Assembly: GCF_900637635.1 (NCBI RefSeq)
Contig: NZ_LR134383.1
Span: forward strand, 1,829,501-1,893,500
Direction: 5' to 3'
DNA from: Legionella jordanis
GTDB taxonomy: Bacteria > Pseudomonadota > Gammaproteobacteria > Legionellales > Legionellaceae
Length of the DNA stretch: 64,000 nt
In this document: one piece after another, positions 1-64,000 of the stretch
Layout of the letters: every line of letters starts with the position of its first letter
Numbering within the stretch: position 1 is the first letter of the stretch
Position numbers and translations under genes: made by a program
The notes under the pieces: generated by a model
Seen by the model: only the letters and a program-made list of their open reading frames with translations
Database searches by the model: none
Told to the model about the DNA's origin: nothing

Positions 1-462
1 AGCACTGCCGGTACGGATGAAAAGATTTCGCGGGCTCAAAGCTGGGGAATCCAGGCGATTAACTATAAGAATGAGGATTTTGAAAACATTTTAGGTCCAC
101 AATCCGTTGATGTTGTGGTTGATTTTATTGGCGGTGATTATTTTTCCAAGCACTTAAACGTTTTAAAACCACTGGGTCGACTAATTCAAATTGCTTGTAT
201 GAAAGGCTATATGGCAGAAGCCAATCTGCTCTTTTTGATGCAGAAACGCCTTCAAATAAATGGTTTCGTGTTGCGCTCACAATCACTCGCTGAAAAGAAG
301 GCTATTTGGAAATCGGCCCAGCAACATTGGCAAACTGCAATTTTGAACAAGCATATTTTACCCATCATTGACTCGGAATTTGATTTATCGGAGATAGAAC
401 AAGCACACCGACGCATGAAGAGCAGTGAACATATGGGCAAAATTATTGTAAACATTCGCTGA
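1..462 (+). CDS. Quinone oxidoreductase / zinc-type alcohol dehydrogenase family protein, C-terminal part
   Basis: The reading frame is open from the first base, so the gene starts outside the window. The visible 153 residues match the C-terminal half of the NAD(P)H:quinone oxidoreductase branch of medium-chain dehydrogenases: the end of the Rossmann fold (DVVVDFIGGDYF), the strand LGRLIQIACMKG, and the family's closing stretch with HMGKIIVNI before the stop. Such enzymes reduce quinones or activated alkenes with NADPH in the cytosol. The substrate cannot be inferred. It converges on the GTPase gene downstream, with only about 50 bp between the stops. Confidence 0.8.
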   Translation, partial: STAGTDEKISRAQSWGIQAINYKNEDFENILGPQSVDVVVDFIGGDYFSKHLNVLKPLGRLIQIACMKGYMAEANLLFLMQKRLQINGFVLRSQSLAEKKAIWKSAQQHWQTAILNKHILPIIDSEFDLSEIEQAHRRMKSSEHMGKIIVNIR

Positions 463-511
463 TTTTGTGAGGACGATTTCACTATCCAGGTATATACAAA
501 TTTAGTATTCC

Positions 512-1489
512 TCAGATAGATAAAGAACAATTAATTTCTTCGGCAAAGCGCTTTATAGCCCCCATTTCCTTAGATTCTTTGAATAAATTATATCCAAAGA
601 AACCGGCTGTACAAATGCCTGAGCCAATGCCGGTTGAGCCCAGAAAAATGGCAGCTGGACTACCTTTTAAAAAAGCAGAAAGCAAAACGAACGGACTCGT
701 CCATAACCCTAGTGCTAAACCGCCGGTAAAACCAACCGATACAAGGATAAGGGTAACCACAATTGCTGAGGCAAAGGTTAGCACCGCGTTTATAAAATAA
801 GGATGACTGCCTTCAAGAATTTTTTGTGAACTTAAAACAAAGTTTTTAATGCATTGTTCTTTATCTGAATTGCGGCCTAACTCTTCATACAAAAAATCCA
901 ACTCATGTTCGATTTTCTTGCATTTATCGAATGGAAGATGTTTTAAAGCATCAAGAAGGTTTTGCTCGCATATATCCCACATTGTTCTTTTGCAGGACAG
1001 TATGGACTCACAAAGCTCTTCAATCCCTATATCAAATTTCAAAGAGGTAATGATTCTTTTTGTGACTTCCAGGTTAAGATTTAAGAATTGCCTTTCAGCA
1101 TCAGGGAGGCCAAGGTCACATTTCGTTCCGATTAAAATCAGATTGGCGTCAGGATTGATTTGACGAAAGGCATTGATGTCGTTTTGGATGGCGATTTCAT
1201 TCATTTCCTGGGATAAGTCAATGCAATAAAGGACTACTTCTGCCTTTGCATAGAAATCCTTGACTAAGGAGTTTAGCCTTGGCTTTTTTCTACACTCCCA
1301 CATCTCATGACTTAAATCCCAGATGCTCAATTTTATTCGTGAATAATATTTAGTGACCCAGTACACTGGATCCCAGTCTAAAGGTCTTTCACTAAAAGGC
1401 AAACTGCAAAAAAGCCGGTGAATGATTTGGGTTTTGCCTGAATTTTTGGCACCTAAAGTTACAACCTCAACAGTACGTCTCGAATGCAC
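512..1489 (-). CDS. Ras-like small GTPase domain protein with C-terminal membrane hairpin
   Basis: About 325 residues. The N-terminal half is a small-GTPase domain: P-loop GAKNSGKT (about residues 13-20), a switch II region in which the usual DxxG is replaced by WDLS (about 57-60), and guanine-specificity motif GTKCD (about 121-125). The C-terminal part has two long hydrophobic segments (about 232-300) rich in Gly and Ala, then a short charged tail, which suggests a membrane anchor. I chose the GTG at 1489 because AAGGG lies 6 nt upstream, and a TATAAT at 1522-1517 would start transcription downstream of the earlier ATG at 1528. A protein of the same architecture is encoded at 62798-63808. 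A role as a translocated host-membrane GTPase is possible but is inference. Loss of the DxxG glycine may mean weak or no hydrolysis. Confidence 0.7.
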   Translation of the reverse strand: MHSRRTVEVVTLGAKNSGKTQIIHRLFCSLPFSERPLDWDPVYWVTKYYSRIKLSIWDLSHEMWECRKKPRLNSLVKDFYAKAEVVLYCIDLSQEMNEIAIQNDINAFRQINPDANLILIGTKCDLGLPDAERQFLNLNLEVTKRIITSLKFDIGIEELCESILSCKRTMWDICEQNLLDALKHLPFDKCKKIEHELDFLYEELGRNSDKEQCIKNFVLSSQKILEGSHPYFINAVLTFASAIVVTLILVSVGFTGGLALGLWTSPFVLLSAFLKGSPAAIFLGSTGIGSGICTAGFFGYNLFKESKEMGAIKRFAEEINCSLSI

Positions 1490-1516
1490 GCTAAACCCTT
1501 GCAGACAAATTGCCGC

Positions 1517-1522
1517 ATTATA
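1517..1522 (-). promoter_or_regulatory. Putative -10 element of the GTPase gene
   Basis: TATAAT on the minus strand, 28 bp upstream of the proposed GTG start at 1489. No convincing -35 box is visible. Its position argues against the upstream ATG at 1528 as the start. Confidence 0.4.
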
Positions 1523-1600
1523 ATACATAGTAGAAGCAAAATGGCAGTTATGTTAGAGCAATTTGCAAGAGGAGCATGCAAATTGCTTTTCTACCTCGTA

Positions 1601-1744
1601 CTATTTACCCGCTTTATCCTTTTCTAAGGCAGTTGCCCAGGCACGCTCTTCAGATTGTTTTTTATAGATTTCTTTTAAAGATTGCTGCTGTTGATTTGCC
1701 GCTTCCTTGGGTATTTTCAATTCCTTGTCTTTCATAATACTCAT
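1601..1744 (-). CDS. Small charged protein, 47 residues, unknown
   Basis: A 48-codon frame encoding a Lys/Glu/Gln-rich protein beginning MSIMKDKELKIPKEAA and ending ALEKDKAGK. It is predicted to be largely helical and has no membrane segment. Two starts are possible: ATG at 1744, or ATG at 1735, which has GGATGAG close upstream. It is the only coding-like content in the 400 bp between the GTPase and the ClC gene. I do not recognise a family. Support is its protein-like composition and a possible ribosome binding site. Confidence 0.35.
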   Translation of the reverse strand: MSIMKDKELKIPKEAANQQQQSLKEIYKKQSEERAWATALEKDKAGK

Positions 1745-1930
1745 CCATATTCCATGAACTGATAATTTAATTATAGAACTTTGTCCTTATAAATCTTGGA
1801 AGCTTCAAAGGGCCATGAAAGGCTTAGCCCCTAATGATAGGGATTGAAATCTTTATAAGGTTGAAGCAACAGACATTAACATCGAGCATACTGTAGACGA
1901 TTTTATCAAAGTAACCAACCACAGTTGCGT

Positions 1931-3220
1931 TTAATGGGTTTGTTGCTCACGCCTTAGAGTTCGATGCAGCAATTGGGTATAGATTGGCTCATTCCCTGCA
2001 ATTTGTACCACTGTAGTGGACGTCAGACAGCTCACCATAAGCGGCAAAATTAAAGAATAATTTTGCGTCATTTCAACCACGAGAATAATGCCTGTAATGG
2101 GCGCTCTAACCGCTGCAGAAAACAAGGCCCCCATTCCTGCTACAGCAAACATGCCAGGATGAATGCTGGCATCATTGATAAGCCCTTGGGCAATGTAGGC
2201 AAAAGCCAAACCAAACAGCGTTCCTAAAGCCAGCATGGGAGCAAAAATACCACCCGGGACACTTGTTGAATAGGACAACATGGTGGTTAGAAAACGCACC
2301 ACAATCCAAATCAATAGAAATGAGAAAGCCGGCGACATAGTTAGAGAACGCTCGATAATGTCATATCCTCCGCCCACAGCCTCTGGATAGTTCTGAGCGA
2401 GATAGCCGATGATTGCTCCTAACAGAAGAACATAAACAATTCGCATTCTTGTGGTTAGTTTGTCCGTTAAAGATAAAGTAGCCATTAACACCTTATTAAA
2501 TAAGAGCCCCACAAAGCCCATCAGCAAACCAAATACGAAAAATGCCCATAGGGAATGAAGGCTGGGAAGTGTAAAAATAGCCATTGGAATTGCCGCTTGT
2601 GGACCAATAATCAAATGAAGCGTGATGGTTGCCACCACACAACTGATTGCTACCGTTTTAAAGTTGGTAAATGATAAATTGAATTTATCTTTCATTTCCT
2701 CCATTACGAAGAGGACACCTGCTAAAGGGGCGTTAAAAGCGGAAGCAAGGCCTGCAGCAGCACCCGCTGCGATTAAAGCATCACAACGTCTCGTTGATAA
2801 ACCAAACCATTCTCCAAGCATTTCACCCAGATTGCCGCCCATTTGAATGGTGGGCCCCTCTCGCCCTACTACTAATCGGGCTGAGATAGCCATAACACCA
2901 CCCAAAAATTTCACGGGCAGTAATCGCCGCCAAAAAATAGGCCGTTTATGCAATAAGGTTCCTTCTATTTCCTGAACGCCACTGCCAGATGCCTCGGGAG
3001 CGAAACCTTTTACAAGATACCAGGATAAAAAAATGAGTGACATTGAAATCAATATGGAAAGCAAACTGGGAGAAATACCGACAGCCTGGACGCTTGCCAG
3101 AATCCTACCAATCAAGTGTAAACCCCAGACCGTGGACAGCTGAAAAAAAGAGCCCACAATCCCTGTGAGTACACCCAGTAAAATGGAAATGGCATACAAA
3201 ACTAATAGTTTATTTCGCAT
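1931..3220 (-). CDS. clcA: ClC-family chloride/proton antiporter
   Basis: 429 residues with many hydrophobic segments and all three ClC selectivity signatures: GSGVQEIEG (about 79-87), GREGPTIQMGG (119-129) carrying the gating glutamate E121, and GGIFAPMLALG (about 323). A second glutamate pair in VMEEMKDKF corresponds to the intracellular proton glutamate of bacterial exchangers, which favours an H+/Cl- antiporter over a channel. Such proteins sit in the inner membrane and help in extreme acid. The ATG at 3220 lies inside the 3' end of trpEG (11-nt overlap), so the two are translationally coupled although they are not linked metabolically. Confidence 0.9.
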   Translation of the reverse strand: MRNKLLVLYAISILLGVLTGIVGSFFQLSTVWGLHLIGRILASVQAVGISPSLLSILISMSLIFLSWYLVKGFAPEASGSGVQEIEGTLLHKRPIFWRRLLPVKFLGGVMAISARLVVGREGPTIQMGGNLGEMLGEWFGLSTRRCDALIAAGAAAGLASAFNAPLAGVLFVMEEMKDKFNLSFTNFKTVAISCVVATITLHLIIGPQAAIPMAIFTLPSLHSLWAFFVFGLLMGFVGLLFNKVLMATLSLTDKLTTRMRIVYVLLLGAIIGYLAQNYPEAVGGGYDIIERSLTMSPAFSFLLIWIVVRFLTTMLSYSTSVPGGIFAPMLALGTLFGLAFAYIAQGLINDASIHPGMFAVAGMGALFSAAVRAPITGIILVVEMTQNYSLILPLMVSCLTSTTVVQIAGNEPIYTQLLHRTLRREQQTH

Positions 3221-5354
3221 GACTCCCTATCGTCTCCATAAGATTGTTTATGATTTTCAAACCCGCCTGATTTTGCATGGATAAAATAGTTTCCGGATGA
3301 AACTGTACGGCGTGAATGGGAAGCTGTTTATGAGAAACCGCCATGATAATGCCGTCTTCGCTTTCGGCAGTCACTTCAAGTTCAGAAGGCAAAAACTCTT
3401 TTAAAGCATAAAGAGAATGGTAACGTCCAGCAGTAAAAGGAGAGTTTAATCCCTTAAATAACAGAGAATTCGTTTTTACCTCAATTTTTGAGGCTTTGCC
3501 GTGCATGGGATAATCTAAAACACCAAGTCTTCCGCCAAAATATTCCACAATACCCTGCAAGCCCAAACACACCCCAAACAGCGGAATTTTCTTTTGTAAA
3601 ACCGCATCAATGCTATCTTTCAACTTGAAATCATCTGGTCTTCCTGGACCAGGGGAAAGCAGAACCAGATCAAAATCACGTTCTTGCAAGAATTCAATTG
3701 CATATTCGCTTCTTACGGTTTGCACCTGTGCGCCTGTTTGCCGAAGGTAGTTTGCCAGGGTGTGTACGAATGAATCCTGATGGTCTATCAGTAGAACTGA
3801 TTTTCCCAAGCCTGATCGTTGTTCGGCATCCGATTTTTTTATCGTTTTTCCAGGTTTTTGCAACATATCGATAAAAGCAGAAGCCTTAAGGCGCGTTTCT
3901 TGCTCTTCCGCTTTTGGATCTGAATCATAAAGCAAGGTTGCACCAACACGGATCTCGGCGATCCCTTCCTGAATCCTCATGGTTCTTAATACCAGGCCAG
4001 TATTTAAGTGACCATTAAAGCCAAACCAACCTACAGCCCCCGCATACCATTTTCTGGGTGATTGCTCATGTTGCTCAATGAAATTCATTGCCCACAGCTT
4101 GGGAGCACCTGTAACGGTAACCACCCACATATGAGTTAAAAAAGCATCTACTGCATCAAAGTCATCCCTCAAAAGTCCTTCCACATGATCTACGGTGTGA
4201 ATTAAACGAGAATACATTTCAATTTGACGACGTCCTAATACACGGACGCTCCCCGCTTCGCATATACGAGACTTATCATTTCGATCCACGTCGGTACACA
4301 TGGTTAATTCTGAAGCTTCTTTTTCAGAATCCAATAACAATTGGATATTATGCGCGTCCTCAATGGCATCTGCACCTCGCTTGATGGTTCCGGAAATAGG
4401 GCATGTTTCAACCCTTTTTCCCTGAACGCGAACATACATTTCCGGAGAAGCACCTACCAGATATTCAGCCTCCCCAAGGTTAAGAAAAAAGCCGTAAGGT
4501 GAAGGATTTAATTGGCGCATCTTACTGAAGATGGCCGAGGGTTGTTCGTCACAAGCAGCATAAAAGGTTTGACTGGGTACAACTTCAAACAGGTCACCGC
4601 AGGCAAAGCGCTCCTTAGCTTTCTCCACCAACTCTGCGTATTGTCCAGGCATATGATCGCAATCCTGCTCAGGTTGGTATTTAGGCTCATACTTTCTAAA
4701 CTCTCCTTCACGAGGTAATGCTTGCGTGGATTTACCCTGAAATTGAAAATCATAACGTCTAATAAATGCTTCTTCTTTACGATGGTTCACGACATAAATT
4801 TCATCCGGAAGATAGAGAACCATCTCTCGTTGTTGAATTGAACGCTCCTTACACTGCACCAGTTTTTCAAATTGGAAAATGAGGTCATAACCAAAAGCCC
4901 CGTAAAATCCTAAATAAGGTTCGTCAGACTTAAAAAAAGCTAATAATCTTCGTAAAATTGTGAATACAGACGGCTGGAGGCTGCGCTCTTCTTCACTAAA
5001 GATTTTATTGGAAGCTTGAACTTTTACCTTGATGCAAGTTTTGTCTTTCAAAGCAATGATTAGATCCTGATTCTCACTCAATGCAGAATCAATCATGGAT
5101 AAAAGGATTTCCCCTCGCTGGTTTAAAGCTTCGATATTGATGTCTGAAGCCTTACAAACAATCACAAGGGGAGGATTATAAAATCCTATGTCCCAACAAG
5201 TGTAACGTCCAGGATATTCAAAACTGGATGCAAATAATGCCCCGCGTTGCGTATCTAGCCGCTCAAGTAAAGGGGAAATTGCATTTTCATAGTTGAGTTG
5301 GTGTTGTTCAAATTCAATGTGAACACCACCTTCAGTTTTTACTTGTTGTAACAT
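3210..5354 (-). CDS. trpE: Anthranilate synthase, fused TrpE-TrpG
   Basis: 714 residues, a fusion of the chorismate-binding component I (about 1-510) and the glutamine amidotransferase component II (about 525-714). Component I shows PLLERLD near the N-terminus, which resembles the tryptophan feedback site, and the chorismate core (PISGTIKRGAD, TMCTDVDRNDKSRI, VTVTGAPK). Component II shows the nucleophile motif GVCLG with Cys596 and the His-Glu motif AVQFHPET. The enzyme converts chorismate and glutamine to anthranilate, the first step of tryptophan synthesis. The fusion is like that of rhizobia and Azospirillum. AAGAG lies 7 nt before the ATG. No leader-peptide attenuator is visible in the 70 bp upstream. 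Confidence 0.93.
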   Translation of the reverse strand: MLQQVKTEGGVHIEFEQHQLNYENAISPLLERLDTQRGALFASSFEYPGRYTCWDIGFYNPPLVIVCKASDINIEALNQRGEILLSMIDSALSENQDLIIALKDKTCIKVKVQASNKIFSEEERSLQPSVFTILRRLLAFFKSDEPYLGFYGAFGYDLIFQFEKLVQCKERSIQQREMVLYLPDEIYVVNHRKEEAFIRRYDFQFQGKSTQALPREGEFRKYEPKYQPEQDCDHMPGQYAELVEKAKERFACGDLFEVVPSQTFYAACDEQPSAIFSKMRQLNPSPYGFFLNLGEAEYLVGASPEMYVRVQGKRVETCPISGTIKRGADAIEDAHNIQLLLDSEKEASELTMCTDVDRNDKSRICEAGSVRVLGRRQIEMYSRLIHTVDHVEGLLRDDFDAVDAFLTHMWVVTVTGAPKLWAMNFIEQHEQSPRKWYAGAVGWFGFNGHLNTGLVLRTMRIQEGIAEIRVGATLLYDSDPKAEEQETRLKASAFIDMLQKPGKTIKKSDAEQRSGLGKSVLLIDHQDSFVHTLANYLRQTGAQVQTVRSEYAIEFLQERDFDLVLLSPGPGRPDDFKLKDSIDAVLQKKIPLFGVCLGLQGIVEYFGGRLGVLDYPMHGKASKIEVKTNSLLFKGLNSPFTAGRYHSLYALKEFLPSELEVTAESEDGIIMAVSHKQLPIHAVQFHPETILSMQNQAGLKIINNLMETIGSHAK

Positions 5355-5424
5355 CGAACTACTCTTAAGGCTGACGTTATTTCATTCTACTGCAAAACCT
5401 TGTCTCTGCAAGGGAATATCATGA

Positions 5425-6495
5425 TTAACTAATGGTAAAAACAGGAATATTAGACTTTGGATTACCTTCATAAATTCCGATAATTACGGTTAATAAATTT
5501 AAGGTTTCTTTAGATTCCGAATCGGAGTCGGCTATATAGAACCAGTTCCCGCGATAAGGAACAGCCACTAAGGCATCCTTTGGTGGGGTTTTAGCGTGGT
5601 GCACTCGCATAATCCCAGCAGTGACTTGTCGCCAATCAAAAATTTGCCGATTTGCCATGTATGTCATTGGTGCTTTGCCGCCAAGAATATCAGCCTTAGG
5701 CAAGTCAACGCTTTTGGATAGGTAATTAAAAAGACCTAGTACTGTCCGGGTTTGAACATAAATTTGATTTTTTTGCTGCGTTGGGTGCCCCACTAACCAC
5801 ACTACTGGAGTCTGGGGGGTGATGCCAATTCTGGCTAAAAGTTGACGTTCTTTTACGGTTAAACCTCCAAAGTTTTGCACCCTGAATTGAATAGCAAACT
5901 GTTTATCAATGGTCGAGTTTTCAATCAACAAAGATTCTTTATATTGCAATTTTCGCAAAACCAGTAAAAGCTCCTGAAACTCCTTAAAGCGTGGCACTCG
6001 CGAAGAAGTGGTCCTCGAAGCTAAAATCGCGTTTTCGACAGGCCCCAATCGCTGCACCAACATTCTAAGTACATGATGCACACCCCAACCAGAACGAAGC
6101 AATGTATAAATGACACTTGGGTCAATCGGTGTTAGTAACCGTGTGACATAGGCTTTTCCCTGTAAAGGTGTATACGTGATCGTTGGGGACTCAGTAAAGC
6201 TTGCCTGTCCAGCAGCTGTGCCAATAGTGCGTAGAGGAAATGTTCCCGAATTATTACTGACCTCCCCACTAATTTCGTTGCTAAAGTTGTATTGTGAGAC
6301 GATGTTATTCACGGTCAAAAAATAAGGTGAATCCGAATATCTCAGGCGAACAATGTTCAGAAGTTGCTGCTGAGCATCGCTGTATTGTAAGGAATAATTA
6401 TAACTCAAACGATTGGGTGGAAGTCGATATGGACCAAAATTGGTGCAGGATGTTAGCAATAGAAGCAATAATATTAATAAACCTAATCTATTCAT
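5425..6495 (-). CDS. Putative lipoprotein, unknown function
   Basis: 356 residues. The N-terminus is a textbook lipoprotein signal: Met-Asn-Arg, a run of leucines and the lipobox LLTSC, so Cys17 would be lipidated. The mature part carries tyrosine-rich sequence (YNYSLQYSDAQQQLLNIVRLRYSDSPYF) and no enzyme motif I recognise. It is most likely an envelope protein. It is transcribed away from gatCAB, with a divergent spacer of about 200 bp, and is separated from trpEG by 70 bp. No functional assignment can be made. Confidence 0.75.
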   Translation of the reverse strand: MNRLGLLILLLLLLTSCTNFGPYRLPPNRLSYNYSLQYSDAQQQLLNIVRLRYSDSPYFLTVNNIVSQYNFSNEISGEVSNNSGTFPLRTIGTAAGQASFTESPTITYTPLQGKAYVTRLLTPIDPSVIYTLLRSGWGVHHVLRMLVQRLGPVENAILASRTTSSRVPRFKEFQELLLVLRKLQYKESLLIENSTIDKQFAIQFRVQNFGGLTVKERQLLARIGITPQTPVVWLVGHPTQQKNQIYVQTRTVLGLFNYLSKSVDLPKADILGGKAPMTYMANRQIFDWRQVTAGIMRVHHAKTPPKDALVAVPYRGNWFYIADSDSESKETLNLLTVIIGIYEGNPKSNIPVFTIS

Positions 6496-6697
6496 TGCGC
6501 ATCCCTTTCCCTAATCGCTCTCAGAAGATCAGCAATTTAGCAAATTTTTAAATCAAAGTCAGTCAGCTGAGCTTAAATGCCTCATTAAATGAGTGTACGT
6601 TAGCGAAGCGAAATCGGACTGCGTAATCAAACCTTACTTTTATCCAGGGATAAAAAAATGTATCTTAGGCCTTTTGCATTCTTTCCTGGGAATATTA

Positions 6698-6994
6698 ATG
6701 ACTATTAGAGATGACGAATTGAAAAATATGGCACAATTAGCCTGTATGGATATAGATTCAGAGTACGGCGACACCTTAGCTGAGGACGTTAATGCCATTA
6801 TGGATTTTGTTGAGCAACTAAAACAGGTAGACACATCCGGTGTTTCACCACTCTTTCATCCTCTTGATCTGCAGCAGCGATTTCGCAAAGATACGGTGCA
6901 TGAAAACGACTGCAGTGTAGAGCTAGCAGCTATCGCCCCTTTGTTTGAAGATAATCTCTACTTGGTGCCTAAGGTCATCGATTCAGGTGAGTAA
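6698..6994 (+). CDS. gatC: Asp-tRNA(Asn)/Glu-tRNA(Gln) amidotransferase subunit C
   Basis: 98 residues beginning [17 protein letters not shown], the typical start of GatC. It has the family's central [18 protein letters not shown] segment, which holds GatA and GatB together. The frame stays open upstream to 6593, but those residues do not look like GatC, so I start at the ATG at 6698. It is first of gatCAB: the stop is 2 nt before the gatA ATG. The complex amidates misacylated Glu-tRNA(Gln) or Asp-tRNA(Asn). Confidence 0.9.
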
Positions 6995-6996
6995 TT

Positions 6997-8448
6997 ATGC
7001 ATAACTATTCTATTAAAGAATTATCCCTCGCTTTGCAACAAAGGGATTTTTCAAGCGTTGAATTAACAAAATATTTCCTCAGCCGGATAGCACAACACAA
7101 GAATTTGAATGCTTTTATTAGCCTGGATGAAGAGCAAGCCTTAACGTCGGCAGCCAGGGCTGATCAAATGCTTAAAGAAGAAAAACATAGTCATTTAACC
7201 GGCATTCCTATGGCCCATAAAGATATTTTTTGCACACAAAGGTTACCGACCACTTGTGGTTCAAAAATGCTGGCTAATTTTAAATCGCCTTATCAAGCTA
7301 CCGTCGCTCACAAGTTGGAAGAAAAGGGAGCCGTCATGATTGGCAAAACCAACATGGACGAATTCGGCATGGGCTCCTCCAATGAGTTCAGTTATTTCGG
7401 CCCTGTAAAGAATCCCTGGAATTTGCAATGCGTTTCTGGAGGATCTTCTGGAGGTTCAGCCGCGGCCGTAGCCGCTGCATTGGTTTCTTTTGCTACAGGT
7501 TCCGACACAGGAGGCTCAATACGTCAGCCCTCAGCTTTTTGCGGCATTTCAGGCATAAAACCGACCTATGGATTATTATCGCGCTTTGGTCTGATTGCCT
7601 ATGCATCCAGTCTGGATCAAGCTGGGCCTATTGCTAGAAGTGCGGAGGATTTAGCGTTTGTTCTTCAAGCCATGGCAGGATTTGATGCCAAAGATTCTAC
7701 TTCAGTAAATCGCGCGATACCTGATTATTCTAAAGCTTTAAATCGCCCGATAAAAGGATTGCGATTGGGGCTTCCTACCAGCTTCCTAAGCAAAGATGTG
7801 GACATTGATATTCAAAACAGTATACAAAATTCTGTTAAAATCTTAGAACAAGAAGGTGCGCAAATTATCGACTTGGAACTTTCCCTGCAATCCTTGTGGG
7901 TTCCTTGTTACTACGTCATCGCTTGTGCGGAAGCTTCATCCAATTTGGCACGCTACGACGGTATACGTTATGGCCACCGAAGTACCAAAGGGGATACACT
8001 GCGGGAATTAATTAGCAATTCGAGAATGGAAGGTTTTGGGATCGAGGTTAAACGACGTATTTTAACGGGCACTCATGTTTTATCATCAGGTTATTTCGAT
8101 GCCTATTATTTGCAAGCCTTAAAAATCAGACGATTAATCCAACTTGAGCTGCAAACAACTTTGAAGCAAGTGGATATAATATTAGGGCCAACGACTCCTA
8201 CTTGCGCGTTTACATTAGGTAATCATAATAACAATCCGGTGCAAAATTATTTAGCAGATGTATTTACAGTTAGCGCCAATCTGGCTGGACTCCCGGCGAT
8301 TTCCATTCCAGCAGGATTTAGTGCAGGTTTGCCGATTGGAATGCAAATGATGGCGAATTACTTTCAGGAGGAATTACTGCTAAACGTAGCACACCACTAT
8401 CAACAATGCACTGACTGGCATCAAGCCAGACCAACGTATAAAGGCTAG
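6997..8448 (+). CDS. gatA: Asp-tRNA(Asn)/Glu-tRNA(Gln) amidotransferase subunit A
   Basis: 483 residues, an amidase-signature enzyme. The Ser-cisSer-Lys triad is visible: K75 in MAHKDIF, S150 in the [10 protein letters not shown] loop and S174 in [12 protein letters not shown], with spacing equal to that of characterised GatA. It hydrolyses glutamine to give ammonia, which is channelled to GatB. It sits between gatC (2-nt gap) and gatB (4-nt gap) in one operon. Length is normal and no key residue is missing. Confidence 0.96.
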
Positions 8449-8452
8449 AGTT

Positions 8453-9886
8453 ATGTCATGGGATACTGTCATTGGGCTTGAAGTTCATGCCCAGTTAAAA
8501 ACAAAATCAAAATTATTCTCTGCGAGTTCTACAACTTTTGGAGCAGTAGCCAATTCACAAACAAGCTTTATTGATGCCGGCCTACCTGGCGTACTTCCTG
8601 TGCTCAACGAAGAAGCAGTTGTTATGGCGGTGCGATTTGGTTTAGCCATCCAGGCAGACATCAATGATCACTCCTATTTTGAACGCAAAAATTATTTCTA
8701 CCCAGATTTGCCAAAAGGTTATCAAATCAGCCAATTTCAATCACCAATTGTCCAAAATGGCTTTCTGGAAATTGAGATCAATGGCCAGCAAAAAAAAGTA
8801 GCCATTGTTCGAGCCCATTTGGAAGAGGATGCTGGTAAATCCCTGCACGATGCACATTCTGCTTATAGCGGCATCGATCTAAACCGCGCAGGCACCCCGC
8901 TTCTTGAAATTGTTACAACACCCTGCCTTTATTCCTCTGAAGAAGCCATAGCTTATCTCCGACAACTGCATCAATTGGTGCGCTTTTTAGGAATTTGTGA
9001 CGGTAACATGCAAGAAGGATCGTTTCGCTGCGATGTCAACATATCGTTAAAACCGCATGGTTCAAATGAGTTAGGTGTAAGAACCGAACTTAAAAATTTA
9101 AATTCTTTCCGCTTCATTGAAAAAGCAATTGCTTATGAGCAAGCACGGCAACAGGATTTGCTAGAAAGCGGACAAGTGGTCAAGCAGGAAACCCGACTCT
9201 ATTGCCCAGACAGCAATACCACACAAGCCTTAAGAAGCAAAGAAAACGAAAACGATTACCGCTATTTTCCAGATCCTGATCTTCTGCCTATTTTTATTAG
9301 CGAGGCTCAATTACAGTCAATAAAGGACAACATGCCCCTTTTGCCAAACCAGATTAAGCAAGAATTGAGTCAATTGCAGGATTTAAATCATGAGGACATC
9401 CATTTTTTACTGTCTTCTCCAGAACATTATCAATTTTATCTTGAGGTGCAGCGGCAAAGCATTGCGAAGGAAAAAACAATTGTCAATTGGCTAAAGGGAA
9501 ATTATGCTGCGGCGCTCAATGACCACAATCTTGGATTTAAAGAAGCCCCTGTTTCAGCTAAATCCTTAGCCCAATTGCTCGATCTGCTGACGGAAAAACG
9601 CCTGTCCAATAACACAGCCAAACGCATCTTTAATCGATTATGGAAAGGTGAAAGCAATATCGATGAAATTATCCAACAGGAGGGTCTTGCACAGTTAAAC
9701 AACAATGAGGCACTTGACGAACTCGTCCAGAATATCATTGCGCGTTACCCGCAGCAAGTTCAAGAGTACCGGGCAGGCAAAGAGAAATTATTGGGATTTT
9801 TTATTGGCCAAATTATGAAAGAAACCAAAGGATTGGCTGATCCTGAAGAGCTTAATCAATTATTAAAACAATTTTTAAATGCTTAA
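8453..9886 (+). CDS. gatB: Asp-tRNA(Asn)/Glu-tRNA(Gln) amidotransferase subunit B
   Basis: 477 residues. It begins MSWDTVIGLEVHAQLKTKSKLFS, the GatB signature, and has the YFERKNYFYPDLPKGYQISQ and EDAGKSLHD motifs of the kinase/transamidase cradle. The C-terminal YqeY-like helical tail ends VMK/IMKETKGLADP, which contacts tRNA. GatB phosphorylates the misacylated aminoacyl group and transfers ammonia from GatA. It is the last gene of gatCAB and is followed by a gene-poor stretch. Confidence 0.96.
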   Translation: MSWDTVIGLEVHAQLKTKSKLFSASSTTFGAVANSQTSFIDAGLPGVLPVLNEEAVVMAVRFGLAIQADINDHSYFERKNYFYPDLPKGYQISQFQSPIVQNGFLEIEINGQQKKVAIVRAHLEEDAGKSLHDAHSAYSGIDLNRAGTPLLEIVTTPCLYSSEEAIAYLRQLHQLVRFLGICDGNMQEGSFRCDVNISLKPHGSNELGVRTELKNLNSFRFIEKAIAYEQARQQDLLESGQVVKQETRLYCPDSNTTQALRSKENENDYRYFPDPDLLPIFISEAQLQSIKDNMPLLPNQIKQELSQLQDLNHEDIHFLLSSPEHYQFYLEVQRQSIAKEKTIVNWLKGNYAAALNDHNLGFKEAPVSAKSLAQLLDLLTEKRLSNNTAKRIFNRLWKGESNIDEIIQQEGLAQLNNNEALDELVQNIIARYPQQVQEYRAGKEKLLGFFIGQIMKETKGLADPEELNQLLKQFLNA

Positions 9887-10183
9887 TTGATATTGCCCTT
9901 TTAAATGCATTCATACCCTATCCCTTTATGGTTTAGGGTTATTGGTATGCTATTCACTACATTTTGAAAGATGTGCTTGCTTTTAAATGCTTCTCTTCGC
10001 ATTTTTGTAGTTAGTTGTTTAGATTAAGTCGTATTAATTGCACCTTTGTGATTTCAATTTTCATGATGGATGGACATTTCACCCATCTTTCGAGTGTAAT
10101 TTTTCAAGAAAAAATTTCTTAAACGCAGCCCTGCTGGCATTTTGTTCTTCAGAGGGTTGTTCAACAATATTTCAACCCCTGTT
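9887..10183. other. Intergenic stretch, no gene seen
   Basis: AT-rich spacer between gatB and the MFS transporter gene, which end towards each other. I see no supported ORF, RNA or strong rho-independent terminator. An ACCCTAT/TTAGGGT pair around 9915-9940 could form only a weak hairpin. Confidence 0.5.
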
Positions 10184-10283
10184 TTAACTCCAGGGAGAGT
10201 TTATCTTTTTGAACTCCTCTTCTTTATCCGGTGCTTTCTTTGGATAATAGGGTCGCCCCCAACGCTTATAAGCTGCTTTAACT
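10184..10283 (-). pseudogene. Protein-like tail in a shifted frame after the MFS transporter
   Basis: Immediately after the MFS stop, the neighbouring frame of the same strand continues with a charged, protein-like sequence of about 36 codons that begins QEEVKAAYKRWGRPYYPKK and ends FKKINSPWS before a TAA. It lacks its own ATG or ribosome binding site. A single-base indel near 10283 would fuse it to the transporter C-terminus (ADSHA-QEEVKAA). Most simply it is the original transporter tail, lost by frameshift or sequencing error. The EEVKAAYKRW pattern faintly resembles a J-domain helix but lacks HPD. Confidence 0.35.
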
Positions 10284-11459
10284 TCTTCTTGCGTGGCTGT
10301 CTGCTGACACCAAAATCAATAAAGCAACACTTCCCAAGAAGGCAAACAAAGCCCCATAAAAAAACACGGCGCTATGACTCAGGTAATCCCATAAAATTCC
10401 AGCAATTAAGCTTGCGAACAAACCTTGTATTCCGACGGTAGTTGAAAACCATCCCACTGCACTGGCATGTAAATTTCCAGGGACAAAATCAAGAGCCAAA
10501 GCCTTGCCTACGCTGCGGAATATTCCTTGATAGCAACCATAAAGAATGAACAAAAAAGCGATAAAACTGAAGTTATCACTTAGGGCAAAACCCAGGTAGC
10601 AAATGAAGAAAATTAAAAATGCTGATAGCAACAAATACTTGCGACCAAATTTATCCGATAAAAATCCTGCCGGATAAGATACCAGTGCAGCCAACAAATT
10701 GTATCCAGCATAAATTAGCACAGTTTTTTCCAAAGACAATCCAGTGTCTTGCGCTTTAAGAATTAAAAAGGCGTTACTGGAATTGCCAATCCCAAATAGC
10801 GCAATGACCGCCAGATATTTCCAATAAGCTTTCGGAAATTTGGTTAGTTGAATTTTTGGCTCCTGCCCGCTTTCGTCGATTGATTTTTCTTTAACAGCCA
10901 AGACCATGAAAAATGCTAACAAACCTGGAAGAACAGCCAAATAAAAAATAGAACGAACTTTCCAAAAACACGCCAACAGAATAAGCGTCACGAGTGGGCC
11001 CATGAAAGCACCTAAATTATCCCCGAATCCTTCGAGGCCAAAAGCTTTCCCTCGATGCTCCCGAGTAACCGACGCAGCCACTAAAGCATCTCTGGGGGCA
11101 GAACGAAAACCAGAGGCTAATCTATCCAGTGTACGGGCACCTAAAGCCATTTGCCAAATACCCGCCAATCCCAATAAGGGCTTTGCCAGTGCCCCAAGAA
11201 AATAGCCTATCAGAGCAATTCGTTTCTTTTGTTGCATCTTATCCGATAACCATCCACTAAAACCTTGAATAATGTTCTGACCAGCCTGGGCAATTCCTTC
11301 TATAAGACCGACAATAATTCCGTTGGCTTGCAGAGTTTGCATCAGGAAAACGGGTAAGATGGGATACAGCATTTCCGTTGCAACGTCTGAAAAAAAACTT
11401 GCTAATGCAAGGAGAATGGTATTTTTCGAAATCCCAGAAAAATATTTAATTGGCTTCAC
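10278..11459 (-). CDS. Major facilitator superfamily transporter
   Basis: 393 residues with about 12 hydrophobic helices. The cytoplasmic loop 2-3 motif is GWLSDKMQQKKR, and a repeat of it in the second half reads GFLSDKFGRKYLLL, as in MFS drug or metabolite exporters. An arginine-rich stretch, LDRLASGFRSAPRDALVAAS, follows helix 4. It acts in the inner membrane by proton-coupled transport; the substrate is unknown. The gene may be 3'-frameshifted: a protein-like tail follows in another frame to 10184. It is monocistronic, on the same strand as the L,D-transpeptidase gene but separated from it by a terminator. Confidence 0.85.
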   Translation of the reverse strand: MKPIKYFSGISKNTILLALASFFSDVATEMLYPILPVFLMQTLQANGIIVGLIEGIAQAGQNIIQGFSGWLSDKMQQKKRIALIGYFLGALAKPLLGLAGIWQMALGARTLDRLASGFRSAPRDALVAASVTREHRGKAFGLEGFGDNLGAFMGPLVTLILLACFWKVRSIFYLAVLPGLLAFFMVLAVKEKSIDESGQEPKIQLTKFPKAYWKYLAVIALFGIGNSSNAFLILKAQDTGLSLEKTVLIYAGYNLLAALVSYPAGFLSDKFGRKYLLLSAFLIFFICYLGFALSDNFSFIAFLFILYGCYQGIFRSVGKALALDFVPGNLHASAVGWFSTTVGIQGLFASLIAGILWDYLSHSAVFFYGALFAFLGSVALLILVSADSHARRS

Positions 11460-11544
11460 AAGTTTTCATCCTTCAAATTAATTTCCCTTCTGCTGCAGCA
11501 AAAATAGTGTAAAGGGTTTTGCAATGTTCTGACAGATAAACAAA

Positions 11545-11566
11545 ACAACCCGCCAAAGCGGGTTGT
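11545..11566 (-). terminator. Rho-independent terminator of the L,D-transpeptidase gene
   Basis: A 9-bp perfect stem (ACAACCCGC / GCGGGTTGT) with a 4-nt loop, followed on the minus strand by TTTTGTTT. It lies 21 bp past the transpeptidase stop. Confidence 0.8.
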
Positions 11567-11586
11567 TAATTTACATTTTTGAATAA

Positions 11587-12144
11587 TTAGTTATAGGATT
11601 TGACAATCACAGTGCTGCCTACATCCAAAAACTCTTGATTGAGCCATTTAGCAGCGCTAGGCAATACCCTTATGCAACCATGGCTTGCGTTCCAGTTTGG
11701 CACTTCGTAAGCCGCATGAATGGAGTAGCCTCCGCTAAAATGCATGCAATATGGCATTCGAGCCCCCCCGCCAGTTTCAATCGGGTAAATGCTTGATGTG
11801 CATTCCTCTCCTTTTTTGGAGTAAATGCGGTAGGTACCAGTAACTGTGTGACAAGGTCTGCCGGTATCCTCACAAAAGTCCTTTCCTCCAGAAGCACTAC
11901 CGGTTTTTACGCGCTTACCATCCTTGTCATAAGCGGCCCAAGCAGTGGCCTTAGGATCGAAGATGAAGACTTTTTTGCCGGTAGCCGGGCGTTGTTCGGG
12001 AAAATAAAAGCTTCCTTTATGGTCGGCATCCATGCTTTTGGTGTAATGGATGTGCCCAGCATCATCCCTGATACCGACTTGATCCATTGATGAACAAGCT
12101 ACGGTCAGCACACACAGCGGTCCAATGATGAGTTGTTTTTTCAT
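11587..12144 (-). CDS. L,D-transpeptidase (YkuD domain) lipoprotein
   Basis: 185 residues. The N-terminus is a lipoprotein signal with lipobox VACS (Cys17). The C-terminal YkuD catalytic domain shows the histidine H143 (SIHAAYE) and the signature SHGCIRV with nucleophile C157. Enzymes of this class form 3-3 crosslinks in peptidoglycan or attach lipoproteins to it, in the periplasm. There is no LysM or peptidoglycan-binding domain, so this is the short form. A strong GGAGG lies 8 nt before the ATG. A terminator follows, so the gene is monocistronic. Confidence 0.9.
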   Translation of the reverse strand: MKKQLIIGPLCVLTVACSSMDQVGIRDDAGHIHYTKSMDADHKGSFYFPEQRPATGKKVFIFDPKATAWAAYDKDGKRVKTGSASGGKDFCEDTGRPCHTVTGTYRIYSKKGEECTSSIYPIETGGGARMPYCMHFSGGYSIHAAYEVPNWNASHGCIRVLPSAAKWLNQEFLDVGSTVIVKSYN

Positions 12145-12296
12145 TGGTGAACCCTCCTTTTTTTTTTATGTTATCGGGAGAGTTCTGAATAAATTTAGTA
12201 TTTTCTACAAAAATTTTTAACTTATTGTTTTATTTATGATCTATAAGCCAGTGGATGCATGGGATTGACCGTCATAGATCCTTTTTAACGGGACCT

Positions 12297-12332
12297 CATG
12301 GGAAAACTCATCTTAAAGGAGTTTCCCGCATG
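12297..12332 (+). repeat. Hairpin overlapping a Shine-Dalgarno sequence
   Basis: CATGGGAAAACTC and GAGTTTCCCGCATG are near-perfect inverted arms around ATCTTAAAG. The 3' arm overlaps AAAGGAG and ends at an ATG that opens a 19-codon frame to 12389 (MNVNDFLSRFPAIPMGKPL). It may be the remnant of a gene or an IS end. It is the only structure in the roughly 300-bp gap 12145-12446. Confidence 0.35.
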
Positions 12333-12446
12333 AATGTTAATGATTTTTTATCTCGTTTTCCCGCCATCCCCATGGGAAAGCCATTATGAATTTAGCAAAA
12401 AGAACAGCAGAGACGACTTGGTTTTATTCCGAAGTATTACTCATAA

Positions 12447-12947
12447 TCAAGATGGAATTTTTCCACATCCAATGCGTGCGCCACCACCACCTAAAGGAGG
12501 ATTATCGCTGTAATTATCACCACCGGCATGGATCATAATGGCACGTCCCTTAATATCTTTAGTCGTTAAACGCGGGGCTAGTAGAGGTATATTTGCTTCA
12601 CCGTTACTATTGGTAGCCAATACTGGTAAATCGCCTAAATGACCCTCACCGTAGGGCCCTTGATGGCTATTGGTAGCGCCAGGATCAAAATGACCGCCAG
12701 CTTTCATCCCATGATCTCCACAATCGGGATGCTGGTGTATATGGAAACCATGCAAGCCCACAGGCAATCCAGAAAGCTCAGGTTTTATTAAGAGACCATA
12801 TTTGCTGTCCTCAAAAGAAACGGTTCCAAGAGAATTGCCTGTAGTAGCATGGACCTCGCTAACTATCGTCCTGGCATAGGTTGAGGATACAATAAAAAAG
12901 GAAAGGATGGCGCTTACGACATAGGTTTTTTGTTGAAAAATGTTCAC
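12447..12947 (-). CDS. sodC: Periplasmic Cu/Zn superoxide dismutase
   Basis: 166 residues with an N-terminal signal peptide (cleavage after TYA is likely). Metal ligands are all present: copper histidines in GFHIHQH (H69, H71), the bridging and zinc histidines in GGHFDPG and [12 protein letters not shown], and the final copper histidine in [13 protein letters not shown]. Cys76 and the Cys near the C-terminus (RIGCG) form the conserved disulfide. It dismutates superoxide in the periplasm and protects intracellular bacteria from phagocyte oxidants. Gene-poor DNA lies on both sides, so it is probably monocistronic. Confidence 0.96.
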
Positions 12948-13463
12948 AATTAAATTCCTCCTGGCATTAGTTGTTTAATAATAATCTCTTTCAACTGGCT
13001 TTTGTCAGACTACCATTGAGCGTCATTGAGATGAGGCAATTCTGTCTTCGTCTACTGCTTCTTTGTCTGCGCAGACACAATTATATCGTATCAAGAAATA
13101 TTGTATTCCTACAGGGACATGGTTAAGGGAATAATATTTTCCACTTGAATTGTCTTCGACGTTTGATTAAACCCTTTTGATCAGTTCCGTCGGTAATGTT
13201 TGGATTTCAAGTAAATCATTACGAATGTATTTTTAGTATTAACCTTCAGGCTAATAAGCCCACAACTTGTTTTTTGTGCCGGATTGCCACAGCAGGATTT
13301 TTCAGCTCCAGCGAGCTCTTTAACCAAGGTAATTAACCACATGCAGATAGTTTTCAAAAGACTATCAACCGAGGTAATGCCACTCTGGACAAAGCATCTA
13401 ACAGATGCGCCATGATAAATCTTTTTAAAAGTGACCCTTAACAAGTTTTTGCAATTTTTTCCC
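12948..13463. other. Long intergenic stretch, no supported gene
   Basis: About 515 bp between sodC and the cytochrome c gene. A minus-strand frame at 13181-13444 is open for 87 codons, but its composition is not convincing and it has no good ribosome binding site. I see no RNA gene or mobile-element end. It could be a decayed gene. Confidence 0.4.
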
Positions 13464-13862
13464 TTATTTTGAATTGGACTTTTCCAGTGCAGTAGAGAAG
13501 CTTTCTTTAAATTCCTTAGGCAGCATGGCTATAATGGCCAAAATTAATTGTTGATCCGAACATTCAAAGCAACCTCCTCTTGGCGGCATGGCACCCACCC
13601 CTTCAATGGTGTGTTGCATGACAACTGAAACCCCATTTTTTATTCGGGGCTCCCAGTCTTCCTTTTGATTCATCCTTGGTGCACCAATGACGATCATCGG
13701 TTGTTCGGCATGACAGTTTGAACAAAAATGCTGTACGATTTGCTCTCCTTCATTCTTACTGCCTTGAATATTTTTGAGAAACTCTTGAGGATGGTGCGTA
13801 GCTGCACTCGTTGTGTAGGCCAGAACGCTGCCAATGATTAACGGAAGGATTCGTAAATGCAT
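13464..13862 (-). CDS. c-type cytochrome, cytochrome c5-like
   Basis: 132 residues. A signal peptide ends near TTSAA. One haem c site, CSNCH (C47, C50, H51), and the distal methionine M92 in GVGAMPPRGG followed by a Cys pair (CFEC, C98 and C101) are the hallmarks of cytochrome c5. Such proteins carry electrons in the periplasm to terminal oxidases. It is transcribed divergently from flgA, with a 62-bp shared spacer that contains the flgA sigma-54 promoter. Confidence 0.85.
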   Translation of the reverse strand: MHLRILPLIIGSVLAYTTSAATHHPQEFLKNIQGSKNEGEQIVQHFCSNCHAEQPMIVIGAPRMNQKEDWEPRIKNGVSVVMQHTIEGVGAMPPRGGCFECSDQQLILAIIAMLPKEFKESFSTALEKSNSK

Positions 13863-13876
13863 GTATTCTCCAAAGT

Positions 13877-13892
13877 TGGCGTAAAACTTGCT
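13877..13892 (+). promoter_or_regulatory. Sigma-54 (RpoN) promoter of flgA
   Basis: TTGGC-N7-TTGCT with GG at 13878-13879 and GC at 13890-13891, separated by exactly 10 nt, as in -24/-12 promoters. It lies 33 bp before the flgA ATG. Legionella flagellar class II genes are known to depend on RpoN and FleQ. Confidence 0.7.
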
Positions 13893-13924
13893 TAAATTCC
13901 ACGTTCTAAATTGAGAGTTCTTTT

Positions 13925-14626
13925 ATGAAAGCTATACTATTTTTTTTATTGTTATTTGCAAGCACTTTATCTTTAGCTTCAAAGGCTGTCCAATCGCTGG
14001 ATTTATTAAAACAGAAAATAGAACAATACCTCTTAACAACGCTCTCCAGTCAGGAAGGCAGCAATATACAGGTACAGGTTGAACAAATTGATGACCGATT
14101 GAGATTAAAAGCTTGCGCTGAATCAAGCCTGCAGGTGTTTAATCCCTTTCCCACATCCACCTCGCGCGCAAGCACCATTGGCGTGCGCTGCAGTGCTCAG
14201 GATAACCATTGGACCGTGTATGTGCCGGTAAAAATAAGGATACAAAAATCAGTTATTATAGCCAAACGTCCATTGCCTAAAGGAGTTAAAATCAGTTCAG
14301 AGGACATTGAGATCCAGGAGATTGATAGTAACTTGTTGAAACAAGGTTATTTCACGCGTTCTGAAGAAGTCATTGATCATCTCACCAAAACCAGCATTGC
14401 CCAAGGGAGTGCCATTAACCCCACCTATCTCAAAACAGAGTCTCTTATACATAAAGGTGAGCAGGTCAGCATTGAGGCTGTAAATGAGGTAATCCATGTC
14501 AGTATGTCTGGGATTGCTTTAAATGATGGCAGCGAAGGCGATGTCATCCAGGTTAAAAATTTGTCATCTAAAAAGATCATCGAAGCCACCGTGAGTGGCA
14601 AACAGCAAGTTAGAGTAACCCTTTAA
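13925..14626 (+). CDS. flgA: Flagellar P-ring chaperone FlgA
   Basis: 233 residues with an N-terminal signal peptide (cleavage near SLA). The C-terminal SAF-like domain contains AKRPLPKGVKISSEDIEIQEID and the closing GIALNDGSEGDVIQVKN...ATVSGKQQVRV, typical of FlgA. It is a periplasmic chaperone needed for P-ring assembly around the flagellar rod. GAGAG precedes the ATG. It is first of flgA-flgM-flgN, with flgMN also having its own promoter. Confidence 0.92.
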   Translation: MKAILFFLLLFASTLSLASKAVQSLDLLKQKIEQYLLTTLSSQEGSNIQVQVEQIDDRLRLKACAESSLQVFNPFPTSTSRASTIGVRCSAQDNHWTVYVPVKIRIQKSVIIAKRPLPKGVKISSEDIEIQEIDSNLLKQGYFTRSEEVIDHLTKTSIAQGSAINPTYLKTESLIHKGEQVSIEAVNEVIHVSMSGIALNDGSEGDVIQVKNLSSKKIIEATVSGKQQVRVTL

Positions 14627-14683
14627 TAGGATTTAAAAGTGGATGACTAAATATTGAAACTATGATATAGCTTGAAAATCAAC

Positions 14684-14710
14684 TAAAGAAGCACGTCAGG
14701 GAGCCGATAA
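14684..14710 (+). promoter_or_regulatory. Sigma-28 (FliA) promoter of flgMN
   Basis: TAAA at 14684-14687, a 15-nt spacer, and GCCGATAA at 14703-14710: an exact match to the sigma-28 consensus. Transcription would begin around 14717, at or just after the first possible flgM ATG (14716). Confidence 0.85.
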
Positions 14711-14715
14711 TAATC

Positions 14716-15018
14716 ATGAGCGCAATTGAGAGCACTGTTATGGTTAATCCGATTAATGATTCCAAGACATTCAATATTTCACACTCAGAAAATCGGCTTG
14801 CACGTCGAGAGGCTGCTGAGAAGGACTCTCATCTTGAAGACTCTAACTTAGTGAATCTCAGCACTTTATCCAAGCAATTAACTCAACTAAAAGAATCCAT
14901 TTTAAATGCTCCCGTTGTGGACAAAGGAAAGGTGGAATTTTTTAAAGAGGAAATTGCCAGTGGACGCTACGCCATTCTAAGTAGAAATATTGCTGAGAGA
15001 ATGTTTGTTGAATATTGA
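14716..15018 (+). CDS. flgM: Anti-sigma-28 factor FlgM
   Basis: 100 residues. The C-terminal half has the sigma-binding pattern of FlgM (NLSTLSKQLTQLKESIL...DKGKVEFFKEEIASGRYAI). FlgM holds FliA inactive until it is exported through the completed hook. The start is uncertain: the sigma-28 -10 element ends 6 nt before this ATG, so that transcript would be leaderless for it. The next in-frame ATG at 14740 has GAGAG with 7-nt spacing and would give 92 residues (MVNPINDSK...). Read-through from flgA could use the first ATG. It is followed by flgN with 39 bp between. Confidence 0.88.
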   Translation: MSAIESTVMVNPINDSKTFNISHSENRLARREAAEKDSHLEDSNLVNLSTLSKQLTQLKESILNAPVVDKGKVEFFKEEIASGRYAILSRNIAERMFVEY

Positions 15019-15057
15019 AATGGCCTATATGGGCTGACATAAACACAAAGGATTTTT

Positions 15058-15552
15058 ATGGCTGCAATAGAATCGCTTCATTTGATTGAAACTCTTGAAA
15101 CTGAAATTGCTCTTCTCCAACAATTAATTGATTTGCTTAATCTAGAAAAACAGGCCCTTTCAAATCGACAGTTTGAAAGCCTTGAAACTTTAGCCAATCA
15201 AAAAGAGCAAGTTTCAGAATCGCTGGAAAGCGCCAGTAAGAAAAGAATTAAATTGTTAGGGCTTGATTTGAACCTTGCCGATCCCAAGCTTGCTCTGGAT
15301 GAATTTCTGAAGCGTTGTAGCCCTGAGGAGAGGCAGCAAATTAGCTCCTTAAATCAAACCCTTTTAGAAAAAATTCTAATTTGTCGTGAGTTAAATGCAG
15401 TTAATGGGCAAGTAATAGTCAATAACATCAGCACACGCCAGGACATCATCAATGCATTAACAGGCAAGGATCAATCCGAGGCGGCCGTCACTTACAGCGC
15501 CAGTGGTAGTGTAAGCACTTCGAAAGAGCCTAATAGTTTTCAAAAAGCCTAA
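15058..15552 (+). CDS. flgN: Flagellar hook-filament junction chaperone FlgN
   Basis: 164 residues and strongly helical, with the leucine/glutamate heptads of FlgN (ETEIALLQQLIDLLNLEKQAL) and the central LNQTLLEKILICRELNAVNGQVI. It binds FlgK and FlgL in the cytosol and delivers them to the flagellar export gate. The tail (residues 140-164) is Ser/Thr-rich and disordered-looking. Its place after flgM is the usual order. Confidence 0.85.
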   Translation: MAAIESLHLIETLETEIALLQQLIDLLNLEKQALSNRQFESLETLANQKEQVSESLESASKKRIKLLGLDLNLADPKLALDEFLKRCSPEERQQISSLNQTLLEKILICRELNAVNGQVIVNNISTRQDIINALTGKDQSEAAVTYSASGSVSTSKEPNSFQKA

Positions 15553-15576
15553 GGAACGATCAAAAAAATCATATTA

Positions 15577-15604
15577 TTTACACTGAGTATTTCTTGAGTA
15601 TAAT
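15577..15604 (+). promoter_or_regulatory. Sigma-70-type promoter
   Basis: TTTACA at 15577-15582 and TATAAT at 15599-15604 with a 16-nt spacer, 29 bp before the ATG at 15633. Confidence 0.6.
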
Positions 15605-15632
15605 CTGAGCAAATTTTTCACTTGGATAAAAT

Positions 15633-18074
15633 ATGGCTCGAAATACTTTATATAATTTTCTCAAAATATATGGGCTAGATACTGCATTTTCTCAAACACT
15701 CAAATCAATACACTCTAACAATCTAGCCGGCGATAATTATTTTCGCCTTGAATTGCCAGTGACCCAGCCAGTCATTTTAAAAGATAAAGAACAGGAGTAC
15801 CTGCTAGACAATCATCACATCAGTGTCTATGAAGAAGAATATCGAGCTAACCCAAATTTAAGCCAATATCATTATACCGCTGAATTTATCGGAAAAAATG
15901 AGGAGCGCTATCGCTTACATGTTTATTTCAATGCGTTTGATCAATTAACGAAACAGGCAGTATTTGAAGTAAAAACTCCTGATTGCTACAAGACGGTGAA
16001 CAGCAAACACATTGAGCATCACCTCATTCAACAAGCACTGCGGCATACAAAACCGGTAATAGGTCAGCTCCGACAGCAGCAAATGCAAACAATTAAAGCA
16101 TTGGAAGAACGTCATCGTCTCACTGAGGAGCAATTATGGAAATTGTTTGATTCTGAGGCTAAGCCCGAAAAAATTCTAGAAACCTTAGTCACTGCCTGTC
16201 AAACACTCCGTGAGTTAATTCCTTTAGTCAAGCACAAAGCTTATGCAAAAGCACTTTCCTCGCATGAAAAAACCGCTGCCTATATTAAAGGATCGATAAG
16301 GAAAGAGCATCAGGAGAAGACAACAGGGACAACGGCTGAAGGCTGTGAAAGCTCGATTGTGGATATAGCCGATCCAGGGTCTGACTTTGCATCATTGGAT
16401 AAGTTTGAAACCGAAGAAGTGATGGCAGGCAGTAAGTCTGAGCTGGCACATGAAGCCGATCCTATTTCTTTGGATGAGGTTGAAATAAAAGATGATCTGG
16501 GAGTCAACAAACATGAAGTAGCAGGAATTCTTGCACATCTGCATACAGCACCCACAATGTTTAAGCCAAAGACATCCAGGCGCGTGAGATTTGCTGAACA
16601 ATTTAAAGCCTTAGAAAGCAGATTTGAATCTCTCTTGCAGGCTAAAGAAGAATTTCAAGCTACAGAAGTCGAAGCTTTACTTGCTAAAACCTATGAACTG
16701 GATTTATTTTTTGAAAAATCAGTCAACTTTACAGAGTTAAAACAATTACAGAGTTTAAGAAACAAACTGCAGCAGTTTGGCACAAAATTACTGCCAGGCT
16801 TGTTATTTCAGAAAAAATTCGAGCTGGCTAAATCTCTTACTTCTTTTCATTACTTGCTAAACCATGAAAAATATTTACTGGTGGCTTTGCAAACCAGAAA
16901 TTCAGAGCTACTGGATTTCGTATTAACTTACGCTAATGTTGATGTTAATAATCAACCTGTCAACATTCGCAAGAAAAACTATCCATCTGCCGTCCATGCC
17001 TGTTTTTATGAGGATGCCCCAGAGTTTCCAATGGGTGAATGCCTTGCGGTGCTTATCAAACATGATGCTTCTCTTCTGCTTAGCGATGAGAAAGGTTTAC
17101 CCATTGCTTATTCTATTTTAAGCGCAACAGCTCATCCCCTTTGCAATACATTGTACCGCCATCGTGAAAAAACCCTGAATTCAGTGTCTTTTTTGAGGCA
17201 AATAATTACCCAGTTAACAATCTATTTAGCGCAAAACGAGCTGTCTTTCTCTGAAATAAAGACCATCGAAGCAGAGTTGGAACAGTTTGAATTACAAATG
17301 AAGGAATTAACCAGCCTTGAACAGGATTCCTCAACAAGGCTCTTGTTGAAAAAAATGAATCGTTTTGAAGAAAGACACTTGAATTCATTCATAGAAAAAT
17401 TGCGCAAGGATGAAGAAATTACTGCCATAAACCGAGAAATCAAAGACAGTGCTGCAGAATTGCTTTCATTGACCCCGAAAAAGCAACTAAGACAGGCCAA
17501 GGTATATGTTAGAAATCATTTGGATAATTTGGATAAATTTTTATCAAAATTTGATATCTCTACCCTTGATTTTAAAACCATTAAGGAACAAGTTCTTACC
17601 AATTCCAAGAATCATCTACAGTTAATCCAGAAGAAAACGGAGTTGCTCCAATTGCAACAGGAGATAAAAACCCAGGTGTGCAACGGTAAGCCTAGCAAAC
17701 AGCAAAGACGGCTTGCCAACGAACAAAAGGTTTTATTAGAAGAAATTCGCAAACTTGAGAAAAAAAATCCCTTCCTGCAAGATTTTTCGAGGATTGGTGA
17801 ATCCCTGGAGGGAACATTGAATTTTGCTAGCAATACCTTCATGCAAGACTTTTTCAAAACGAGTGAATCAATGGATTTTGATAAAAAGGGCAATTTTGAT
17901 GAACTCGCATTAACCCTCGCGCCTGGAAAGTCAGTGGATCAGGCATTGTCAACGTTACTCACAAAATTTTCAGATTTGTTTGAATCCTTCCCTAAGGAAG
18001 CTGTTGAACAGTTTTTGCGTGAAGAGGATGATGAACACAGCGAAATACCTAATAATGCCTTTAGGGACTTTTAA
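15633..18074 (+). CDS. Large coiled-coil protein with ankyrin-like segment, candidate Dot/Icm effector
   Basis: 813 residues with no signal peptide or membrane segment. Residues about 1-125 form an N-terminal domain rich in Tyr and His. A hydrophilic linker (about 225-300) follows. Residues about 405-500 look like degenerate ankyrin repeats (LLVALQTRNSELLDFVLTYANVDVNN; ECLAVLIKHDASLLLSDEKGLPIAYSIL). Residues about 520-710 are coiled coil. The C-terminus is acidic (REEDDEHSEIPNNAF), like the E-block of translocated substrates. I do not recognise a specific family. It has its own promoter and a terminator, so it is a single-gene unit next to flagellar genes. Effector status is inference. Confidence 0.7.
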   Translation: MARNTLYNFLKIYGLDTAFSQTLKSIHSNNLAGDNYFRLELPVTQPVILKDKEQEYLLDNHHISVYEEEYRANPNLSQYHYTAEFIGKNEERYRLHVYFNAFDQLTKQAVFEVKTPDCYKTVNSKHIEHHLIQQALRHTKPVIGQLRQQQMQTIKALEERHRLTEEQLWKLFDSEAKPEKILETLVTACQTLRELIPLVKHKAYAKALSSHEKTAAYIKGSIRKEHQEKTTGTTAEGCESSIVDIADPGSDFASLDKFETEEVMAGSKSELAHEADPISLDEVEIKDDLGVNKHEVAGILAHLHTAPTMFKPKTSRRVRFAEQFKALESRFESLLQAKEEFQATEVEALLAKTYELDLFFEKSVNFTELKQLQSLRNKLQQFGTKLLPGLLFQKKFELAKSLTSFHYLLNHEKYLLVALQTRNSELLDFVLTYANVDVNNQPVNIRKKNYPSAVHACFYEDAPEFPMGECLAVLIKHDASLLLSDEKGLPIAYSILSATAHPLCNTLYRHREKTLNSVSFLRQIITQLTIYLAQNELSFSEIKTIEAELEQFELQMKELTSLEQDSSTRLLLKKMNRFEERHLNSFIEKLRKDEEITAINREIKDSAAELLSLTPKKQLRQAKVYVRNHLDNLDKFLSKFDISTLDFKTIKEQVLTNSKNHLQLIQKKTELLQLQQEIKTQVCNGKPSKQQRRLANEQKVLLEEIRKLEKKNPFLQDFSRIGESLEGTLNFASNTFMQDFFKTSESMDFDKKGNFDELALTLAPGKSVDQALSTLLTKFSDLFESFPKEAVEQFLREEDDEHSEIPNNAFRDF

Positions 18075-18080
18075 ATAATT

Positions 18081-18098
18081 GGGTGGATAAATCCACCC
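18081..18098. terminator. Hairpin terminator between convergent genes
   Basis: A 7-bp perfect stem (GGGTGGA / TCCACCC) with loop TAAA, between the stop of the 813-residue protein gene and the stop of the dehydrogenase gene. It is T-rich on the minus-strand side and could serve both directions. Confidence 0.6.
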
Positions 18099-18104
18099 GA
18101 CTGT

Positions 18105-18854
18105 TTACCGTGCCTGCATCCTTAAAGCCCCATCCAATCGAATCACTTCTCCATTGATCATTGGGTTTTCAATGATATGGCCCGCCAAAGCAGCAAATTC
18201 TTCAGGCTTGCCAAGACGTTTTGGAAAAGTTACTGTTGCAGCCAGAGCCTCCTGAACATCTGATGGCATGTTTAATAACAGTGGCGTTGCGATAAGTCCC
18301 GGTGCAATGCAGTTTACACGAATTGCGAACTGAGCTAATTCTCGAGCAGCAGGTAAGGTCATAGCCACAACACCCCCTTTCGATGCACTATAAGCCATTT
18401 GTCCAATTTGCCCCTCAAAGGCAGCAATGGAGGCGGTATTGATGATCACCCCTCTCTCTTCCCGCCCATCAATCAAATCTGCTTTGCTCATTGCTGCAGC
18501 CACAACCCGCATTACATTAAAAGTGCCGACAAGATTAATATCAATCACTTGCTTGAACGCTGCTAACGGCATAGCGCCTTCTTTTCCTACCATTCTTTTT
18601 GCCGGAGCAATGCCTGCACAGTTGATGCAAATTCTAGGCACACCCACTTCATTTAGGGTTTTATCGATCGCCTCGTCAACTTCTTGTTCAGAGCTGACAT
18701 CGCAAGCAATAGTCAAATTGGCTTCATCCACTGCATTGATTTGTTTATCCCAAACCACCACTTTAACACCCCGTGAGTTGAGAAATTGAGCGCAGGCTCT
18801 TCCCATTCCTGAGGCACCGCCGGTAATGACGGCGATTTGATTATCTAAATTCAT
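18105..18854 (-). CDS. Short-chain dehydrogenase, 3-hydroxyacyl-CoA dehydrogenase type 2-like
   Basis: 249 residues with the classical SDR pattern: NAD-binding TGGASGMGRA, NCAG (residues about 78-81), catalytic Ser in INTASIAAFEG, and YSASKGG with Tyr and Lys. The C-terminus LDGALRMQAR closely resembles the ending of HSD10-type 3-hydroxyacyl-CoA dehydrogenases, so the likely reaction is NAD-dependent oxidation of a 3-hydroxyacyl-CoA in the cytosol. It is 10 bp downstream of the isochorismatase-like gene on the same strand, so the two are probably cotranscribed. Confidence 0.85.
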   Translation of the reverse strand: MNLDNQIAVITGGASGMGRACAQFLNSRGVKVVVWDKQINAVDEANLTIACDVSSEQEVDEAIDKTLNEVGVPRICINCAGIAPAKRMVGKEGAMPLAAFKQVIDINLVGTFNVMRVVAAAMSKADLIDGREERGVIINTASIAAFEGQIGQMAYSASKGGVVAMTLPAARELAQFAIRVNCIAPGLIATPLLLNMPSDVQEALAATVTFPKRLGKPEEFAALAGHIIENPMINGEVIRLDGALRMQAR

Positions 18855-18864
18855 CCCTACTCCT

Positions 18865-19407
18865 TTATTTCAAATAAGCCTTACTTAAGGACTTAAATTC
18901 TGCAGTTCCTGCTTGTTCAACCCATTCAAAAAAGACCATTTCTGAGCTAAGCAATTGAATTCCTGCTTGCTTCATCCGCTTTAATCCATACTTTATATCA
19001 AGCTCCGAACGGCTGCTGACTGCATCAACCACCACAAACACTTCATAACCCTCGTCTTTTAAATCCATTGCAGTCTGGAGCACACACACATGCGTTTCGA
19101 TGCCAATTAAAACAATCTGAGTTCGCGACAAAGCTTTTAATTTTTTCGCGAAGAACGGTTCTCGCAGGCAAGAGAAATGTACTTTTTCAATGGGGCCTCC
19201 CTCAATAAGGTTTTTTAACGGCTCAAGGGTTGATCCCAATCCTTTCGGATATTGTTCGCTCAGCAATACAGGTACATTAAGATCAGCAGCCAAACGCAAC
19301 AACCATTCACAACGTTCCATTAGATATTGTGCGTTCTTCACCAGCGGAGCTAATTTTTCCTGGACATCAACAAGTACAAGACAAGATTTATTTCTTTCTA
19401 ATAACAT
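18865..19407 (-). CDS. Isochorismatase-family cysteine hydrolase
   Basis: 180 residues. The catalytic triad of the family is visible: D14 (LVDVQEKL), K75 (IEKVHFSC) and the nucleophile C108 in GIETHVCVLQT. This is the YcaC/hydrolase branch, which acts on amides such as nicotinamide-like or N-carbamoyl compounds; the substrate cannot be read from sequence. The first gene of a pair with the downstream dehydrogenase, it is transcribed divergently from the his operon. Confidence 0.82.
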   Translation of the reverse strand: MLLERNKSCLVLVDVQEKLAPLVKNAQYLMERCEWLLRLAADLNVPVLLSEQYPKGLGSTLEPLKNLIEGGPIEKVHFSCLREPFFAKKLKALSRTQIVLIGIETHVCVLQTAMDLKDEGYEVFVVVDAVSSRSELDIKYGLKRMKQAGIQLLSSEMVFFEWVEQAGTAEFKSLSKAYLK

Positions 19408-19457
19408 CCTTTCTTCCCCTCTCGCAAAAACATCATCTCAACCCAAAGCGTAGCGGC

Positions 19458-19475
19458 TGTCAAATTTATTTGACA
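19458..19475 (+). promoter_or_regulatory. Perfect palindromic operator over the his promoter -35 box
   Basis: TGTCAAAT-TT-ATTTGACA is an 8-bp perfect inverted repeat with a 2-nt centre. Its right arm contains the TTGACA -35 element at 19470-19475. It is a plausible operator for the TrpR-like repressor encoded just downstream. Confidence 0.55.
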
Positions 19476-19499
19476 AGTACAAAACTACAAAGATAAAAT
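19470..19499 (+). promoter_or_regulatory. Promoter of the his operon
   Basis: TTGACA at 19470-19475 and TAAAAT at 19494-19499 with an 18-nt spacer, 32 bp before the ATG of the TrpR-like gene. Confidence 0.6.
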
Positions 19500-19531
19500 G
19501 CGATAATGTTTTAATGCGTTAATACACTATT

Positions 19532-19825
19532 ATGAAATCACATACTGCAAAACAAGACTCAATTCATCAACTGATGCATGCCATTAGCTTATTAAACAAT
19601 GAAGAAGAAGCTTTAGCATTTTTTACAGATCTTTGTACTCCCGCAGAAATTGAAGCGATGGCCGACCGCTGGCAGGTGGTGCCTTTACTGCGCAAGAATA
19701 CTCCTTACAGGACCATACACGACCATACAGGAGTCAGTGTTACCACCATAACCCGCGTCGCTCGCTCCTTAACTTTTGGCAGTGGCGGCTATCGATTAAT
19801 TGCAGAACGTTTGGAGCAGTCGTGA
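19532..19825 (+). CDS. TrpR-like (YerC/YecD family) regulator of histidine biosynthesis
   Basis: 97 residues, all helical. The TrpR superfamily core is clear: DLCTPAEIEAMADRWQVVPLL, then the helix-turn-helix YRTIHDHTGVSVTTITRVARSL and the conserved FGSGGYRL. The TrpR-type proteins that precede hisG in other bacteria are proposed repressors of histidine genes, which fits here: it is the first gene of the his operon, its stop overlaps the hisG start in GTGA, and a palindrome covers the promoter. The corepressor is unproven, with histidine the obvious candidate. Confidence 0.82.
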   Translation: MKSHTAKQDSIHQLMHAISLLNNEEEALAFFTDLCTPAEIEAMADRWQVVPLLRKNTPYRTIHDHTGVSVTTITRVARSLTFGSGGYRLIAERLEQS

Positions 19826-20700
19826 AAAAGCGTTTACGTATAGCTTTACAAAAAAAAGGCCGCCTGGCACAAGAATCCCTTACTTTACTGGAGCGATGCG
19901 GTCTAAAATTTCGGGTGAGAGATAACGCCCTTCTAACGCAGGTTGACAATTTTCCTATTGATCTTCTTTTTGTCCGTGATGATGACATTCCCACTTTGAT
20001 TTTTGATGGCCTTTGTGATGCGGGTATTGTCGGCGAAAACGTCTTATTGGAAGCGGCCTTAGCCTTAAAAAACCAAAGCTACAAAACGCTTCTGCCATTA
20101 AGTACTTGCCGTTGCCGATTATCCATTGCTGTGCCGCAAAATTTTGATTATCGAGGTCTTGGCAGTTTAGAAGGGACTCGCATTGCAACCAGTTATCCGC
20201 GTCTCCTTGAGAACTACCTGGGGCAACATAAAATTCGTGCCGAGATTTTAGTCCTCTCAGGCTCTGTGGAAGTGGCACCCCGCATGGGCATGGCTGAAGC
20301 GATTTGCGATTTGGTCTCCAGTGGCCAAACTTTGGAAGACAATAAACTCATAGAGGTGGATACCCTTTTAGAAAGCGAAGCGATGTTCATCCAATCCATG
20401 AGCGCTGCCGAAGAATTTTCAGATTTATTCACCATGCTTAAGCGCCGAATACAAGCTGTGCAACAAGCCTTGGAACGTAAATATATTTTGTTCCACGCTC
20501 CAAAGCAAGCGCTCGAAAGCATCTGTCAATGCCTTCCAGGAGCTGAGGCACCAACGGTCATGCCTTTGCCGGCTCAACCTGAGAAAGTAGCTGTTCATGT
20601 GGTTTCAAGCGAGAGAATTTTTTGGAATACACTCGAAGCCATACAATCACTAGGGGCAAGCTCCATTTTGGTATTGCCCATTGAAAAAATGTTGGGGTAA
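19822..20700 (+). CDS. hisG: ATP phosphoribosyltransferase (long form)
   Basis: 292 residues starting at GTG. The N-terminus MKKRLRIALQKKGRLAQESL and the central PRPP loop LSGSVEVAPRMGMAEAICDLVSSGQTL identify HisG. A C-terminal domain of about 75 residues (from PGAEAPTVMPL) is the ACT-like regulatory part of the long form, so no HisZ is needed and direct histidine feedback is expected. It catalyses the first committed step: ATP + PRPP to phosphoribosyl-ATP. Confidence 0.96.
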   Translation: MKKRLRIALQKKGRLAQESLTLLERCGLKFRVRDNALLTQVDNFPIDLLFVRDDDIPTLIFDGLCDAGIVGENVLLEAALALKNQSYKTLLPLSTCRCRLSIAVPQNFDYRGLGSLEGTRIATSYPRLLENYLGQHKIRAEILVLSGSVEVAPRMGMAEAICDLVSSGQTLEDNKLIEVDTLLESEAMFIQSMSAAEEFSDLFTMLKRRIQAVQQALERKYILFHAPKQALESICQCLPGAEAPTVMPLPAQPEKVAVHVVSSERIFWNTLEAIQSLGASSILVLPIEKMLG

Positions 20701-20705
20701 ATGCA

Positions 20706-22031
20706 ATGTTAACCATAAACAATTGGGATCAACTGACAAAAACTGAAAAAGCGGCAAAACTTGCGAGGCCCATCAACAATTTTAATTTTAAACAGCAAGT
20801 TTCAATGATTATTGAAACCGTAAAATGCCAAGGTGATGCTGCCCTTGTTGCTTTTACGAGGCAGTTTGATGACATCAATCTTGAACAATTACGAGTGCCT
20901 TTTCAAACCATTGCTAAAGCAAAAATTAGTTTAAAGGCAACGAAAGCGTTAATGACAGCCATTGAAACCATCAGTAATTACCATCAAGCCATGCTACCGC
21001 AAACAAGGCCAATTTCCACAAGAACAGGAATAACGCTTGAAAAGTTGTACAGACCTATAAACAAGGTGGGTTTATATGTTCCTGGAGGAAATAAGACTCC
21101 CCTGGTTTCCTCCTTATTGATGCAAGCAATACCTGCCAAAATTGCAGGCTGCCCCATTAAAATTTTATGCACTCCACCCAGCTCAGATGGGACAATCGAT
21201 CCTCACCTTCTGGTTGCAGCCAGGCTGTGTGGCATTGAAGAGATTTATCAAATCGGTGGCGCTCAGGCCATCGCCGCCATGGCTTATGGAACTGAGTCCC
21301 TGGTGAAGGTGGATAAAATTTTTGGCCCTGGAAATAGTTTTGTTACTGAAGCCAAAAATCAAGTGGCGGCTGATCCATTGGGAGCCGCAATTGACATGCC
21401 TGCCGGTCCTTCCGAAGTCATGATTTTAGCGGATGATGAGGCCAATCCCGAATTTGTAGCGGCCGATTTATTGGCTCAAGCCGAGCATGGAATGGATTCG
21501 CAAGTCATCCTAATCAGTTCATCTGAACTCTTTGCCAATTGCGTCCAGCAAGCTTTAATCAAACAGATGGCGGGGTTATCGCGCAGGGAAATCATTCAGG
21601 CATCCTTAGAGCAGAGCAGCATTATTGTATGCAGGGATAAAACCAGGCAAATCAATATCGTGAATGATTATGCACCTGAGCATTTAATTTTAAACTGCAA
21701 GGAAGCTCTGTCTTATCTTGAAGACATCACAGCGGCAGGCACCGTATTTATAGGAGAATGGGCTGCTGAAACGCTTGGTGATTACGTCACTGGAAGCAAC
21801 CACGTCTTGCCAACGAATGGCTATGCCCGTAATCACAGTGGCCTTGGCATTCTTGATTTCCTAAAGAGCATCACCGTGCAACAAATTACCGCAGAAGGAA
21901 TAACTCAAGTTGGCGAAGCCGCACAAACTTTAGCCCATATCGAAGGTTTGGACGCCCATGCACAAGCGGTGAAATTGCGCATGGATTTTTTGCAATCTGA
22001 ACTTCAAAAGGAAGTCATGGAAATCATTTAG
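20706..22031 (+). CDS. hisD: Histidinol dehydrogenase
   Basis: 441 residues. The family signature around KVDKIFGPGNSFVTEAKNQV is present, as are the zinc and catalytic residues in LAQAEHGMDSQ and in DYAPEHLIL. It oxidises histidinol to histidine in two NAD-dependent steps, the end of the pathway. It starts 5 bp after hisG and is followed by hisC after 9 bp. Confidence 0.97.
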   Translation: MLTINNWDQLTKTEKAAKLARPINNFNFKQQVSMIIETVKCQGDAALVAFTRQFDDINLEQLRVPFQTIAKAKISLKATKALMTAIETISNYHQAMLPQTRPISTRTGITLEKLYRPINKVGLYVPGGNKTPLVSSLLMQAIPAKIAGCPIKILCTPPSSDGTIDPHLLVAARLCGIEEIYQIGGAQAIAAMAYGTESLVKVDKIFGPGNSFVTEAKNQVAADPLGAAIDMPAGPSEVMILADDEANPEFVAADLLAQAEHGMDSQVILISSSELFANCVQQALIKQMAGLSRREIIQASLEQSSIIVCRDKTRQINIVNDYAPEHLILNCKEALSYLEDITAAGTVFIGEWAAETLGDYVTGSNHVLPTNGYARNHSGLGILDFLKSITVQQITAEGITQVGEAAQTLAHIEGLDAHAQAVKLRMDFLQSELQKEVMEII

Positions 22032-22040
22032 GAGCACGCC

Positions 22041-23105
22041 ATGTCGGTTTTAGATCTCATTCGACCAGAGTTAAGTACGATAGAACCTTATATCCCAAGC
22101 GGCGATGACAGCCGGTGCCGCTTGCATGCCAATGAACTCCCATGGTGTTCCATTGCCCTGGAATCCGTTCCCTTAAATTATTATCCGAAGGCAAAGGCAC
22201 TTCGTGATTTGCAACAGCGTATTTCTGAGTGCTTTAAAGTGAACTCTGATGAGTTATTGCTTACTCGTGGCAGCGACGATGGCATTGACCTTCTCATGCG
22301 TGTGTTTCTCCGTGCAGGTATGGACAGCATTCTGCAATGCCCCCCTACTTTCCCAATGTATTCTTTTTACGCACGGCTACAGCATGCCAAAGTTCTCAAT
22401 TGCCCCTTAGACAGCAACAATTACTTCAACATGGATTTTAACCAGTTGTTAAGCGTCTGGGAGCCAAATTGTAAATTACTGATGTTATGCAGACCGAATA
22501 ACCCCACAGGAAATTTACTTGAGTTAGGCGCCATTGCCGGATTGTGCGAACAGTTTAGGGATAAAGCTATTGTTGTGGTGGATGAAGCCTACATTGAGTT
22601 CTCTGAATCAGCCAGCGCTACCACTCTTTTGCCTTCCTATGACAATTTGATTGTGCTTCGAACATTGTCAAAAGCCTATGGATTGGCCGGTTTGCGACTG
22701 GGAGCGATTTGCGCACAAAAGCAAGTCATTAAGGCCCTGCACAATTGTATGGCTCCTTACAGCATTTCCTCAGCAGTGATGGCTTTAGCTCAAAATGCTT
22801 TAAGGGATATGAGCTGGTTTTCACAACGCTTGCAGCGAATTCTTGCCGAAAAAAACAAGTTGTATGAGCAATTGCAAAGCTGTGCCTGGATAACCACAGT
22901 TTACCCAAGCCATGCGAATTTCATTTTAATTAGAAGTCCTTATGCAGAAGCTCTGATGAATACTTTTGCGAGAGCTGGTATTGCTGTTCGCTATTTTACC
23001 AATCCACCTCTAGAAAACACGTTAAGAATTACGGTGGGCGATGAACAACATAACCAGGAATTGCTCATGTTGCTATCCGCATTTAAACCTAGGGAAATGC
23101 AATGA
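22041..23105 (+). CDS. hisC: Histidinol-phosphate aminotransferase
   Basis: 354 residues, a class II PLP aminotransferase. The Schiff-base lysine lies in [14 protein letters not shown], the substrate/PLP motif is RPNNPTGN, and VVDEAYIEF holds the cofactor aspartate. It transfers an amino group from glutamate to imidazole-acetol phosphate. The 3' end overlaps hisB by 4 nt (ATGA). Confidence 0.96.
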
Positions 23106-24160
23106 AAAAAGTACTATTTATTGACCGAGATGGCACTTTGGTTGAAGAGCCGCAGGATTTTCAGGTGGATAGACTTGAGAAAATTCGCTTATGTAAGGAT
23201 GTTATCCCTTCTTTACTCAGCCTGCAAAAGGCTGGTTTTCAGTTGATCATGGTTAGTAATCAGGATGGATTGGGGAGTGAGAGTTTCCCTCAAGCTGATT
23301 TTGAGCTCTGCCAAAAGTTTATATTGAATTTATTCAATTCACAGGGAGTTCATTTTGACCACATTTTCATATGTCCACACAAAGAAATGGATGGCTGCAG
23401 TTGTCGAAAGCCCAAGATTGGTCTGCTCCTGAATTACATTCGCGACAACCAATTTAATTGCAATCAGTCGTGGGTAATTGGTGATCGTGAGAGTGATAGG
23501 CAACTGGCAGATAATCTTGGCGTGGGCTTTTTCCCGATTAACCCCACTCATGGCTGGAAAAACATCACCTCCTCGCTCTTAAAGAGGCCCCGCTCTGCCA
23601 AGGTTATCCGGCGAACCAAGGAAACGGCCTTGGAGCTCACATTGACTTTAGATGATGAGCATGACAGTACCATTGAGACACCGATTGGATTTTTTAACCA
23701 CATGCTTGAACAAGTAGCCAAACATGGTGGTTTTTGTTTGGAGATAAAGGCACAGGGTGATGTGGAAGTCGATGATCATCATCTGATTGAAGACAGTGCC
23801 TTAGCCCTTGGCGAAGCCTTAAAACAAGCACTCAACGATAAAAAAGGAATAGCCCGCTATGGTTTTACTTTACCCATGGATGAATCCCAAGCGTCAATAA
23901 TCATTGATCTAAGCGGCCGCAGTTATTGTAAGTTTGACGGGCAATTCAGTCGTGAATTTGTGGGTGGATTAGCCACTGAAATGATCCCTCACTTTTTCCA
24001 TTCTTTTGCCAATGCCCTCGGAGCAACCATTCATGTGCAGGTAAAAGGAGAAAATCACCATCACATGATTGAAGCCTGTTTTAAAGCTTTAGGCCGCGTT
24101 TTGCGCCAAGCCTGTTCGCAAACCGGCACCGACTTACCTTCCACCAAGGGAGTACTATGA
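23102..24160 (+). CDS. hisB: Bifunctional histidinol-phosphatase / imidazoleglycerol-phosphate dehydratase
   Basis: 352 residues. The N-terminal HAD phosphatase (about 1-165) has the DRDGTL nucleophile motif, a four-residue zinc loop ([15 protein letters not shown]) and GDRESD. The C-terminal dehydratase (about 166-352) has [24 protein letters not shown] and the [15 protein letters not shown] manganese-site histidines. It is the fused enterobacterial-type HisB, performing steps 6 and 8. It overlaps hisC and hisH by 4 nt each. Confidence 0.97.
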
Positions 24161-24756
24161 TTGCTGTAATTGACATTGCTGGGAATAATTTAAAATCTTT
24201 AACCAATGCCATTAGACAATTAGGCGACGATTGCCTTTTGACCCACTGCCGCCAGGACATTCAAAAAGCCAGTCATATTATTCTTCCAGGAGTAGGCGCT
24301 GCCGGTGTGGCCATGAAGGCCTTGCAGCGCTCAGGTCTAATCGATGCACTATTACATTGCACAAAGCCCATATTGGGAATTTGCCTGGGCATGCAGCTGT
24401 TGTTTGAACACAGCGAAGAAGGGGATGTTTCTTGCTTGGGGCTTATCCCTGGAGAAATCAAACCATTACCCGCCTCTAAGCACTACCCCGTACCACATAT
24501 GGGTTGGAACCGTCTGGTTTGGACTCAAGACAGTCCCTTGGGCCAAGGAATTAGCGACAAAGACTATTTCTACTTTGTCCACAGTTATGCCCTGATGAAG
24601 GATGATTTCGCTTTGGCCACATGTCAGTACAGTGAACCGTTTGCTGCCATTGTCCAACATCGAAATATCTTCGGCATGCAATTTCATCCTGAGAAATCAG
24701 CCGAGCCAGGGCTTCAATTATTGCGAAATTTCCTAAAGTTGGGGGAAACATGCTAA
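24157..24756 (+). CDS. hisH: Imidazole glycerol phosphate synthase, glutaminase subunit
   Basis: 199 residues, a class I glutamine amidotransferase. The nucleophile Cys sits in [17 protein letters not shown] and the His-Glu pair in GMQFHPEKS. It supplies ammonia to HisF. It overlaps hisB at the start and hisA at the end. Confidence 0.96.
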
Positions 24757-25484
24757 TAATTCCTGCCATTGATTTACGCAAGGGTCAATGCGTGCGTTTA
24801 CAACAAGGACAGTTTACCGAAGTTTCCATTTATCCATCTTCTCCTCAAACACTCGCGAGGCATTATGCTAAACAAGGCGCTTGCCGCTTACATCTTGTCG
24901 ATTTGGATGGTGCACAATCAGGAGAAATTCAGCAATTAGAGTTGATTCAAAGTCTTAAGCAACCAGGAGTAATGTTGCAAGTTGGCGGGGGGATCAGAAC
25001 TCTTGAAACGGCCCAAAATTGCCTAAAGGCGGGCATTGACAAACTGGTGCTTGGAAGTATTGCCATAAATGATCGGTTGTTCGTTTCAAAACTCATCCAG
25101 AGTTTAGATCCGCAGCGCATTGTTTTGGCCCTGGATGTGAATATTGATGCAGGCATCCCAAGACCCGCCATCCACGGTTGGCAAACAACAACTCCTTACG
25201 ATCTCTGGGAGGTTGTCAATTATTATCAGGATCTTGGCATCAGAGAGGTATTATGCACCGACATTGCTTGCGATGGCATGATGAGTGGTCCTAATTTTCA
25301 GCTTTATCAGCAAGCCACCCGTTTTTTCCCACAAATCCGTTGGCAAGCTTCTGGTGGCATCCGTCATGAAAAGGATTTAAAACAATTAAAAACCATTGGT
25401 CTTTCGGCCGCCATACTTGGGCGCATGCTCTATGAAACAGACTTCGATTTGACAATTTATCTGGAGGACTGCCATGTTGGCTAA
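24750..25484 (+). CDS. hisA: Phosphoribosylformimino-5-aminoimidazole carboxamide ribotide isomerase
   Basis: 244 residues, a TIM barrel of the HisA/HisF pair. The first strand is [18 protein letters not shown] with the catalytic Asp, and the second acidic residue lies in [14 protein letters not shown]; the phosphate loops are VGGGIRT and [10 protein letters not shown]. It performs the Amadori isomerisation of ProFAR. It overlaps hisH by 7 nt and hisF by 11 nt. Confidence 0.96.
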
Positions 25485-26241
25485 ACGCATTATTCCCTGC
25501 CTCGATGTTAAAAACAATCAAGTCGTGAAAGGCATCCGTTTTCGTGAACATCGAGTGATGGGCGACATTCTTTCTTTAGCAACCGCTTACTCCAGGCAAG
25601 GCGCAGATGAACTGGTATTCTATGACATCACTGCCAGCAGTGATGGACGGACAGTTTGTCCAGGCTGGGTTTCATCCGTTGCTGAAAGGATAAATATTCC
25701 ATTTACCGTTGCGGGAGGAATACGCACTCTAGAAAAAGCCAAAGCTGTTTTGCATGCTGGGGCTGACAAGCTGTCTATCAATAGCCCCGCACTGGAAAAC
25801 CCGCAACTCATTAATGAGCTCAGTCGCGCCTTTGGCAAGCAGTGCATTGTAATTGGGGTCGACAGTCAATGGCTGGATGATGATTTCTACGTTTATCAAT
25901 ACACAGGCGATGAAAGCAAAACAAGAAATTCAATGCGCAAGACAGTGGATTGGATCAATGAGGCCCAAGACCGGGGCGCTGGTGAAATAGTCCTTAATTG
26001 CATGCAAACAGATGGTGTTGGCCATGGCTACGACCTTGAGCAACTGCATCGCATTCGTGAGATTACCCATGTCCCACTGATTGCCTCCGGTGGAGCTGGA
26101 CAGTTAGAGGATTTCGTCCAGGTGTTTTCACAAGCCAGAGTAGATGGTGCTTTGGCTGCGACGGTCTTTCATGAGGGTATTTTTAGCATAAGGCAAGTGA
26201 AACAAGCGCTGGCAGCGCATCATATTGAGGTAAGATTATGA
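25474..26241 (+). CDS. hisF: Imidazole glycerol phosphate synthase, cyclase subunit
   Basis: 255 residues, a TIM barrel beginning [20 protein letters not shown] with catalytic Asp11. The second catalytic Asp lies in [14 protein letters not shown]. Phosphate-binding loops are AGGIRTLE and [10 protein letters not shown]. It forms IGP and AICAR with ammonia from HisH. Its stop overlaps the hisI ATG. Confidence 0.96.
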
Positions 26242-26852
26242 ATTCTCTAAATTTAAATCAGTTAGACTGGCAAAAAATGGATGGCCTTATTCCTGCCATC
26301 ATTCAAGATGCAAGCAATGGCCGTGTTCTCATGCTTGGCTATATGAATCAGGAGGCTCTGGACAGAAGCCTTGAAACCAAACAGTTGACCTTTTATAGCC
26401 GCAGTAAGCAACGTCTATGGCAAAAAGGAGAAACATCAGGAAATACAATGTGCATCCAAACCATCACCATGGATTGTGATGGGGACAGTTTACTGGTACA
26501 AGTGAGACCCGAGGGCCCTGCTTGCCACTTGGGTTTAACCAGTTGTTTTCACGAGCCCTCATCCTTTCAATTGCAATTTCTATCCACTTTGATGGCGGTT
26601 ATTCAAACGAAAAGCCAAGGCGGTAATATCGAAAGTTACTGCGCTCAACTGATTGCCTCTGGTGTCCCCCGTTGCGCACAAAAACTGGGTGAAGAAGCGG
26701 TTGAAACTGCAATTGCAGCAACGCTTGGCGATGCTGCACAATTAATCAATGAAGCAGCCGACCTTTTATTTCACTTCCTGGTACTTCTACAAGCCAGTGG
26801 TGTAAGCTTTTACTCAGTGCTAGCCTGTCTTGAAGGCCGCCATACAGGATAA
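26238..26852 (+). CDS. hisI: Bifunctional phosphoribosyl-AMP cyclohydrolase / phosphoribosyl-ATP pyrophosphatase
   Basis: 204 residues. The N-terminal cyclohydrolase has [10 protein letters not shown], the zinc region [21 protein letters not shown] and the CF motif. The C-terminal pyrophosphatase (about 105-204) has [13 protein letters not shown] and the [13 protein letters not shown]azG-like helix. It carries out steps 2 and 3. It is the last gene of the operon and converges on rlmI with 2 bp between the stops. Confidence 0.96.
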
Positions 26853-26854
26853 GT

Positions 26855-28024
26855 TTAAACCACCGCCAACAATACCGCTGTGAGATAATTTCCCTCTGGA
26901 AAAACCGGCAAGGTTGGATGACAGTTTGCCGGTCCATATATTCCAAGGACTCTAGCCTGTTTTCCCACAGCCATTGCTTGGCTAGTCACCAAAGAACCAA
27001 ATTCCGCGGTTGACAAAGCCGATGAGCAATTGCATGTCATCAACAAGCTTCCTGGACGCATGGATTTAAACAGTTCACGATGCAAGAAACGATAGTAATT
27101 TTTTGCACGTTGCAAATGTTGCTGCGAAGGAACTAATTTGGGGGGATCCAGAATAACAACATCATAGTCTCCTGCTTTGCTGAGAAATTCACGGGCATCA
27201 GCTTCGATGAATTCGATGTGTTCAAGTCCATTTAATTGTGCATTTTGTTTTGCTTGCACTATTGCTTGCGCTGAGCTGTCAACGGCAGTCACTTTGCTGG
27301 CAGAGGCTTTTGCTGCATGCAAGGCAAATCCGCCCGTATAACAATACAGATCAAGCACCCTCCTGTTCCTGGACAGTTCCGCCATGCGTTGGTGATTTTG
27401 CCTCTGATCGAGAAAAAGCCCGGTCTTTTGGGCATTCGAAAAATCGATCTCGTAGACGATTCCGGCTTCCATTACCTGGGTTTTCGCACCCGATTTCTGT
27501 TCGACAAACTCCTGCCAACCATCTTGTGAAAGTGGCTTTTCTTGCGAAAACCAAAGCAGCTCGCCCTGAATTGTTTTACTGAGGCAATTGCTAATGATGT
27601 TTTTATTTGCCTCTACCCAAAACGCGGTACTCGAAACAACAGTAATATCATTAAAGCGATCAATGGTTAGTCCCGACAAACCATCGGCCTCGCTATTAAA
27701 TAGCCTGTAGGCATTCGTTTGGGGATTTGGAAGATTAAGGCTTTCCCGGACCTGAAAGGCTTGATGCAAACGATGTTGCACCAAGGTCTCAATAGAGGTG
27801 CAATCCAGGTTTTCCCAGGATTGTGCCAAAACGCGAACCCGATACAAGGAATGATGATTGTAGGCCCCTACTCCCAACAATTCCCCTTCTGAACTAAAGA
27901 TATCAACCAACTCGCCAGTAGTGGGCTTCGCTTTGATTTTGCTAATGGCTTTTGGGAAAATCCAGGGATGTCCGCGCCTAATGGCACCTTCTTTCATTTT
28001 TTGCAAATAAATAGCTGGTCTCAT
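26855..28024 (-). CDS. rlmI: 23S rRNA (cytosine-1962-C5)-methyltransferase RlmI-like
   Basis: 389 residues. An N-terminal PUA domain (HPWIFPKAI, about 15-75) is followed by an EEHEE-like linker and a class I SAM methyltransferase with VLDLYCYTGGFALHAA, the acidic AVDSS loop, EADAREFL and the catalytic DPPKLVPS. A Cys in MTCNCSSAL fits a C5-cytosine methyltransferase. I start at the ATG at 28024, which has GGGAA 5 nt upstream; an ATG at 28039 is also in frame. It acts on the large ribosomal subunit RNA. Confidence 0.88.
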   Translation of the reverse strand: MRPAIYLQKMKEGAIRRGHPWIFPKAISKIKAKPTTGELVDIFSSEGELLGVGAYNHHSLYRVRVLAQSWENLDCTSIETLVQHRLHQAFQVRESLNLPNPQTNAYRLFNSEADGLSGLTIDRFNDITVVSSTAFWVEANKNIISNCLSKTIQGELLWFSQEKPLSQDGWQEFVEQKSGAKTQVMEAGIVYEIDFSNAQKTGLFLDQRQNHQRMAELSRNRRVLDLYCYTGGFALHAAKASASKVTAVDSSAQAIVQAKQNAQLNGLEHIEFIEADAREFLSKAGDYDVVILDPPKLVPSQQHLQRAKNYYRFLHRELFKSMRPGSLLMTCNCSSALSTAEFGSLVTSQAMAVGKQARVLGIYGPANCHPTLPVFPEGNYLTAVLLAVV

Positions 28025-28090
28025 ATATTTCCCAATCATTAAAAGTCGGCTAATCTACACTATTGTATTGAAATGCTGCAAGGTGATTGT

Positions 28091-29050
28091 ATGTCTAGAA
28101 TAGCCCGGAATTTCCTTCCAACCGCCCTAATGGCTCTGTCGCTAACTACCGCACAACCTGGTTGGGCAGGGCCATGGTTTACCGGACCTCTTCTGGCACC
28201 AGCGGGACATACCATTCCTCGCGGTCACAGCAACCTTGAAATTTATGGCTTTGATACTCAGGTAAACGGAGTTTTTGGTAAAAACTGGAATTTCATCCAT
28301 ACTCCCCGCAGTGAAAGCATTGTGGGCAACCCCATTTTCAGCCATGGCCTTACGGATCGTTTGGATGTTCAATATGGTGTTCCTTATGTCTACAATCGCA
28401 ATCTGGGGCATTCTGCCCGAGGACTTGGCGACACCTCCGTAGCTCTTGGCTATCAGCTTCTGGAGCAAAGGAAATCCAAATGGATTCCTGATTTACGCGT
28501 CACGTTTCAAGAAGTGGTCCCCACCGGAAAATTTAAAGATTTAAACCCGCTGAATAATGGCGCCGATGCTACCGGACTTGGGAGTTATCAATCTGGTATT
28601 GCCTTTAATTCTCAACATTTGCTAACTTTCTATGATCATTACCTTCGCACCCGATTGAGTTTAAACTACCTCGAAGCAAGCCGCGTCAGCTTGCGCGGTT
28701 TTAGCAGTTTTGGCGGAACCTCACAAACTCGAGGCTCCATCGATCCAGGCTCTCTGTTCACAGCAGATCTGGCAGCGGAATTTAGCCTTAACCAAAACTG
28801 GGTTGCCGTGATGGAAGCTTATTATGCCACCCGGGCAGCAACCAAATTCAGGGGCTTTGTTGGTACTGATGCGCAAGGAAATCCCGTGGGTATCGGTCAT
28901 GGAGATATAGAAGAAATCACCTTAGCCCCAGCCATTGAATACAATTTTTCGGGTAACGTTGGCATCATCGCTGGCCCTTGGTTTACGGTAGCAGGGCGTG
29001 AAACAACCGATTTTATTTCCTACGTTGTTGCTCTCAATATTTATTGGTAA
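28091..29050 (+). CDS. Putative outer-membrane beta-barrel protein (transporter-like)
   Basis: 319 residues. The signal peptide reads MSRIARNFLPTALMALSL...GWAG. The mature part has alternating aromatic/hydrophobic strands and ends with an aromatic residue (VVALNIYW), typical of an outer-membrane barrel. The pattern GLTDRLDVQYGVPY and GLGDTSVALGYQLL resembles the MetA-pathway phenol-degradation/transporter family, whose members are poorly characterised. AGGTGA precedes the ATG at 28091, so I prefer it to the in-frame ATG at 28073. Substrate is unknown. Confidence 0.7.
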   Translation: MSRIARNFLPTALMALSLTTAQPGWAGPWFTGPLLAPAGHTIPRGHSNLEIYGFDTQVNGVFGKNWNFIHTPRSESIVGNPIFSHGLTDRLDVQYGVPYVYNRNLGHSARGLGDTSVALGYQLLEQRKSKWIPDLRVTFQEVVPTGKFKDLNPLNNGADATGLGSYQSGIAFNSQHLLTFYDHYLRTRLSLNYLEASRVSLRGFSSFGGTSQTRGSIDPGSLFTADLAAEFSLNQNWVAVMEAYYATRAATKFRGFVGTDAQGNPVGIGHGDIEEITLAPAIEYNFSGNVGIIAGPWFTVAGRETTDFISYVVALNIYW

Positions 29051-29135
29051 AGCTGGTAATTTACTTTACAAAAAAGGTTTATTTTTCACAAGAAAGGCAA
29101 TATTATCACCAATCCTTAATCAAAGTGATGATATT

Positions 29136-29708
29136 ATGCCTTTTTTTACTGCTTATAGTCCAAGTCAGCTTAAAGCTCACCTGGAGGCAAAACCTCTGGG
29201 TGAACTGGAAAATTTGAACCGATCCTATATTCCTCATTTTGAACGCATTGAAGCCGCAATCGATGAGCGGAAAAAAACCATTAAACAGTTAAGCTCCCAA
29301 ATTGCAGATATGGAACAGCAGATCGAGGTGGAAAGAAAGGAAACGGAAGTCTTGGAGCAAAGCCGCCTGGAAATGCTCAGGGAAAGGGATCGGGGTGTTG
29401 AAGGAGTGCTTATACAAAACTCCCTATACATTTCCTATGAAGCTAGCTTCAGCTCATTTTGTCGTTCAAAAGAAAACAAAATTGCAGGCCACAAGAAACA
29501 AATTAGCGAATTGAAAGTACAGATAGGGGCCTTGAAAGTTGAACGGCATCTTTGCGTAAAGGAATTGAAAATACTCAATCCCATCATTGAATTAAAAAGA
29601 AAAGAAGGCCAGAGGATGATACTTACCGGTGGAATGGATAAAGCCGAGCTTAAGCTATCTTCTGATGAAAGGGATGAAAACGAAAAGACCCCATCCTTCT
29701 CCCTGTAG
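29136..29708 (+). CDS. Coiled-coil protein, unknown; possible effector
   Basis: 190 residues, almost entirely charged helix. Residues about 30-80 and 115-165 carry heptads (IDERKKTIKQLSSQIADMEQQIEVERKE; ENKIAGHKKQISELKVQIGALKVE). The C-terminus is acidic, then ends in hydrophobics (SSDERDENEKTPSFSL), a style seen in Dot/Icm substrates. The frame is open upstream into the barrel gene, but the ATG at 29136 begins a plausible protein (MPFFTAYSPSQLKAHLEAK). The ribosome binding site is weak. I cannot name a family. Confidence 0.6.
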   Translation: MPFFTAYSPSQLKAHLEAKPLGELENLNRSYIPHFERIEAAIDERKKTIKQLSSQIADMEQQIEVERKETEVLEQSRLEMLRERDRGVEGVLIQNSLYISYEASFSSFCRSKENKIAGHKKQISELKVQIGALKVERHLCVKELKILNPIIELKRKEGQRMILTGGMDKAELKLSSDERDENEKTPSFSL

Positions 29709-29816
29709 AAATTCCATCACAGATAGACCTCCCTGGAAGATTGTGAAATTGAATTTACAATCGCCCCATAAAAAGAAACATGCTAGCATCCTCTTTTTTC
29801 TCATAGAGGATGCAGT

Positions 29817-30743
29817 ATGTGGTTTAACAATGCTTTAATTTATCATTATGAATTCAAAGAAGAACTTGATTTAAGTGAAGCCTTATCTCATGACATTTTA
29901 AAAGCCTGCCCCCCTCACGCGCGTTTCATTTATGGCTGGTTACCCGCCTTTGCCGATGAGCTGGTACAGGAAGTTGCTGGTGCTTCTTTGCTCTGTCTGG
30001 GAAAGGAAGAGCGCATTTTGCCCCGCAGCGTAATCACTCGTCTACTGACTGAAAAAATACAGCAATTAGAAACTCAACAACAACGAAAAATAAAACGTTC
30101 GGAGCGTGCTCAGCTTGCTGAAGATTTGGAGTTTGAATTATTACCTAAATCCTTTTGCATCCAGAAAAAATTATTTGCTTTGCTAGACAGCGTCAACAAC
30201 CGTTTAATTGTCAATGCCTCCAGCAATAATCAAGCCTCGCAATTAACTTCCTTCTTGCGAAAGACAATCCCGGGAATTCAGATTGAACCATGGGTACAGC
30301 AAGACAATTTAGCGATGCGCTTTGCTCAATGGATAAATGATCCGGGTTTGCTCCCATCCAATTTTCAATTGGCTTCTGATTGCCTGCTCATTTCATTGGA
30401 CGATGAAAAGAAACGGGTTAATTGCAAAGGCTATGAATTGCCGGCGGAAGAAATTGTGACCTTGCTGTCTCAAGGATTGGCAGCCGCTGAAATTTCCTTA
30501 ATCTGGAATGAGCGCATTCAATTTACTTTAACGCAAGATTTAACCTTCAAACGCATCAAATCCCTGGAATATCTAATTGATGAATTCAATGACATTCGGC
30601 AGTTGGAAGAGGAATACCAACAGCAAGATGCAGCCTTGACTTTATTAAGCGGGGAATTAAGAGCTCTTATCAATGAATTACAGGCGGGTTTGGCACAAAC
30701 CAAAGTCGAAACGGGAATCGAGGAAGAAGAGGTTGTGAGTTAA
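29817..30743 (+). CDS. rdgC: Recombination-associated protein RdgC
   Basis: 308 residues beginning MWFNNALIYHYEF, the RdgC start, with the conserved ...GWLPAF..., LCLGKEERILPRSVI and DLEFELLPKSF segments. RdgC forms a ring around DNA and limits RecA filament loading. It is a single gene with an AT-rich promoter region, convergent with bamD. Confidence 0.93.
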   Translation: MWFNNALIYHYEFKEELDLSEALSHDILKACPPHARFIYGWLPAFADELVQEVAGASLLCLGKEERILPRSVITRLLTEKIQQLETQQQRKIKRSERAQLAEDLEFELLPKSFCIQKKLFALLDSVNNRLIVNASSNNQASQLTSFLRKTIPGIQIEPWVQQDNLAMRFAQWINDPGLLPSNFQLASDCLLISLDDEKKRVNCKGYELPAEEIVTLLSQGLAAAEISLIWNERIQFTLTQDLTFKRIKSLEYLIDEFNDIRQLEEEYQQQDAALTLLSGELRALINELQAGLAQTKVETGIEEEEVVS

Positions 30744-30754
30744 CAACCTCTTCT
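30725..30754. terminator. Hairpin between rdgC and bamD
   Basis: AGAAGAGGTTGT and ACAACCTCTTCT form a 12-bp perfect stem with a 6-nt loop that contains part of the rdgC stop codon. The flanks are not strongly T-rich, so it may be a bidirectional terminator or an RNA-end stabiliser. Confidence 0.55.
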
Positions 30755-30773
30755 GAAACAGGAAAACAGTATT

Positions 30774-31547
30774 CTATAACACAAGCTCACGGGGCTGCTT
30801 ATGATAAGTAGCCTGGTAAACAGCCAAAGCATCATTTGCAGCTTTATTCAACCCAAGATTTTTGTTTGCAAAATACATGACGCGCAGTGCTTCTTCGGCA
30901 CTTGGCGCTTGCGGATAGTTGCTTACGAGAAAATTAGCTCGTTCTATCGCCGCTACATACATTTTACGTTCGTAATAAAATTTTGAAACATTTAGCTCAT
31001 GATTTGCAAACATATTTCTTAAGTAAATCATTCTCTGCAATGCGTTAGCCCGGTAACGGCTCTCAGGGAATCGTTGCACCAGTGTTGCGAAATCAGAGTA
31101 AGCTTGCGCCTGCGTTCCAGGATCACGCCAGGATTCATCCAAAGGCAACTTATTAGCAAATGTGCCCCGAGGTTGCTGAAAATTCGCTAAGCCTTTCATG
31201 TAATAGGCATAATCCACGTGGGGAGACCTGGGGTAGAGATGAATAAATCGCTCTGCAGTAGCTGCCGCTGAAGCGAAATCATCCTTTTTATAATAGGCAT
31301 AGATCAGATCCATTTGAGCCTTTTCAGCATAATCGCTAAAAGGATACATCGACTCCATAGCTTCCAAACGTTTAGCTGCTGAATCGTATTGCTCTTTCGA
31401 AATTTGCTTTTCTGCCTCAGTCAGCAATTGTTTGGCAGTCATGCCCTGAAAGGGATTGTAATCATCGTCATCTTTTGCCCACCATTTTGAGCAAGCGGTT
31501 AAGGAAAATAAAAAACCGATAAGGAGCAGCGCTTGAATTCGTTTCAT
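30774..31547 (-). CDS. bamD: Outer membrane assembly lipoprotein BamD
   Basis: 257 residues. The lipoprotein signal ends in the lipobox LTAC (Cys19). Five TPR-like helix pairs follow (AEKQISKEQYDSAAKRLEAMESMYPFSDY; AYYKKDDFASAAATAERFIHLYPRSPHVDYAYY; FATLVQRFPESRY), the BamD/ComL pattern. It is the essential lipoprotein of the BAM complex at the inner face of the outer membrane. Confidence 0.94.
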   Translation of the reverse strand: MKRIQALLLIGFLFSLTACSKWWAKDDDDYNPFQGMTAKQLLTEAEKQISKEQYDSAAKRLEAMESMYPFSDYAEKAQMDLIYAYYKKDDFASAAATAERFIHLYPRSPHVDYAYYMKGLANFQQPRGTFANKLPLDESWRDPGTQAQAYSDFATLVQRFPESRYRANALQRMIYLRNMFANHELNVSKFYYERKMYVAAIERANFLVSNYPQAPSAEEALRVMYFANKNLGLNKAANDALAVYQATYHKQPRELVL

Positions 31548-31868
31548 ATTTACACCTTTAACATCGCAGGACGACTATGAAAATTGGACGTTTGCTTCAG
31601 CACGGTAAGCAACAGCCATGAGTTATCATTTTGAAATTTGGACAATTTTACAATATACCTAAATCAAAAAATGCACATTATACTCATCCTTACGCTCTTT
31701 GCGAAGTATAAACAAACAATCAATTTAACATCTTTTACAGCATCCATTGAAATAAGGCACTAATTAACCAGATTTAGTTTAAAAGTGAGTATTTTTTAAA
31801 AAGATAGTGTTTTATCTTCAAAAATTATTTGCAAAGGACGCAGGCTTGATATATATTTCTGCCCTATC
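31548..31868. other. AT-rich intergenic region upstream of bamD and tRNA-Ser
   Basis: No coding frame is supported. It must carry the bamD promoter (minus strand) and the tRNA promoter; a TATATT-like -10 is visible near 31850. Confidence 0.4.
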
Positions 31869-31953
31869 GGAGAGGTGGCTGAGCGGTTGAAAGCGGCGGT
31901 CTTGAAAACCGTTGAAGGGCGACCTTCCCAGGGTTCGAATCCCTGCCTCTCCG
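31869..31953 (+). tRNA. tRNA-Ser (anticodon TGA)
   Basis: The 7-bp acceptor stem GGAGAGG/CCTCTCC closes with discriminator G. The anticodon stem GCGGT/ACCGT holds loop CTTGAAA with anticodon TGA, reading UCA. The long variable arm is typical of serine tRNA, and GGTTCGAATCC is the T arm. CCA is not encoded. Confidence 0.95.
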
Positions 31954-32253
31954 CAGTCAAACATCAAACATTCCATTCGTTATAGATATTCACCGCAAAT
32001 ACTTAATACTTCCTGTTATTTCCAAATCTTTAGAATCATAGAACTCTGCAGGTTTGCTCTTCTGCATCACCTGTTTTGCAAGTTTTCAGTACGGTAATGT
32101 AATGGGAATCAGACTTTAAACTAGCCCTGGCGATGAATTCAACACAATTGAATGTCACAATTTCGGACGAAATATCGCTTCATAACTGCAATTGGGATTT
32201 AACAAAATTATTATTATCTAAATTAAGTCAAAACCGCTTCTTTTGAACCAAAC
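31954..32253. other. AT-rich spacer downstream of tRNA-Ser
   Basis: 300 bp without a supported gene. No integrase, direct repeat of the tRNA 3' end or strong terminator was seen, so there is no sign of an integrated element here. Confidence 0.4.
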
Positions 32254-32853
32254 TTAAAGCTCCTCTGCACACTCAAAAGAAATTTTTTTTAAAATTTCTT
32301 CAATGGGTAGACCCATCACATTGTAATAAGAACCTGCTATTTCTTTCACAAAGCTATCCCGAACCTTCTGAATGCCATAGCCTCCGGCCTTATCAAATGG
32401 ATCTCCTGAATCAATATAATCTTGGATTTGTTGTTTACTGAGTTCATGGAAAGTAACTTTCGTGGTTACACAATCGACATACAAGCGTTGTTCCGGTAGA
32501 AAGATAAGCGCAAATCCTGTGTAAACTTCATGTGTCTTGCCACTTAACATAGTCAGCATGCGGTAGGCATCTTTTGCATCCTGTGGTTTTTCCAGAATGT
32601 GACTTTCATAAGCCACCGTAGTGTCTGCAGCCAAAATTAAATCAGTGCTTTCAATTGAAATTTGAGGCAAAATTGCTTGAGCTTTTTCTCGTGCCAAACG
32701 CGTTACGTAAGCTTTGGCGCCCTCACCTTTTTCCTGAATTTCTTCAATGTTGGCAGGCATTACTACAGCAAATATTCCATGCTCTTGCAATATTTGCAAG
32801 CGCCTGGGAGAGGAGCTGGCAAGAAGTATCTTTAATGAATGTTCCTGTTTCAT
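32254..32853 (-). CDS. Maf-family nucleoside triphosphate pyrophosphatase
   Basis: 199 residues from the ATG at 32853 (MKQEHSLKILLASSSPRRLQIL), the standard Maf start; an open upstream extension does not look like Maf. Motifs SSSPRR, the central ILAADTTV, KPxD-like EKPQDAKDAYRML and GKTHEVYTG are present, as is DPFDKAGGYGIQ. The enzyme removes dTTP/UTP or modified nucleotides. It is a single gene. Confidence 0.9.
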   Translation of the reverse strand: MKQEHSLKILLASSSPRRLQILQEHGIFAVVMPANIEEIQEKGEGAKAYVTRLAREKAQAILPQISIESTDLILAADTTVAYESHILEKPQDAKDAYRMLTMLSGKTHEVYTGFALIFLPEQRLYVDCVTTKVTFHELSKQQIQDYIDSGDPFDKAGGYGIQKVRDSFVKEIAGSYYNVMGLPIEEILKKISFECAEEL

Positions 32854-33083
32854 CAATAAATCTCGATTCAATTGTTTTAAAAGCAGTATAGTAACCATTC
32901 GGAAAGAGTTTGCATACATGAGGTTTTTTTTAAATCAGGTCATTCCCTAACGATTGCAACTTCCTCTAGAAGTTAGATGCATCAAAAACAATCTTAAGAG
33001 AATAAAAATTAAGAGATTGTCCATTTCTTGCCAGGATAAAGGACAATAAGAAATACAGGGATTTGCATCCACTTTCCACAAAG

Positions 33084-33212
33084 TTATACACAGTTTTTGG
33101 GGATAACTAAGGATTGTGAAATGGCAGCTTGCTCTTGAATCATCTAGAGTTAGCGCAAATAAAATGCTAATGAATGGATTTGGTGGCAGGCAGGAAAATA
33201 AAGTTATCCACA
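33084..33212. promoter_or_regulatory. Cluster of DnaA-box-like sequences
   Basis: TTATACACA at 33084-33092 and TTATCCACA at 33204-33212 on the plus strand both fit TTWTNCACA. TTATCCCCA on the minus strand at 33106-33098 has one mismatch. They lie in the roughly 650-bp gene-free region 32854-33505, where I see no supported gene. Neighbouring genes point towards the site from both sides, unlike an origin, so this may be a DnaA-titrating or regulatory site. Confidence 0.35.
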
Positions 33213-33505
33213 GATAAAATCGGATGAGGATTAAGCAGAGCTATGATAATTGAAAAATTGTGAATGTGGTAGTCTTGACTTTAGATTTCGAAATAATTTT
33301 TATTGTTCTATTGTGAGCACAGCATCGGTAAGCCATACCAGCTTTCGCAAGTATACTCAAGTCCATGCCTAAGGTGAGATTAACTCAGTTATTAGCGCAT
33401 TTTGAAGCTAATGTTTGCATTCCCAATGCCTATAAGTTTTCGAGATGGAAATAAATCTCTCTTTAAACAGCGTTTAGGTAACATTAGCTTCAATATTGAA
33501 TCCTT

Positions 33506-36075
<2,570 letters not shown>

Positions 36076-36110
36076 TCATTCCAAAGAAATGACTTTGTGC
36101 TTTAAATAAA

Positions 36111-36138
36111 GCAGATTTTCTTGTGATTGAAAATCTGC
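36111..36138 (-). terminator. Rho-independent terminator of the rib operon
   Basis: A 10-bp perfect stem (GCAGATTTTC / GAAAATCTGC) with an 8-nt loop, followed on the minus strand by TTTATTT, 10 bp past the ribH stop. Confidence 0.75.
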
Positions 36139-36147
36139 TCACTTAAT

Positions 36148-36633
36148 TTACTGGCTCAGTACGCGCTCCAGATTTTCTAAAATGTGTTGCATTTCAATGG
36201 CACAGTCTGCGGCATCTCTGCCTTTGTGGCCATGGTTTCCTCCCAAGCGGTCCCAAGCCTGTGCATCATTATCAGTTGTTAAGATCCCAAACACTACGGG
36301 AATATCATAATCCAGGGAAACACGCTGGCAACCATTGCTTACCTGTTCACAGACGTAATCATAGTGGCTGGTTTCACCGCGAATAACCGCCCCTAAAGCT
36401 ATAATGGCTTTAACTTGCTTGCTTTTGGCCAATCTCTGGGCAATGAGGGGGATTTCAACAGCACCTGGAACCTCAATGATGCAAATATCTTCTTGTCGAA
36501 ACCCTCGTTCATTTAAGCGCTCTACAGCTCCTCGTTGCAATTCTTTAGTGACCTCTTGGTTAAAACGACTGACTACAATGGCCACCGGAAAGGAACATTG
36601 TTCTTGATTACCATCTACTTTTATATGTTTCAT
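36148..36633 (-). CDS. ribH: 6,7-dimethyl-8-ribityllumazine synthase
   Basis: 161 residues. Conserved VVSRFNQEVT, VPGAVEIPL, ALGAVIRGETSHYDYV and GILTTDNDAQAWDR segments identify lumazine synthase, which condenses ArP with dihydroxybutanone phosphate. It is last of ribD-ribE-ribBA-ribH, 15 bp after ribBA and followed by a terminator. Confidence 0.96.
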   Translation of the reverse strand: MKHIKVDGNQEQCSFPVAIVVSRFNQEVTKELQRGAVERLNERGFRQEDICIIEVPGAVEIPLIAQRLAKSKQVKAIIALGAVIRGETSHYDYVCEQVSNGCQRVSLDYDIPVVFGILTTDNDAQAWDRLGGNHGHKGRDAADCAIEMQHILENLERVLSQ

Positions 36634-36648
36634 GCCTTCCCTCCCCTT

Positions 36649-37860
36649 CTACTCAACGGCCAAAAGATGGCCCAGTTTGAGCTTTTTGGTTTTTAAATAG
36701 TTCAAGTTTTCCTTAGTGGGTTGCGCCATTAAGGGAATGCGTTCAATGACCTTTACACCGAATTTTTCAATAGCCTCAACTTTTTTGGGATTGTTGGTTA
36801 GCAAGCGAATAGCCTTTAAATCAAAATGCTTCAGTATTTGATAAGCTATGGCATAATCACGATTATCGGCTGGAAAACCCAGTTGAAGATTGGCTTCGAC
36901 CGTGTCATAGCCTTGCTCTTGCAAAGCATAAGCCTTTAACTTATTGGCCAAGCCAATTCCACGCCCTTCTTGACGCAAATAGATTAAAACGCCCCCTTCC
37001 TCGGTCAATTGCTGCATGGATTGTTGCAACTGAGCCCCGCAATCGCATTTGCAAGACCCAAATACGTCTCCTGTGATGCATTCGGAATGAATGCGTACCA
37101 AAGGAACTTTGTTCGCCACTTTGGGCGGTTTAACCAAGATAAAATGCTCCAGTGAGTCCAATTGGTTTTCAAAGGCCGTCATTGTGAAGTCACCATACTG
37201 CTGGAGAGGAAGTCTTGTGGTGGCGATCTCTTGGATCAAAGTTTCTTTACGAATTCGATATTCAATTAAATCTTTTATGGTCACCAGGGGGAGGTTGTGT
37301 TCTTTGGAAAACTGAATCAAATCATCTCGACGACTCATGCTGCCATCGTCTTTAATGATTTCACAAATCACTGCAGCCGGAGTTAAACCTGCCAAAGTAG
37401 CCAAATCCACACTGCCCTCTGTTTGCCCCGGGCGCTCAAGAACCCCTTGGGGACGAGCTCGTAATGGAAAAACATGCCCAGGGGAGATGATGTCCTCTGG
37501 GCCACTGTCTGCTGCGATGGCGGTGCGAATGGTGTGCGCCCGATCGCTCGCTGAGATGCCTGTAGCGACGCCTTTTGCTGCTTCAATTGAAATGGTAAAG
37601 GCCGTACCGTAGGGGGAGCGATTATGAGCAGCCATCATGGGTAAATTCAATTTATCAACCAACGCGCCGGCCATTGGCAGGCAAATCAATCCTCGGCCAT
37701 AACGTGCCATAAAATTAATGGCCTCGGGGGTGACATGGTCCGCAGCGATGACCAGATCACCCTCATTTTCCCGATGTTCATCATCGATTAAGATGAGCAT
37801 ACGCCCAGCTTTTAGGGTCTCGATGGCTTGCTCAATGCTTGCGAAAGGACTGCTGCTCAT
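36649..37860 (-). CDS. ribBA: Bifunctional 3,4-dihydroxy-2-butanone-4-phosphate synthase / GTP cyclohydrolase II
   Basis: 403 residues. The N-terminal RibB domain (about 1-205) has LIDDEHRENEGD and RYGRGLICLPM. The C-terminal RibA domain has HSECITGDVFGSCKCDCG, holding the zinc cysteines, and LRQEGRGIGL. Both catalytic parts look complete, unlike some RibBA proteins with a decayed half. It feeds both branches of riboflavin synthesis. It overlaps ribE by 4 nt. Confidence 0.95.
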   Translation of the reverse strand: MSSSPFASIEQAIETLKAGRMLILIDDEHRENEGDLVIAADHVTPEAINFMARYGRGLICLPMAGALVDKLNLPMMAAHNRSPYGTAFTISIEAAKGVATGISASDRAHTIRTAIAADSGPEDIISPGHVFPLRARPQGVLERPGQTEGSVDLATLAGLTPAAVICEIIKDDGSMSRRDDLIQFSKEHNLPLVTIKDLIEYRIRKETLIQEIATTRLPLQQYGDFTMTAFENQLDSLEHFILVKPPKVANKVPLVRIHSECITGDVFGSCKCDCGAQLQQSMQQLTEEGGVLIYLRQEGRGIGLANKLKAYALQEQGYDTVEANLQLGFPADNRDYAIAYQILKHFDLKAIRLLTNNPKKVEAIEKFGVKVIERIPLMAQPTKENLNYLKTKKLKLGHLLAVE

Positions 37861-38471
37861 GCTTCTACCTCATTTTTCAATTGTCCCGTCATCTTAAGCT
37901 GATGAGCCACGATACGAGTCAGATAATCAAATTCAACATTTATGCGTTGACCGGGATTGAGTTGGCCAAAGGTAGTTTTTGCTAAGGTATGTGGAACCAG
38001 CATGAGTTTAATTCGTTCATTGAGAACTTCATTAATCGTTAAACTGATTCCATCCAAGGTGATGCTACCTTTAGGTAAAAGATAAAGGCCAGCTGGAGCC
38101 TGAAAATCACCAACAACAATTTCCACATACTCAGCCGCTTTTGTCTTTTCTATTAATCGGGCCGTAGTATCTACGTGTCCGCTGACATAATGTCCCCCAA
38201 AGCGGGCCGTCACAGACATGGCACGCTCCAGGTTAACTCGATCCCCAGCTTTTAACGCTCCAAGATTTGTTAATGATAGAGTTTCTGGTGACACATCGAA
38301 AGCCAGATTTCCATCTTCATTTGGTACTAAAGTGAGGCAAACCCCATTTACGGCGATGCTTTCTCCAATCACAAGTTGCGAAAAAGTGGATTTAATAATC
38401 AGGCGATTGGCAACATCAACCCGTAAATTAGCAATGACTTGGCCTTGCTCTTCCACAATTCCGGTAAACAT
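37857..38471 (-). CDS. ribE: Riboflavin synthase, alpha subunit
   Basis: 204 residues from the ATG at 38471 (MFTGIVEEQG), preceded by GGAGG. Two tandem lumazine-binding repeats are visible: GESIAVNGVCLTL...DVSPETL with GGHYVSGHVD, and a second copy with GSITLDGISLTINE. It dismutates two lumazines to riboflavin. The start overlaps the ribD stop. Confidence 0.95.
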   Translation of the reverse strand: MFTGIVEEQGQVIANLRVDVANRLIIKSTFSQLVIGESIAVNGVCLTLVPNEDGNLAFDVSPETLSLTNLGALKAGDRVNLERAMSVTARFGGHYVSGHVDTTARLIEKTKAAEYVEIVVGDFQAPAGLYLLPKGSITLDGISLTINEVLNERIKLMLVPHTLAKTTFGQLNPGQRINVEFDYLTRIVAHQLKMTGQLKNEVEA

Positions 38472-39526
38472 CAAACCTCCCAATCCAGACAGGCAATTGC
38501 ATTGTCTTCTTTAATTTGCCATGAAACGGTTTTATTTCGTGCAAACAAAGCATTCCCATGAAAAGCCGGAGTGGTTTTTTCACCCAAAATCTCTGGAACC
38601 AGATAAAGAAAAGTACGCTGTACCAAATTACGTTGATGCAGAGCAGAAAACAACTCCCCCCCAGCTTCTACCCAGACATCATGATAGCCCATAGCACCAA
38701 TGTGCTTAATGATGGCCTCCAAATCCAGGCGATTGTTTATGCTGGGTATTCCGTGATAACTACAATTCGGCAGGGATTCCTCAGCTGAGTGCCCTTCATC
38801 GTGAAAAATATGACAATGCCTGGCGTTTTTTAACGCCCTGGCTTCTGGAGATAAAAGAAGGCGGCGATCTAAAATAGCCAGAGGTTTACCAAACTCCTCA
38901 TCTTGCAAGCGTACGTTGAGCATGGGATTGTCTGCGGCAATGGTTTTTGCAGTGGTGAGAATTAGGTCTGTGTGCTTGCGGTTTAAATGGGTGAATGTTT
39001 TACAGGCAGCATTTGAAAGATGACAGGGCGCACCCTGTTCTCCTGCAATTTTACCATCAAAAGTCTGCGCGAGCTTAACCGTAATCCAGGGTTTTTTTGT
39101 CATGATCCAGTAACGATAACTTTGATAAAAAGAATCAATCTCCTGTAGAGGAAAATGCAATACCTCAATGCCAGCCTGCTCTAAAATTTTAGGCGTATCG
39201 TTGGCCGCTACAATTGGATTTGGATCACAAAAGCCAAAAATCACCTTGGAAATTCCATGTTCTATGATGGCAGATGCACAAGGCGGAGTTTTCCCCCAAT
39301 GATTACATGGCTCTAAAGTCACATACAAACTGATGTCATCCAAGCCTTTTGGAATTTGTTGCAAGAGTAATTGTTCGGCGTGTGCTTTCCCAGCGCCTTG
39401 ATGCCAGGCTCGAGCAATAATTTTACCGCTACGTACTGCAACAGCCCCAACACTTGGGTTGGGCGCGCACAGTCCTCGTCCAAGCCAGGCTTGTTCGAGG
39501 GCAGCCAGCATAAAATCCTTGTGCAT
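38471..39526 (-). CDS. ribD: Bifunctional diaminohydroxyphosphoribosylaminopyrimidine deaminase / reductase
   Basis: 351 residues from the ATG at 39526 (MHKDFMLAALEQAW). The N-terminal deaminase shows HAEQLLL and the zinc motif PCNHWGKTPPC. The C-terminal reductase shows WITVKLAQTFDGKIA and TTAKTIAADNPMLN. It catalyses two consecutive early steps of riboflavin synthesis. No FMN riboswitch was recognised upstream. Confidence 0.94.
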   Translation of the reverse strand: MHKDFMLAALEQAWLGRGLCAPNPSVGAVAVRSGKIIARAWHQGAGKAHAEQLLLQQIPKGLDDISLYVTLEPCNHWGKTPPCASAIIEHGISKVIFGFCDPNPIVAANDTPKILEQAGIEVLHFPLQEIDSFYQSYRYWIMTKKPWITVKLAQTFDGKIAGEQGAPCHLSNAACKTFTHLNRKHTDLILTTAKTIAADNPMLNVRLQDEEFGKPLAILDRRLLLSPEARALKNARHCHIFHDEGHSAEESLPNCSYHGIPSINNRLDLEAIIKHIGAMGYHDVWVEAGGELFSALHQRNLVQRTFLYLVPEILGEKTTPAFHGNALFARNKTVSWQIKEDNAIACLDWEV

Positions 39527-39776
39527 AGTTAAATCGATATTTAAAAATCCCAATATGATAACAAATTATTCAATTTATGAGTAGTCCTATCTCATTTCGC
39601 TACGGCATTGGGTTTGCAAAAAAACCACATGATCCTTGTATTTATTGGAAATATCAATCAGGGCAACAGCTTTGCTGCGAATTGAGCCATGTTGTGGCTT
39701 GATTTATTATTCCCGTTGCTTTAATTCTCCTGTTATACTGATTAAATTTCAGATTCATCCAGCACCAAGCAAGCTT

Positions 39777-41204
39777 ATGAAGCTATTTCACTCATGGACA
39801 TTAGCATCCTTCTTTAACCGCTGCATGGTTTGGCTTGTAAGTGCTTTGTTGATGGTTCAACCTTTTTCCCAAAAGGCTTTTGCTTTTTCCCCTTATTCAA
39901 CTCGAGAGCTTGAAGAACTGGAAAAGGAATTTATTCAGCTGATTAATCAATCAGAAAGCGTAGAACGAAATCCCTTAGCTAATCAATACATCAACCATCT
40001 AGGCAAAAAATTAGCCCATTTTGCCCATATTCCCACACCCAGTTTTTTTATTGTCAAATCAAACGAAATCAATGCTTTTGCAGGCCCCGGTGGATATATT
40101 GGCATTAATACGCAACTGATTTTAGCCACTGAAAATGAAAGCGAATTAGCAGCGGTTATGGCCCATGAAATTGCTCACGTTCGTTTGCATCACTTGTACA
40201 ATATGATTCAGCATCAGAAACAAATGCGCATTCCTATGTTGGCTTCTATACTGGCTTCGCTGGCATTGGGCGTGGTTAACCCTACGCTGGCAAGCGGTGC
40301 CCTGATGGCTTCTTTGGGAGGATTTGCCCAAGACAATATTAATTTTACCCGTGCAAATGAAAAAGAAGCCGACCGCATTGGTATTGATATGTTAATTCGC
40401 GCTGGATTTGATCCAAGAGCCATGGCAAGCTTTTTCAAAAAAATGCAGGAAAGCATGCGCTATTATTACACGGCAAACATCCCTGCCATTTTGCGCACCC
40501 ATCCTATGGACGAGGATCGTATTGCTGAAGCCGAAAACCGTAGCGATCGCCTTCGTAGCCCAAAAGTTTCAGACAGCATAAATTACCGTTTATTTAAAGA
40601 GCTAATCCGTGTGTCTGTCTCCTCTAATGGCAAGCAATTACTGGATTACTATCAAATTCAATGTCAGAAAAAAAACAGCAGCGCTGCCTGTGAATATGGT
40701 TATGTGTTAGCTCTTTTAAACCTTAACCAATACCAGCAAGCTGAAACTCATCTGAGTGTCTTGCTTGCCCAAGAGCCGGATAATTTATTTTATCAAACAG
40801 CCATGGCACAAGCGGAGTTAGGCAATAGACAACTCAATGCCGCTTTACAAAGGCTTAAAAACCTGCAAGCCAATTATCCTGAAAACTACGCTGCCCTGAT
40901 GGCCTATGGTCAAGGTCTCCTCAGTGCAGGTAAAGCCGAACAAGCAGCGAGTGTGTTTTTAAAAGGATCCCGGCAGTTTAAAAAAGATTTAGCCCTTTGC
41001 GAAGCCTTGGCTCAAGCGCAATCCGCATCACATCGCAAAGGCTATGCCTACTTTACCGAGGCACAATGTCAACTGCTGCAAGGGCGAAAACGCGAAGCGG
41101 TCCGCCAATTAAAACAAGCCAGATTAATGGCAAAGAATGATCAGTATTTACTCGCCAGGATCAATGCCATGATTGATGAAATTAAATTTTTATCTGAGAA
41201 GTAA
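39777..41204 (+). CDS. M48-family periplasmic metalloprotease with TPR repeats (BepA-like)
   Basis: 475 residues from the ATG at 39777; the open frame upstream lacks family similarity. A signal peptide is visible (WLVSALLMVQPFSQKAFAF). The zinc motif is HEIAH (H130, E131, H134), and the third ligand lies in NEKEADRIG. TPR-like helices fill the C-terminal third (YQQAETHLSVLLAQEPDN; LNAALQRLKNLQANYPENYAAL). The arrangement matches BepA/YfgC, which degrades stalled outer-membrane proteins and helps LptD fold. Its stop overlaps the next ATG. Confidence 0.9.
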   Translation: MKLFHSWTLASFFNRCMVWLVSALLMVQPFSQKAFAFSPYSTRELEELEKEFIQLINQSESVERNPLANQYINHLGKKLAHFAHIPTPSFFIVKSNEINAFAGPGGYIGINTQLILATENESELAAVMAHEIAHVRLHHLYNMIQHQKQMRIPMLASILASLALGVVNPTLASGALMASLGGFAQDNINFTRANEKEADRIGIDMLIRAGFDPRAMASFFKKMQESMRYYYTANIPAILRTHPMDEDRIAEAENRSDRLRSPKVSDSINYRLFKELIRVSVSSNGKQLLDYYQIQCQKKNSSAACEYGYVLALLNLNQYQQAETHLSVLLAQEPDNLFYQTAMAQAELGNRQLNAALQRLKNLQANYPENYAALMAYGQGLLSAGKAEQAASVFLKGSRQFKKDLALCEALAQAQSASHRKGYAYFTEAQCQLLQGRKREAVRQLKQARLMAKNDQYLLARINAMIDEIKFLSEK

Positions 41205-41755
41205 TGAATATGCTAAATCGAGAACACATCATCGCCGAAACCAAACAATGGCTGCAATCGTTTGTCATTGAATTGAATTTATGTCCATTCGCCAAAAGAG
41301 AAATTGAAAGACACAGTTTAAGAATCGAAATGAGTTCAGCCAATGAGGCACAAACCGCAATGAACGATTTCCTGAAAGAGCTGCATTGGCTTGATGCCGA
41401 TGCAAGTGTTGAGACCACACTGCTGATTTTTCCGAGAATGTTTAGCGATTTTTACGACTATCTGGATTTTGTGCATTTCTGCGAATTTTTGTTGGTGGAA
41501 AGGAATTTTGAAGGAGTGTATCAAGTTGCCAGCTTTCATCCCCTCTATCGTTTCGCTAATGAGCCAGAAACTGAAGTTTCAAATTACACCAATCGTTCTC
41601 CCTACCCCATGCTTCATTTGCTACGTGAACACAGTCTTGAAAAAGCCATCGCGTTTTATGGTGACACCGAATCAATTCCTCAAAAAAATATCCAAACCAT
41701 GCGTAAATTGGGTTTACAGAAAATTCAAAGCCTTCTGCATGCATGCAAAAAATAG
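41204..41755 (+). CDS. DUF1415-family protein
   Basis: 183 residues. It begins MNMLNREHIIAETKQWLQSFVIELNLCPFAKRE, the recognisable DUF1415 start, and contains FVHFCEFLLVERNFEGVYQVASFHPLYRFA and NRSPYPMLHLLRE. Function is unknown. It overlaps the M48 protease gene by 1 nt, so the two are cotranscribed. Confidence 0.85.
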   Translation: MNMLNREHIIAETKQWLQSFVIELNLCPFAKREIERHSLRIEMSSANEAQTAMNDFLKELHWLDADASVETTLLIFPRMFSDFYDYLDFVHFCEFLLVERNFEGVYQVASFHPLYRFANEPETEVSNYTNRSPYPMLHLLREHSLEKAIAFYGDTESIPQKNIQTMRKLGLQKIQSLLHACKK

Positions 41756-41973
41756 AATGCTTGCTTTTAACTTTTTGAAAGACAGTAGTCTTAAAGGCAT
41801 TGAAACAGTTTAATTTTTCTCACTATTTCGCTCATGTAAGTTCATAAATTTACTTAGATTTGTTTATAAAACTTGTTGTCAACCACTAGTATTCTTGCAT
41901 TTCTAGCAGAAAGAATTCTTAAGTGATGTTAAAATTATCACTATGATAATAAAGTCGACCAATAGGAATGGAC

Positions 41974-44895
41974 ATGCTACACCATTTTATTGAGGCATTT
42001 TCCCTTGCCGTCAAAAATCATCCTCAAAAACCAGCAATTTACTTTGGAAATGAAGTTTATAGTTATGAGCAAGTCAATCAATTGTCCAATAAAATAGCTC
42101 ATGAAATTGCAAAAAATAGACTTCCAAAGGAAACCATTATTCCTTTAGTTTTAGGAAGAACAGCGAATCTCATAATAACCATGGTAGGCATATTAAAGTC
42201 AGGGTGCGCATTTTTACCGATCAGTCCCTCTTCTCCTTGTTCAAGAATCGAATACATTCTAGAAGAAACAAAAGCCAAACTGCTCTTTTGCGACACTCCC
42301 ATTCAATTTAAACTGTCTAATGAGATTAAGAAAATCGCTCCTCAAGATCTGCACCCTAATGCGGAGAGCGACTTTCAACCCAGTTATTTTGGGCATGATT
42401 TGGCTTATGTGATGTACACGTCAGGCTCCACGGGCAAGCCAAAAGGAGTGCTGATAGAACACCAGTCTATGATGAACCTGTTTTCGTCTCTGATTGAAAC
42501 CCTCGATTTAACCGAAAACGAGCTATTCTTAGCCCTTACCGACTATACATTCGACATTTCTTTAATTGAATTATTGATGCCACTAACCCTTGCTGCCTCT
42601 GTCGTACTGACCGAACACGGTGTTGTTGCTGATGGAAATAAGATCCGGCAGTACCTGAATACTTTTGACATCAGCTTTATGCAGGCTACGCCTTTAACCT
42701 GGGAAATTTTATTAAAAAATGGCTGGATGAATAATGGATTAACAAGAATTTTGGTTGGTGGTGAAAAATTCAAAACAAGTCTTGCTGCAAAACTGCAATA
42801 TGAAAAGGGGAATATCTGGAATGTTTATGGACCTACTGAAACCAGCATGTGGTCGATGATTTATCATTTAAACAGCCCAATCAGCACGGAATCCGTTCCT
42901 TTAGGAGAGCCGGTTGCCAACACCAGCCTAAAATTGGTTTATGAGGAAGGCCATCCCGAGGAAGCCGAACTGTATATTGGTGGATTAGGTGTAGCCAGAG
43001 GCTATTTAAATGCGGAAGAGCTTACAAGGACCAAATTCATTCAAGATGATGCAGGACAAGAACGTTTCTACAAGACAGGAGATTTAGTAACCCAAGCAGA
43101 GGATGGAACGATTTGTTATATCGGACGCAAAGATGATCAATTGAAATTTGGCGGCATACGCATTGAGGCAGGAGAAATCGAAGCATCTATTGAGCAAGAA
43201 ATCTTTGTAAAAAAAGCAGTAGTAAAGATTCACGAGCATCATGATTACTACAAAACGCTGGCTGCTTATGTTGAAATTGATGAAGAGTTATTATTTTCCC
43301 AGGGTTCACACATCATCAGTGAAGATTCATCCTCATACATGGAAAAGATTTACGATGAAGTTTACCGCCATGCTAAAGAATTTGAGGAAGGTGCCATCAA
43401 TACCTGTGGTTGGCAAAATTCTTTTAACGGCAAAACCTTCATGGGAGAGGAGCTTTTAGAATCCTATACGAACATCCGGGAATACATTCAGCAGTCTGAC
43501 CTATCCCATGTGCTGGAAGTTGGATGTGGCACAGGAAGCCTACTGCTGGATTATCTTCCAGATGCCCAACAAGTGACTTTGGTTGAAATATCACAAAATG
43601 CAATAGACTACGTTAAGTCAATCGTTCCTAAAGCCCATTTGCATAAAGTGTCATTCAAATTGGAATCGATTATCAATATCCATGAATTAAATCAATACAG
43701 CTGCATCATAGTTAACTCGGTTGTCCAATATCTGCCCAATATAAAGTCACTTATGGATTCATTAAGACAACTGATTAAAGCAACCAAACCAGGAGGCGTT
43801 TTGCTAATTGGTGATGTGCGTTCCTTAGAGTTGCTAGAGGTCTTCCTGTCCATTAAGCACGCTTGCCATCATCCTGAAAAGAATGAGGTCTGCCCTTCTC
43901 ATCTCTATTACAAATCAAGAGATGCCGAAATCGTTTTATCTCCCCTTTTCTTTTACGCCTTAAAAGAACAGTTTAAACGGATCAGTTGGGTAGATATCAA
44001 CGTAAAGCATGGCGATTACTCTAACGAACTTAATTATTTCCGCTATGATGTAATATTGCATATCGAGAAGGAGGTCACACAGGTCGATTGTGAGGTCTGG
44101 GGATTTAACGAGGTTAATTCCCATGAAAATTTGCAATCTTTAACAAGGGACAAGACAAAACCGGTTAAAATAAAGAACATACCTTATAATTATTTTGAAA
44201 ACCTGTGTAAAAAACTCAATGTACATGAAACAAGTTATCTCAACAATTTACTAATCCATACCTCATTGGATGAAAAAAAGAAAGCCCTTGCTTCCTCAAT
44301 GATACATGACCAATTTGAAGGTTTTAATAAGTTTATTCATTACCACCCGCATGCTCCTCAGAACTATTTAGAAATGCTATTGATTCCAGCTTTAAACAAA
44401 ACGACTTTGATTCGCCCTATGGAGAAGGAGAAAGTGGACTCCTTTTACGCACATTGCAGAGAACCCTTTAGTCCGTGGCTGCAAAAGTTCTGTTTTGATC
44501 ATATAAAAATGCATGTTAAGAAGCACGTCATGACCTGGGTTAATCCTTCAATATATATATGGGTTGAAAAATGGCCTCAAACCATTAACGGGAAATTAGA
44601 TAAAAAGAAACTGTCTTTACCAGGTGCTTACACTTATGACCATGATAAAGGTTCTGTTTTAGCACAGTTGAAGCAGATGTGGCTAAATATAACTGGGGAT
44701 AATGCATTAATATCGGAAGAATTTTGGACTCATGGGATATCATCCTTATCCATGTATTATTTTTTAGCAACGATCAATGAAACATTCCATCTTCACATGA
44801 CCTATCATGAATTTCATCAACACAACACCATGGAAAAAGTTGCAGTCTATATTGAACACTTATTAGAAGGGTCCATCGGTCAAAACCAAGAATAA
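41974..44895 (+). CDS. Stand-alone NRPS-like protein: adenylation domain with embedded methyltransferase, then carrier domain
   Basis: 973 residues from the ATG at 41974 (AGGA with 6-nt spacing; the ATG 6 nt earlier abuts it). The adenylation core shows YTSGSTGKPKG (about 148), FDISLIELLMPL with the Asp that normally holds an amino group, NVYGPTETSMW, and YKTGDLV. After GRKDDQLKFGG...IEAGEIEASI, a SAM methyltransferase is inserted (VLEVGCGTGSLLLD, about 514). The A10 motif INGKLDKKKL follows at about 870, then a carrier-like domain whose FWTHGISSLS aligns with FFxxGGhSL, so Ser924 may take phosphopantetheine. No condensation, reductase or thioesterase domain is present. Product and substrate are unknown. 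It is followed after 9 bp by a sensor kinase. Confidence 0.85.
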   Translation: MLHHFIEAFSLAVKNHPQKPAIYFGNEVYSYEQVNQLSNKIAHEIAKNRLPKETIIPLVLGRTANLIITMVGILKSGCAFLPISPSSPCSRIEYILEETKAKLLFCDTPIQFKLSNEIKKIAPQDLHPNAESDFQPSYFGHDLAYVMYTSGSTGKPKGVLIEHQSMMNLFSSLIETLDLTENELFLALTDYTFDISLIELLMPLTLAASVVLTEHGVVADGNKIRQYLNTFDISFMQATPLTWEILLKNGWMNNGLTRILVGGEKFKTSLAAKLQYEKGNIWNVYGPTETSMWSMIYHLNSPISTESVPLGEPVANTSLKLVYEEGHPEEAELYIGGLGVARGYLNAEELTRTKFIQDDAGQERFYKTGDLVTQAEDGTICYIGRKDDQLKFGGIRIEAGEIEASIEQEIFVKKAVVKIHEHHDYYKTLAAYVEIDEELLFSQGSHIISEDSSSYMEKIYDEVYRHAKEFEEGAINTCGWQNSFNGKTFMGEELLESYTNIREYIQQSDLSHVLEVGCGTGSLLLDYLPDAQQVTLVEISQNAIDYVKSIVPKAHLHKVSFKLESIINIHELNQYSCIIVNSVVQYLPNIKSLMDSLRQLIKATKPGGVLLIGDVRSLELLEVFLSIKHACHHPEKNEVCPSHLYYKSRDAEIVLSPLFFYALKEQFKRISWVDINVKHGDYSNELNYFRYDVILHIEKEVTQVDCEVWGFNEVNSHENLQSLTRDKTKPVKIKNIPYNYFENLCKKLNVHETSYLNNLLIHTSLDEKKKALASSMIHDQFEGFNKFIHYHPHAPQNYLEMLLIPALNKTTLIRPMEKEKVDSFYAHCREPFSPWLQKFCFDHIKMHVKKHVMTWVNPSIYIWVEKWPQTINGKLDKKKLSLPGAYTYDHDKGSVLAQLKQMWLNITGDNALISEEFWTHGISSLSMYYFLATINETFHLHMTYHEFHQHNTMEKVAVYIEHLLEGSIGQNQE

Positions 44896-44904
44896 GGAAC
44901 ATGA

Positions 44905-47295
44905 ATGGCGGATAATGCTCAAACAATATTAAATCAAAACAGAGAACATCTTGATGCACTGTTTTTTCTCTCATCGAGGAAAACAGAACAACTTGTATTT
45001 TTTCTTAATTCTGACCACGATATTGAGAGGTTAATTCTAAAGACGGATCAAAGCTATTTTTTAAACCTTTCCTCCTACCTTCATAGGCCATTTAAGGAAG
45101 TGCTTGACTATTTAAGTTTGAATGGCGGTGTGTTCTGCAATTTTATCCAGAAAGCCAAGACAACACTGTTTGAGCACTCAGAACTTAGCGATAAGCAATC
45201 CAATCATAAATATCAACTTTCCGTTGTTTATACGGGTTCACTGTATGTAGTGATACTGACCACAGTGGATAGAAGCAGTGAAGCATTAAAAACTTACATC
45301 AACAGCATTATTAATTCGTTGCCTGGCGCTATTTATTGGAAAGACAAAGAAGGTCATTACCTTGGATGCAACCAATTTGTGGCCCAGATGGCTGGATTTG
45401 AGCGTCCCGAACAAGTTATTGGCAAAACTGATTTTGATTTATGTTGGAAAGAATTTGCGCAAGACTGGAGAAATCTAGATTTGGAGGTAATGCGGGAAAA
45501 CAAGACTTATAAGAGAGAAGAAATTGCAAAATTAGCTGATGGACGAATTATTACCGAACTGACCATCAAAAGACCATTATTTAATGAAAAAAGTGAAATT
45601 GTTGGCATTATTGGTACCTCCATGGACATCACTGAGCAAAAAAATCTAGAGCAGGATTTAATTTCCGCCAGGAAAAAAGCTGAGGCAGCCAGTCTTGCCA
45701 AAACTGAATTTCTTGAAAATATGCGTCATGATATAAGAACGCCACTCACAGGCATCGTTGGCTTTGCTGACATTTTAAAAATTGAGGCCGACAATCCCCA
45801 GATTAAGGAATATGCCGATAATTTAATCGCCTCAAGTCATGCTCTTTTGGATTTGTTGGATGAGGTCTTAGAAGCCATTCGAGTGAGTTCAGGGGAAATT
45901 CCGAAACTGAAGAAAAAATTTAGCCTCTATAAAACACTTGAACACATCATCAAGTTGACAAGAGCAAAAGCCGCACAAAAGAAACTGGATTTAACTCTTG
46001 ATTTCGAGCCCACCATCCCCAATTACCTCATTGGTGATAAAGTTAGAGTTCATCGCATCATTCTAGAATTAATTGCCAATGCACTTAATTTTACTGACTT
46101 CGGTTTTGTAAAATTATCTGCAAAACTGGCAAAACGAAATCACCGTGAGATTATAGTCAAATTAATCGTTGAAGATTCAGGCATTGGGATTCCTCAAGAT
46201 AAACAACAAGAAATTTATCTTCAATTTAAACGTTTAACCCCCTCCTATCAGGGTATTTATAAAGGAGCCGGTCTTGGTTTATCAGTGGTTAAACAATTCA
46301 TCGATGAATTGGGTGGTGAAATCTATGTGGAAAGTGAGCCTCGCAAGGGTTCAAAGTTCACCTGCATTATTCCCTTACAAGAACCCCTTCTGGAAGAAGA
46401 CTTAGGAGTTGATGAAGAGCTTGAGAAAGCCATTGATTCCCCCTACTTATCTACTTATGCCGAAGAAATAAAACCTTCTCAACCCCAAACACCAAAAACT
46501 AAAAATCGTATTCTGGTTGTTGAAGACAATTCGATTGCGCAATCTATAGCAACGTCAATGTTGAAAGGCATGAATTGCGAAGTGGATATCGCTGAAAATG
46601 GCAAACAAGCTATTGCACTCTGGAAAACAGGAAATTATGACTTAATTTTCATGGATATTGGTCTACCTGATATGGATGGTTATGAAGTAACCCACCTCAT
46701 ACGAGTTCAGGAAATCACCCAAAAATCTCACACTCCCATCATTGCACTCACTGCTCATATTGGCGAAGAGAACAAAAAACGTTGTATTGATGCAGGAATG
46801 AATGCGGTAATTACAAAACCTTTAACTGCTAAATACTGTACTGATATTGTGGATAGCTTTATACCGGGGAGAAAACAAGAAGAACTAAAACAAGAACCAG
46901 CCTTCCAAAGCAGCGTCTCCGAAGAAAACTCAACTTTATTTAATTTGAAAGATTTTCCCATTTTGGATATAGAAAAAGGCATAGACACCACAGGCAGTGA
47001 AAGCATGTTGGTGGAAATGTTGTCCATTATGATAACTGAGTCATTGCCAAATGATTTGGAATCGTTGAAGAAAGCCCATGAAGCGGATGACTGGTATACT
47101 GTCCAGAGAATTGCCCATAAAATCAAGGGCGGTGCAGTTTATGTAGGCACCGTCAAAATTAAGATGGCATGTCAATATCTGGAAGGTTATTGGAAGACAG
47201 GTCAACGTGATTTACTGCTACCACTCTACCAGCAAGCTGTCACAGTTATTAGTGAAAGCCTTCAGGAAATTAAGCGATGGTTGAACGAGCATTAA
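44905..47295 (+). CDS. Cytosolic hybrid histidine kinase (PAS-HisKA-HATPase-REC-Hpt)
   Basis: 796 residues without membrane segments. The N-terminal region (about 1-125) is of unknown type. A PAS domain follows (INSLPGAIYWKDKEGHYLGCN, about 135-250). The kinase core has phospho-acceptor H275 in MRHDIRTPL, an N box ELIANALNFT and G boxes EDSGIGIP and GAGLGLSVV. The receiver domain has D584 in FMDIGLPDMDG. A C-terminal Hpt domain has H738 in IAHKIKGGAVYVG. The whole phosphorelay is thus in one chain; the final response regulator is not in the window. AAGGA sits 6 nt before the ATG within the NRPS stop region, so the two are cotranscribed. Confidence 0.92.
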   Translation: MADNAQTILNQNREHLDALFFLSSRKTEQLVFFLNSDHDIERLILKTDQSYFLNLSSYLHRPFKEVLDYLSLNGGVFCNFIQKAKTTLFEHSELSDKQSNHKYQLSVVYTGSLYVVILTTVDRSSEALKTYINSIINSLPGAIYWKDKEGHYLGCNQFVAQMAGFERPEQVIGKTDFDLCWKEFAQDWRNLDLEVMRENKTYKREEIAKLADGRIITELTIKRPLFNEKSEIVGIIGTSMDITEQKNLEQDLISARKKAEAASLAKTEFLENMRHDIRTPLTGIVGFADILKIEADNPQIKEYADNLIASSHALLDLLDEVLEAIRVSSGEIPKLKKKFSLYKTLEHIIKLTRAKAAQKKLDLTLDFEPTIPNYLIGDKVRVHRIILELIANALNFTDFGFVKLSAKLAKRNHREIIVKLIVEDSGIGIPQDKQQEIYLQFKRLTPSYQGIYKGAGLGLSVVKQFIDELGGEIYVESEPRKGSKFTCIIPLQEPLLEEDLGVDEELEKAIDSPYLSTYAEEIKPSQPQTPKTKNRILVVEDNSIAQSIATSMLKGMNCEVDIAENGKQAIALWKTGNYDLIFMDIGLPDMDGYEVTHLIRVQEITQKSHTPIIALTAHIGEENKKRCIDAGMNAVITKPLTAKYCTDIVDSFIPGRKQEELKQEPAFQSSVSEENSTLFNLKDFPILDIEKGIDTTGSESMLVEMLSIMITESLPNDLESLKKAHEADDWYTVQRIAHKIKGGAVYVGTVKIKMACQYLEGYWKTGQRDLLLPLYQQAVTVISESLQEIKRWLNEH

Positions 47296-47461
47296 AGGCT
47301 TGCTCATTTACATAAAACATAAGCAGGTAATGATGAAGGCTACATAGCTGGATTCATTTCCTGGCTTTGCTGACTATGCCCATCATCGTCTTTTATGCCT
47401 TCCTTGACTGTCTTGCACGTCCGCAGACTTTCAGAACTTAGCCAAATGAGCATTCTTCTCA

Positions 47462-48313
47462 TCACAAGCGGTTCAGTGGAATTTTTAAATATTGCACAGC
47501 ATTATTCTCAGGTTCTACCAATTGGCCTGCCATGATATTCACCTGTAAAGAAGGTAGCAGCAGTTTAGGTACTGGCTTTCCTTTATCTTTTGCTAAGCGG
47601 GCAGCAATATAGTCTTCTTTGGAAATCCCCATTTTCACCATTGTATTTTGTTGTTTCTGCTGCCCCACAGTTGACAGACATTGCGGTGGCTGGTCTTCAG
47701 GAGGATAATCATGACAGCTGAATAATCTGGTGTTTTCCGGTAAAGATAATATTTTCTGTATGGAGTCATAGAGTGTAGCCGCGCTTCCTCCTGGAAAATC
47801 AGTTCGTGCGGTCCCAACATAAGGCATGAATAAGGTATCCCCAACAAATGCAGTATCTTCAATAAGATAAGTAACACAGGCTGGTGTATGACCTGGCGTA
47901 TACATTACCTGGACTGGAATGCTGCCAATATAAAAAGTTTCTTGATCTTCAAACAAATGATCAAATTGTTTTCCTTCCAACAGCTTGTTAGGTAGATTAA
48001 ATAGCGGAACCCAATATTCGAGCACCATTTTTATGTGTTCGCCTATCGCTATTTTCCCTCCCAGTTGTTCTTTTAGATAATAGGATGCGCTGAGGTGATC
48101 CGCATGGGCATGAGTCTCTAAAATCCATTCTAGTTGCAACTGATGTTGACGGATATATGCAACAACTTTATCTGCCGAAACAGTGGTTATTCGTCCAGAA
48201 GGCATATCGAAATCAAGAACAGGATCAATGACAGCGCACGATTTTGTGTTCTCATCAACCACGATATAGCTGTAAGTGGCTGTATTGGGATCTAAAAATG
48301 GTTCAATGTGCAT
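47462..48313 (-). CDS. MBL-fold persulfide dioxygenase-like hydrolase
   Basis: 283 residues, a metallo-beta-lactamase fold with THAHADHLSA (H68, H70, D72, H73), PGHTPACVTYL and GDTLFMPYVGTARTDFPGGS. The last segment and the iron-type ligand set resemble the ETHE1/Blh persulfide dioxygenases, which oxidise glutathione persulfide to sulfite. It is last of a four-gene sulfur unit on the minus strand (regulator, rhodanese, TauE permease, this gene). Confidence 0.85.
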   Translation of the reverse strand: MHIEPFLDPNTATYSYIVVDENTKSCAVIDPVLDFDMPSGRITTVSADKVVAYIRQHQLQLEWILETHAHADHLSASYYLKEQLGGKIAIGEHIKMVLEYWVPLFNLPNKLLEGKQFDHLFEDQETFYIGSIPVQVMYTPGHTPACVTYLIEDTAFVGDTLFMPYVGTARTDFPGGSAATLYDSIQKILSLPENTRLFSCHDYPPEDQPPQCLSTVGQQKQQNTMVKMGISKEDYIAARLAKDKGKPVPKLLLPSLQVNIMAGQLVEPENNAVQYLKIPLNRL

Positions 48314-48339
48314 ACGTTTTCCTTAAGTGGATAAAAACG

Positions 48340-49131
48340 TTAAATTAATGAAACGATTTCTTTGAGCAAGATGCTAATACCTATGCAAAAAGTAAAAATA
48401 CCAAACAAAATTTTAAGCCTCCTCTCCTGCATTTTGCCTCCAATGGAAACCCCAAAGGATAAGCCTGCAAGGGTGAGTGACGTAAAGAGAATCAATAAAC
48501 CCCAATTAAATGCAGCGCCAGAGGCAATGTCTCCGTTAATACCAGCAAACGAATTGATGGCAATAATCGCCAATGATGTCCCTATAGCCTCCTTAACTTT
48601 TATTTCAAAAAATAAAATCAAGGCAGGAACGATTAAAAAACCGCCACCAGCGCCCACTAAACCTGATATTAACCCAACTCCTATACTGCTCAGTATTGCT
48701 TTGCCATAATGTCTTTTACTCAAATGCTGAGAAGGGTGTACAGATGCGATCGTTAATGGTTTAAGCAGAAGGAATGAAGAAAGTATCATTAAGCTAGAAA
48801 AAAGGATCATGATAAAACGATCCTTGGGAATACCAATAAAGTATTCAGGCAAATGAGGCAGAAGCCAGGCGCGTGTTAGAAAGACCGTTATCATGGCAGG
48901 TACTGCGAAAATCAAAGTTACATTTAAATAAACTTGCTTTCGTCTCCAATAGCTAATAGCTCCTAAAAAAGCGGCGCTACCTACTACCAAGAGTGAATAC
49001 CCTGTAGCAACCCTTGGTGCCACACCTAATAAGTAAACCAGTATAGGCACAGTCAAAATGGAACCACCTGCTCCAATCATGCCTAATACCAGACCCATCA
49101 ATATGGCCAAGGAATAGCCGACAAGCAACAT
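48340..49131 (-). CDS. TauE/SafE-family sulfite/anion exporter
   Basis: 263 residues from the ATG at 49131 (GGAAG 8 nt upstream, 2 nt after the rhodanese stop). There are about eight hydrophobic helices with the repeat motif GMIGAGGSILTVPILVYL and GLVGAGGGFLIVPALILF, typical of TauE/SafE. In this context it probably exports sulfite or a related sulfur anion made by the dioxygenase and rhodanese. It lies 26 bp before the dioxygenase gene. Confidence 0.88.
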   Translation of the reverse strand: MLLVGYSLAILMGLVLGMIGAGGSILTVPILVYLLGVAPRVATGYSLLVVGSAAFLGAISYWRRKQVYLNVTLIFAVPAMITVFLTRAWLLPHLPEYFIGIPKDRFIMILFSSLMILSSFLLLKPLTIASVHPSQHLSKRHYGKAILSSIGVGLISGLVGAGGGFLIVPALILFFEIKVKEAIGTSLAIIAINSFAGINGDIASGAAFNWGLLILFTSLTLAGLSFGVSIGGKMQERRLKILFGIFTFCIGISILLKEIVSLI

Positions 49132-49133
49132 AA

Positions 49134-49685
49134 TTAAGTCTTCCTGCAAGATACGCAATTTCGATTTGACTTATTCCATGGCATTTGGGCCAAAACATAA
49201 GCTAGTCCACAGTGGCCGCTAATTCCTGCGAAAATTAAGCCAAGGCCTAGAAGCGCTGTTAGGACAAGGAACACTGGAGAGAGCAACCAAGCCAGCATGC
49301 TAGTCAAAAGAATCAGCGTCCCAACAGATAGCTGGACTTGTTGTTCAAGAGGGAGTGAAAATCCGTTTGCCCTTTCAACGGGATAGCCGGATTGAGCCCA
49401 GGCCATAATTCCTCCCTCAAGGTTATACACATCCAAGCCTGGATTATGCTTCAACAATTTTTGGCAAGCTGCAGCGCTTCTTTTTCCTGAGCGGCAATGC
49501 AATACCAGCTTTTGGGCTTTCTGATCGGGTAATTGCAATTTTTCCATCTGGCTTAAGGGGTAAAGATGTGCTCCCCCGATCTTCTCTGCAGCATGTTCTA
49601 CCGGTTCCCTCACATCAAGCAATAATGCTTCTTTTTTATCCAACCACTCTTTAACAGTTTTTGCATCAACACCCTGCATTGCCAT
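49134..49685 (-). CDS. Rhodanese domain protein with C-terminal membrane segment
   Basis: 183 residues. The rhodanese domain (about 1-105) has DVREPVEH and the active-site loop HCRSGKRS with nucleophile C64. Two hydrophobic helices (about 120-165, SVGTLILLTSMLAWLLSPVFLVLTALLGLGLIF) form a DUF2892-like membrane hairpin. It transfers sulfane sulfur at the inner membrane. The operator palindrome at 49700-49719 lies just before its start. Confidence 0.9.
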   Translation of the reverse strand: MAMQGVDAKTVKEWLDKKEALLLDVREPVEHAAEKIGGAHLYPLSQMEKLQLPDQKAQKLVLHCRSGKRSAAACQKLLKHNPGLDVYNLEGGIMAWAQSGYPVERANGFSLPLEQQVQLSVGTLILLTSMLAWLLSPVFLVLTALLGLGLIFAGISGHCGLAYVLAQMPWNKSNRNCVSCRKT

Positions 49686-49699
49686 ATCATGCCTCCGAA

Positions 49700-49719
49700 A
49701 TATTAGTAATTTCTAATAT
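49700..49719. promoter_or_regulatory. BigR/SqrR-type operator before the rhodanese gene
   Basis: ATATTAGTA-AT-TTCTAATAT: 9-bp arms with one mismatch and a 2-nt centre, 15 bp upstream of the rhodanese ATG. It matches the perfect palindrome at 50062-50081. Confidence 0.7.
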
Positions 49720-49734
49720 ATAAAATAAATTTTT

Positions 49735-50052
49735 TTATTCTTTACAATAAATCAAATAGAGGGTGGATAAAATCGCCTCTACTTCAGGACGGTCAATCCG
49801 ATAGTATATGGTTGTCCCTTCCTTTTTCGTATTGACTATAGCTTCTTTACGCATTTTAGCTAAATGTTGCGAAAGGGCCGATTGGGATAAGCCAAGATGA
49901 CTAACCAGTTCACCAACTGAACACTCTTTTTTTAGCAAATGGCATAAAATCAAAAGCCTTCTTTCATTGGCAAGAAGCTTAAGCATTTTTTCTGCCTTGT
50001 TGGCATTTTTTTTCATTACCTCAAGGCTTTTATTAGAAGAATTCGTATTCAT
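49735..50052 (-). CDS. ArsR-family persulfide-responsive repressor (BigR/SqrR/YgaV-like)
   Basis: 105 residues, a winged helix with LLANERRLLILCHLLKKECSVGELVSHLGLSQSALSQHLAKMRKEAIVN. Cys37 and Cys103 are 66 residues apart, exactly the spacing of the sensing cysteines in BigR (42/108) and SqrR (41/107), where a tetrasulfide bridge causes DNA release. Cys44 is extra. It precedes the rhodanese-TauE-dioxygenase genes on the same strand, with matching operators before itself and before the rhodanese gene. Confidence 0.88.
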   Translation of the reverse strand: MNTNSSNKSLEVMKKNANKAEKMLKLLANERRLLILCHLLKKECSVGELVSHLGLSQSALSQHLAKMRKEAIVNTKKEGTTIYYRIDRPEVEAILSTLYLIYCKE

Positions 50053-50061
50053 AGTTTAAGT

Positions 50062-50081
50062 ATATTAGAATTTTCTAATAT
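50062..50081. promoter_or_regulatory. BigR/SqrR-type operator before the regulator gene
   Basis: ATATTAGAA-TT-TTCTAATAT is a perfect 9-bp inverted repeat, 10 bp upstream of the regulator ATG. It implies autorepression. Confidence 0.75.
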
Positions 50082-50301
50082 TTCAAATCGTTTGAATGAG
50101 GCAGTAATTACCCATTAGAGGACTTAATTTTCTGATGGATATCAGCAAGACATCACTCATGGCTGGAATATCAATTCATAGTCTATAGCAAAACATAAGT
50201 TTACACAGAGTTATCAACAGAAAATGTGAATAACTCGTCGCTGTCGCGAAATGATTTGCTTACAAAATAATCGATAAATCCTAATTTAACGCATTAACGC
50301 C

Positions 50302-51839
50302 TGGCTAAAATCAGAGTGAACCCATCCATCTCAATCATGCCAATTGCATGCTCATTTTTTCGATAATATTTGCATTATTTGCTGCAATATTATTCACTAC
50401 ATCAACTTTTGGACGTACCTCGCCTGCAAGACAACGAGTAAGCTGCCTTAAATTGAATCCAAATACAGCGGCGTAACCAGCGCTTTTAGTGGTTGCATCA
50501 GATTTCATGCGGCTTCTGCCCAATTGGCCGCCCTGTTTCGTGTGACCAATCAAAGGCTCAATACCAGCACGTCGATGATGCAATAACTGCCTGATTGTCC
50601 ATGGCGTTGTTTCACGAGCCGCATTGAGCGTCCTATCAGGACGGGGTAATTGAATATCAAGGACGCCTTTTTCAATCAATAGTTGTTCGTTGTTCAATGA
50701 ATAATATCCTTTATCTGTCGCAACCGATGCCAGCAACCCCTTTCCAAAAAGATACTCATGAGTATTGAGCATCATCGGTAAAGACTGGGCATCTGGCATA
50801 TAAGTAGACGTGCATTCGCCAACAAAAAGAAAATTACCCCCAATACGTCCTAATTGATAAGCGCGACCAAACTGCACTCCTTTATTTAATTTACCTTTGT
50901 TAAAACAGCCGACTTCATAAGCATGCAATGAAGAAATCGATGTATTGATAATGCCTTCAAAAAGATAACCATGTACATTCTGTAATAACATAGTCCCGCG
51001 CCAGCTCAGCGTCTCGACAGAGCGGCGAAGCGACCAATATTTACCCGATGCCAACTGATTACCAAACAAATAGATATCATTTAAGATAGGCAGTACATCG
51101 GCATACGTTTCACGCCATAACCGCTGAAGCACCACGGATAATATACCCTCACCAACATCCTTACGTTTCAAATTAAAATAATACAGTGCGATTTGTTTTA
51201 AATTGCTTAGCCCAACATGGTAACGCTTTATGCCACCACAGCACAATTGATTCAGTCCTTTTCCAACCTTTGACGCAAGAACAGCAACCTTGACCAATAA
51301 ATTGGCAATTGCGGGATAGGCTATATTAGCTTCTTGCACGGTAGAGTCAATATCAAGCACCTGGGGATTAGCGTAATTTAGTTTAACAGCTTGTTGTGTT
51401 ATCAAATTGGCAAGTCGGCGCTGCGTTTCAGGGCTTAATCGAGAACGAAATGCCTCAATTTTGGTATGGTCTGGCGCATGCCATTTCTTGATGAGGCCAT
51501 AACCACAAAACAATTGAAAGGCGGCATTATCTCGTACTTGTTGTTCTGTTGCACGGTCAGTGAGGTTAAACATCTGTTGTAAAATATAAACACCAAGATG
51601 AATGCGTATGCGCAAGGGCCTACCCATCCACCAATGTTTTCTATCCGTACGTTGTAAATCGGGCAATACTAATTTCAGCATCTCCTCCCAGGGAAGTTTC
51701 TGGGCCAGCTTCATCAGGCGATGGTCATTGCTGATTGCAATGGTGACGCTGTCACCTGCGACCGGTTCATCGAAGCCATCTACATCTAAACTCATTGTTT
51801 ACTTATATCCTCTTTATCGTGCCGTTCTTTGTTTAGCCA
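50302..51839 (-). mobile_element. IS5-family-like insertion sequence
   Basis: The element contains one transposase gene and ends in short imperfect inverted repeats beginning TGGCTAAA at 50302 and TTTAGCCA at 51839. A CC dinucleotide flanks both ends and may be a 2-bp target duplication. The right end lies inside the last codons of the reverse transcriptase frame, showing insertion into the 3' end of the retroelement. The exact ends are my reading and are not certain. Confidence 0.55.
50335..51795 (-). CDS. IS5-family DDE transposase
   Basis: 486 residues. An N-terminal DUF772-like domain (YILQQMFNLTDRATEQQVRDNAAFQLFCG) is followed by DDE residues in DIDSTVQEANIAYP, ASVATDKGYYS and the glutamate of RRAGIEPLIGHTKQGGQLGRS. 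It is full length with no frameshift, so the element may be active. It lies 19 bp downstream of the reverse transcriptase stop, same strand. Confidence 0.9.
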   Translation of the reverse strand: MSLDVDGFDEPVAGDSVTIAISNDHRLMKLAQKLPWEEMLKLVLPDLQRTDRKHWWMGRPLRIRIHLGVYILQQMFNLTDRATEQQVRDNAAFQLFCGYGLIKKWHAPDHTKIEAFRSRLSPETQRRLANLITQQAVKLNYANPQVLDIDSTVQEANIAYPAIANLLVKVAVLASKVGKGLNQLCCGGIKRYHVGLSNLKQIALYYFNLKRKDVGEGILSVVLQRLWRETYADVLPILNDIYLFGNQLASGKYWSLRRSVETLSWRGTMLLQNVHGYLFEGIINTSISSLHAYEVGCFNKGKLNKGVQFGRAYQLGRIGGNFLFVGECTSTYMPDAQSLPMMLNTHEYLFGKGLLASVATDKGYYSLNNEQLLIEKGVLDIQLPRPDRTLNAARETTPWTIRQLLHHRRAGIEPLIGHTKQGGQLGRSRMKSDATTKSAGYAAVFGFNLRQLTRCLAGEVRPKVDVVNNIAANNANIIEKMSMQLA

Positions 51840-53013
51840 CCAACTTGGCGCATCCGCCACTGAAAAACATCAAATTCCACCACCAAATGGATAAGTGCTT
51901 TTTGAGCATGCCTTTTCTTAGGCGATACGTCTGGTAATGACTTAAAATCCCAAGATAAGAGTTGATAGAACATAAAAAGGCCATTTGCTCCTCTTTCGTG
52001 GGTTTATGGTCTTTAGCTACTGCATTATGCTTTGTAATGGCGTCATAAAAGTTTCCTTTGATGCGACGACCGGCATAGATGCAGTGTGGTTTGAGAATCA
52101 CCCCAAGAAAAGGAATGCCTTTGCAATAATGCTGCAGGTATCGCTTGCGCGGATGAAGCTCGAGTTCGAGCTCTTCTTGCAAAAACCGCTCCATTTGAGG
52201 TATGAGTGATTTTAAAAACATTTTATCTTCGTGCACCAGAAGAAAATCATCGACGTAACGGCCATAGAAACGCACACCCAAATCGTGTTTGATATAATGG
52301 TCAAAAGGATTTAAATAAAAATTGGCAAACACCTGGCTTGTGAGGTTTCCAATCGGCAGTCCGCAGTAGTGTCTGGCATAAAAAAGGCTCTTGTCTTTGG
52401 GGAAATCCTGCCAATCACGCCGTTTCCCCTTGATAAAACAGTGGCTTGTTGGCTCATTTTCAACGATTTTTCTGGCTACCTCCAGGATTAATTTCTTATC
52501 GGATTGGTTATAATGCCTCTCGATAAAGCAGCGAAGGCCTTCCCAGAGAATACGTCGATTAATGCGGATGAAAAAACTCATGATATCGAGTTTTAGCACG
52601 TAGCAGTCTCTTTGGTAATTTAAGGAGCATTTGCGGATAAATTGTGCGGCACGTGCAATCCCCAGATGCGCGCCTCGTCCTTTGCGGCTCGCATAGCTGT
52701 CATAAATAAAGGTTTTCTCAAACAGCGGATTCAATTGATTAATTAACCAGTGATGCACCACACGGTCACGAAAGTCTGCTGCAAAGATTTCGCGTTTCAC
52801 CGGTTTATCAATCACAAAAGCAATGGAGCGTCCAGGATGCCAGGTGCCGGAATTGAGCTCCTCTCGCAAAGCGATGATATTGCTTTCATAATCCGTTTCA
52901 AAGCGGAGCGCATTCATGGTATTGCGTTTGTTCTTGCGGCAATCAAAATAGGCCTGGAACAAGGATTCCGGTGTCGCGCCGTGCTCCCTATGGTTATGCT
53001 CTTTTTCTCCCAT
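51814..53013 (-). CDS. Reverse transcriptase of a diversity-generating retroelement
   Basis: 399 residues. The RT palm has KLDIMSFFIRINR, the DGR-type motif GLPIGNLTSQVFANFYLNPFDHY and the catalytic YVDD at 253-256, then thumb-like LHPRKRYLQHYCKGIPFLG. No maturase or integrase domain is present, as in DGR enzymes. It copies the TR RNA with errors opposite adenines, in complex with the Avd protein. The last seven codons (AKQRTAR) fall inside the terminal repeat of the adjacent IS. Removing the IS and one CC duplication would give the ending KLALMR instead, so the core is intact and loss of activity is not expected from this alone. Confidence 0.95.
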   Translation of the reverse strand: MGEKEHNHREHGATPESLFQAYFDCRKNKRNTMNALRFETDYESNIIALREELNSGTWHPGRSIAFVIDKPVKREIFAADFRDRVVHHWLINQLNPLFEKTFIYDSYASRKGRGAHLGIARAAQFIRKCSLNYQRDCYVLKLDIMSFFIRINRRILWEGLRCFIERHYNQSDKKLILEVARKIVENEPTSHCFIKGKRRDWQDFPKDKSLFYARHYCGLPIGNLTSQVFANFYLNPFDHYIKHDLGVRFYGRYVDDFLLVHEDKMFLKSLIPQMERFLQEELELELHPRKRYLQHYCKGIPFLGVILKPHCIYAGRRIKGNFYDAITKHNAVAKDHKPTKEEQMAFLCSINSYLGILSHYQTYRLRKGMLKKHLSIWWWNLMFFSGGCAKLVAKQRTAR

Positions 53014-53083
53014 AGCTTATCCCAATAAAGTGGTGTGGGCCTGTTAATGCCCACACCGATTGTGACTTTGCTTTGTTTAAAAC

Positions 53084-53225
53084 CCCGGACACACCTAACC
53101 CGAAGATTGTTGTTCTTATTGTCGTCGTTCTGGTTGCCATTGTTGAAGTTCTGGTTCCAGGCGTTATTCGTAGGGTTGCCGGAAAACTCGGTAGAACTCC
53201 AGTAGTTGTCATTGGAAAAACCGCC
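53084..53225 (-). repeat. DGR template repeat (TR)
   Basis: 142 bp that align without gaps to the 3' end of the target gene (53796-53937). On the coding strand it is full of AAC/AAT codons. I count 43 adenines, 24 of which differ in VR, against one difference at the other 99 positions. The 3' end reads GTGTCCGGGG, against GTGTCCGGGC in VR, the kind of IMH*/IMH difference that marks donor and recipient. It lies 70 bp upstream of the RT start and belongs to the template RNA. Confidence 0.95.
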
Positions 53226-53250
53226 CTAAACAATCAATAAAGGCGTTTTG

Positions 53251-53276
53251 GTCAGCACAAGGCTCCTTGTACTGAC
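53251..53276 (-). repeat. Hairpin just upstream of the TR
   Basis: On the minus strand GTCAGTACAAGG and CCTTGTGCTGAC form a 12-bp stem with one G-U pair, 25 bp before the TR in the direction of transcription. It may fold or bound the template RNA, or end the avd transcript. Confidence 0.5.
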
Positions 53277-53362
53277 GCGAATCAACTGCCGAGGCAGTCC
53301 CTTTATCGCTTTTAAACAAAAGCATGCTCGCTCATGAATGCCATAACACCCATGATTCCGGC

Positions 53363-53704
53363 TTATCGACTGGCATTACGCCAGCCGGTCACCTGTTTGC
53401 CTATGCGTGTCAAGAGTTCACTTAACAGGGCTTGCCTTTTAAGTGATATCAGTTTCATCTCAACACAGAGGCGAATTTCCAGTTTCAATAACTCCAACTC
53501 ATCTAAAAACGCCTCCAAATGCTCTACTCTGTTTTGATGCTTGTTGGCCCGGTAAATACAACGAAGCAAATGAAGGGCATCGCGCTTCATGTCCTGGCCC
53601 AGGGTGTATTTGTATTCCCTTGGGAAATTCTTTGTTTCTTCAAACACCTTTAACACCAGCTGGTAACTGTCCTTGTAAACCGGTAACTCCGTATAGAAAG
53701 CCAT
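53363..53704 (-). CDS. avd: DGR accessory variability determinant (Avd-like four-helix protein)
   Basis: 113 residues and all helical, with basic surface stretches (FPREYKYTLGQDMKRDALHLLRCIYRANKHQNRVEHLEAFLDELELLKLEIRLCVEMKLIS). This is the four-helix-bundle pattern of Avd/S23-like proteins. Avd forms a pentameric barrel that binds the RT and the template RNA and is required for mutagenic cDNA synthesis. Its position between target and TR is the common DGR order. Confidence 0.88.
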   Translation of the reverse strand: MAFYTELPVYKDSYQLVLKVFEETKNFPREYKYTLGQDMKRDALHLLRCIYRANKHQNRVEHLEAFLDELELLKLEIRLCVEMKLISLKRQALLSELLTRIGKQVTGWRNASR

Positions 53705-53741
53705 TCACAAAATCCAACTCATTCATCTTTTAAAAAATCAT

Positions 53742-53760
53742 GAGGCAGCTAAGCTGCCTC
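53742..53760 (-). repeat. Hairpin/cruciform downstream of the VR
   Basis: GAGGCAGC-TAA-GCTGCCTC is an 8-bp perfect inverted repeat with a 3-nt loop, 35 bp past the end of VR and 21 bp past the target stop. Short GC-rich hairpins at this place assist target recognition in DGRs; it may also terminate the target transcript (TTTTTT follows a few bases on). Confidence 0.65.
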
Positions 53761-53781
53761 AAAAGAAAAGGGATAAAGGGT

Positions 53782-55335
53782 TTAAGGGGTAAAAGCCCGG
53801 ACACACCTAACCCGAAGATCGAAGAACTTAACGTCGTCGAGCTGGAAGCCACTGTCGAAGAACTGGTCCCAGGCGAAGAACGTAGGGTTGCCGGAAAACT
53901 CGGTAGAACTCCAGTAGCCGACATCGGAAAAACCGCCAATGGCATTTCTGTTAAACCACAAACAGTCTAGCTGGGATGTTGGGTTTGCCGGAATACCAGA
54001 TACAGCCGGTGATGCTGGCAAAAACCAATCGTCATAGCAGGTGTTTCCTGCCTGACAAGGGGTATTGCCTTGAGAATCCACTTCAAAGTTACTGCAAATT
54101 CCCGCAGCGTAAGTGTTGGCATTAATATTCATTGGACAGCCTGCGCCACCTCCAGGCCCTGTTAAGCAGGCAACAATGGCTGCGGTATTACTGGCACCGT
54201 CGGTATTGCTTTGCGCCACAGCACCAACAGCCACACCAAATCCTCCCCATTGAATAGCTGTGCTGTTATCGGCAGTGGCGGCAATCAGATTGTTCAATCC
54301 CCCGTTCAGGCAAGCAATCGTGCCACCAAAAGCCGACTGTCCGACTGCGGTGGCCATATAAGTATAGCCATTAGCCAGTGTGGCACCACCCGCCGGCGTA
54401 TTAATCACGACATCGACAGCTCCTGCAACATGGGCAGGCGTGACCCCGGTTACCGTCGTAGAGTCGACGACATTAACACTGGTTGCTGCTACTCCATCAA
54501 AGGTGACACTCGTGGCACCTGTTAAACCAGTCCCCGTTAAGGTAAAACCCGTTCCCCCTGATGCCGTTCCTGAGTTTGGGTTGATGGCGGTCAGCGTACT
54601 GCCTGATTGAATGGCAATGGCTGCTGCCAGTGCATTGGTATTGGTGCCCTGGATGGTGAAATTCGTTTGCGGTACCACCGTGTTGCCTGGCGTGTAAGTC
54701 AGTGTACAACTGCCTCCTGGCGGCACATTCGCACAGGTATTGCCTGTTTCGGTGACATTGCCATCCAACGCTGTCCCTGTGAAATTGGAGGTGATGTTGG
54801 TGGCTGCCACCTCAAGGGTCGTGTTGGTAATCGTGAGCTGCCCCATTGGACCATTTACCGTGAGTGTTAAAGGAGACCCTATGACGGTAATCACCGCATC
54901 CGTTATCGGTGGCGCCTGGGTGATGCGCAAAATATTGGCGCTACCTGGCCGATAACACTGATTGGGGTTTCCTTGCTGGCAAACCACGGGACCACCCGTA
55001 ATGGGGCCATTTAACTGACTGCCATTTATCTGTAAAGACAGTACGCAGGAATTCTTGCCTCTGAGCACAAAAGGATTGCCGCACACATTGAGCCCTGTAG
55101 TGATTTGCGCAATGCCCCGAATGGGCTGCATGCTTAAGGTGTGTGGCTTGCTGGATTGATTGGTGACTCGATATTGCACCATGGCGGTACCATTGGCAGG
55201 CACTGCAATCGTGGTGGCTGTCAGTGGCTCAAAGGTCCACAATGGGGTCCCTGCATAAGCCGTTGTCATCATGAGTCCTAACCACAAGAAAGCCAGTATC
55301 CTATTCATTAAAGTATTTTTGATAGTTTTTTGCAT
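53782..55335 (-). CDS. Secreted DGR target protein with variable C-type-lectin-like (DUF1566-type) domain
   Basis: 517 residues. The signal peptide (MNRILAFLWLGLMMTTAYAG) has no lipobox. Then come Legionella-style beta-rich domains with paired cysteines, an IPT/TIG domain (about 245-330, LTAINPNSGTASGGTGFTLTG), and a C-terminal FGE/C-lectin-like domain (about 335-514) with DDWFLPAS and YWSSTEFSG before the variable stretch. VR codes for residues about 467-513; 15 codons differ from TR, mostly AAY changed to Phe, Asp, Gly, Leu, Val or Ser. Invariant Trp, Gly and Arg codons hold the fold. The closing RVRCVRAF is typical of this domain. The gene follows the barrel gene by 11 bp. Confidence 0.9.
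   Translation of the reverse strand: MQKTIKNTLMNRILAFLWLGLMMTTAYAGTPLWTFEPLTATTIAVPANGTAMVQYRVTNQSSKPHTLSMQPIRGIAQITTGLNVCGNPFVLRGKNSCVLSLQINGSQLNGPITGGPVVCQQGNPNQCYRPGSANILRITQAPPITDAVITVIGSPLTLTVNGPMGQLTITNTTLEVAATNITSNFTGTALDGNVTETGNTCANVPPGGSCTLTYTPGNTVVPQTNFTIQGTNTNALAAAIAIQSGSTLTAINPNSGTASGGTGFTLTGTGLTGATSVTFDGVAATSVNVVDSTTVTGVTPAHVAGAVDVVINTPAGGATLANGYTYMATAVGQSAFGGTIACLNGGLNNLIAATADNSTAIQWGGFGVAVGAVAQSNTDGASNTAAIVACLTGPGGGAGCPMNINANTYAAGICSNFEVDSQGNTPCQAGNTCYDDWFLPASPAVSGIPANPTSQLDCLWFNRNAIGGFSDVGYWSSTEFSGNPTFFAWDQFFDSGFQLDDVKFFDLRVRCVRAFTP
53796..53937 (-). repeat. DGR variable region (VR)
   Basis: 142 bp at the 3' end of the target gene, gap-free copy of the TR with 25 differences, 24 of them at template adenines. 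It ends at the IMH (CGGGTTAGGTGTGTCCGGGC), 11 bp before the stop codon. Confidence 0.95.
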
Positions 55336-55346
55336 GGTTTCTATCC

Positions 55347-56096
55347 TTAAGCCACATAAGTGAGGTTAAACAATACGCCATTAGTGTAGAGGTGATTGAG
55401 CGCTAATCCTGAATTCATGGTCTGCCCAAAAGCACGTCCCAGTTCGCTTTTACCCCAGTCGGCAAACTCATAACCAACCCCCAATTGCCAATGTTCGCTG
55501 ATGGGTTTTTGCACGCCAGCACCCAGCGTGTAGGTGAAGGCTGTTTTCGTGTGGTCTTCAAAGTTATTATTAGGCAGCGCCTCAAAAATCAAAGGCGTAT
55601 TCGTAAAATCATGGACACGGTTAAAGCCAACACCTAGGCTTGCGCTCACCCAGGGCATAACCCAATAGCCTTTATCAAGTAACAGCTTGCCTTTTACTGC
55701 CACGCGAGAGTTTCGGACTTTGTAAAGGTAGCTGTAATTATCAAATTGAGGGTCGGCATCATCCCATATCACACCCTGCAGTTTGGCATTGCCAGTAGCG
55801 GCGGCCGCCAATCCCAATTGCCCTAACCATTGAGAAGTCAATGATTTTTGTATGCCTACAAACAGCTCGCCCGAGGCAATAGCATTGGTGGATTTTCTAG
55901 CCGCATACGTCTTTTCAATTTCTGGGGCCAGAAAAAAAGTCTGCGTCTCACCGCCTCTTGCCCAAACGGGCCCCGCGCTCACAGAACCAACCCAGGTCCA
56001 GTCCCTGGAAGACATAACAGGCCCCATGGTGCCCGCAAAGGCTGTACTTCCCAACACACTGGCTGTTGCTATAGAAAGAAATAAACGATACTTCAT
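55347..56096 (-). CDS. Outer-membrane beta-barrel protein (Opa/OmpA-like porin fold)
   Basis: 249 residues from the ATG at 56096, preceded by AAGGAG. The signal peptide ends at TAFAG. The mature part has amphipathic strands with aromatic girdles and a typical barrel ending (TNGVLFNLTYVA). It resembles 8-stranded surface barrels that are abundant in Legionella. It lies 11 bp before the DGR target gene and shares its transcript, so it may help to display or tether the target protein; that is inference. Confidence 0.82.
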   Translation of the reverse strand: MKYRLFLSIATASVLGSTAFAGTMGPVMSSRDWTWVGSVSAGPVWARGGETQTFFLAPEIEKTYAARKSTNAIASGELFVGIQKSLTSQWLGQLGLAAAATGNAKLQGVIWDDADPQFDNYSYLYKVRNSRVAVKGKLLLDKGYWVMPWVSASLGVGFNRVHDFTNTPLIFEALPNNNFEDHTKTAFTYTLGAGVQKPISEHWQLGVGYEFADWGKSELGRAFGQTMNSGLALNHLYTNGVLFNLTYVA

Positions 56097-56300
56097 AAGC
56101 GCTCCTTGCAAAGTAAAAACGATTTATTATGTGAAAATAGGAAGCAGTCAGCGGCAATCGATTGGCATAACATGGGAGTGAATGCACGAACGCGTAGCAT
56201 AGGATAAAAACTGAGCAAAGAGATGAGACAAGTCCCTGGGTAAAGGAAAGAAACACAGTAAAATATAATGGAGCAAAATGAAAATAAGGGAAAATCTAGT

Positions 56301-56328
56301 GCTGATTGCTGATTGCTGATTGCTGATT
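56301..56328 (+). repeat. Heptanucleotide tandem repeat
   Basis: Four perfect copies of GCTGATT, followed by a partial fifth. It lies between the IS481-like element and the barrel gene, about 205 bp upstream of the barrel start. Confidence 0.85.
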
Positions 56329-56354
56329 GCTGGCAATGGTCCAGTCATTTGTAG

Positions 56355-57543
56355 TAGTTCCAACTTGATCTGACAGTTACCGGTTTTTAAGAAGTGTCTG
56401 TCAGGTCAAATTTAGTTTATAAATTTTTCCATCCAGATTTGTTTAGCCTCTATCAAAGTTTGCATTGGAGTACGTCCACAACACATTTTACCCTGATGAG
56501 TACGTTGATTATTATAGTAATCCATCCATTCGTCCAGATCTTTTTGCAATTCATCGATTGATTCGTAAATTTTCTTTCGGAATGTTACTTGATAAAACTC
56601 CTGTAAAATCGTTTTATGAAAACGTTCACAAATCCCATTTGTTTGGGGTGAATTTGCTTTTGTCTTTGTATGGTCAATGTTATTAATTGCCAAATAAAGC
56701 TGATAATCATGCTGTTCTACCTTGCCACAATATTCAGTACCCCTATCTGTTAAAATACGCAGTATAGGTAAATCGTGTTGTTCGAAGAAGGGTAAAACCT
56801 TATCGTTCAGTAAATCTGCTGAAGTAATTGGCGTTTTAGTCGTATAAAGCTTGGCAAATGCCACTTTACTATAGGTATCAACAAAAGTTTGCTGATAAAT
56901 GCGACCGACTCCTTTAAGCGTACCCACATAAAAAGTATCTTGCGAGCCGAGGTAACCAGGATGTGCTGTTTCGATTTCACCACATGCCTCATCATCAAAT
57001 TTCTTTTTCTCCAAAGCTACGACCTGCGCTTCCGTCAATATAATTCCTTCAGAAGCTACTTTAGCCTCTAATGCTTTTAAGCGGTCTTTAAAATTGGCAA
57101 GCTCATATCGCAGCCAAATGCTACGAACTCCACTTGGAGAAACAAAAATACCCCGTTTACGAAGCTCATTGCTCGTACGAAGCTGACCATGGGCTGGAAA
57201 TGCGATCGCATACTCCCTTACCGAGAGTTCAATTGCTTCTTCTACTCTATTTTTTAGATTAGGTTTTCTTCGGCTTTGATCGAATAAAGCATCAACTCCT
57301 CCCGATTCTACTGCCGACTTATAGCGATAAAATGTATCTCTGGATAAGCCCATTACTTTACATGCCTTAGATACATTCCCTAATTCTTCAGCAAGGTTTA
57401 ATAAGCCAACTTTATGTTTAATAATTTTAACTGTATTATCTATCATGAGAGTTTTCCTTTTGGTTTTGTTTCAAGTTCGCACTTCTATCAAAACCGGAAA
57501 CTCTCTCTTTTTCAAGTACTTGTGTCAGATTAAGTCGAAACTA
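56355..57543 (-). mobile_element. IS481-family-like insertion sequence
   Basis: About 1.19 kb with one transposase gene. The inverted repeats match at 18 of 21 positions (TAGTTCCAACTTGATCTGACA at 56355 against the complement of the stretch ending at 57543), and a second inner pair TT-CCGGTTTT/AGAAGTG supports the ends. No clear target duplication is seen. Confidence 0.7.
56412..57446 (-). CDS. IS481-family transposase
   Basis: 344 residues. The N-terminal helix-turn-helix (NVSKACKVMGLSRDTFYRYKSAV) is followed by an rve-type DDE core: D in QQTFVDTYSKVAFA, D in LTDRGTEYCG, and E in NGICERFHKTIL. It is full length and looks intact. The element closes the DGR region on its right side. Confidence 0.92.
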   Translation of the reverse strand: MIDNTVKIIKHKVGLLNLAEELGNVSKACKVMGLSRDTFYRYKSAVESGGVDALFDQSRRKPNLKNRVEEAIELSVREYAIAFPAHGQLRTSNELRKRGIFVSPSGVRSIWLRYELANFKDRLKALEAKVASEGIILTEAQVVALEKKKFDDEACGEIETAHPGYLGSQDTFYVGTLKGVGRIYQQTFVDTYSKVAFAKLYTTKTPITSADLLNDKVLPFFEQHDLPILRILTDRGTEYCGKVEQHDYQLYLAINNIDHTKTKANSPQTNGICERFHKTILQEFYQVTFRKKIYESIDELQKDLDEWMDYYNNQRTHQGKMCCGRTPMQTLIEAKQIWMEKFIN

Positions 57544-57785
57544 ATTCAAGTCATTGGACGTTATGAGCAAGTCTTGTTTGATAGCTAACAAATAGTTCAT
57601 TCCCTGCACCAGCATCCTTTATGTTATTTAATATTGAAAAACCATTTCAAATTATGATACTTTGTTAATGATTGAAAATCAAAAAATTCAGTCGATTTTT
57701 ATCCATCAAACGCACCCCAAACATTTAGCGACACCGACTAACTCTGTACTGAGTTCGAGGAAGCAGCATGAAAGTTGACTTTTTC

Positions 57786-60023
57786 TTAGCTATTCTTGAT
57801 TTGTTCAATGGTTGAAAGGCAAACTTCGATTTCAGACACCTTTTGAGCAGTTTCGGGAGCAAAAAAGAAATAACGGCCTTTAGTTGCTTTATTCACCAAT
57901 AGAGCAAGTCCATAAAACAGCCCACCTGTCGCTAAAGCCAGAAGAATATTTCCCAGGATTTGTTTACATAATCCCCAGGATTCACGGTGTTGTTCAAAAA
58001 TCTTTTCTGAATTTTTAATGGCTAAAATGCTGTTTTGCTGAAAAGAAGAGTAATCAAATTGTCTTTTTCCCGATTCCAGAAAATTGGCAAATAAATCCAT
58101 CAATCTAAGCTGTAGATTGTCTGCTGCTTCAGAAGCTCTCGTATAATTGGGATCAACTTTGGCTTTTTCGAATAAAACTTTGGTTTTTTTTTCAAATTTA
58201 TTTAGGAGATCGAGGTAAGCCTCCTCCTGGGGCGTTAAAACAAATTGTGCGATTCGAAATCGAATTTCCTCTCGTCCTATCCCTAATTCATTGAGCATCG
58301 AAAGCTCTTGAGCAACCAATGCGGATTCCGCATCGGTTTCATCATAGGATGAACCAGTTCCATTTGGCCCATGTAAAGGCTCTGTTTTCGAAGGAATTGC
58401 GACCAGGGCCATTGAAGACTCCAGTATAGAAGAAGATGGTTCGGATGTTTTTTGAACAGGAACCTGATTCACCCGCTCATCGACAGCTAGTTCTTTTTCC
58501 CTGACTATGGGTGACTTCGTAGCTTGGCATTCTTTAGCAGAGGTCTGGGAACTCACCCCATTAGCAGATTTGATAGCCGCACTAGGAATGACTGCTTGGC
58601 GCTCCTCGCGGGGACTCGTTTTAAATCCAGATTGTAGTTCTTTTAGTCGCCTTACCAGCTCCTCTATTGGATTTAATCCAAAAAGCTCTTCTTGCGAAAA
58701 GGTAGCCAAGACCAGAAAAGCAGGATGATGTCGGGCCAGATCGCGCTTGTTCTCAATCGTTAAACTTCGACTCCCTGTCTCTTGCAACAAGACCTCCCAG
58801 CGTTCGATCTCATCATGCTGATCCATATATAATTTTTTTTGACTGGCATACTGTCGCAGCATGGCCTGCGTTTTTTCAGTTGCCACAATGTAAAAATGCC
58901 CTTGTCTGATGCTGAGACCCAATTCCAGTTCTGGCGAGCTCTTGGGTTTAAGGATGACCTCCGCACTTTCGTAGGCGTAGACTGCGTAGGAAAATAGCTG
59001 AGAGACAACAGAATCAACGTCTCCATAGGAAATTTTCACGCCATTTTTACTTAAGTAAGCCAAATAATTTCCGTAGCCTTCTTTTACCCAATACTCTTCA
59101 GGGTCATGATCTTGCAAACCGCCATTGATTAAGTTATTGAAGAAGGCTTGATTGGCCGCATAAATGGGATTTAAGGGCTCCTTAACGCTCATGAGAAAAG
59201 ATTTAAGGTTATGTTGGCAATCTAAATTAATTTCTAAATATCCTGCAGCTTTAAGCACCATCTCGGAGGCGTTTTTGTTTTGAACTTCAGCGATTGTTTT
59301 TATTATTTCTGCACATTTTTTCTTTGTAAAACCAATAGCTTTCCCGGCTAAGTCCAGCGCCTCTTTCTGATTGTTGATGCTGGGTTTAAACTGACCCAAA
59401 AGCTCTATTTGTTCTGCAGTGGCCTTTAAAATATTCTGCATGGAGCTCTCCAATTCAGGAGAGTCTATCTGCCCGCTAGCAACTATCAGATATTTCTGAG
59501 CTTCCATCAATGCGTTAAGGCCAAACCGAATGGGAGCAATTGAGTCCTTTAGCGCCTCTTCCTGACAGTACTCTACCAGGCGCAAAAAGGTTAGGCGCCG
59601 CTCATCCATGTCAAGGTTATCATTGTGAACAAAACGAGCTTTGCAACTCTCAGGATTATCCAGTTTTTGAATTACCCAGCTACGAAACAAAATACCTAAA
59701 ATTAACGTTTTTTCAAAAATATACTTAGTGGAAGCTGGAAGTTTCTTTTGTTCCTGTTTAGAGTTGTTGGCCCGGAATTGTTCATAAGCTTCAAAAAAGC
59801 GATGAAACTCCTCTTCATTTTGAAAAAATTGCTTTAGTTTGAGGAGAGTTGCATCATCGCGAGGGAATTCTTGAAACAAGTCGTTTGGCAAAGCCAAGCT
59901 ATTGCACAAATAGTGAAGCGCCAAACAATTGAAGAAACAATTTTCCATGACCGCGGAAACACTGACGGCCTGACTCATTTTGTCTCTTATCAGAAGTTTT
60001 TGTGCACTTTCAGAATGCAACAT
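57786..60023 (-). CDS. Large protein with OTU-like N-terminal motifs and a C-terminal membrane segment, candidate Dot/Icm effector
   Basis: 745 residues with no signal peptide. Near the N-terminus MENCFFNCLALHYL (Cys29) resembles the DGNCLF catalytic loop of OTU cysteine proteases, and GHFYIVAT with H376 resembles the late histidine strand. Between them EYWVKEGYGNYLAYLSKNGVKISYGDVD is reminiscent of the OTU-type effector core. Residues about 460-560 are a Ser/Glu-rich linker, and a hydrophobic stretch (LGNILLALATGGLFYGLALLV) lies near residue 705. A PmrA-type box covers its -35 region. Enzyme class and effector status are inference from motifs. Confidence 0.65.
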   Translation of the reverse strand: MLHSESAQKLLIRDKMSQAVSVSAVMENCFFNCLALHYLCNSLALPNDLFQEFPRDDATLLKLKQFFQNEEEFHRFFEAYEQFRANNSKQEQKKLPASTKYIFEKTLILGILFRSWVIQKLDNPESCKARFVHNDNLDMDERRLTFLRLVEYCQEEALKDSIAPIRFGLNALMEAQKYLIVASGQIDSPELESSMQNILKATAEQIELLGQFKPSINNQKEALDLAGKAIGFTKKKCAEIIKTIAEVQNKNASEMVLKAAGYLEINLDCQHNLKSFLMSVKEPLNPIYAANQAFFNNLINGGLQDHDPEEYWVKEGYGNYLAYLSKNGVKISYGDVDSVVSQLFSYAVYAYESAEVILKPKSSPELELGLSIRQGHFYIVATEKTQAMLRQYASQKKLYMDQHDEIERWEVLLQETGSRSLTIENKRDLARHHPAFLVLATFSQEELFGLNPIEELVRRLKELQSGFKTSPREERQAVIPSAAIKSANGVSSQTSAKECQATKSPIVREKELAVDERVNQVPVQKTSEPSSSILESSMALVAIPSKTEPLHGPNGTGSSYDETDAESALVAQELSMLNELGIGREEIRFRIAQFVLTPQEEAYLDLLNKFEKKTKVLFEKAKVDPNYTRASEAADNLQLRLMDLFANFLESGKRQFDYSSFQQNSILAIKNSEKIFEQHRESWGLCKQILGNILLALATGGLFYGLALLVNKATKGRYFFFAPETAQKVSEIEVCLSTIEQIKNS

Positions 60024-60052
60024 TGCTATTTTGCCTCAAAGAATAATGCTTA

Positions 60053-60086
60053 ATTATATCAGGTTTATCATTAAGTAAATATTAAA
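60053..60086 (-). promoter_or_regulatory. PmrA-type box and -10 element of the OTU-like gene
   Basis: On the minus strand TTTAATATTTACTTAAT (60086-60070) fits YTTAAT-N5-YTTAAT. A TATAAT -10 element lies at 60058-60053, so the box overlaps the -35 region. PmrA is known to activate many Legionella effector genes. Confidence 0.6.
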
Positions 60087-60168
60087 CCAAAGCTTTCTAA
60101 TGCCATCCAAATGAGCCAAAGTCGATTGGTTAGCTATAGTCCTTTATGATCAATAACTCATCTATTTG

Positions 60169-60200
60169 TTAATATTTTATTAATTATTGCCCTATATACT
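60169..60200 (+). promoter_or_regulatory. PmrA-type box and -10 element of the caspase-like gene
   Basis: TTAAT at 60169-60173 and at 60180-60184, an 11-bp direct repeat, followed by TATACT at about 60195-60200. It lies about 50 bp before the TTG start. The preceding base is not a pyrimidine in either half, so the match is weaker than on the divergent side. Confidence 0.45.
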
Positions 60201-60235
60201 TCTTATCTGCCTTTTTATTGTTCAAAGGAATTGAT

Positions 60236-61288
60236 TTGAAAATTTTATTTATTAACATTGCTGATCACAAACCATTAGGGATTAAAGCAGTTGAGGCACT
60301 CACAAAAAAATATCACCCCTCATTTTTCGAAGCCAAAAGCAAAACAAAAATTACAACATTACATTTAATGCATGAAGCCATTGAATTTGCCAAATCCGGC
60401 TCACTCAAACTCTCTGATACAGACTATAAAACCCTGGAGTTTTGGCTTAAAAATCGTAAAGCCCATTACAAAATTATTATCGGTGCACATGGCCAAAAAG
60501 ATGATGTCGATTTCTGCTATGCACAAAGCGATGAAATAGACATTTTAAAGGCAAACAAATTGCTCTCTGCTGAACAATTAGCTCATTTCATGGCAAGCAT
60601 ATTCCGAATAGTTCCCGCTTCGAGGAAATCCCCCGTCTTCACAGTAACGCTTAGCATTTGCTACGGCGCCAGAAGCGAAGAATTCGACAGAGATCACATT
60701 CAGGAATTTTCAACCATTAACTGGCAGAGCAGCTTGGCAGCAAAAGTCTATGCACATCTGATCCAGTATTTTCCTATTAAAATGAAGGCAGCTACAGGTG
60801 CAGTTGAATTTGATACAAAAAATGGAAATTTGCTAATAGAAAGTGAAGAGGCACTGCGAGCTCATCAAAAATTTATAGAAATAGCCAGACAATTGCGGAC
60901 GTTTGAAAATGAAAAAATAAAACCCCTAGCGAAAGAATACATTGCAAGATATGGCGAGAGGAAGTGGTTGGATTATGAAAAAAAAATGGAATACAAACGC
61001 GGTGAAACAGCTCTTGATAAAGTGTTTTTAGAATTTGAACCTATGAAAGAAAATCTTGAAATAATTCGTGAGTTAAAGAGCCAGAACAGTAAAAAAGATT
61101 ATGGCCAAGTTGTTTTTAACTTTGATAAAAAATCAGAGCAAGTTATCATTCACCTTAAGCATGGGGGAAAGCAAATGTTGCTGGTCAAAAATACCAGGGC
61201 AAATTTTGTGGAATCCTGTTTGCAAAATGCAGTTTCTGAGCAAGCCAAAGGACTTCTGGACTTGGAAATTCCAGGTTTTTTTAACTAA
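60236..61288 (+). CDS. Caspase-clan-like cysteine protease candidate, possible Dot/Icm effector
   Basis: 350 residues. I start at the TTG at 60236 because AAGGA lies 6 nt upstream and the product begins MKILFINIADHKPLG; a TTG at 60218 is also in frame. The motif IIGAHGQKDDV (His85) followed after about 57 residues by TVTLSICYGARS (Cys142) is the HG...C-G arrangement of clan CD peptidases (caspase, clostripain, CPD). The C-terminal 150 residues are charged helix. There is no signal peptide. Promoter region carries a PmrA-like repeat, and the divergent neighbour is another effector candidate. I cannot name a family; activity is unproven. Confidence 0.65.
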   Translation: MKILFINIADHKPLGIKAVEALTKKYHPSFFEAKSKTKITTLHLMHEAIEFAKSGSLKLSDTDYKTLEFWLKNRKAHYKIIIGAHGQKDDVDFCYAQSDEIDILKANKLLSAEQLAHFMASIFRIVPASRKSPVFTVTLSICYGARSEEFDRDHIQEFSTINWQSSLAAKVYAHLIQYFPIKMKAATGAVEFDTKNGNLLIESEEALRAHQKFIEIARQLRTFENEKIKPLAKEYIARYGERKWLDYEKKMEYKRGETALDKVFLEFEPMKENLEIIRELKSQNSKKDYGQVVFNFDKKSEQVIIHLKHGGKQMLLVKNTRANFVESCLQNAVSEQAKGLLDLEIPGFFN

Positions 61289-61406
61289 ATTAGCCTAATT
61301 TTTTGTGTTTAATCTTGCTTTAAGCAGGTGCAGACCGTTGACTAACAAATCAAATGAGCATATTATGATTTTACTGCAAAAATATTTTACCAACCAGGGG
61401 AATCAA

Positions 61407-61469
61407 ATGTCTAATAAAGACTCTAATTTCTTCCTTATTTCCCTGCTTAGCGCCCTTCTTCTCCGCTAA
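61407..61469 (+). CDS. Short hydrophobic peptide ORF, 20 residues, with in-frame continuation after a stop
   Basis: AGGGGA precedes an ATG that encodes MSNKDSNFFLISLLSALLLR and a TAA. The same frame continues past the stop for 29 codons with a hydrophobic, basic stretch and ends at the next gene's ATG. It may be a small membrane protein broken by a nonsense codon or a chance ORF. A CTCCGC/GCGGAG hairpin overlaps the stop. Confidence 0.3.
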   Translation: MSNKDSNFFLISLLSALLLR

Positions 61470-61551
61470 GGCGGAGCACTTATCTACTTATTAATTAAAG
61501 CATGCCTGGTTATCAGGTTTCTAATTCAATCCATTAATTCAAGTAATAAAT

Positions 61552-62769
61552 ATGAATAAATCAATTACGCGTGTTGCAGCTTGGGGAATTTGGTTAATTG
61601 CTTCATTATTTTACGCCTACCAATATATTTTGAGGGTCATGCCTAATATTATGCTGGATAATTTCATTCAGCAATTTCATATAGACTCCACCATTTTCGG
61701 ACAATTTTCGGGCATTTACTACATTGGCTATTCACTTATGCATCTGCCCATAGGCATCATGCTTGACCGTTTCGGTCCTCGACGAGTGATGAGCGCATGC
61801 ATTTTACTGACTGTGGTAGGTCTTTTGCCGATTCTTTTTGCTGAGCAATGGATGTATCCCATGATGGGCCGCGCCTTAATAGGTATGGGCTCCTCCGCTG
61901 CCATTCTGGGGACTTTCAAAATCATCCGCATGGGTTTTCAAGAACAATATTTCACTCGAATGTTAAGCTTTTCTGTGACTATCGGATTAATCGGCGCCAT
62001 TTATGGTGGCGGGCCTGTAAGTTACCTATGCAGTGTGATAGGTTATAAAGCTGTAGTACAAATTTTTGCCTTTTTTGGGCTTGGATTGGCTTTACTTACT
62101 TATTTAATTGTTCCGGATATTGAAAAAACCAGTCGCCAAACCACAATCCTGGCTGATGTGAAACAAGTCATTGGCAATCGTAAAATTATGGCACTGTGTT
62201 TTTTAGCGGGATTAATGGTAGGTCCACTTGAGGGATTTGCTGATGTATGGGGTTCAGCATTTATTAGGGAAGTCTATGGTTTTGATAAAAATCTAGCCAG
62301 CTATTTACCTTCAATGATTTTCATAGGCATGTGTTTTGGAGCCCCCGTTTTAAGCTATATCGCAGAGAAAACACAAAATTATTTAGCCGTGATTATGGGC
62401 GCAGGTTTATTCATGATGTTAGTTTTTCTCGCATTAATTTCACATCACTTAACCAGTGCCACGATGACTCTGGGCTTTGTTTTAGTAGGCATTTGTTCTG
62501 CCTATCAAATTCTGGCTATTTATAAAGCTTCCACCTATGTTCCTGAGCATGTGGCTGGAATCACGACTGCCGTAGCCAATATGATCATCATGAGCTTTGG
62601 TTACGGTTTCCACAGCACCATTGGTTTGCTCATCAATCATTTTGGGGGGATAAAGGTAACAGAAGCGTTTACTTACGGATTAGCTGTGATTCCTGTCAGC
62701 TTGGGATTAGCAGTGTTTGGCTTTTCTGCCTTGTTCTATCAGGAACGTTTAAAACCTATAGCAAACTAG
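61552..62769 (+). CDS. Major facilitator superfamily transporter
   Basis: 405 residues with about 12 hydrophobic helices. It begins with AWGIWLIASLFYAYQYILRVMPNIM, the start seen in many Legionella MFS proteins of the anion:cation/Pht-like type, and has loop motif GIMLDRFGPRRVM. The substrate is unknown; nutrient uptake is plausible. It ends 28 bp before the convergent GTPase gene, with a shared hairpin. Confidence 0.85.
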   Translation: MNKSITRVAAWGIWLIASLFYAYQYILRVMPNIMLDNFIQQFHIDSTIFGQFSGIYYIGYSLMHLPIGIMLDRFGPRRVMSACILLTVVGLLPILFAEQWMYPMMGRALIGMGSSAAILGTFKIIRMGFQEQYFTRMLSFSVTIGLIGAIYGGGPVSYLCSVIGYKAVVQIFAFFGLGLALLTYLIVPDIEKTSRQTTILADVKQVIGNRKIMALCFLAGLMVGPLEGFADVWGSAFIREVYGFDKNLASYLPSMIFIGMCFGAPVLSYIAEKTQNYLAVIMGAGLFMMLVFLALISHHLTSATMTLGFVLVGICSAYQILAIYKASTYVPEHVAGITTAVANMIIMSFGYGFHSTIGLLINHFGGIKVTEAFTYGLAVIPVSLGLAVFGFSALFYQERLKPIAN

Positions 62770-62778
62770 TTAAATCAT

Positions 62779-62809
62779 GCGACAGTTTGTAACTCATTCA
62801 AACTGTCGC
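62779..62809. terminator. Hairpin shared by the convergent MFS and GTPase genes
   Basis: GCGACAGTTTG and CAAACTGTCGC form an 11-bp perfect stem with a 9-nt loop. The GTPase stop codon lies within it. Flanks are only moderately T-rich. Confidence 0.6.
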
Positions 62810-63808
62810 GGTGATAATTGCAGCCTTAAGCTCCTCTGCAAAGTAATCCGCACGGGTTTTTTCCTGTTTATTAAAAAAACGAAATGCTTGCAAGCCACTA
62901 ACCAGGCCCAAAGAACAACTAAAGCTAACTGCAGCCATTGCAGCTGATTTTCCTGCTAAAAAACCACTCAGAAATGCCCCTGGTCCACTCCAGGCTCCAG
63001 CTAAAAACCCAATGGAAAATCCAATAAAACCCATAATTAATGTCATGGCAATCACGAGACATAAGCCTAAAATGGCGTTTCGAATTGCGCTCTGTTTTAC
63101 TTGCAAAACCGAGTTGGATTGCAGCTGAAATTCTTGTAAAGCGTTTAGTGCTTCCTCTAAAGATTCATTCTGGCTAAGGTTAATTTCCAATTTATCGAGT
63201 TGAGACCGAATGAATTCAGCCTGTTCGTTAGGCAAAGAATACAAAGACAATTTAAAATCCTGCAACATTGAATACCAAATTGGAAGCATTGATTTTTTCA
63301 CAGCAATTTCATGGACCACTGTCATTAAGCAACGGTACAATTCATCAATTCCCTCCAGAAATTGAGCTGAAGTAATAATGCATTCACGAGGTTCAATTAT
63401 GTCTTTTATACAATTTTTAATTTCTTCAAGATTACTATGGATGGTTGTTTTGCTGTAAAGATCAGCTTTCGTGCCAACTAAAATCAGTTCTGCCCAAGGA
63501 TTGGCATGTTTTTTCCATTCAGCAATGTCACTACGCAGCCGCTCAAGATCGAAATGGAAGCTCGCTAAGTTAATGCAATAAACCGCTAGATCCGATTTGT
63601 TGAAGTGAATAAAGCGATGAGGGCGAAATAAATTTGCACCGCCTAAATCCAAAATTGGAAGGCCTCTTTCGTCCTGCATGATGATTTTAACATTGAAGCC
63701 CATGGTTTGAGTTGAGTTTACATGAAAATCTCCGCCAGTAAGACGATTTAACAGCTGCGTTTTTCCTGCTCCTGTATCACCGAAGAACAGCACTTTTGTT
63801 TCAGGCAT
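62798..63808 (-). CDS. Ras-like small GTPase domain protein with C-terminal membrane hairpin (second copy type)
   Basis: 336 residues from the ATG at 63808 (MPETKVLFFGDTGAGKT). P-loop GDTGAGKT (10-17), DLGG (54-57) and GTKAD (112-116) are all present, so unlike the 512-1489 protein it keeps the DxxG motif. A helical middle (about 160-235) leads to a Gly/Ala-rich hydrophobic hairpin (about 245-300) and a charged tail. ATGs at 63847 and 63835 are in frame, but a PmrA-like box with a TACAAT -10 puts transcription start near 63827, favouring 63808. Role as a host-membrane-targeted effector is possible, unproven. Confidence 0.7.
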   Translation of the reverse strand: MPETKVLFFGDTGAGKTQLLNRLTGGDFHVNSTQTMGFNVKIIMQDERGLPILDLGGANLFRPHRFIHFNKSDLAVYCINLASFHFDLERLRSDIAEWKKHANPWAELILVGTKADLYSKTTIHSNLEEIKNCIKDIIEPRECIITSAQFLEGIDELYRCLMTVVHEIAVKKSMLPIWYSMLQDFKLSLYSLPNEQAEFIRSQLDKLEINLSQNESLEEALNALQEFQLQSNSVLQVKQSAIRNAILGLCLVIAMTLIMGFIGFSIGFLAGAWSGPGAFLSGFLAGKSAAMAAVSFSCSLGLVSGLQAFRFFNKQEKTRADYFAEELKAAIITATV

Positions 63809-63833
63809 AGGTAAGATTGCAAAGAAAAATGCC

Positions 63834-63866
63834 ATTGTATGATACATATCTTAACAAAATATTAAC
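63834..63866 (-). promoter_or_regulatory. PmrA-like box and -10 of the second GTPase gene
   Basis: On the minus strand GTTAATATTTTGTTAAG (63866-63850) gives TTAAT-N6-TTAAG, followed by TACAAT at 63839-63834. The flanking pyrimidines of the consensus are missing. Confidence 0.4.
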
Positions 63867-63934
63867 AATTGCTCATCGCCATTTTAAATGGAGCCTGGTT
63901 AGTTTAAGATGGAGATTTAATAGGCTTTAACCTC

Positions 63935-64000
63935 ATGAACACAATTTTTCACTTAGCCTTTCCAGTACATGATTTTCAGCTCGCAAAAGAGTTTTATCAT
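63935..64000 (+). CDS. VOC-superfamily (glyoxalase/dioxygenase) protein, N-terminal fragment
   Basis: The first 22 residues read MNTIFHLAFPVHDFQLAKEFYH before the window ends. HLAFPVHDFQLAKEFY is the usual first strand-helix of the vicinal oxygen chelate fold, with the first metal-binding His. Function beyond the fold cannot be told. Confidence 0.7.
   Translation, partial: MNTIFHLAFPVHDFQLAKEFYH

What the first reader, a model, noticed from the sequence alone, without database searches (positions are those of the whole stretch)
51814..55335. Complete diversity-generating retroelement with direct evidence of adenine mutagenesis
TR (53084-53225) and VR (53796-53937) align over 142 bp with no gap. 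I count 25 differences; 24 are at TR adenines on the coding strand and only one elsewhere. RT, Avd-like protein, TR, VR, IMH/IMH* difference and a post-VR hairpin are all present in canonical order. Fifteen codons of the lectin-like domain have been rewritten, mostly AAY to hydrophobic or acidic residues, while Trp/Gly/Arg scaffold codons remain. Legionella DGRs with a lipoprotein target have been described; this target has a signal peptide but no lipobox, plus an IPT/TIG domain and a barrel partner, so it may be a different kind of target.
Basis: partly seen in the sequence, partly recalled or inferred. Interest (0 to 1): 0.88.

Follow-up and report, generated by a model that had tools for sequence, protein, structure and literature searches.

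The report
Jumping gene that rewrites its receptor
In this Legionella-family bacterium a complete gene-hypermutating system is carried inside a self-moving DNA element; a related bacterium holds five near-identical copies that differ almost only in the rewritten part of one surface-type protein, so one cell could build up a set of different receptors.

Summary
The diversity-generating retroelement (DGR) is real: TR and VR differ at 25 of 142 positions, 24 at TR adenines, with open RT and Avd genes, a post-VR hairpin and an Lcl_C/DUF1566-type target. The DGR is cargo of a 7,502-bp transposon (50237-57738) with 17-bp terminal inverted repeats, a 6-bp target duplication and its own transposase as last gene of the operon. 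The genome holds three copies, each with a perfect, different 6-bp duplication; two of the sites are uninterrupted in relatives. Related elements occur across the family. Genome G096 holds five copies: in all 10 pairs the VR differences (22, 2 or 0) fall only on TR adenines, and the three uninterrupted full-length copies have no substitution in the other ~6,150 bp. So rewriting and transposition are both recent there. In the window's genome the three VRs are identical; current activity is not shown. 15 of 26 transposase-side ends abut a DnaA-box-like palindrome. Hitchhiking of DGRs on transposons was proposed before; the literature listings and passages I saw describe no bounded, autonomous DGR transposon.

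The parts
50237..57738 (-). DGR-carrying unit transposon, 7,502 bp; operon reads on the minus strand: barrel-like protein, target, Avd, TR, RT, transposase
   Evidence: Three copies in the genome; 2 substitutions separate this copy from each of the others inside the element
50231..50236 (.). target site duplication TAACTC, transposase side
   Evidence: Perfect match to 57739-57744
57739..57744 (.). target site duplication TAACTC, far side
50237..50253 (+). terminal inverted repeat GTCGCTGTCGCGAAATG
   Evidence: Six matches in the genome at up to 2 mismatches, all exact, two per copy; the reversed control pattern has 5 matches at up to 2 mismatches
57722..57738 (-). terminal inverted repeat GTCGGTGTCGCTAAATG (15 of 17 identical to the other end)
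50211..50233 (.). DnaA-box-like palindrome at the insertion site, part of the target, not of the element
   Evidence: absent beside the copies L021 and L022
50335..51795 (-). DDE-type transposase, IS5/ISNCY-like; starts 18 bp after the RT stop codon behind a ribosome-site-like AGAGGA
   Evidence: Pfam DUF772 2.8e-13; NCBIfam IS5_1 and ISNCY_1 below their cut-offs; DIDST, TDKGY, RAGIEPLIGHTK and the junction (reading as DDE motifs is recalled)
51814..53013 (-). DGR reverse transcriptase
   Evidence: RVT_1 1.8e-18; 8ub7 2.6e-36; IGNLTSQ, YVDD
53084..53225 (-). template repeat (TR); the repeat extends to 53078 with one further mismatch
53363..53704 (-). Avd accessory protein
   Evidence: bAvd 7.3e-21, above cut-off
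53741..53761 (.). post-VR hairpin, 9-bp stem, 3-nt loop
   Evidence: A hairpin of 6-9 bp was found within 110 bp after the VR in 13 of 16 loci tested; none in L074, L097, L102
53796..53937 (-). variable region (VR), last part of the target gene
53782..55335 (-). target protein: signal-peptide-like N-terminus (by eye), TIG domain, C-terminal Lcl_C-type domain that holds the VR
   Evidence: TIG 1.2e-10; Lcl_C only 0.011 alone, below cut-off; 8q4e 2.2e-14 with the family profile
55347..56111 (-). small outer-membrane-barrel-like protein (ATG at 56096 is a likely start)
   Evidence: OMP_b-brl 0.00019, below its cut-off
56339..57559 (-). secondary insertion sequence (integrase-core transposase ORF 56412-57446) nested in the element
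   Evidence: rve/rve_3; 37-nt imperfect inverted repeats, 78% complementary; missing from the L. tunisiensis copy

Best explanation
This is an autonomous DNA transposon whose passenger is a complete DGR. Shown by sequence: defined ends, target duplications, own transposase, three copies here, empty sites in relatives for two of them, and adenine-templated rewriting of the VR. Shown in a related genome: copies that differ only by adenine-templated VR changes, so rewriting occurred after the copies separated. Inferred: the operon is co-transcribed; the transposase moves the unit as a whole, mostly next to DnaA-box-like palindromes; TR RNA is copied by RT-Avd with errors at adenines and the cDNA replaces the VR of a copy, in cis or in trans; the rewritten Lcl_C-type domain is shown at the cell surface, perhaps with help from the barrel protein, and binds variable partners; several copies give one cell a small set of different receptors. 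The confidence given is for the shown parts; display and repertoire are less sure.
For: Three copies in the own genome, 2 substitutions each inside the element, duplications TAACTC, CCCTTA, GAGATA. Sites of L022 and L021 uninterrupted in two and one genomes of the genus. Of 16 elements with both ends and both 6-bp flanks in one locus, 10 have a perfect duplication (9 of 13 with DGR parts, 1 of 3 with transposase only); the L. tunisiensis element, split over two contigs, adds one. In G096 the VRs of all 10 pairs of the five copies differ only at TR adenines (six pairs 22, three pairs 2, one pair 0); between L069, L070 and L071 no substitution lies outside the VR; the second block of L068 has 22 of 22 mismatches to L069 in the VR. 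TR identical in 5 of 5 copies. Adenine-biased repeats in 30 of 34 loci scanned, not all independent. RT-transposase order kept down to 62-69% RT identity.
Against: In the window's genome the VR is the same in 3 of 3 copies, so no rewriting since the last transposition is seen there, unless a repeat-collapsed assembly hides it. 3 RT loci of the same clade lack the transposase despite 3.4-9 kb of downstream sequence (L024, L095, L107), so the link is not obligatory. 6 of 16 elements lack a perfect duplication. The barrel gene gave no match in several related elements (for example L025, L026, L078, L081). Surface display, ligand and in-trans action are untested. No structure model could be made.
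Confidence: 0.93

Rival explanations
1. An ordinary DGR that merely lies between two unrelated insertion sequences; the copies arose by segmental duplication.
For: Transposase genes flank the cassette on both sides, and DGR neighbourhoods often hold transposases (PMC7517822 passages).
Against: Copies end at the terminal repeats, flanks are unrelated, each has its own duplication, and two sites are empty in relatives. The same RT-transposase order and ends recur in other genera.
Confidence: 0.02
2. A live transposon with a DGR that is now silent in this strain: the VR was fixed before the three copies spread, and the element moves as an ordinary IS with passengers.
For: 3 of 3 VRs identical while 2 substitutions separate the window copy from each of the others; these leave the transposase protein unchanged.
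Against: RT, Avd and target are open and the TR is present; the related G096 elements rewrote VRs with no other substitution. Very recent transposition explains identity as well.
Confidence: 0.25
3. A selfish element: VR diversity mainly helps the element and gives the host no receptor repertoire.
For: The L021 and L022 sites lie inside ORFs in relatives; decayed or deleted copies occur (L029, L031, L084).
Against: Many elements of other genera keep a signal-peptide-like target and the scaffold of the variable domain, and a part of them the barrel gene.
Confidence: 0.3
4. VR differences in G096 come from gene conversion or sequencing error rather than retrohoming.
For: VRs fall into two groups shared between loci.
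Against: All differing VR sites are TR adenines and no substitution lies in about 6.15 kb outside; 22 of 22 in the VR by chance has P about 1e-35.
Confidence: 0.03

Closest known systems
Bordetella phage BPP-1 DGR (recalled; RT structure 8ub7 matched)
   Same: RT, Avd, TR, VR, hairpin, adenine mutagenesis, lectin-like variable domain
   Different: Phage tail protein target; moves with the phage, no transposase in the operon
Legionella pneumophila DGR (Arambula 2013; paper not held, seen only as cited in passages of PMC8144416, PMC8867640, PMC8987985)
   Same: Same bacterial family, surface-type target
   Different: Lipoprotein target; here no Cys in the first 40 residues, a TIG domain, a barrel-like neighbour and a transposon around it. 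Direct sequence comparison was not made
Thiohalocapsa PB-PSB1 DGR loci (PMC10907252, passages read)
   Same: Several DGR loci per genome, duplicated, transposons nearby; cargo transport proposed there
   Different: There duplicated parts and MITE-like remains; here a bounded unit with its own transposase, duplications and copies that differ only in the VR
DGRs near Tn7-type or other transposases, DiGReF survey (PMC3521204, passages read)
   Same: DGRs proposed to hitchhike on transposons
   Different: Inferred from neighbourhood in those passages; here ends, duplications and empty sites are shown
IS1202 group / ISNCY insertion sequences (PMC10132070, passages read)
   Same: Single large transposase, short target duplication, insertion at a fixed place beside a chromosome-biology site
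   Different: They target dif sites with 5-bp duplications; the word passenger does not occur in that paper; kinship to that group was not tested
Transporter IS and IStrons (recalled; only the start of an IStron abstract seen)
   Same: An IS that carries another kind of element or passengers
   Different: Passenger here is a DGR

Membership tests
Diversity-generating retroelement | RT with DGR-type motif (xGxxxSQ) and YxDD | tested here: met
   IGNLTSQ at 221, YVDD at 253; 8ub7 match. DiGReF names the SQ dipeptide (section title seen)
Diversity-generating retroelement | TR and VR that differ almost only at TR adenines | tested here: met
   24 of 25
Diversity-generating retroelement | Accessory protein Avd | tested here: met
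   bAvd above cut-off; NCBIfam model below cut-off
Diversity-generating retroelement | IMH at the VR end differing from IMH* of the TR, and a hairpin after it | tested here: inconclusive
   One G>C, then loss of similarity; 9-bp hairpin. Their function was not tested
Diversity-generating retroelement | Ongoing VR rewriting | tested here: inconclusive
   Seen in the relative G096, not in the window's genome
DDE transposon / insertion sequence | Terminal inverted repeats at both ends | tested here: met
   15 of 17 bp alike; 6 exact ends for 3 copies; reversed control 5 at up to 2 mismatches
DDE transposon / insertion sequence | Target site duplication of fixed length | tested here: met
   6 bp, perfect in 3 of 3 copies here and in 10 of 16 elements with both flanks
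DDE transposon / insertion sequence | Empty sites in relatives | tested here: met
   L022 site in G004 and G021, L021 site in G012, at about 65-67% identity; not tested for the window copy
IS5 or ISNCY family | NCBIfam family score above cut-off | tested here: not met
   IS5_1 155 of 275 bits; ISNCY_1 108.9 of 325 bits: like these, not filed in either
Lcl_C (DUF1566) domain | Pfam score above cut-off | tested here: inconclusive
   Window target 16.5 of 34.9 bits; of 5 related targets scanned one, L026, passes with 36.5 bits; profile to 8q4e E 2.2e-14
Lipoprotein target | Lipobox cysteine | tested here: not met
   No Cys in residues 1-40

The most novel reading that the evidence does not exclude
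A transposon family in which the transposase has become a gene of the DGR operon, so that transposition multiplies the receptor gene and retrohoming makes the copies different: a self-amplifying, self-diversifying receptor repertoire inside single bacterial cells, with landing sites chosen beside DnaA-box-like palindromes.
Probability: 0.4. Interest if true: 0.93.

Novelty: new variant of a known kind. Interest (0 to 1): 0.83.

Why it matters
DGRs are thought to spread by riding phages, plasmids and, by inference, transposons. Here the vehicle is seen whole: ends, duplications, transposase and cargo. Near-identical copies that differ only in the VR form a natural experiment which separates targeted hypermutation from all other mutation without any culture work. 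It also gives a way by which a bacterium could hold several independently diversified receptors at once, and it makes the question of how DGRs spread between bacteria directly testable in public genomes.

Tried and rejected
Chance neighbourhood of a DGR and insertion sequences: rejected by ends, duplications, copies and empty sites. Plasmid or phage vehicle: of 86 plasmid and 104 phage records with an RT match none reaches 60% identity (records near the own genome may be left out of those collections); the transposase hits one plasmid record, in part, at E 1e-20. Remote VRs elsewhere in the genome: none besides 3 VRs and 3 TRs. Idea that the DnaA-box-like palindrome is part of the element: rejected, absent beside L021 and L022. 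One gain of the transposase on the RT tree: not supported; the label needs at least 2 changes on starred branches, 5 on the best tree. Transposase outside the family: of 369 class genomes, drawn from a larger group, 2 match at E 1e-40, one of them the own genome.

Structure prediction of the target: asked eleven times; the queue was full each time; no model, no fold search.
Full report
Observation. TR 53084-53225 and VR 53796-53937 on the minus strand differ at 25 of 142 positions; 24 are TR adenines (43 adenines in the TR; P 1.8e-14; 15 A>T, 8 A>G, 1 A>C, 1 T>C), and 15 codons of the target change. Order on the coding strand: barrel-like protein, target with VR, Avd, TR, RT. RT carries IGNLTSQ and YVDD; its family profile finds the solved RT 8ub7. 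Avd scores above the Pfam bAvd cut-off, below that of NCBIfam. A 9-bp hairpin follows the VR at 53741-53761.

The larger unit. The RT occurs three times in the own genome at 100% identity. The copies cover about 7.5 kb and differ from the window copy by 2 substitutions each inside the element (positions 51388 and 51565); the transposase proteins are identical. They end in GTCGCTGTCGCGAAATG and GTCGGTGTCGCTAAATG. A search with a pattern made from these two ends, at up to 2 mismatches, gives six places, all exact and two per copy; the reversed control gives 5 places at up to 2 mismatches. The element is 50237-57738, 7,502 bp. Each copy is flanked by its own perfect 6-bp duplication: TAACTC, CCCTTA, GAGATA. 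Empty sites: 22 genomes of the genus, the own one included, were searched with one flank. For L022 three other genomes match; in two, G004 and G021, a single alignment runs across the junction, while in G002 it does not reach it. For L021 one other genome, G012, matches and its alignment runs across the junction. Identities are 65-67%. The window site was not tested. The transposase gene (50335-51795) starts 18 bp after the RT stop and is the last gene of the operon. It has DDE-type motifs (their reading is recalled) and resembles IS5 and ISNCY transposases without reaching either cut-off.

A family. Of 143 genomes of the family, 42 have a match to the transposase at E 1e-3, many of them pieces, and 23 to the RT profile at E 1e-12. 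Of 16 elements with both ends and both 6-bp flanks in one locus, 10 have perfect duplications: WIN, L021, L022, L025, L073, L074 (inner of its two left ends), L078, L083, L084, L088. The six others are L029 (decayed), L069-L071 (a group II intron sits at one edge), L075 (2 mismatches) and L085 (1 mismatch); L026 runs off its contig. L. tunisiensis, split over two contigs, has TAAGAC on both sides. Elements of 1.6-1.9 kb with the transposase alone (L075, L083, L085) suggest that the DGR was added to a plain IS (inference). The two elements of G025 have transposases 95% identical but RTs 72% identical, and at DNA level two stretches of 83% and 87% with no match between them at E 1e-10: mosaicism. 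In an RT tree of 23 rows a branch with 99/97 support holds 16 family rows, 12 with the transposase; of the 4 without, L024, L095 and L107 have 3.4-9 kb of downstream sequence, L111 only 219 bp.

Activity. Repeats with adenine bias (P under 1e-4) were found in 30 of 34 loci scanned, not all independent; none in L029, L078, L084, L100. In L095 most differing letters are N, so that case is not sound, and L108 has 16 of 41 differences away from adenines. The decisive case is G096, a genome in three contigs, of another genus of the family, with five copies on its largest contig. TR is identical in 5 of 5. The VRs of the 10 pairs differ at 22 (six pairs), 2 (three pairs) or 0 (one pair) positions, all at TR adenines. 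Among the three uninterrupted copies with both ends (6,308, 6,308 and 6,336 bp) no substitution lies outside the VR; one 28-bp gap separates L071 from L069. L069 and L072 differ at 22 positions over 8,072 bp, all in the VR; L070 and L072 do not differ over 8,072 bp. L068, whose avd is interrupted by a 3.8-kb insert, matches L069 without a mismatch over 3,274 bp and has 22 mismatches over the other 3,039 bp, 22 of 22 in the VR. Chance of 22 of 22 in the VR is about 1e-35. Up to 15 amino acids differ, all within residues 469-502 of 513. So rewriting happened after these copies separated. Copies at different places share or nearly share a VR (L070/L072; L069/L071), so transposition also followed some rewriting (inference). 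Against: in the window's genome VRs are identical in 3 of 3 copies; either the copies are very young, the DGR is silent, or the assembly merged them.

Target. One TIG domain. Lcl_C is weak for the window protein alone (E 0.011, below cut-off); of 5 related targets scanned one passes the cut-off (L026, 36.5 bits). The family profile matches 8q4e at E 2.2e-14; [quoted passage not shown] The N-terminus looks like a signal peptide without a lipobox (by eye; no Cys in 40 residues). Surface display and ligands are inference. The barrel-like gene precedes the target in the window element and several relatives, but gave no match in L025, L026, L078 and L081.

Landing sites. 15 of 26 transposase-side ends have TGTGGATA with at most one mismatch in the 16 bp before the end (0.5% of 20,000 random window stretches do), and all 15 also show a loose match, up to 5 mismatches, to TTATCCACAGAAnnTGTGGATAA. 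In the own genome a like palindrome pattern has 8 matches at 6 places at up to one mismatch, none for the reversed control. The 26 ends include degenerate and transposase-only copies and are not all independent. 11 of 26 do not fit, among them L021 and L022. That the half site equals the DnaA box is recalled; why it is used is unknown.

Literature. Ten searches, of which eight bore on DGRs and mobile elements or on Legionella DGRs, one on the target and one on DnaA boxes. I saw the listings, cut at 10-30 rows in several (one search listed 20 of 420), and passages of PMC8144416, PMC8867640, PMC7517822, PMC3521204, PMC10907252, PMC12875486 and PMC8987985. PMC3521204 and PMC10907252 propose that transposons carry DGRs or parts of them; PMC7517822 finds transposases nearby. 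None of these passages describes a bounded DGR transposon. Arambula 2013 and Wu 2017 are not held and were not read; papers outside the library may describe it.

Verdict. DGR: certain. DGR as cargo of an autonomous transposon: near certain. Activity in the family: strong; in this strain: open. Role as a receptor set: plausible, untested. New variant of a known kind.

Noticed in passing
L069 7658-9470, L070 7803-9615, L126: A group II intron (Rfam RF01999, RF00029; copies matched by blastn) sits at the outer edge of a terminal repeat in the five G096 copies, on the far side in three and the transposase side in two, as if the terminal repeat were its homing site; in L070 it splits the duplication TAAGTT, in L069 the two flanks do not match.
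   Followed up: partly
L072: One of the five G096 copies shows no terminal repeat on the transposase side.
   Followed up: no
window 56339-57559: An integrase-core insertion sequence is nested in the element in all three own copies; the L. tunisiensis element lacks it.
   Followed up: partly
L027 4424-4431, L026 132-139, L079 1639-1646: Two element ends stand back to back with 6 bp between them, so a second element seems to have landed at the very edge of the first.
   Followed up: partly
L025 4960-6609, L026 1324-2976: In the two G025 elements an ORF that looks by eye like an asparagine synthase stands upstream of the target in place of the barrel gene; genes beside L025 look like a lasso-peptide cluster (by eye).
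   Followed up: no
L084 6491-8850: A 2,360-bp derivative with both ends and a perfect duplication that keeps only pieces of target, Avd and transposase.
   Followed up: no
L096-L099, L102: Bacteroidota MAGs carry RTs 55-63% identical to the window's RT; no transposase match was seen in these loci, though L096 ends soon after the RT. All five show adenine-biased repeats.
   Followed up: partly
window 57786-60023 and 60218-61288: Two long ORFs beside the element without a Pfam match at E 1e-3.
   Followed up: no
L021 and L022 insertion sites: Both other copies lie at places that are inside ORFs in other members of the genus.
   Followed up: partly
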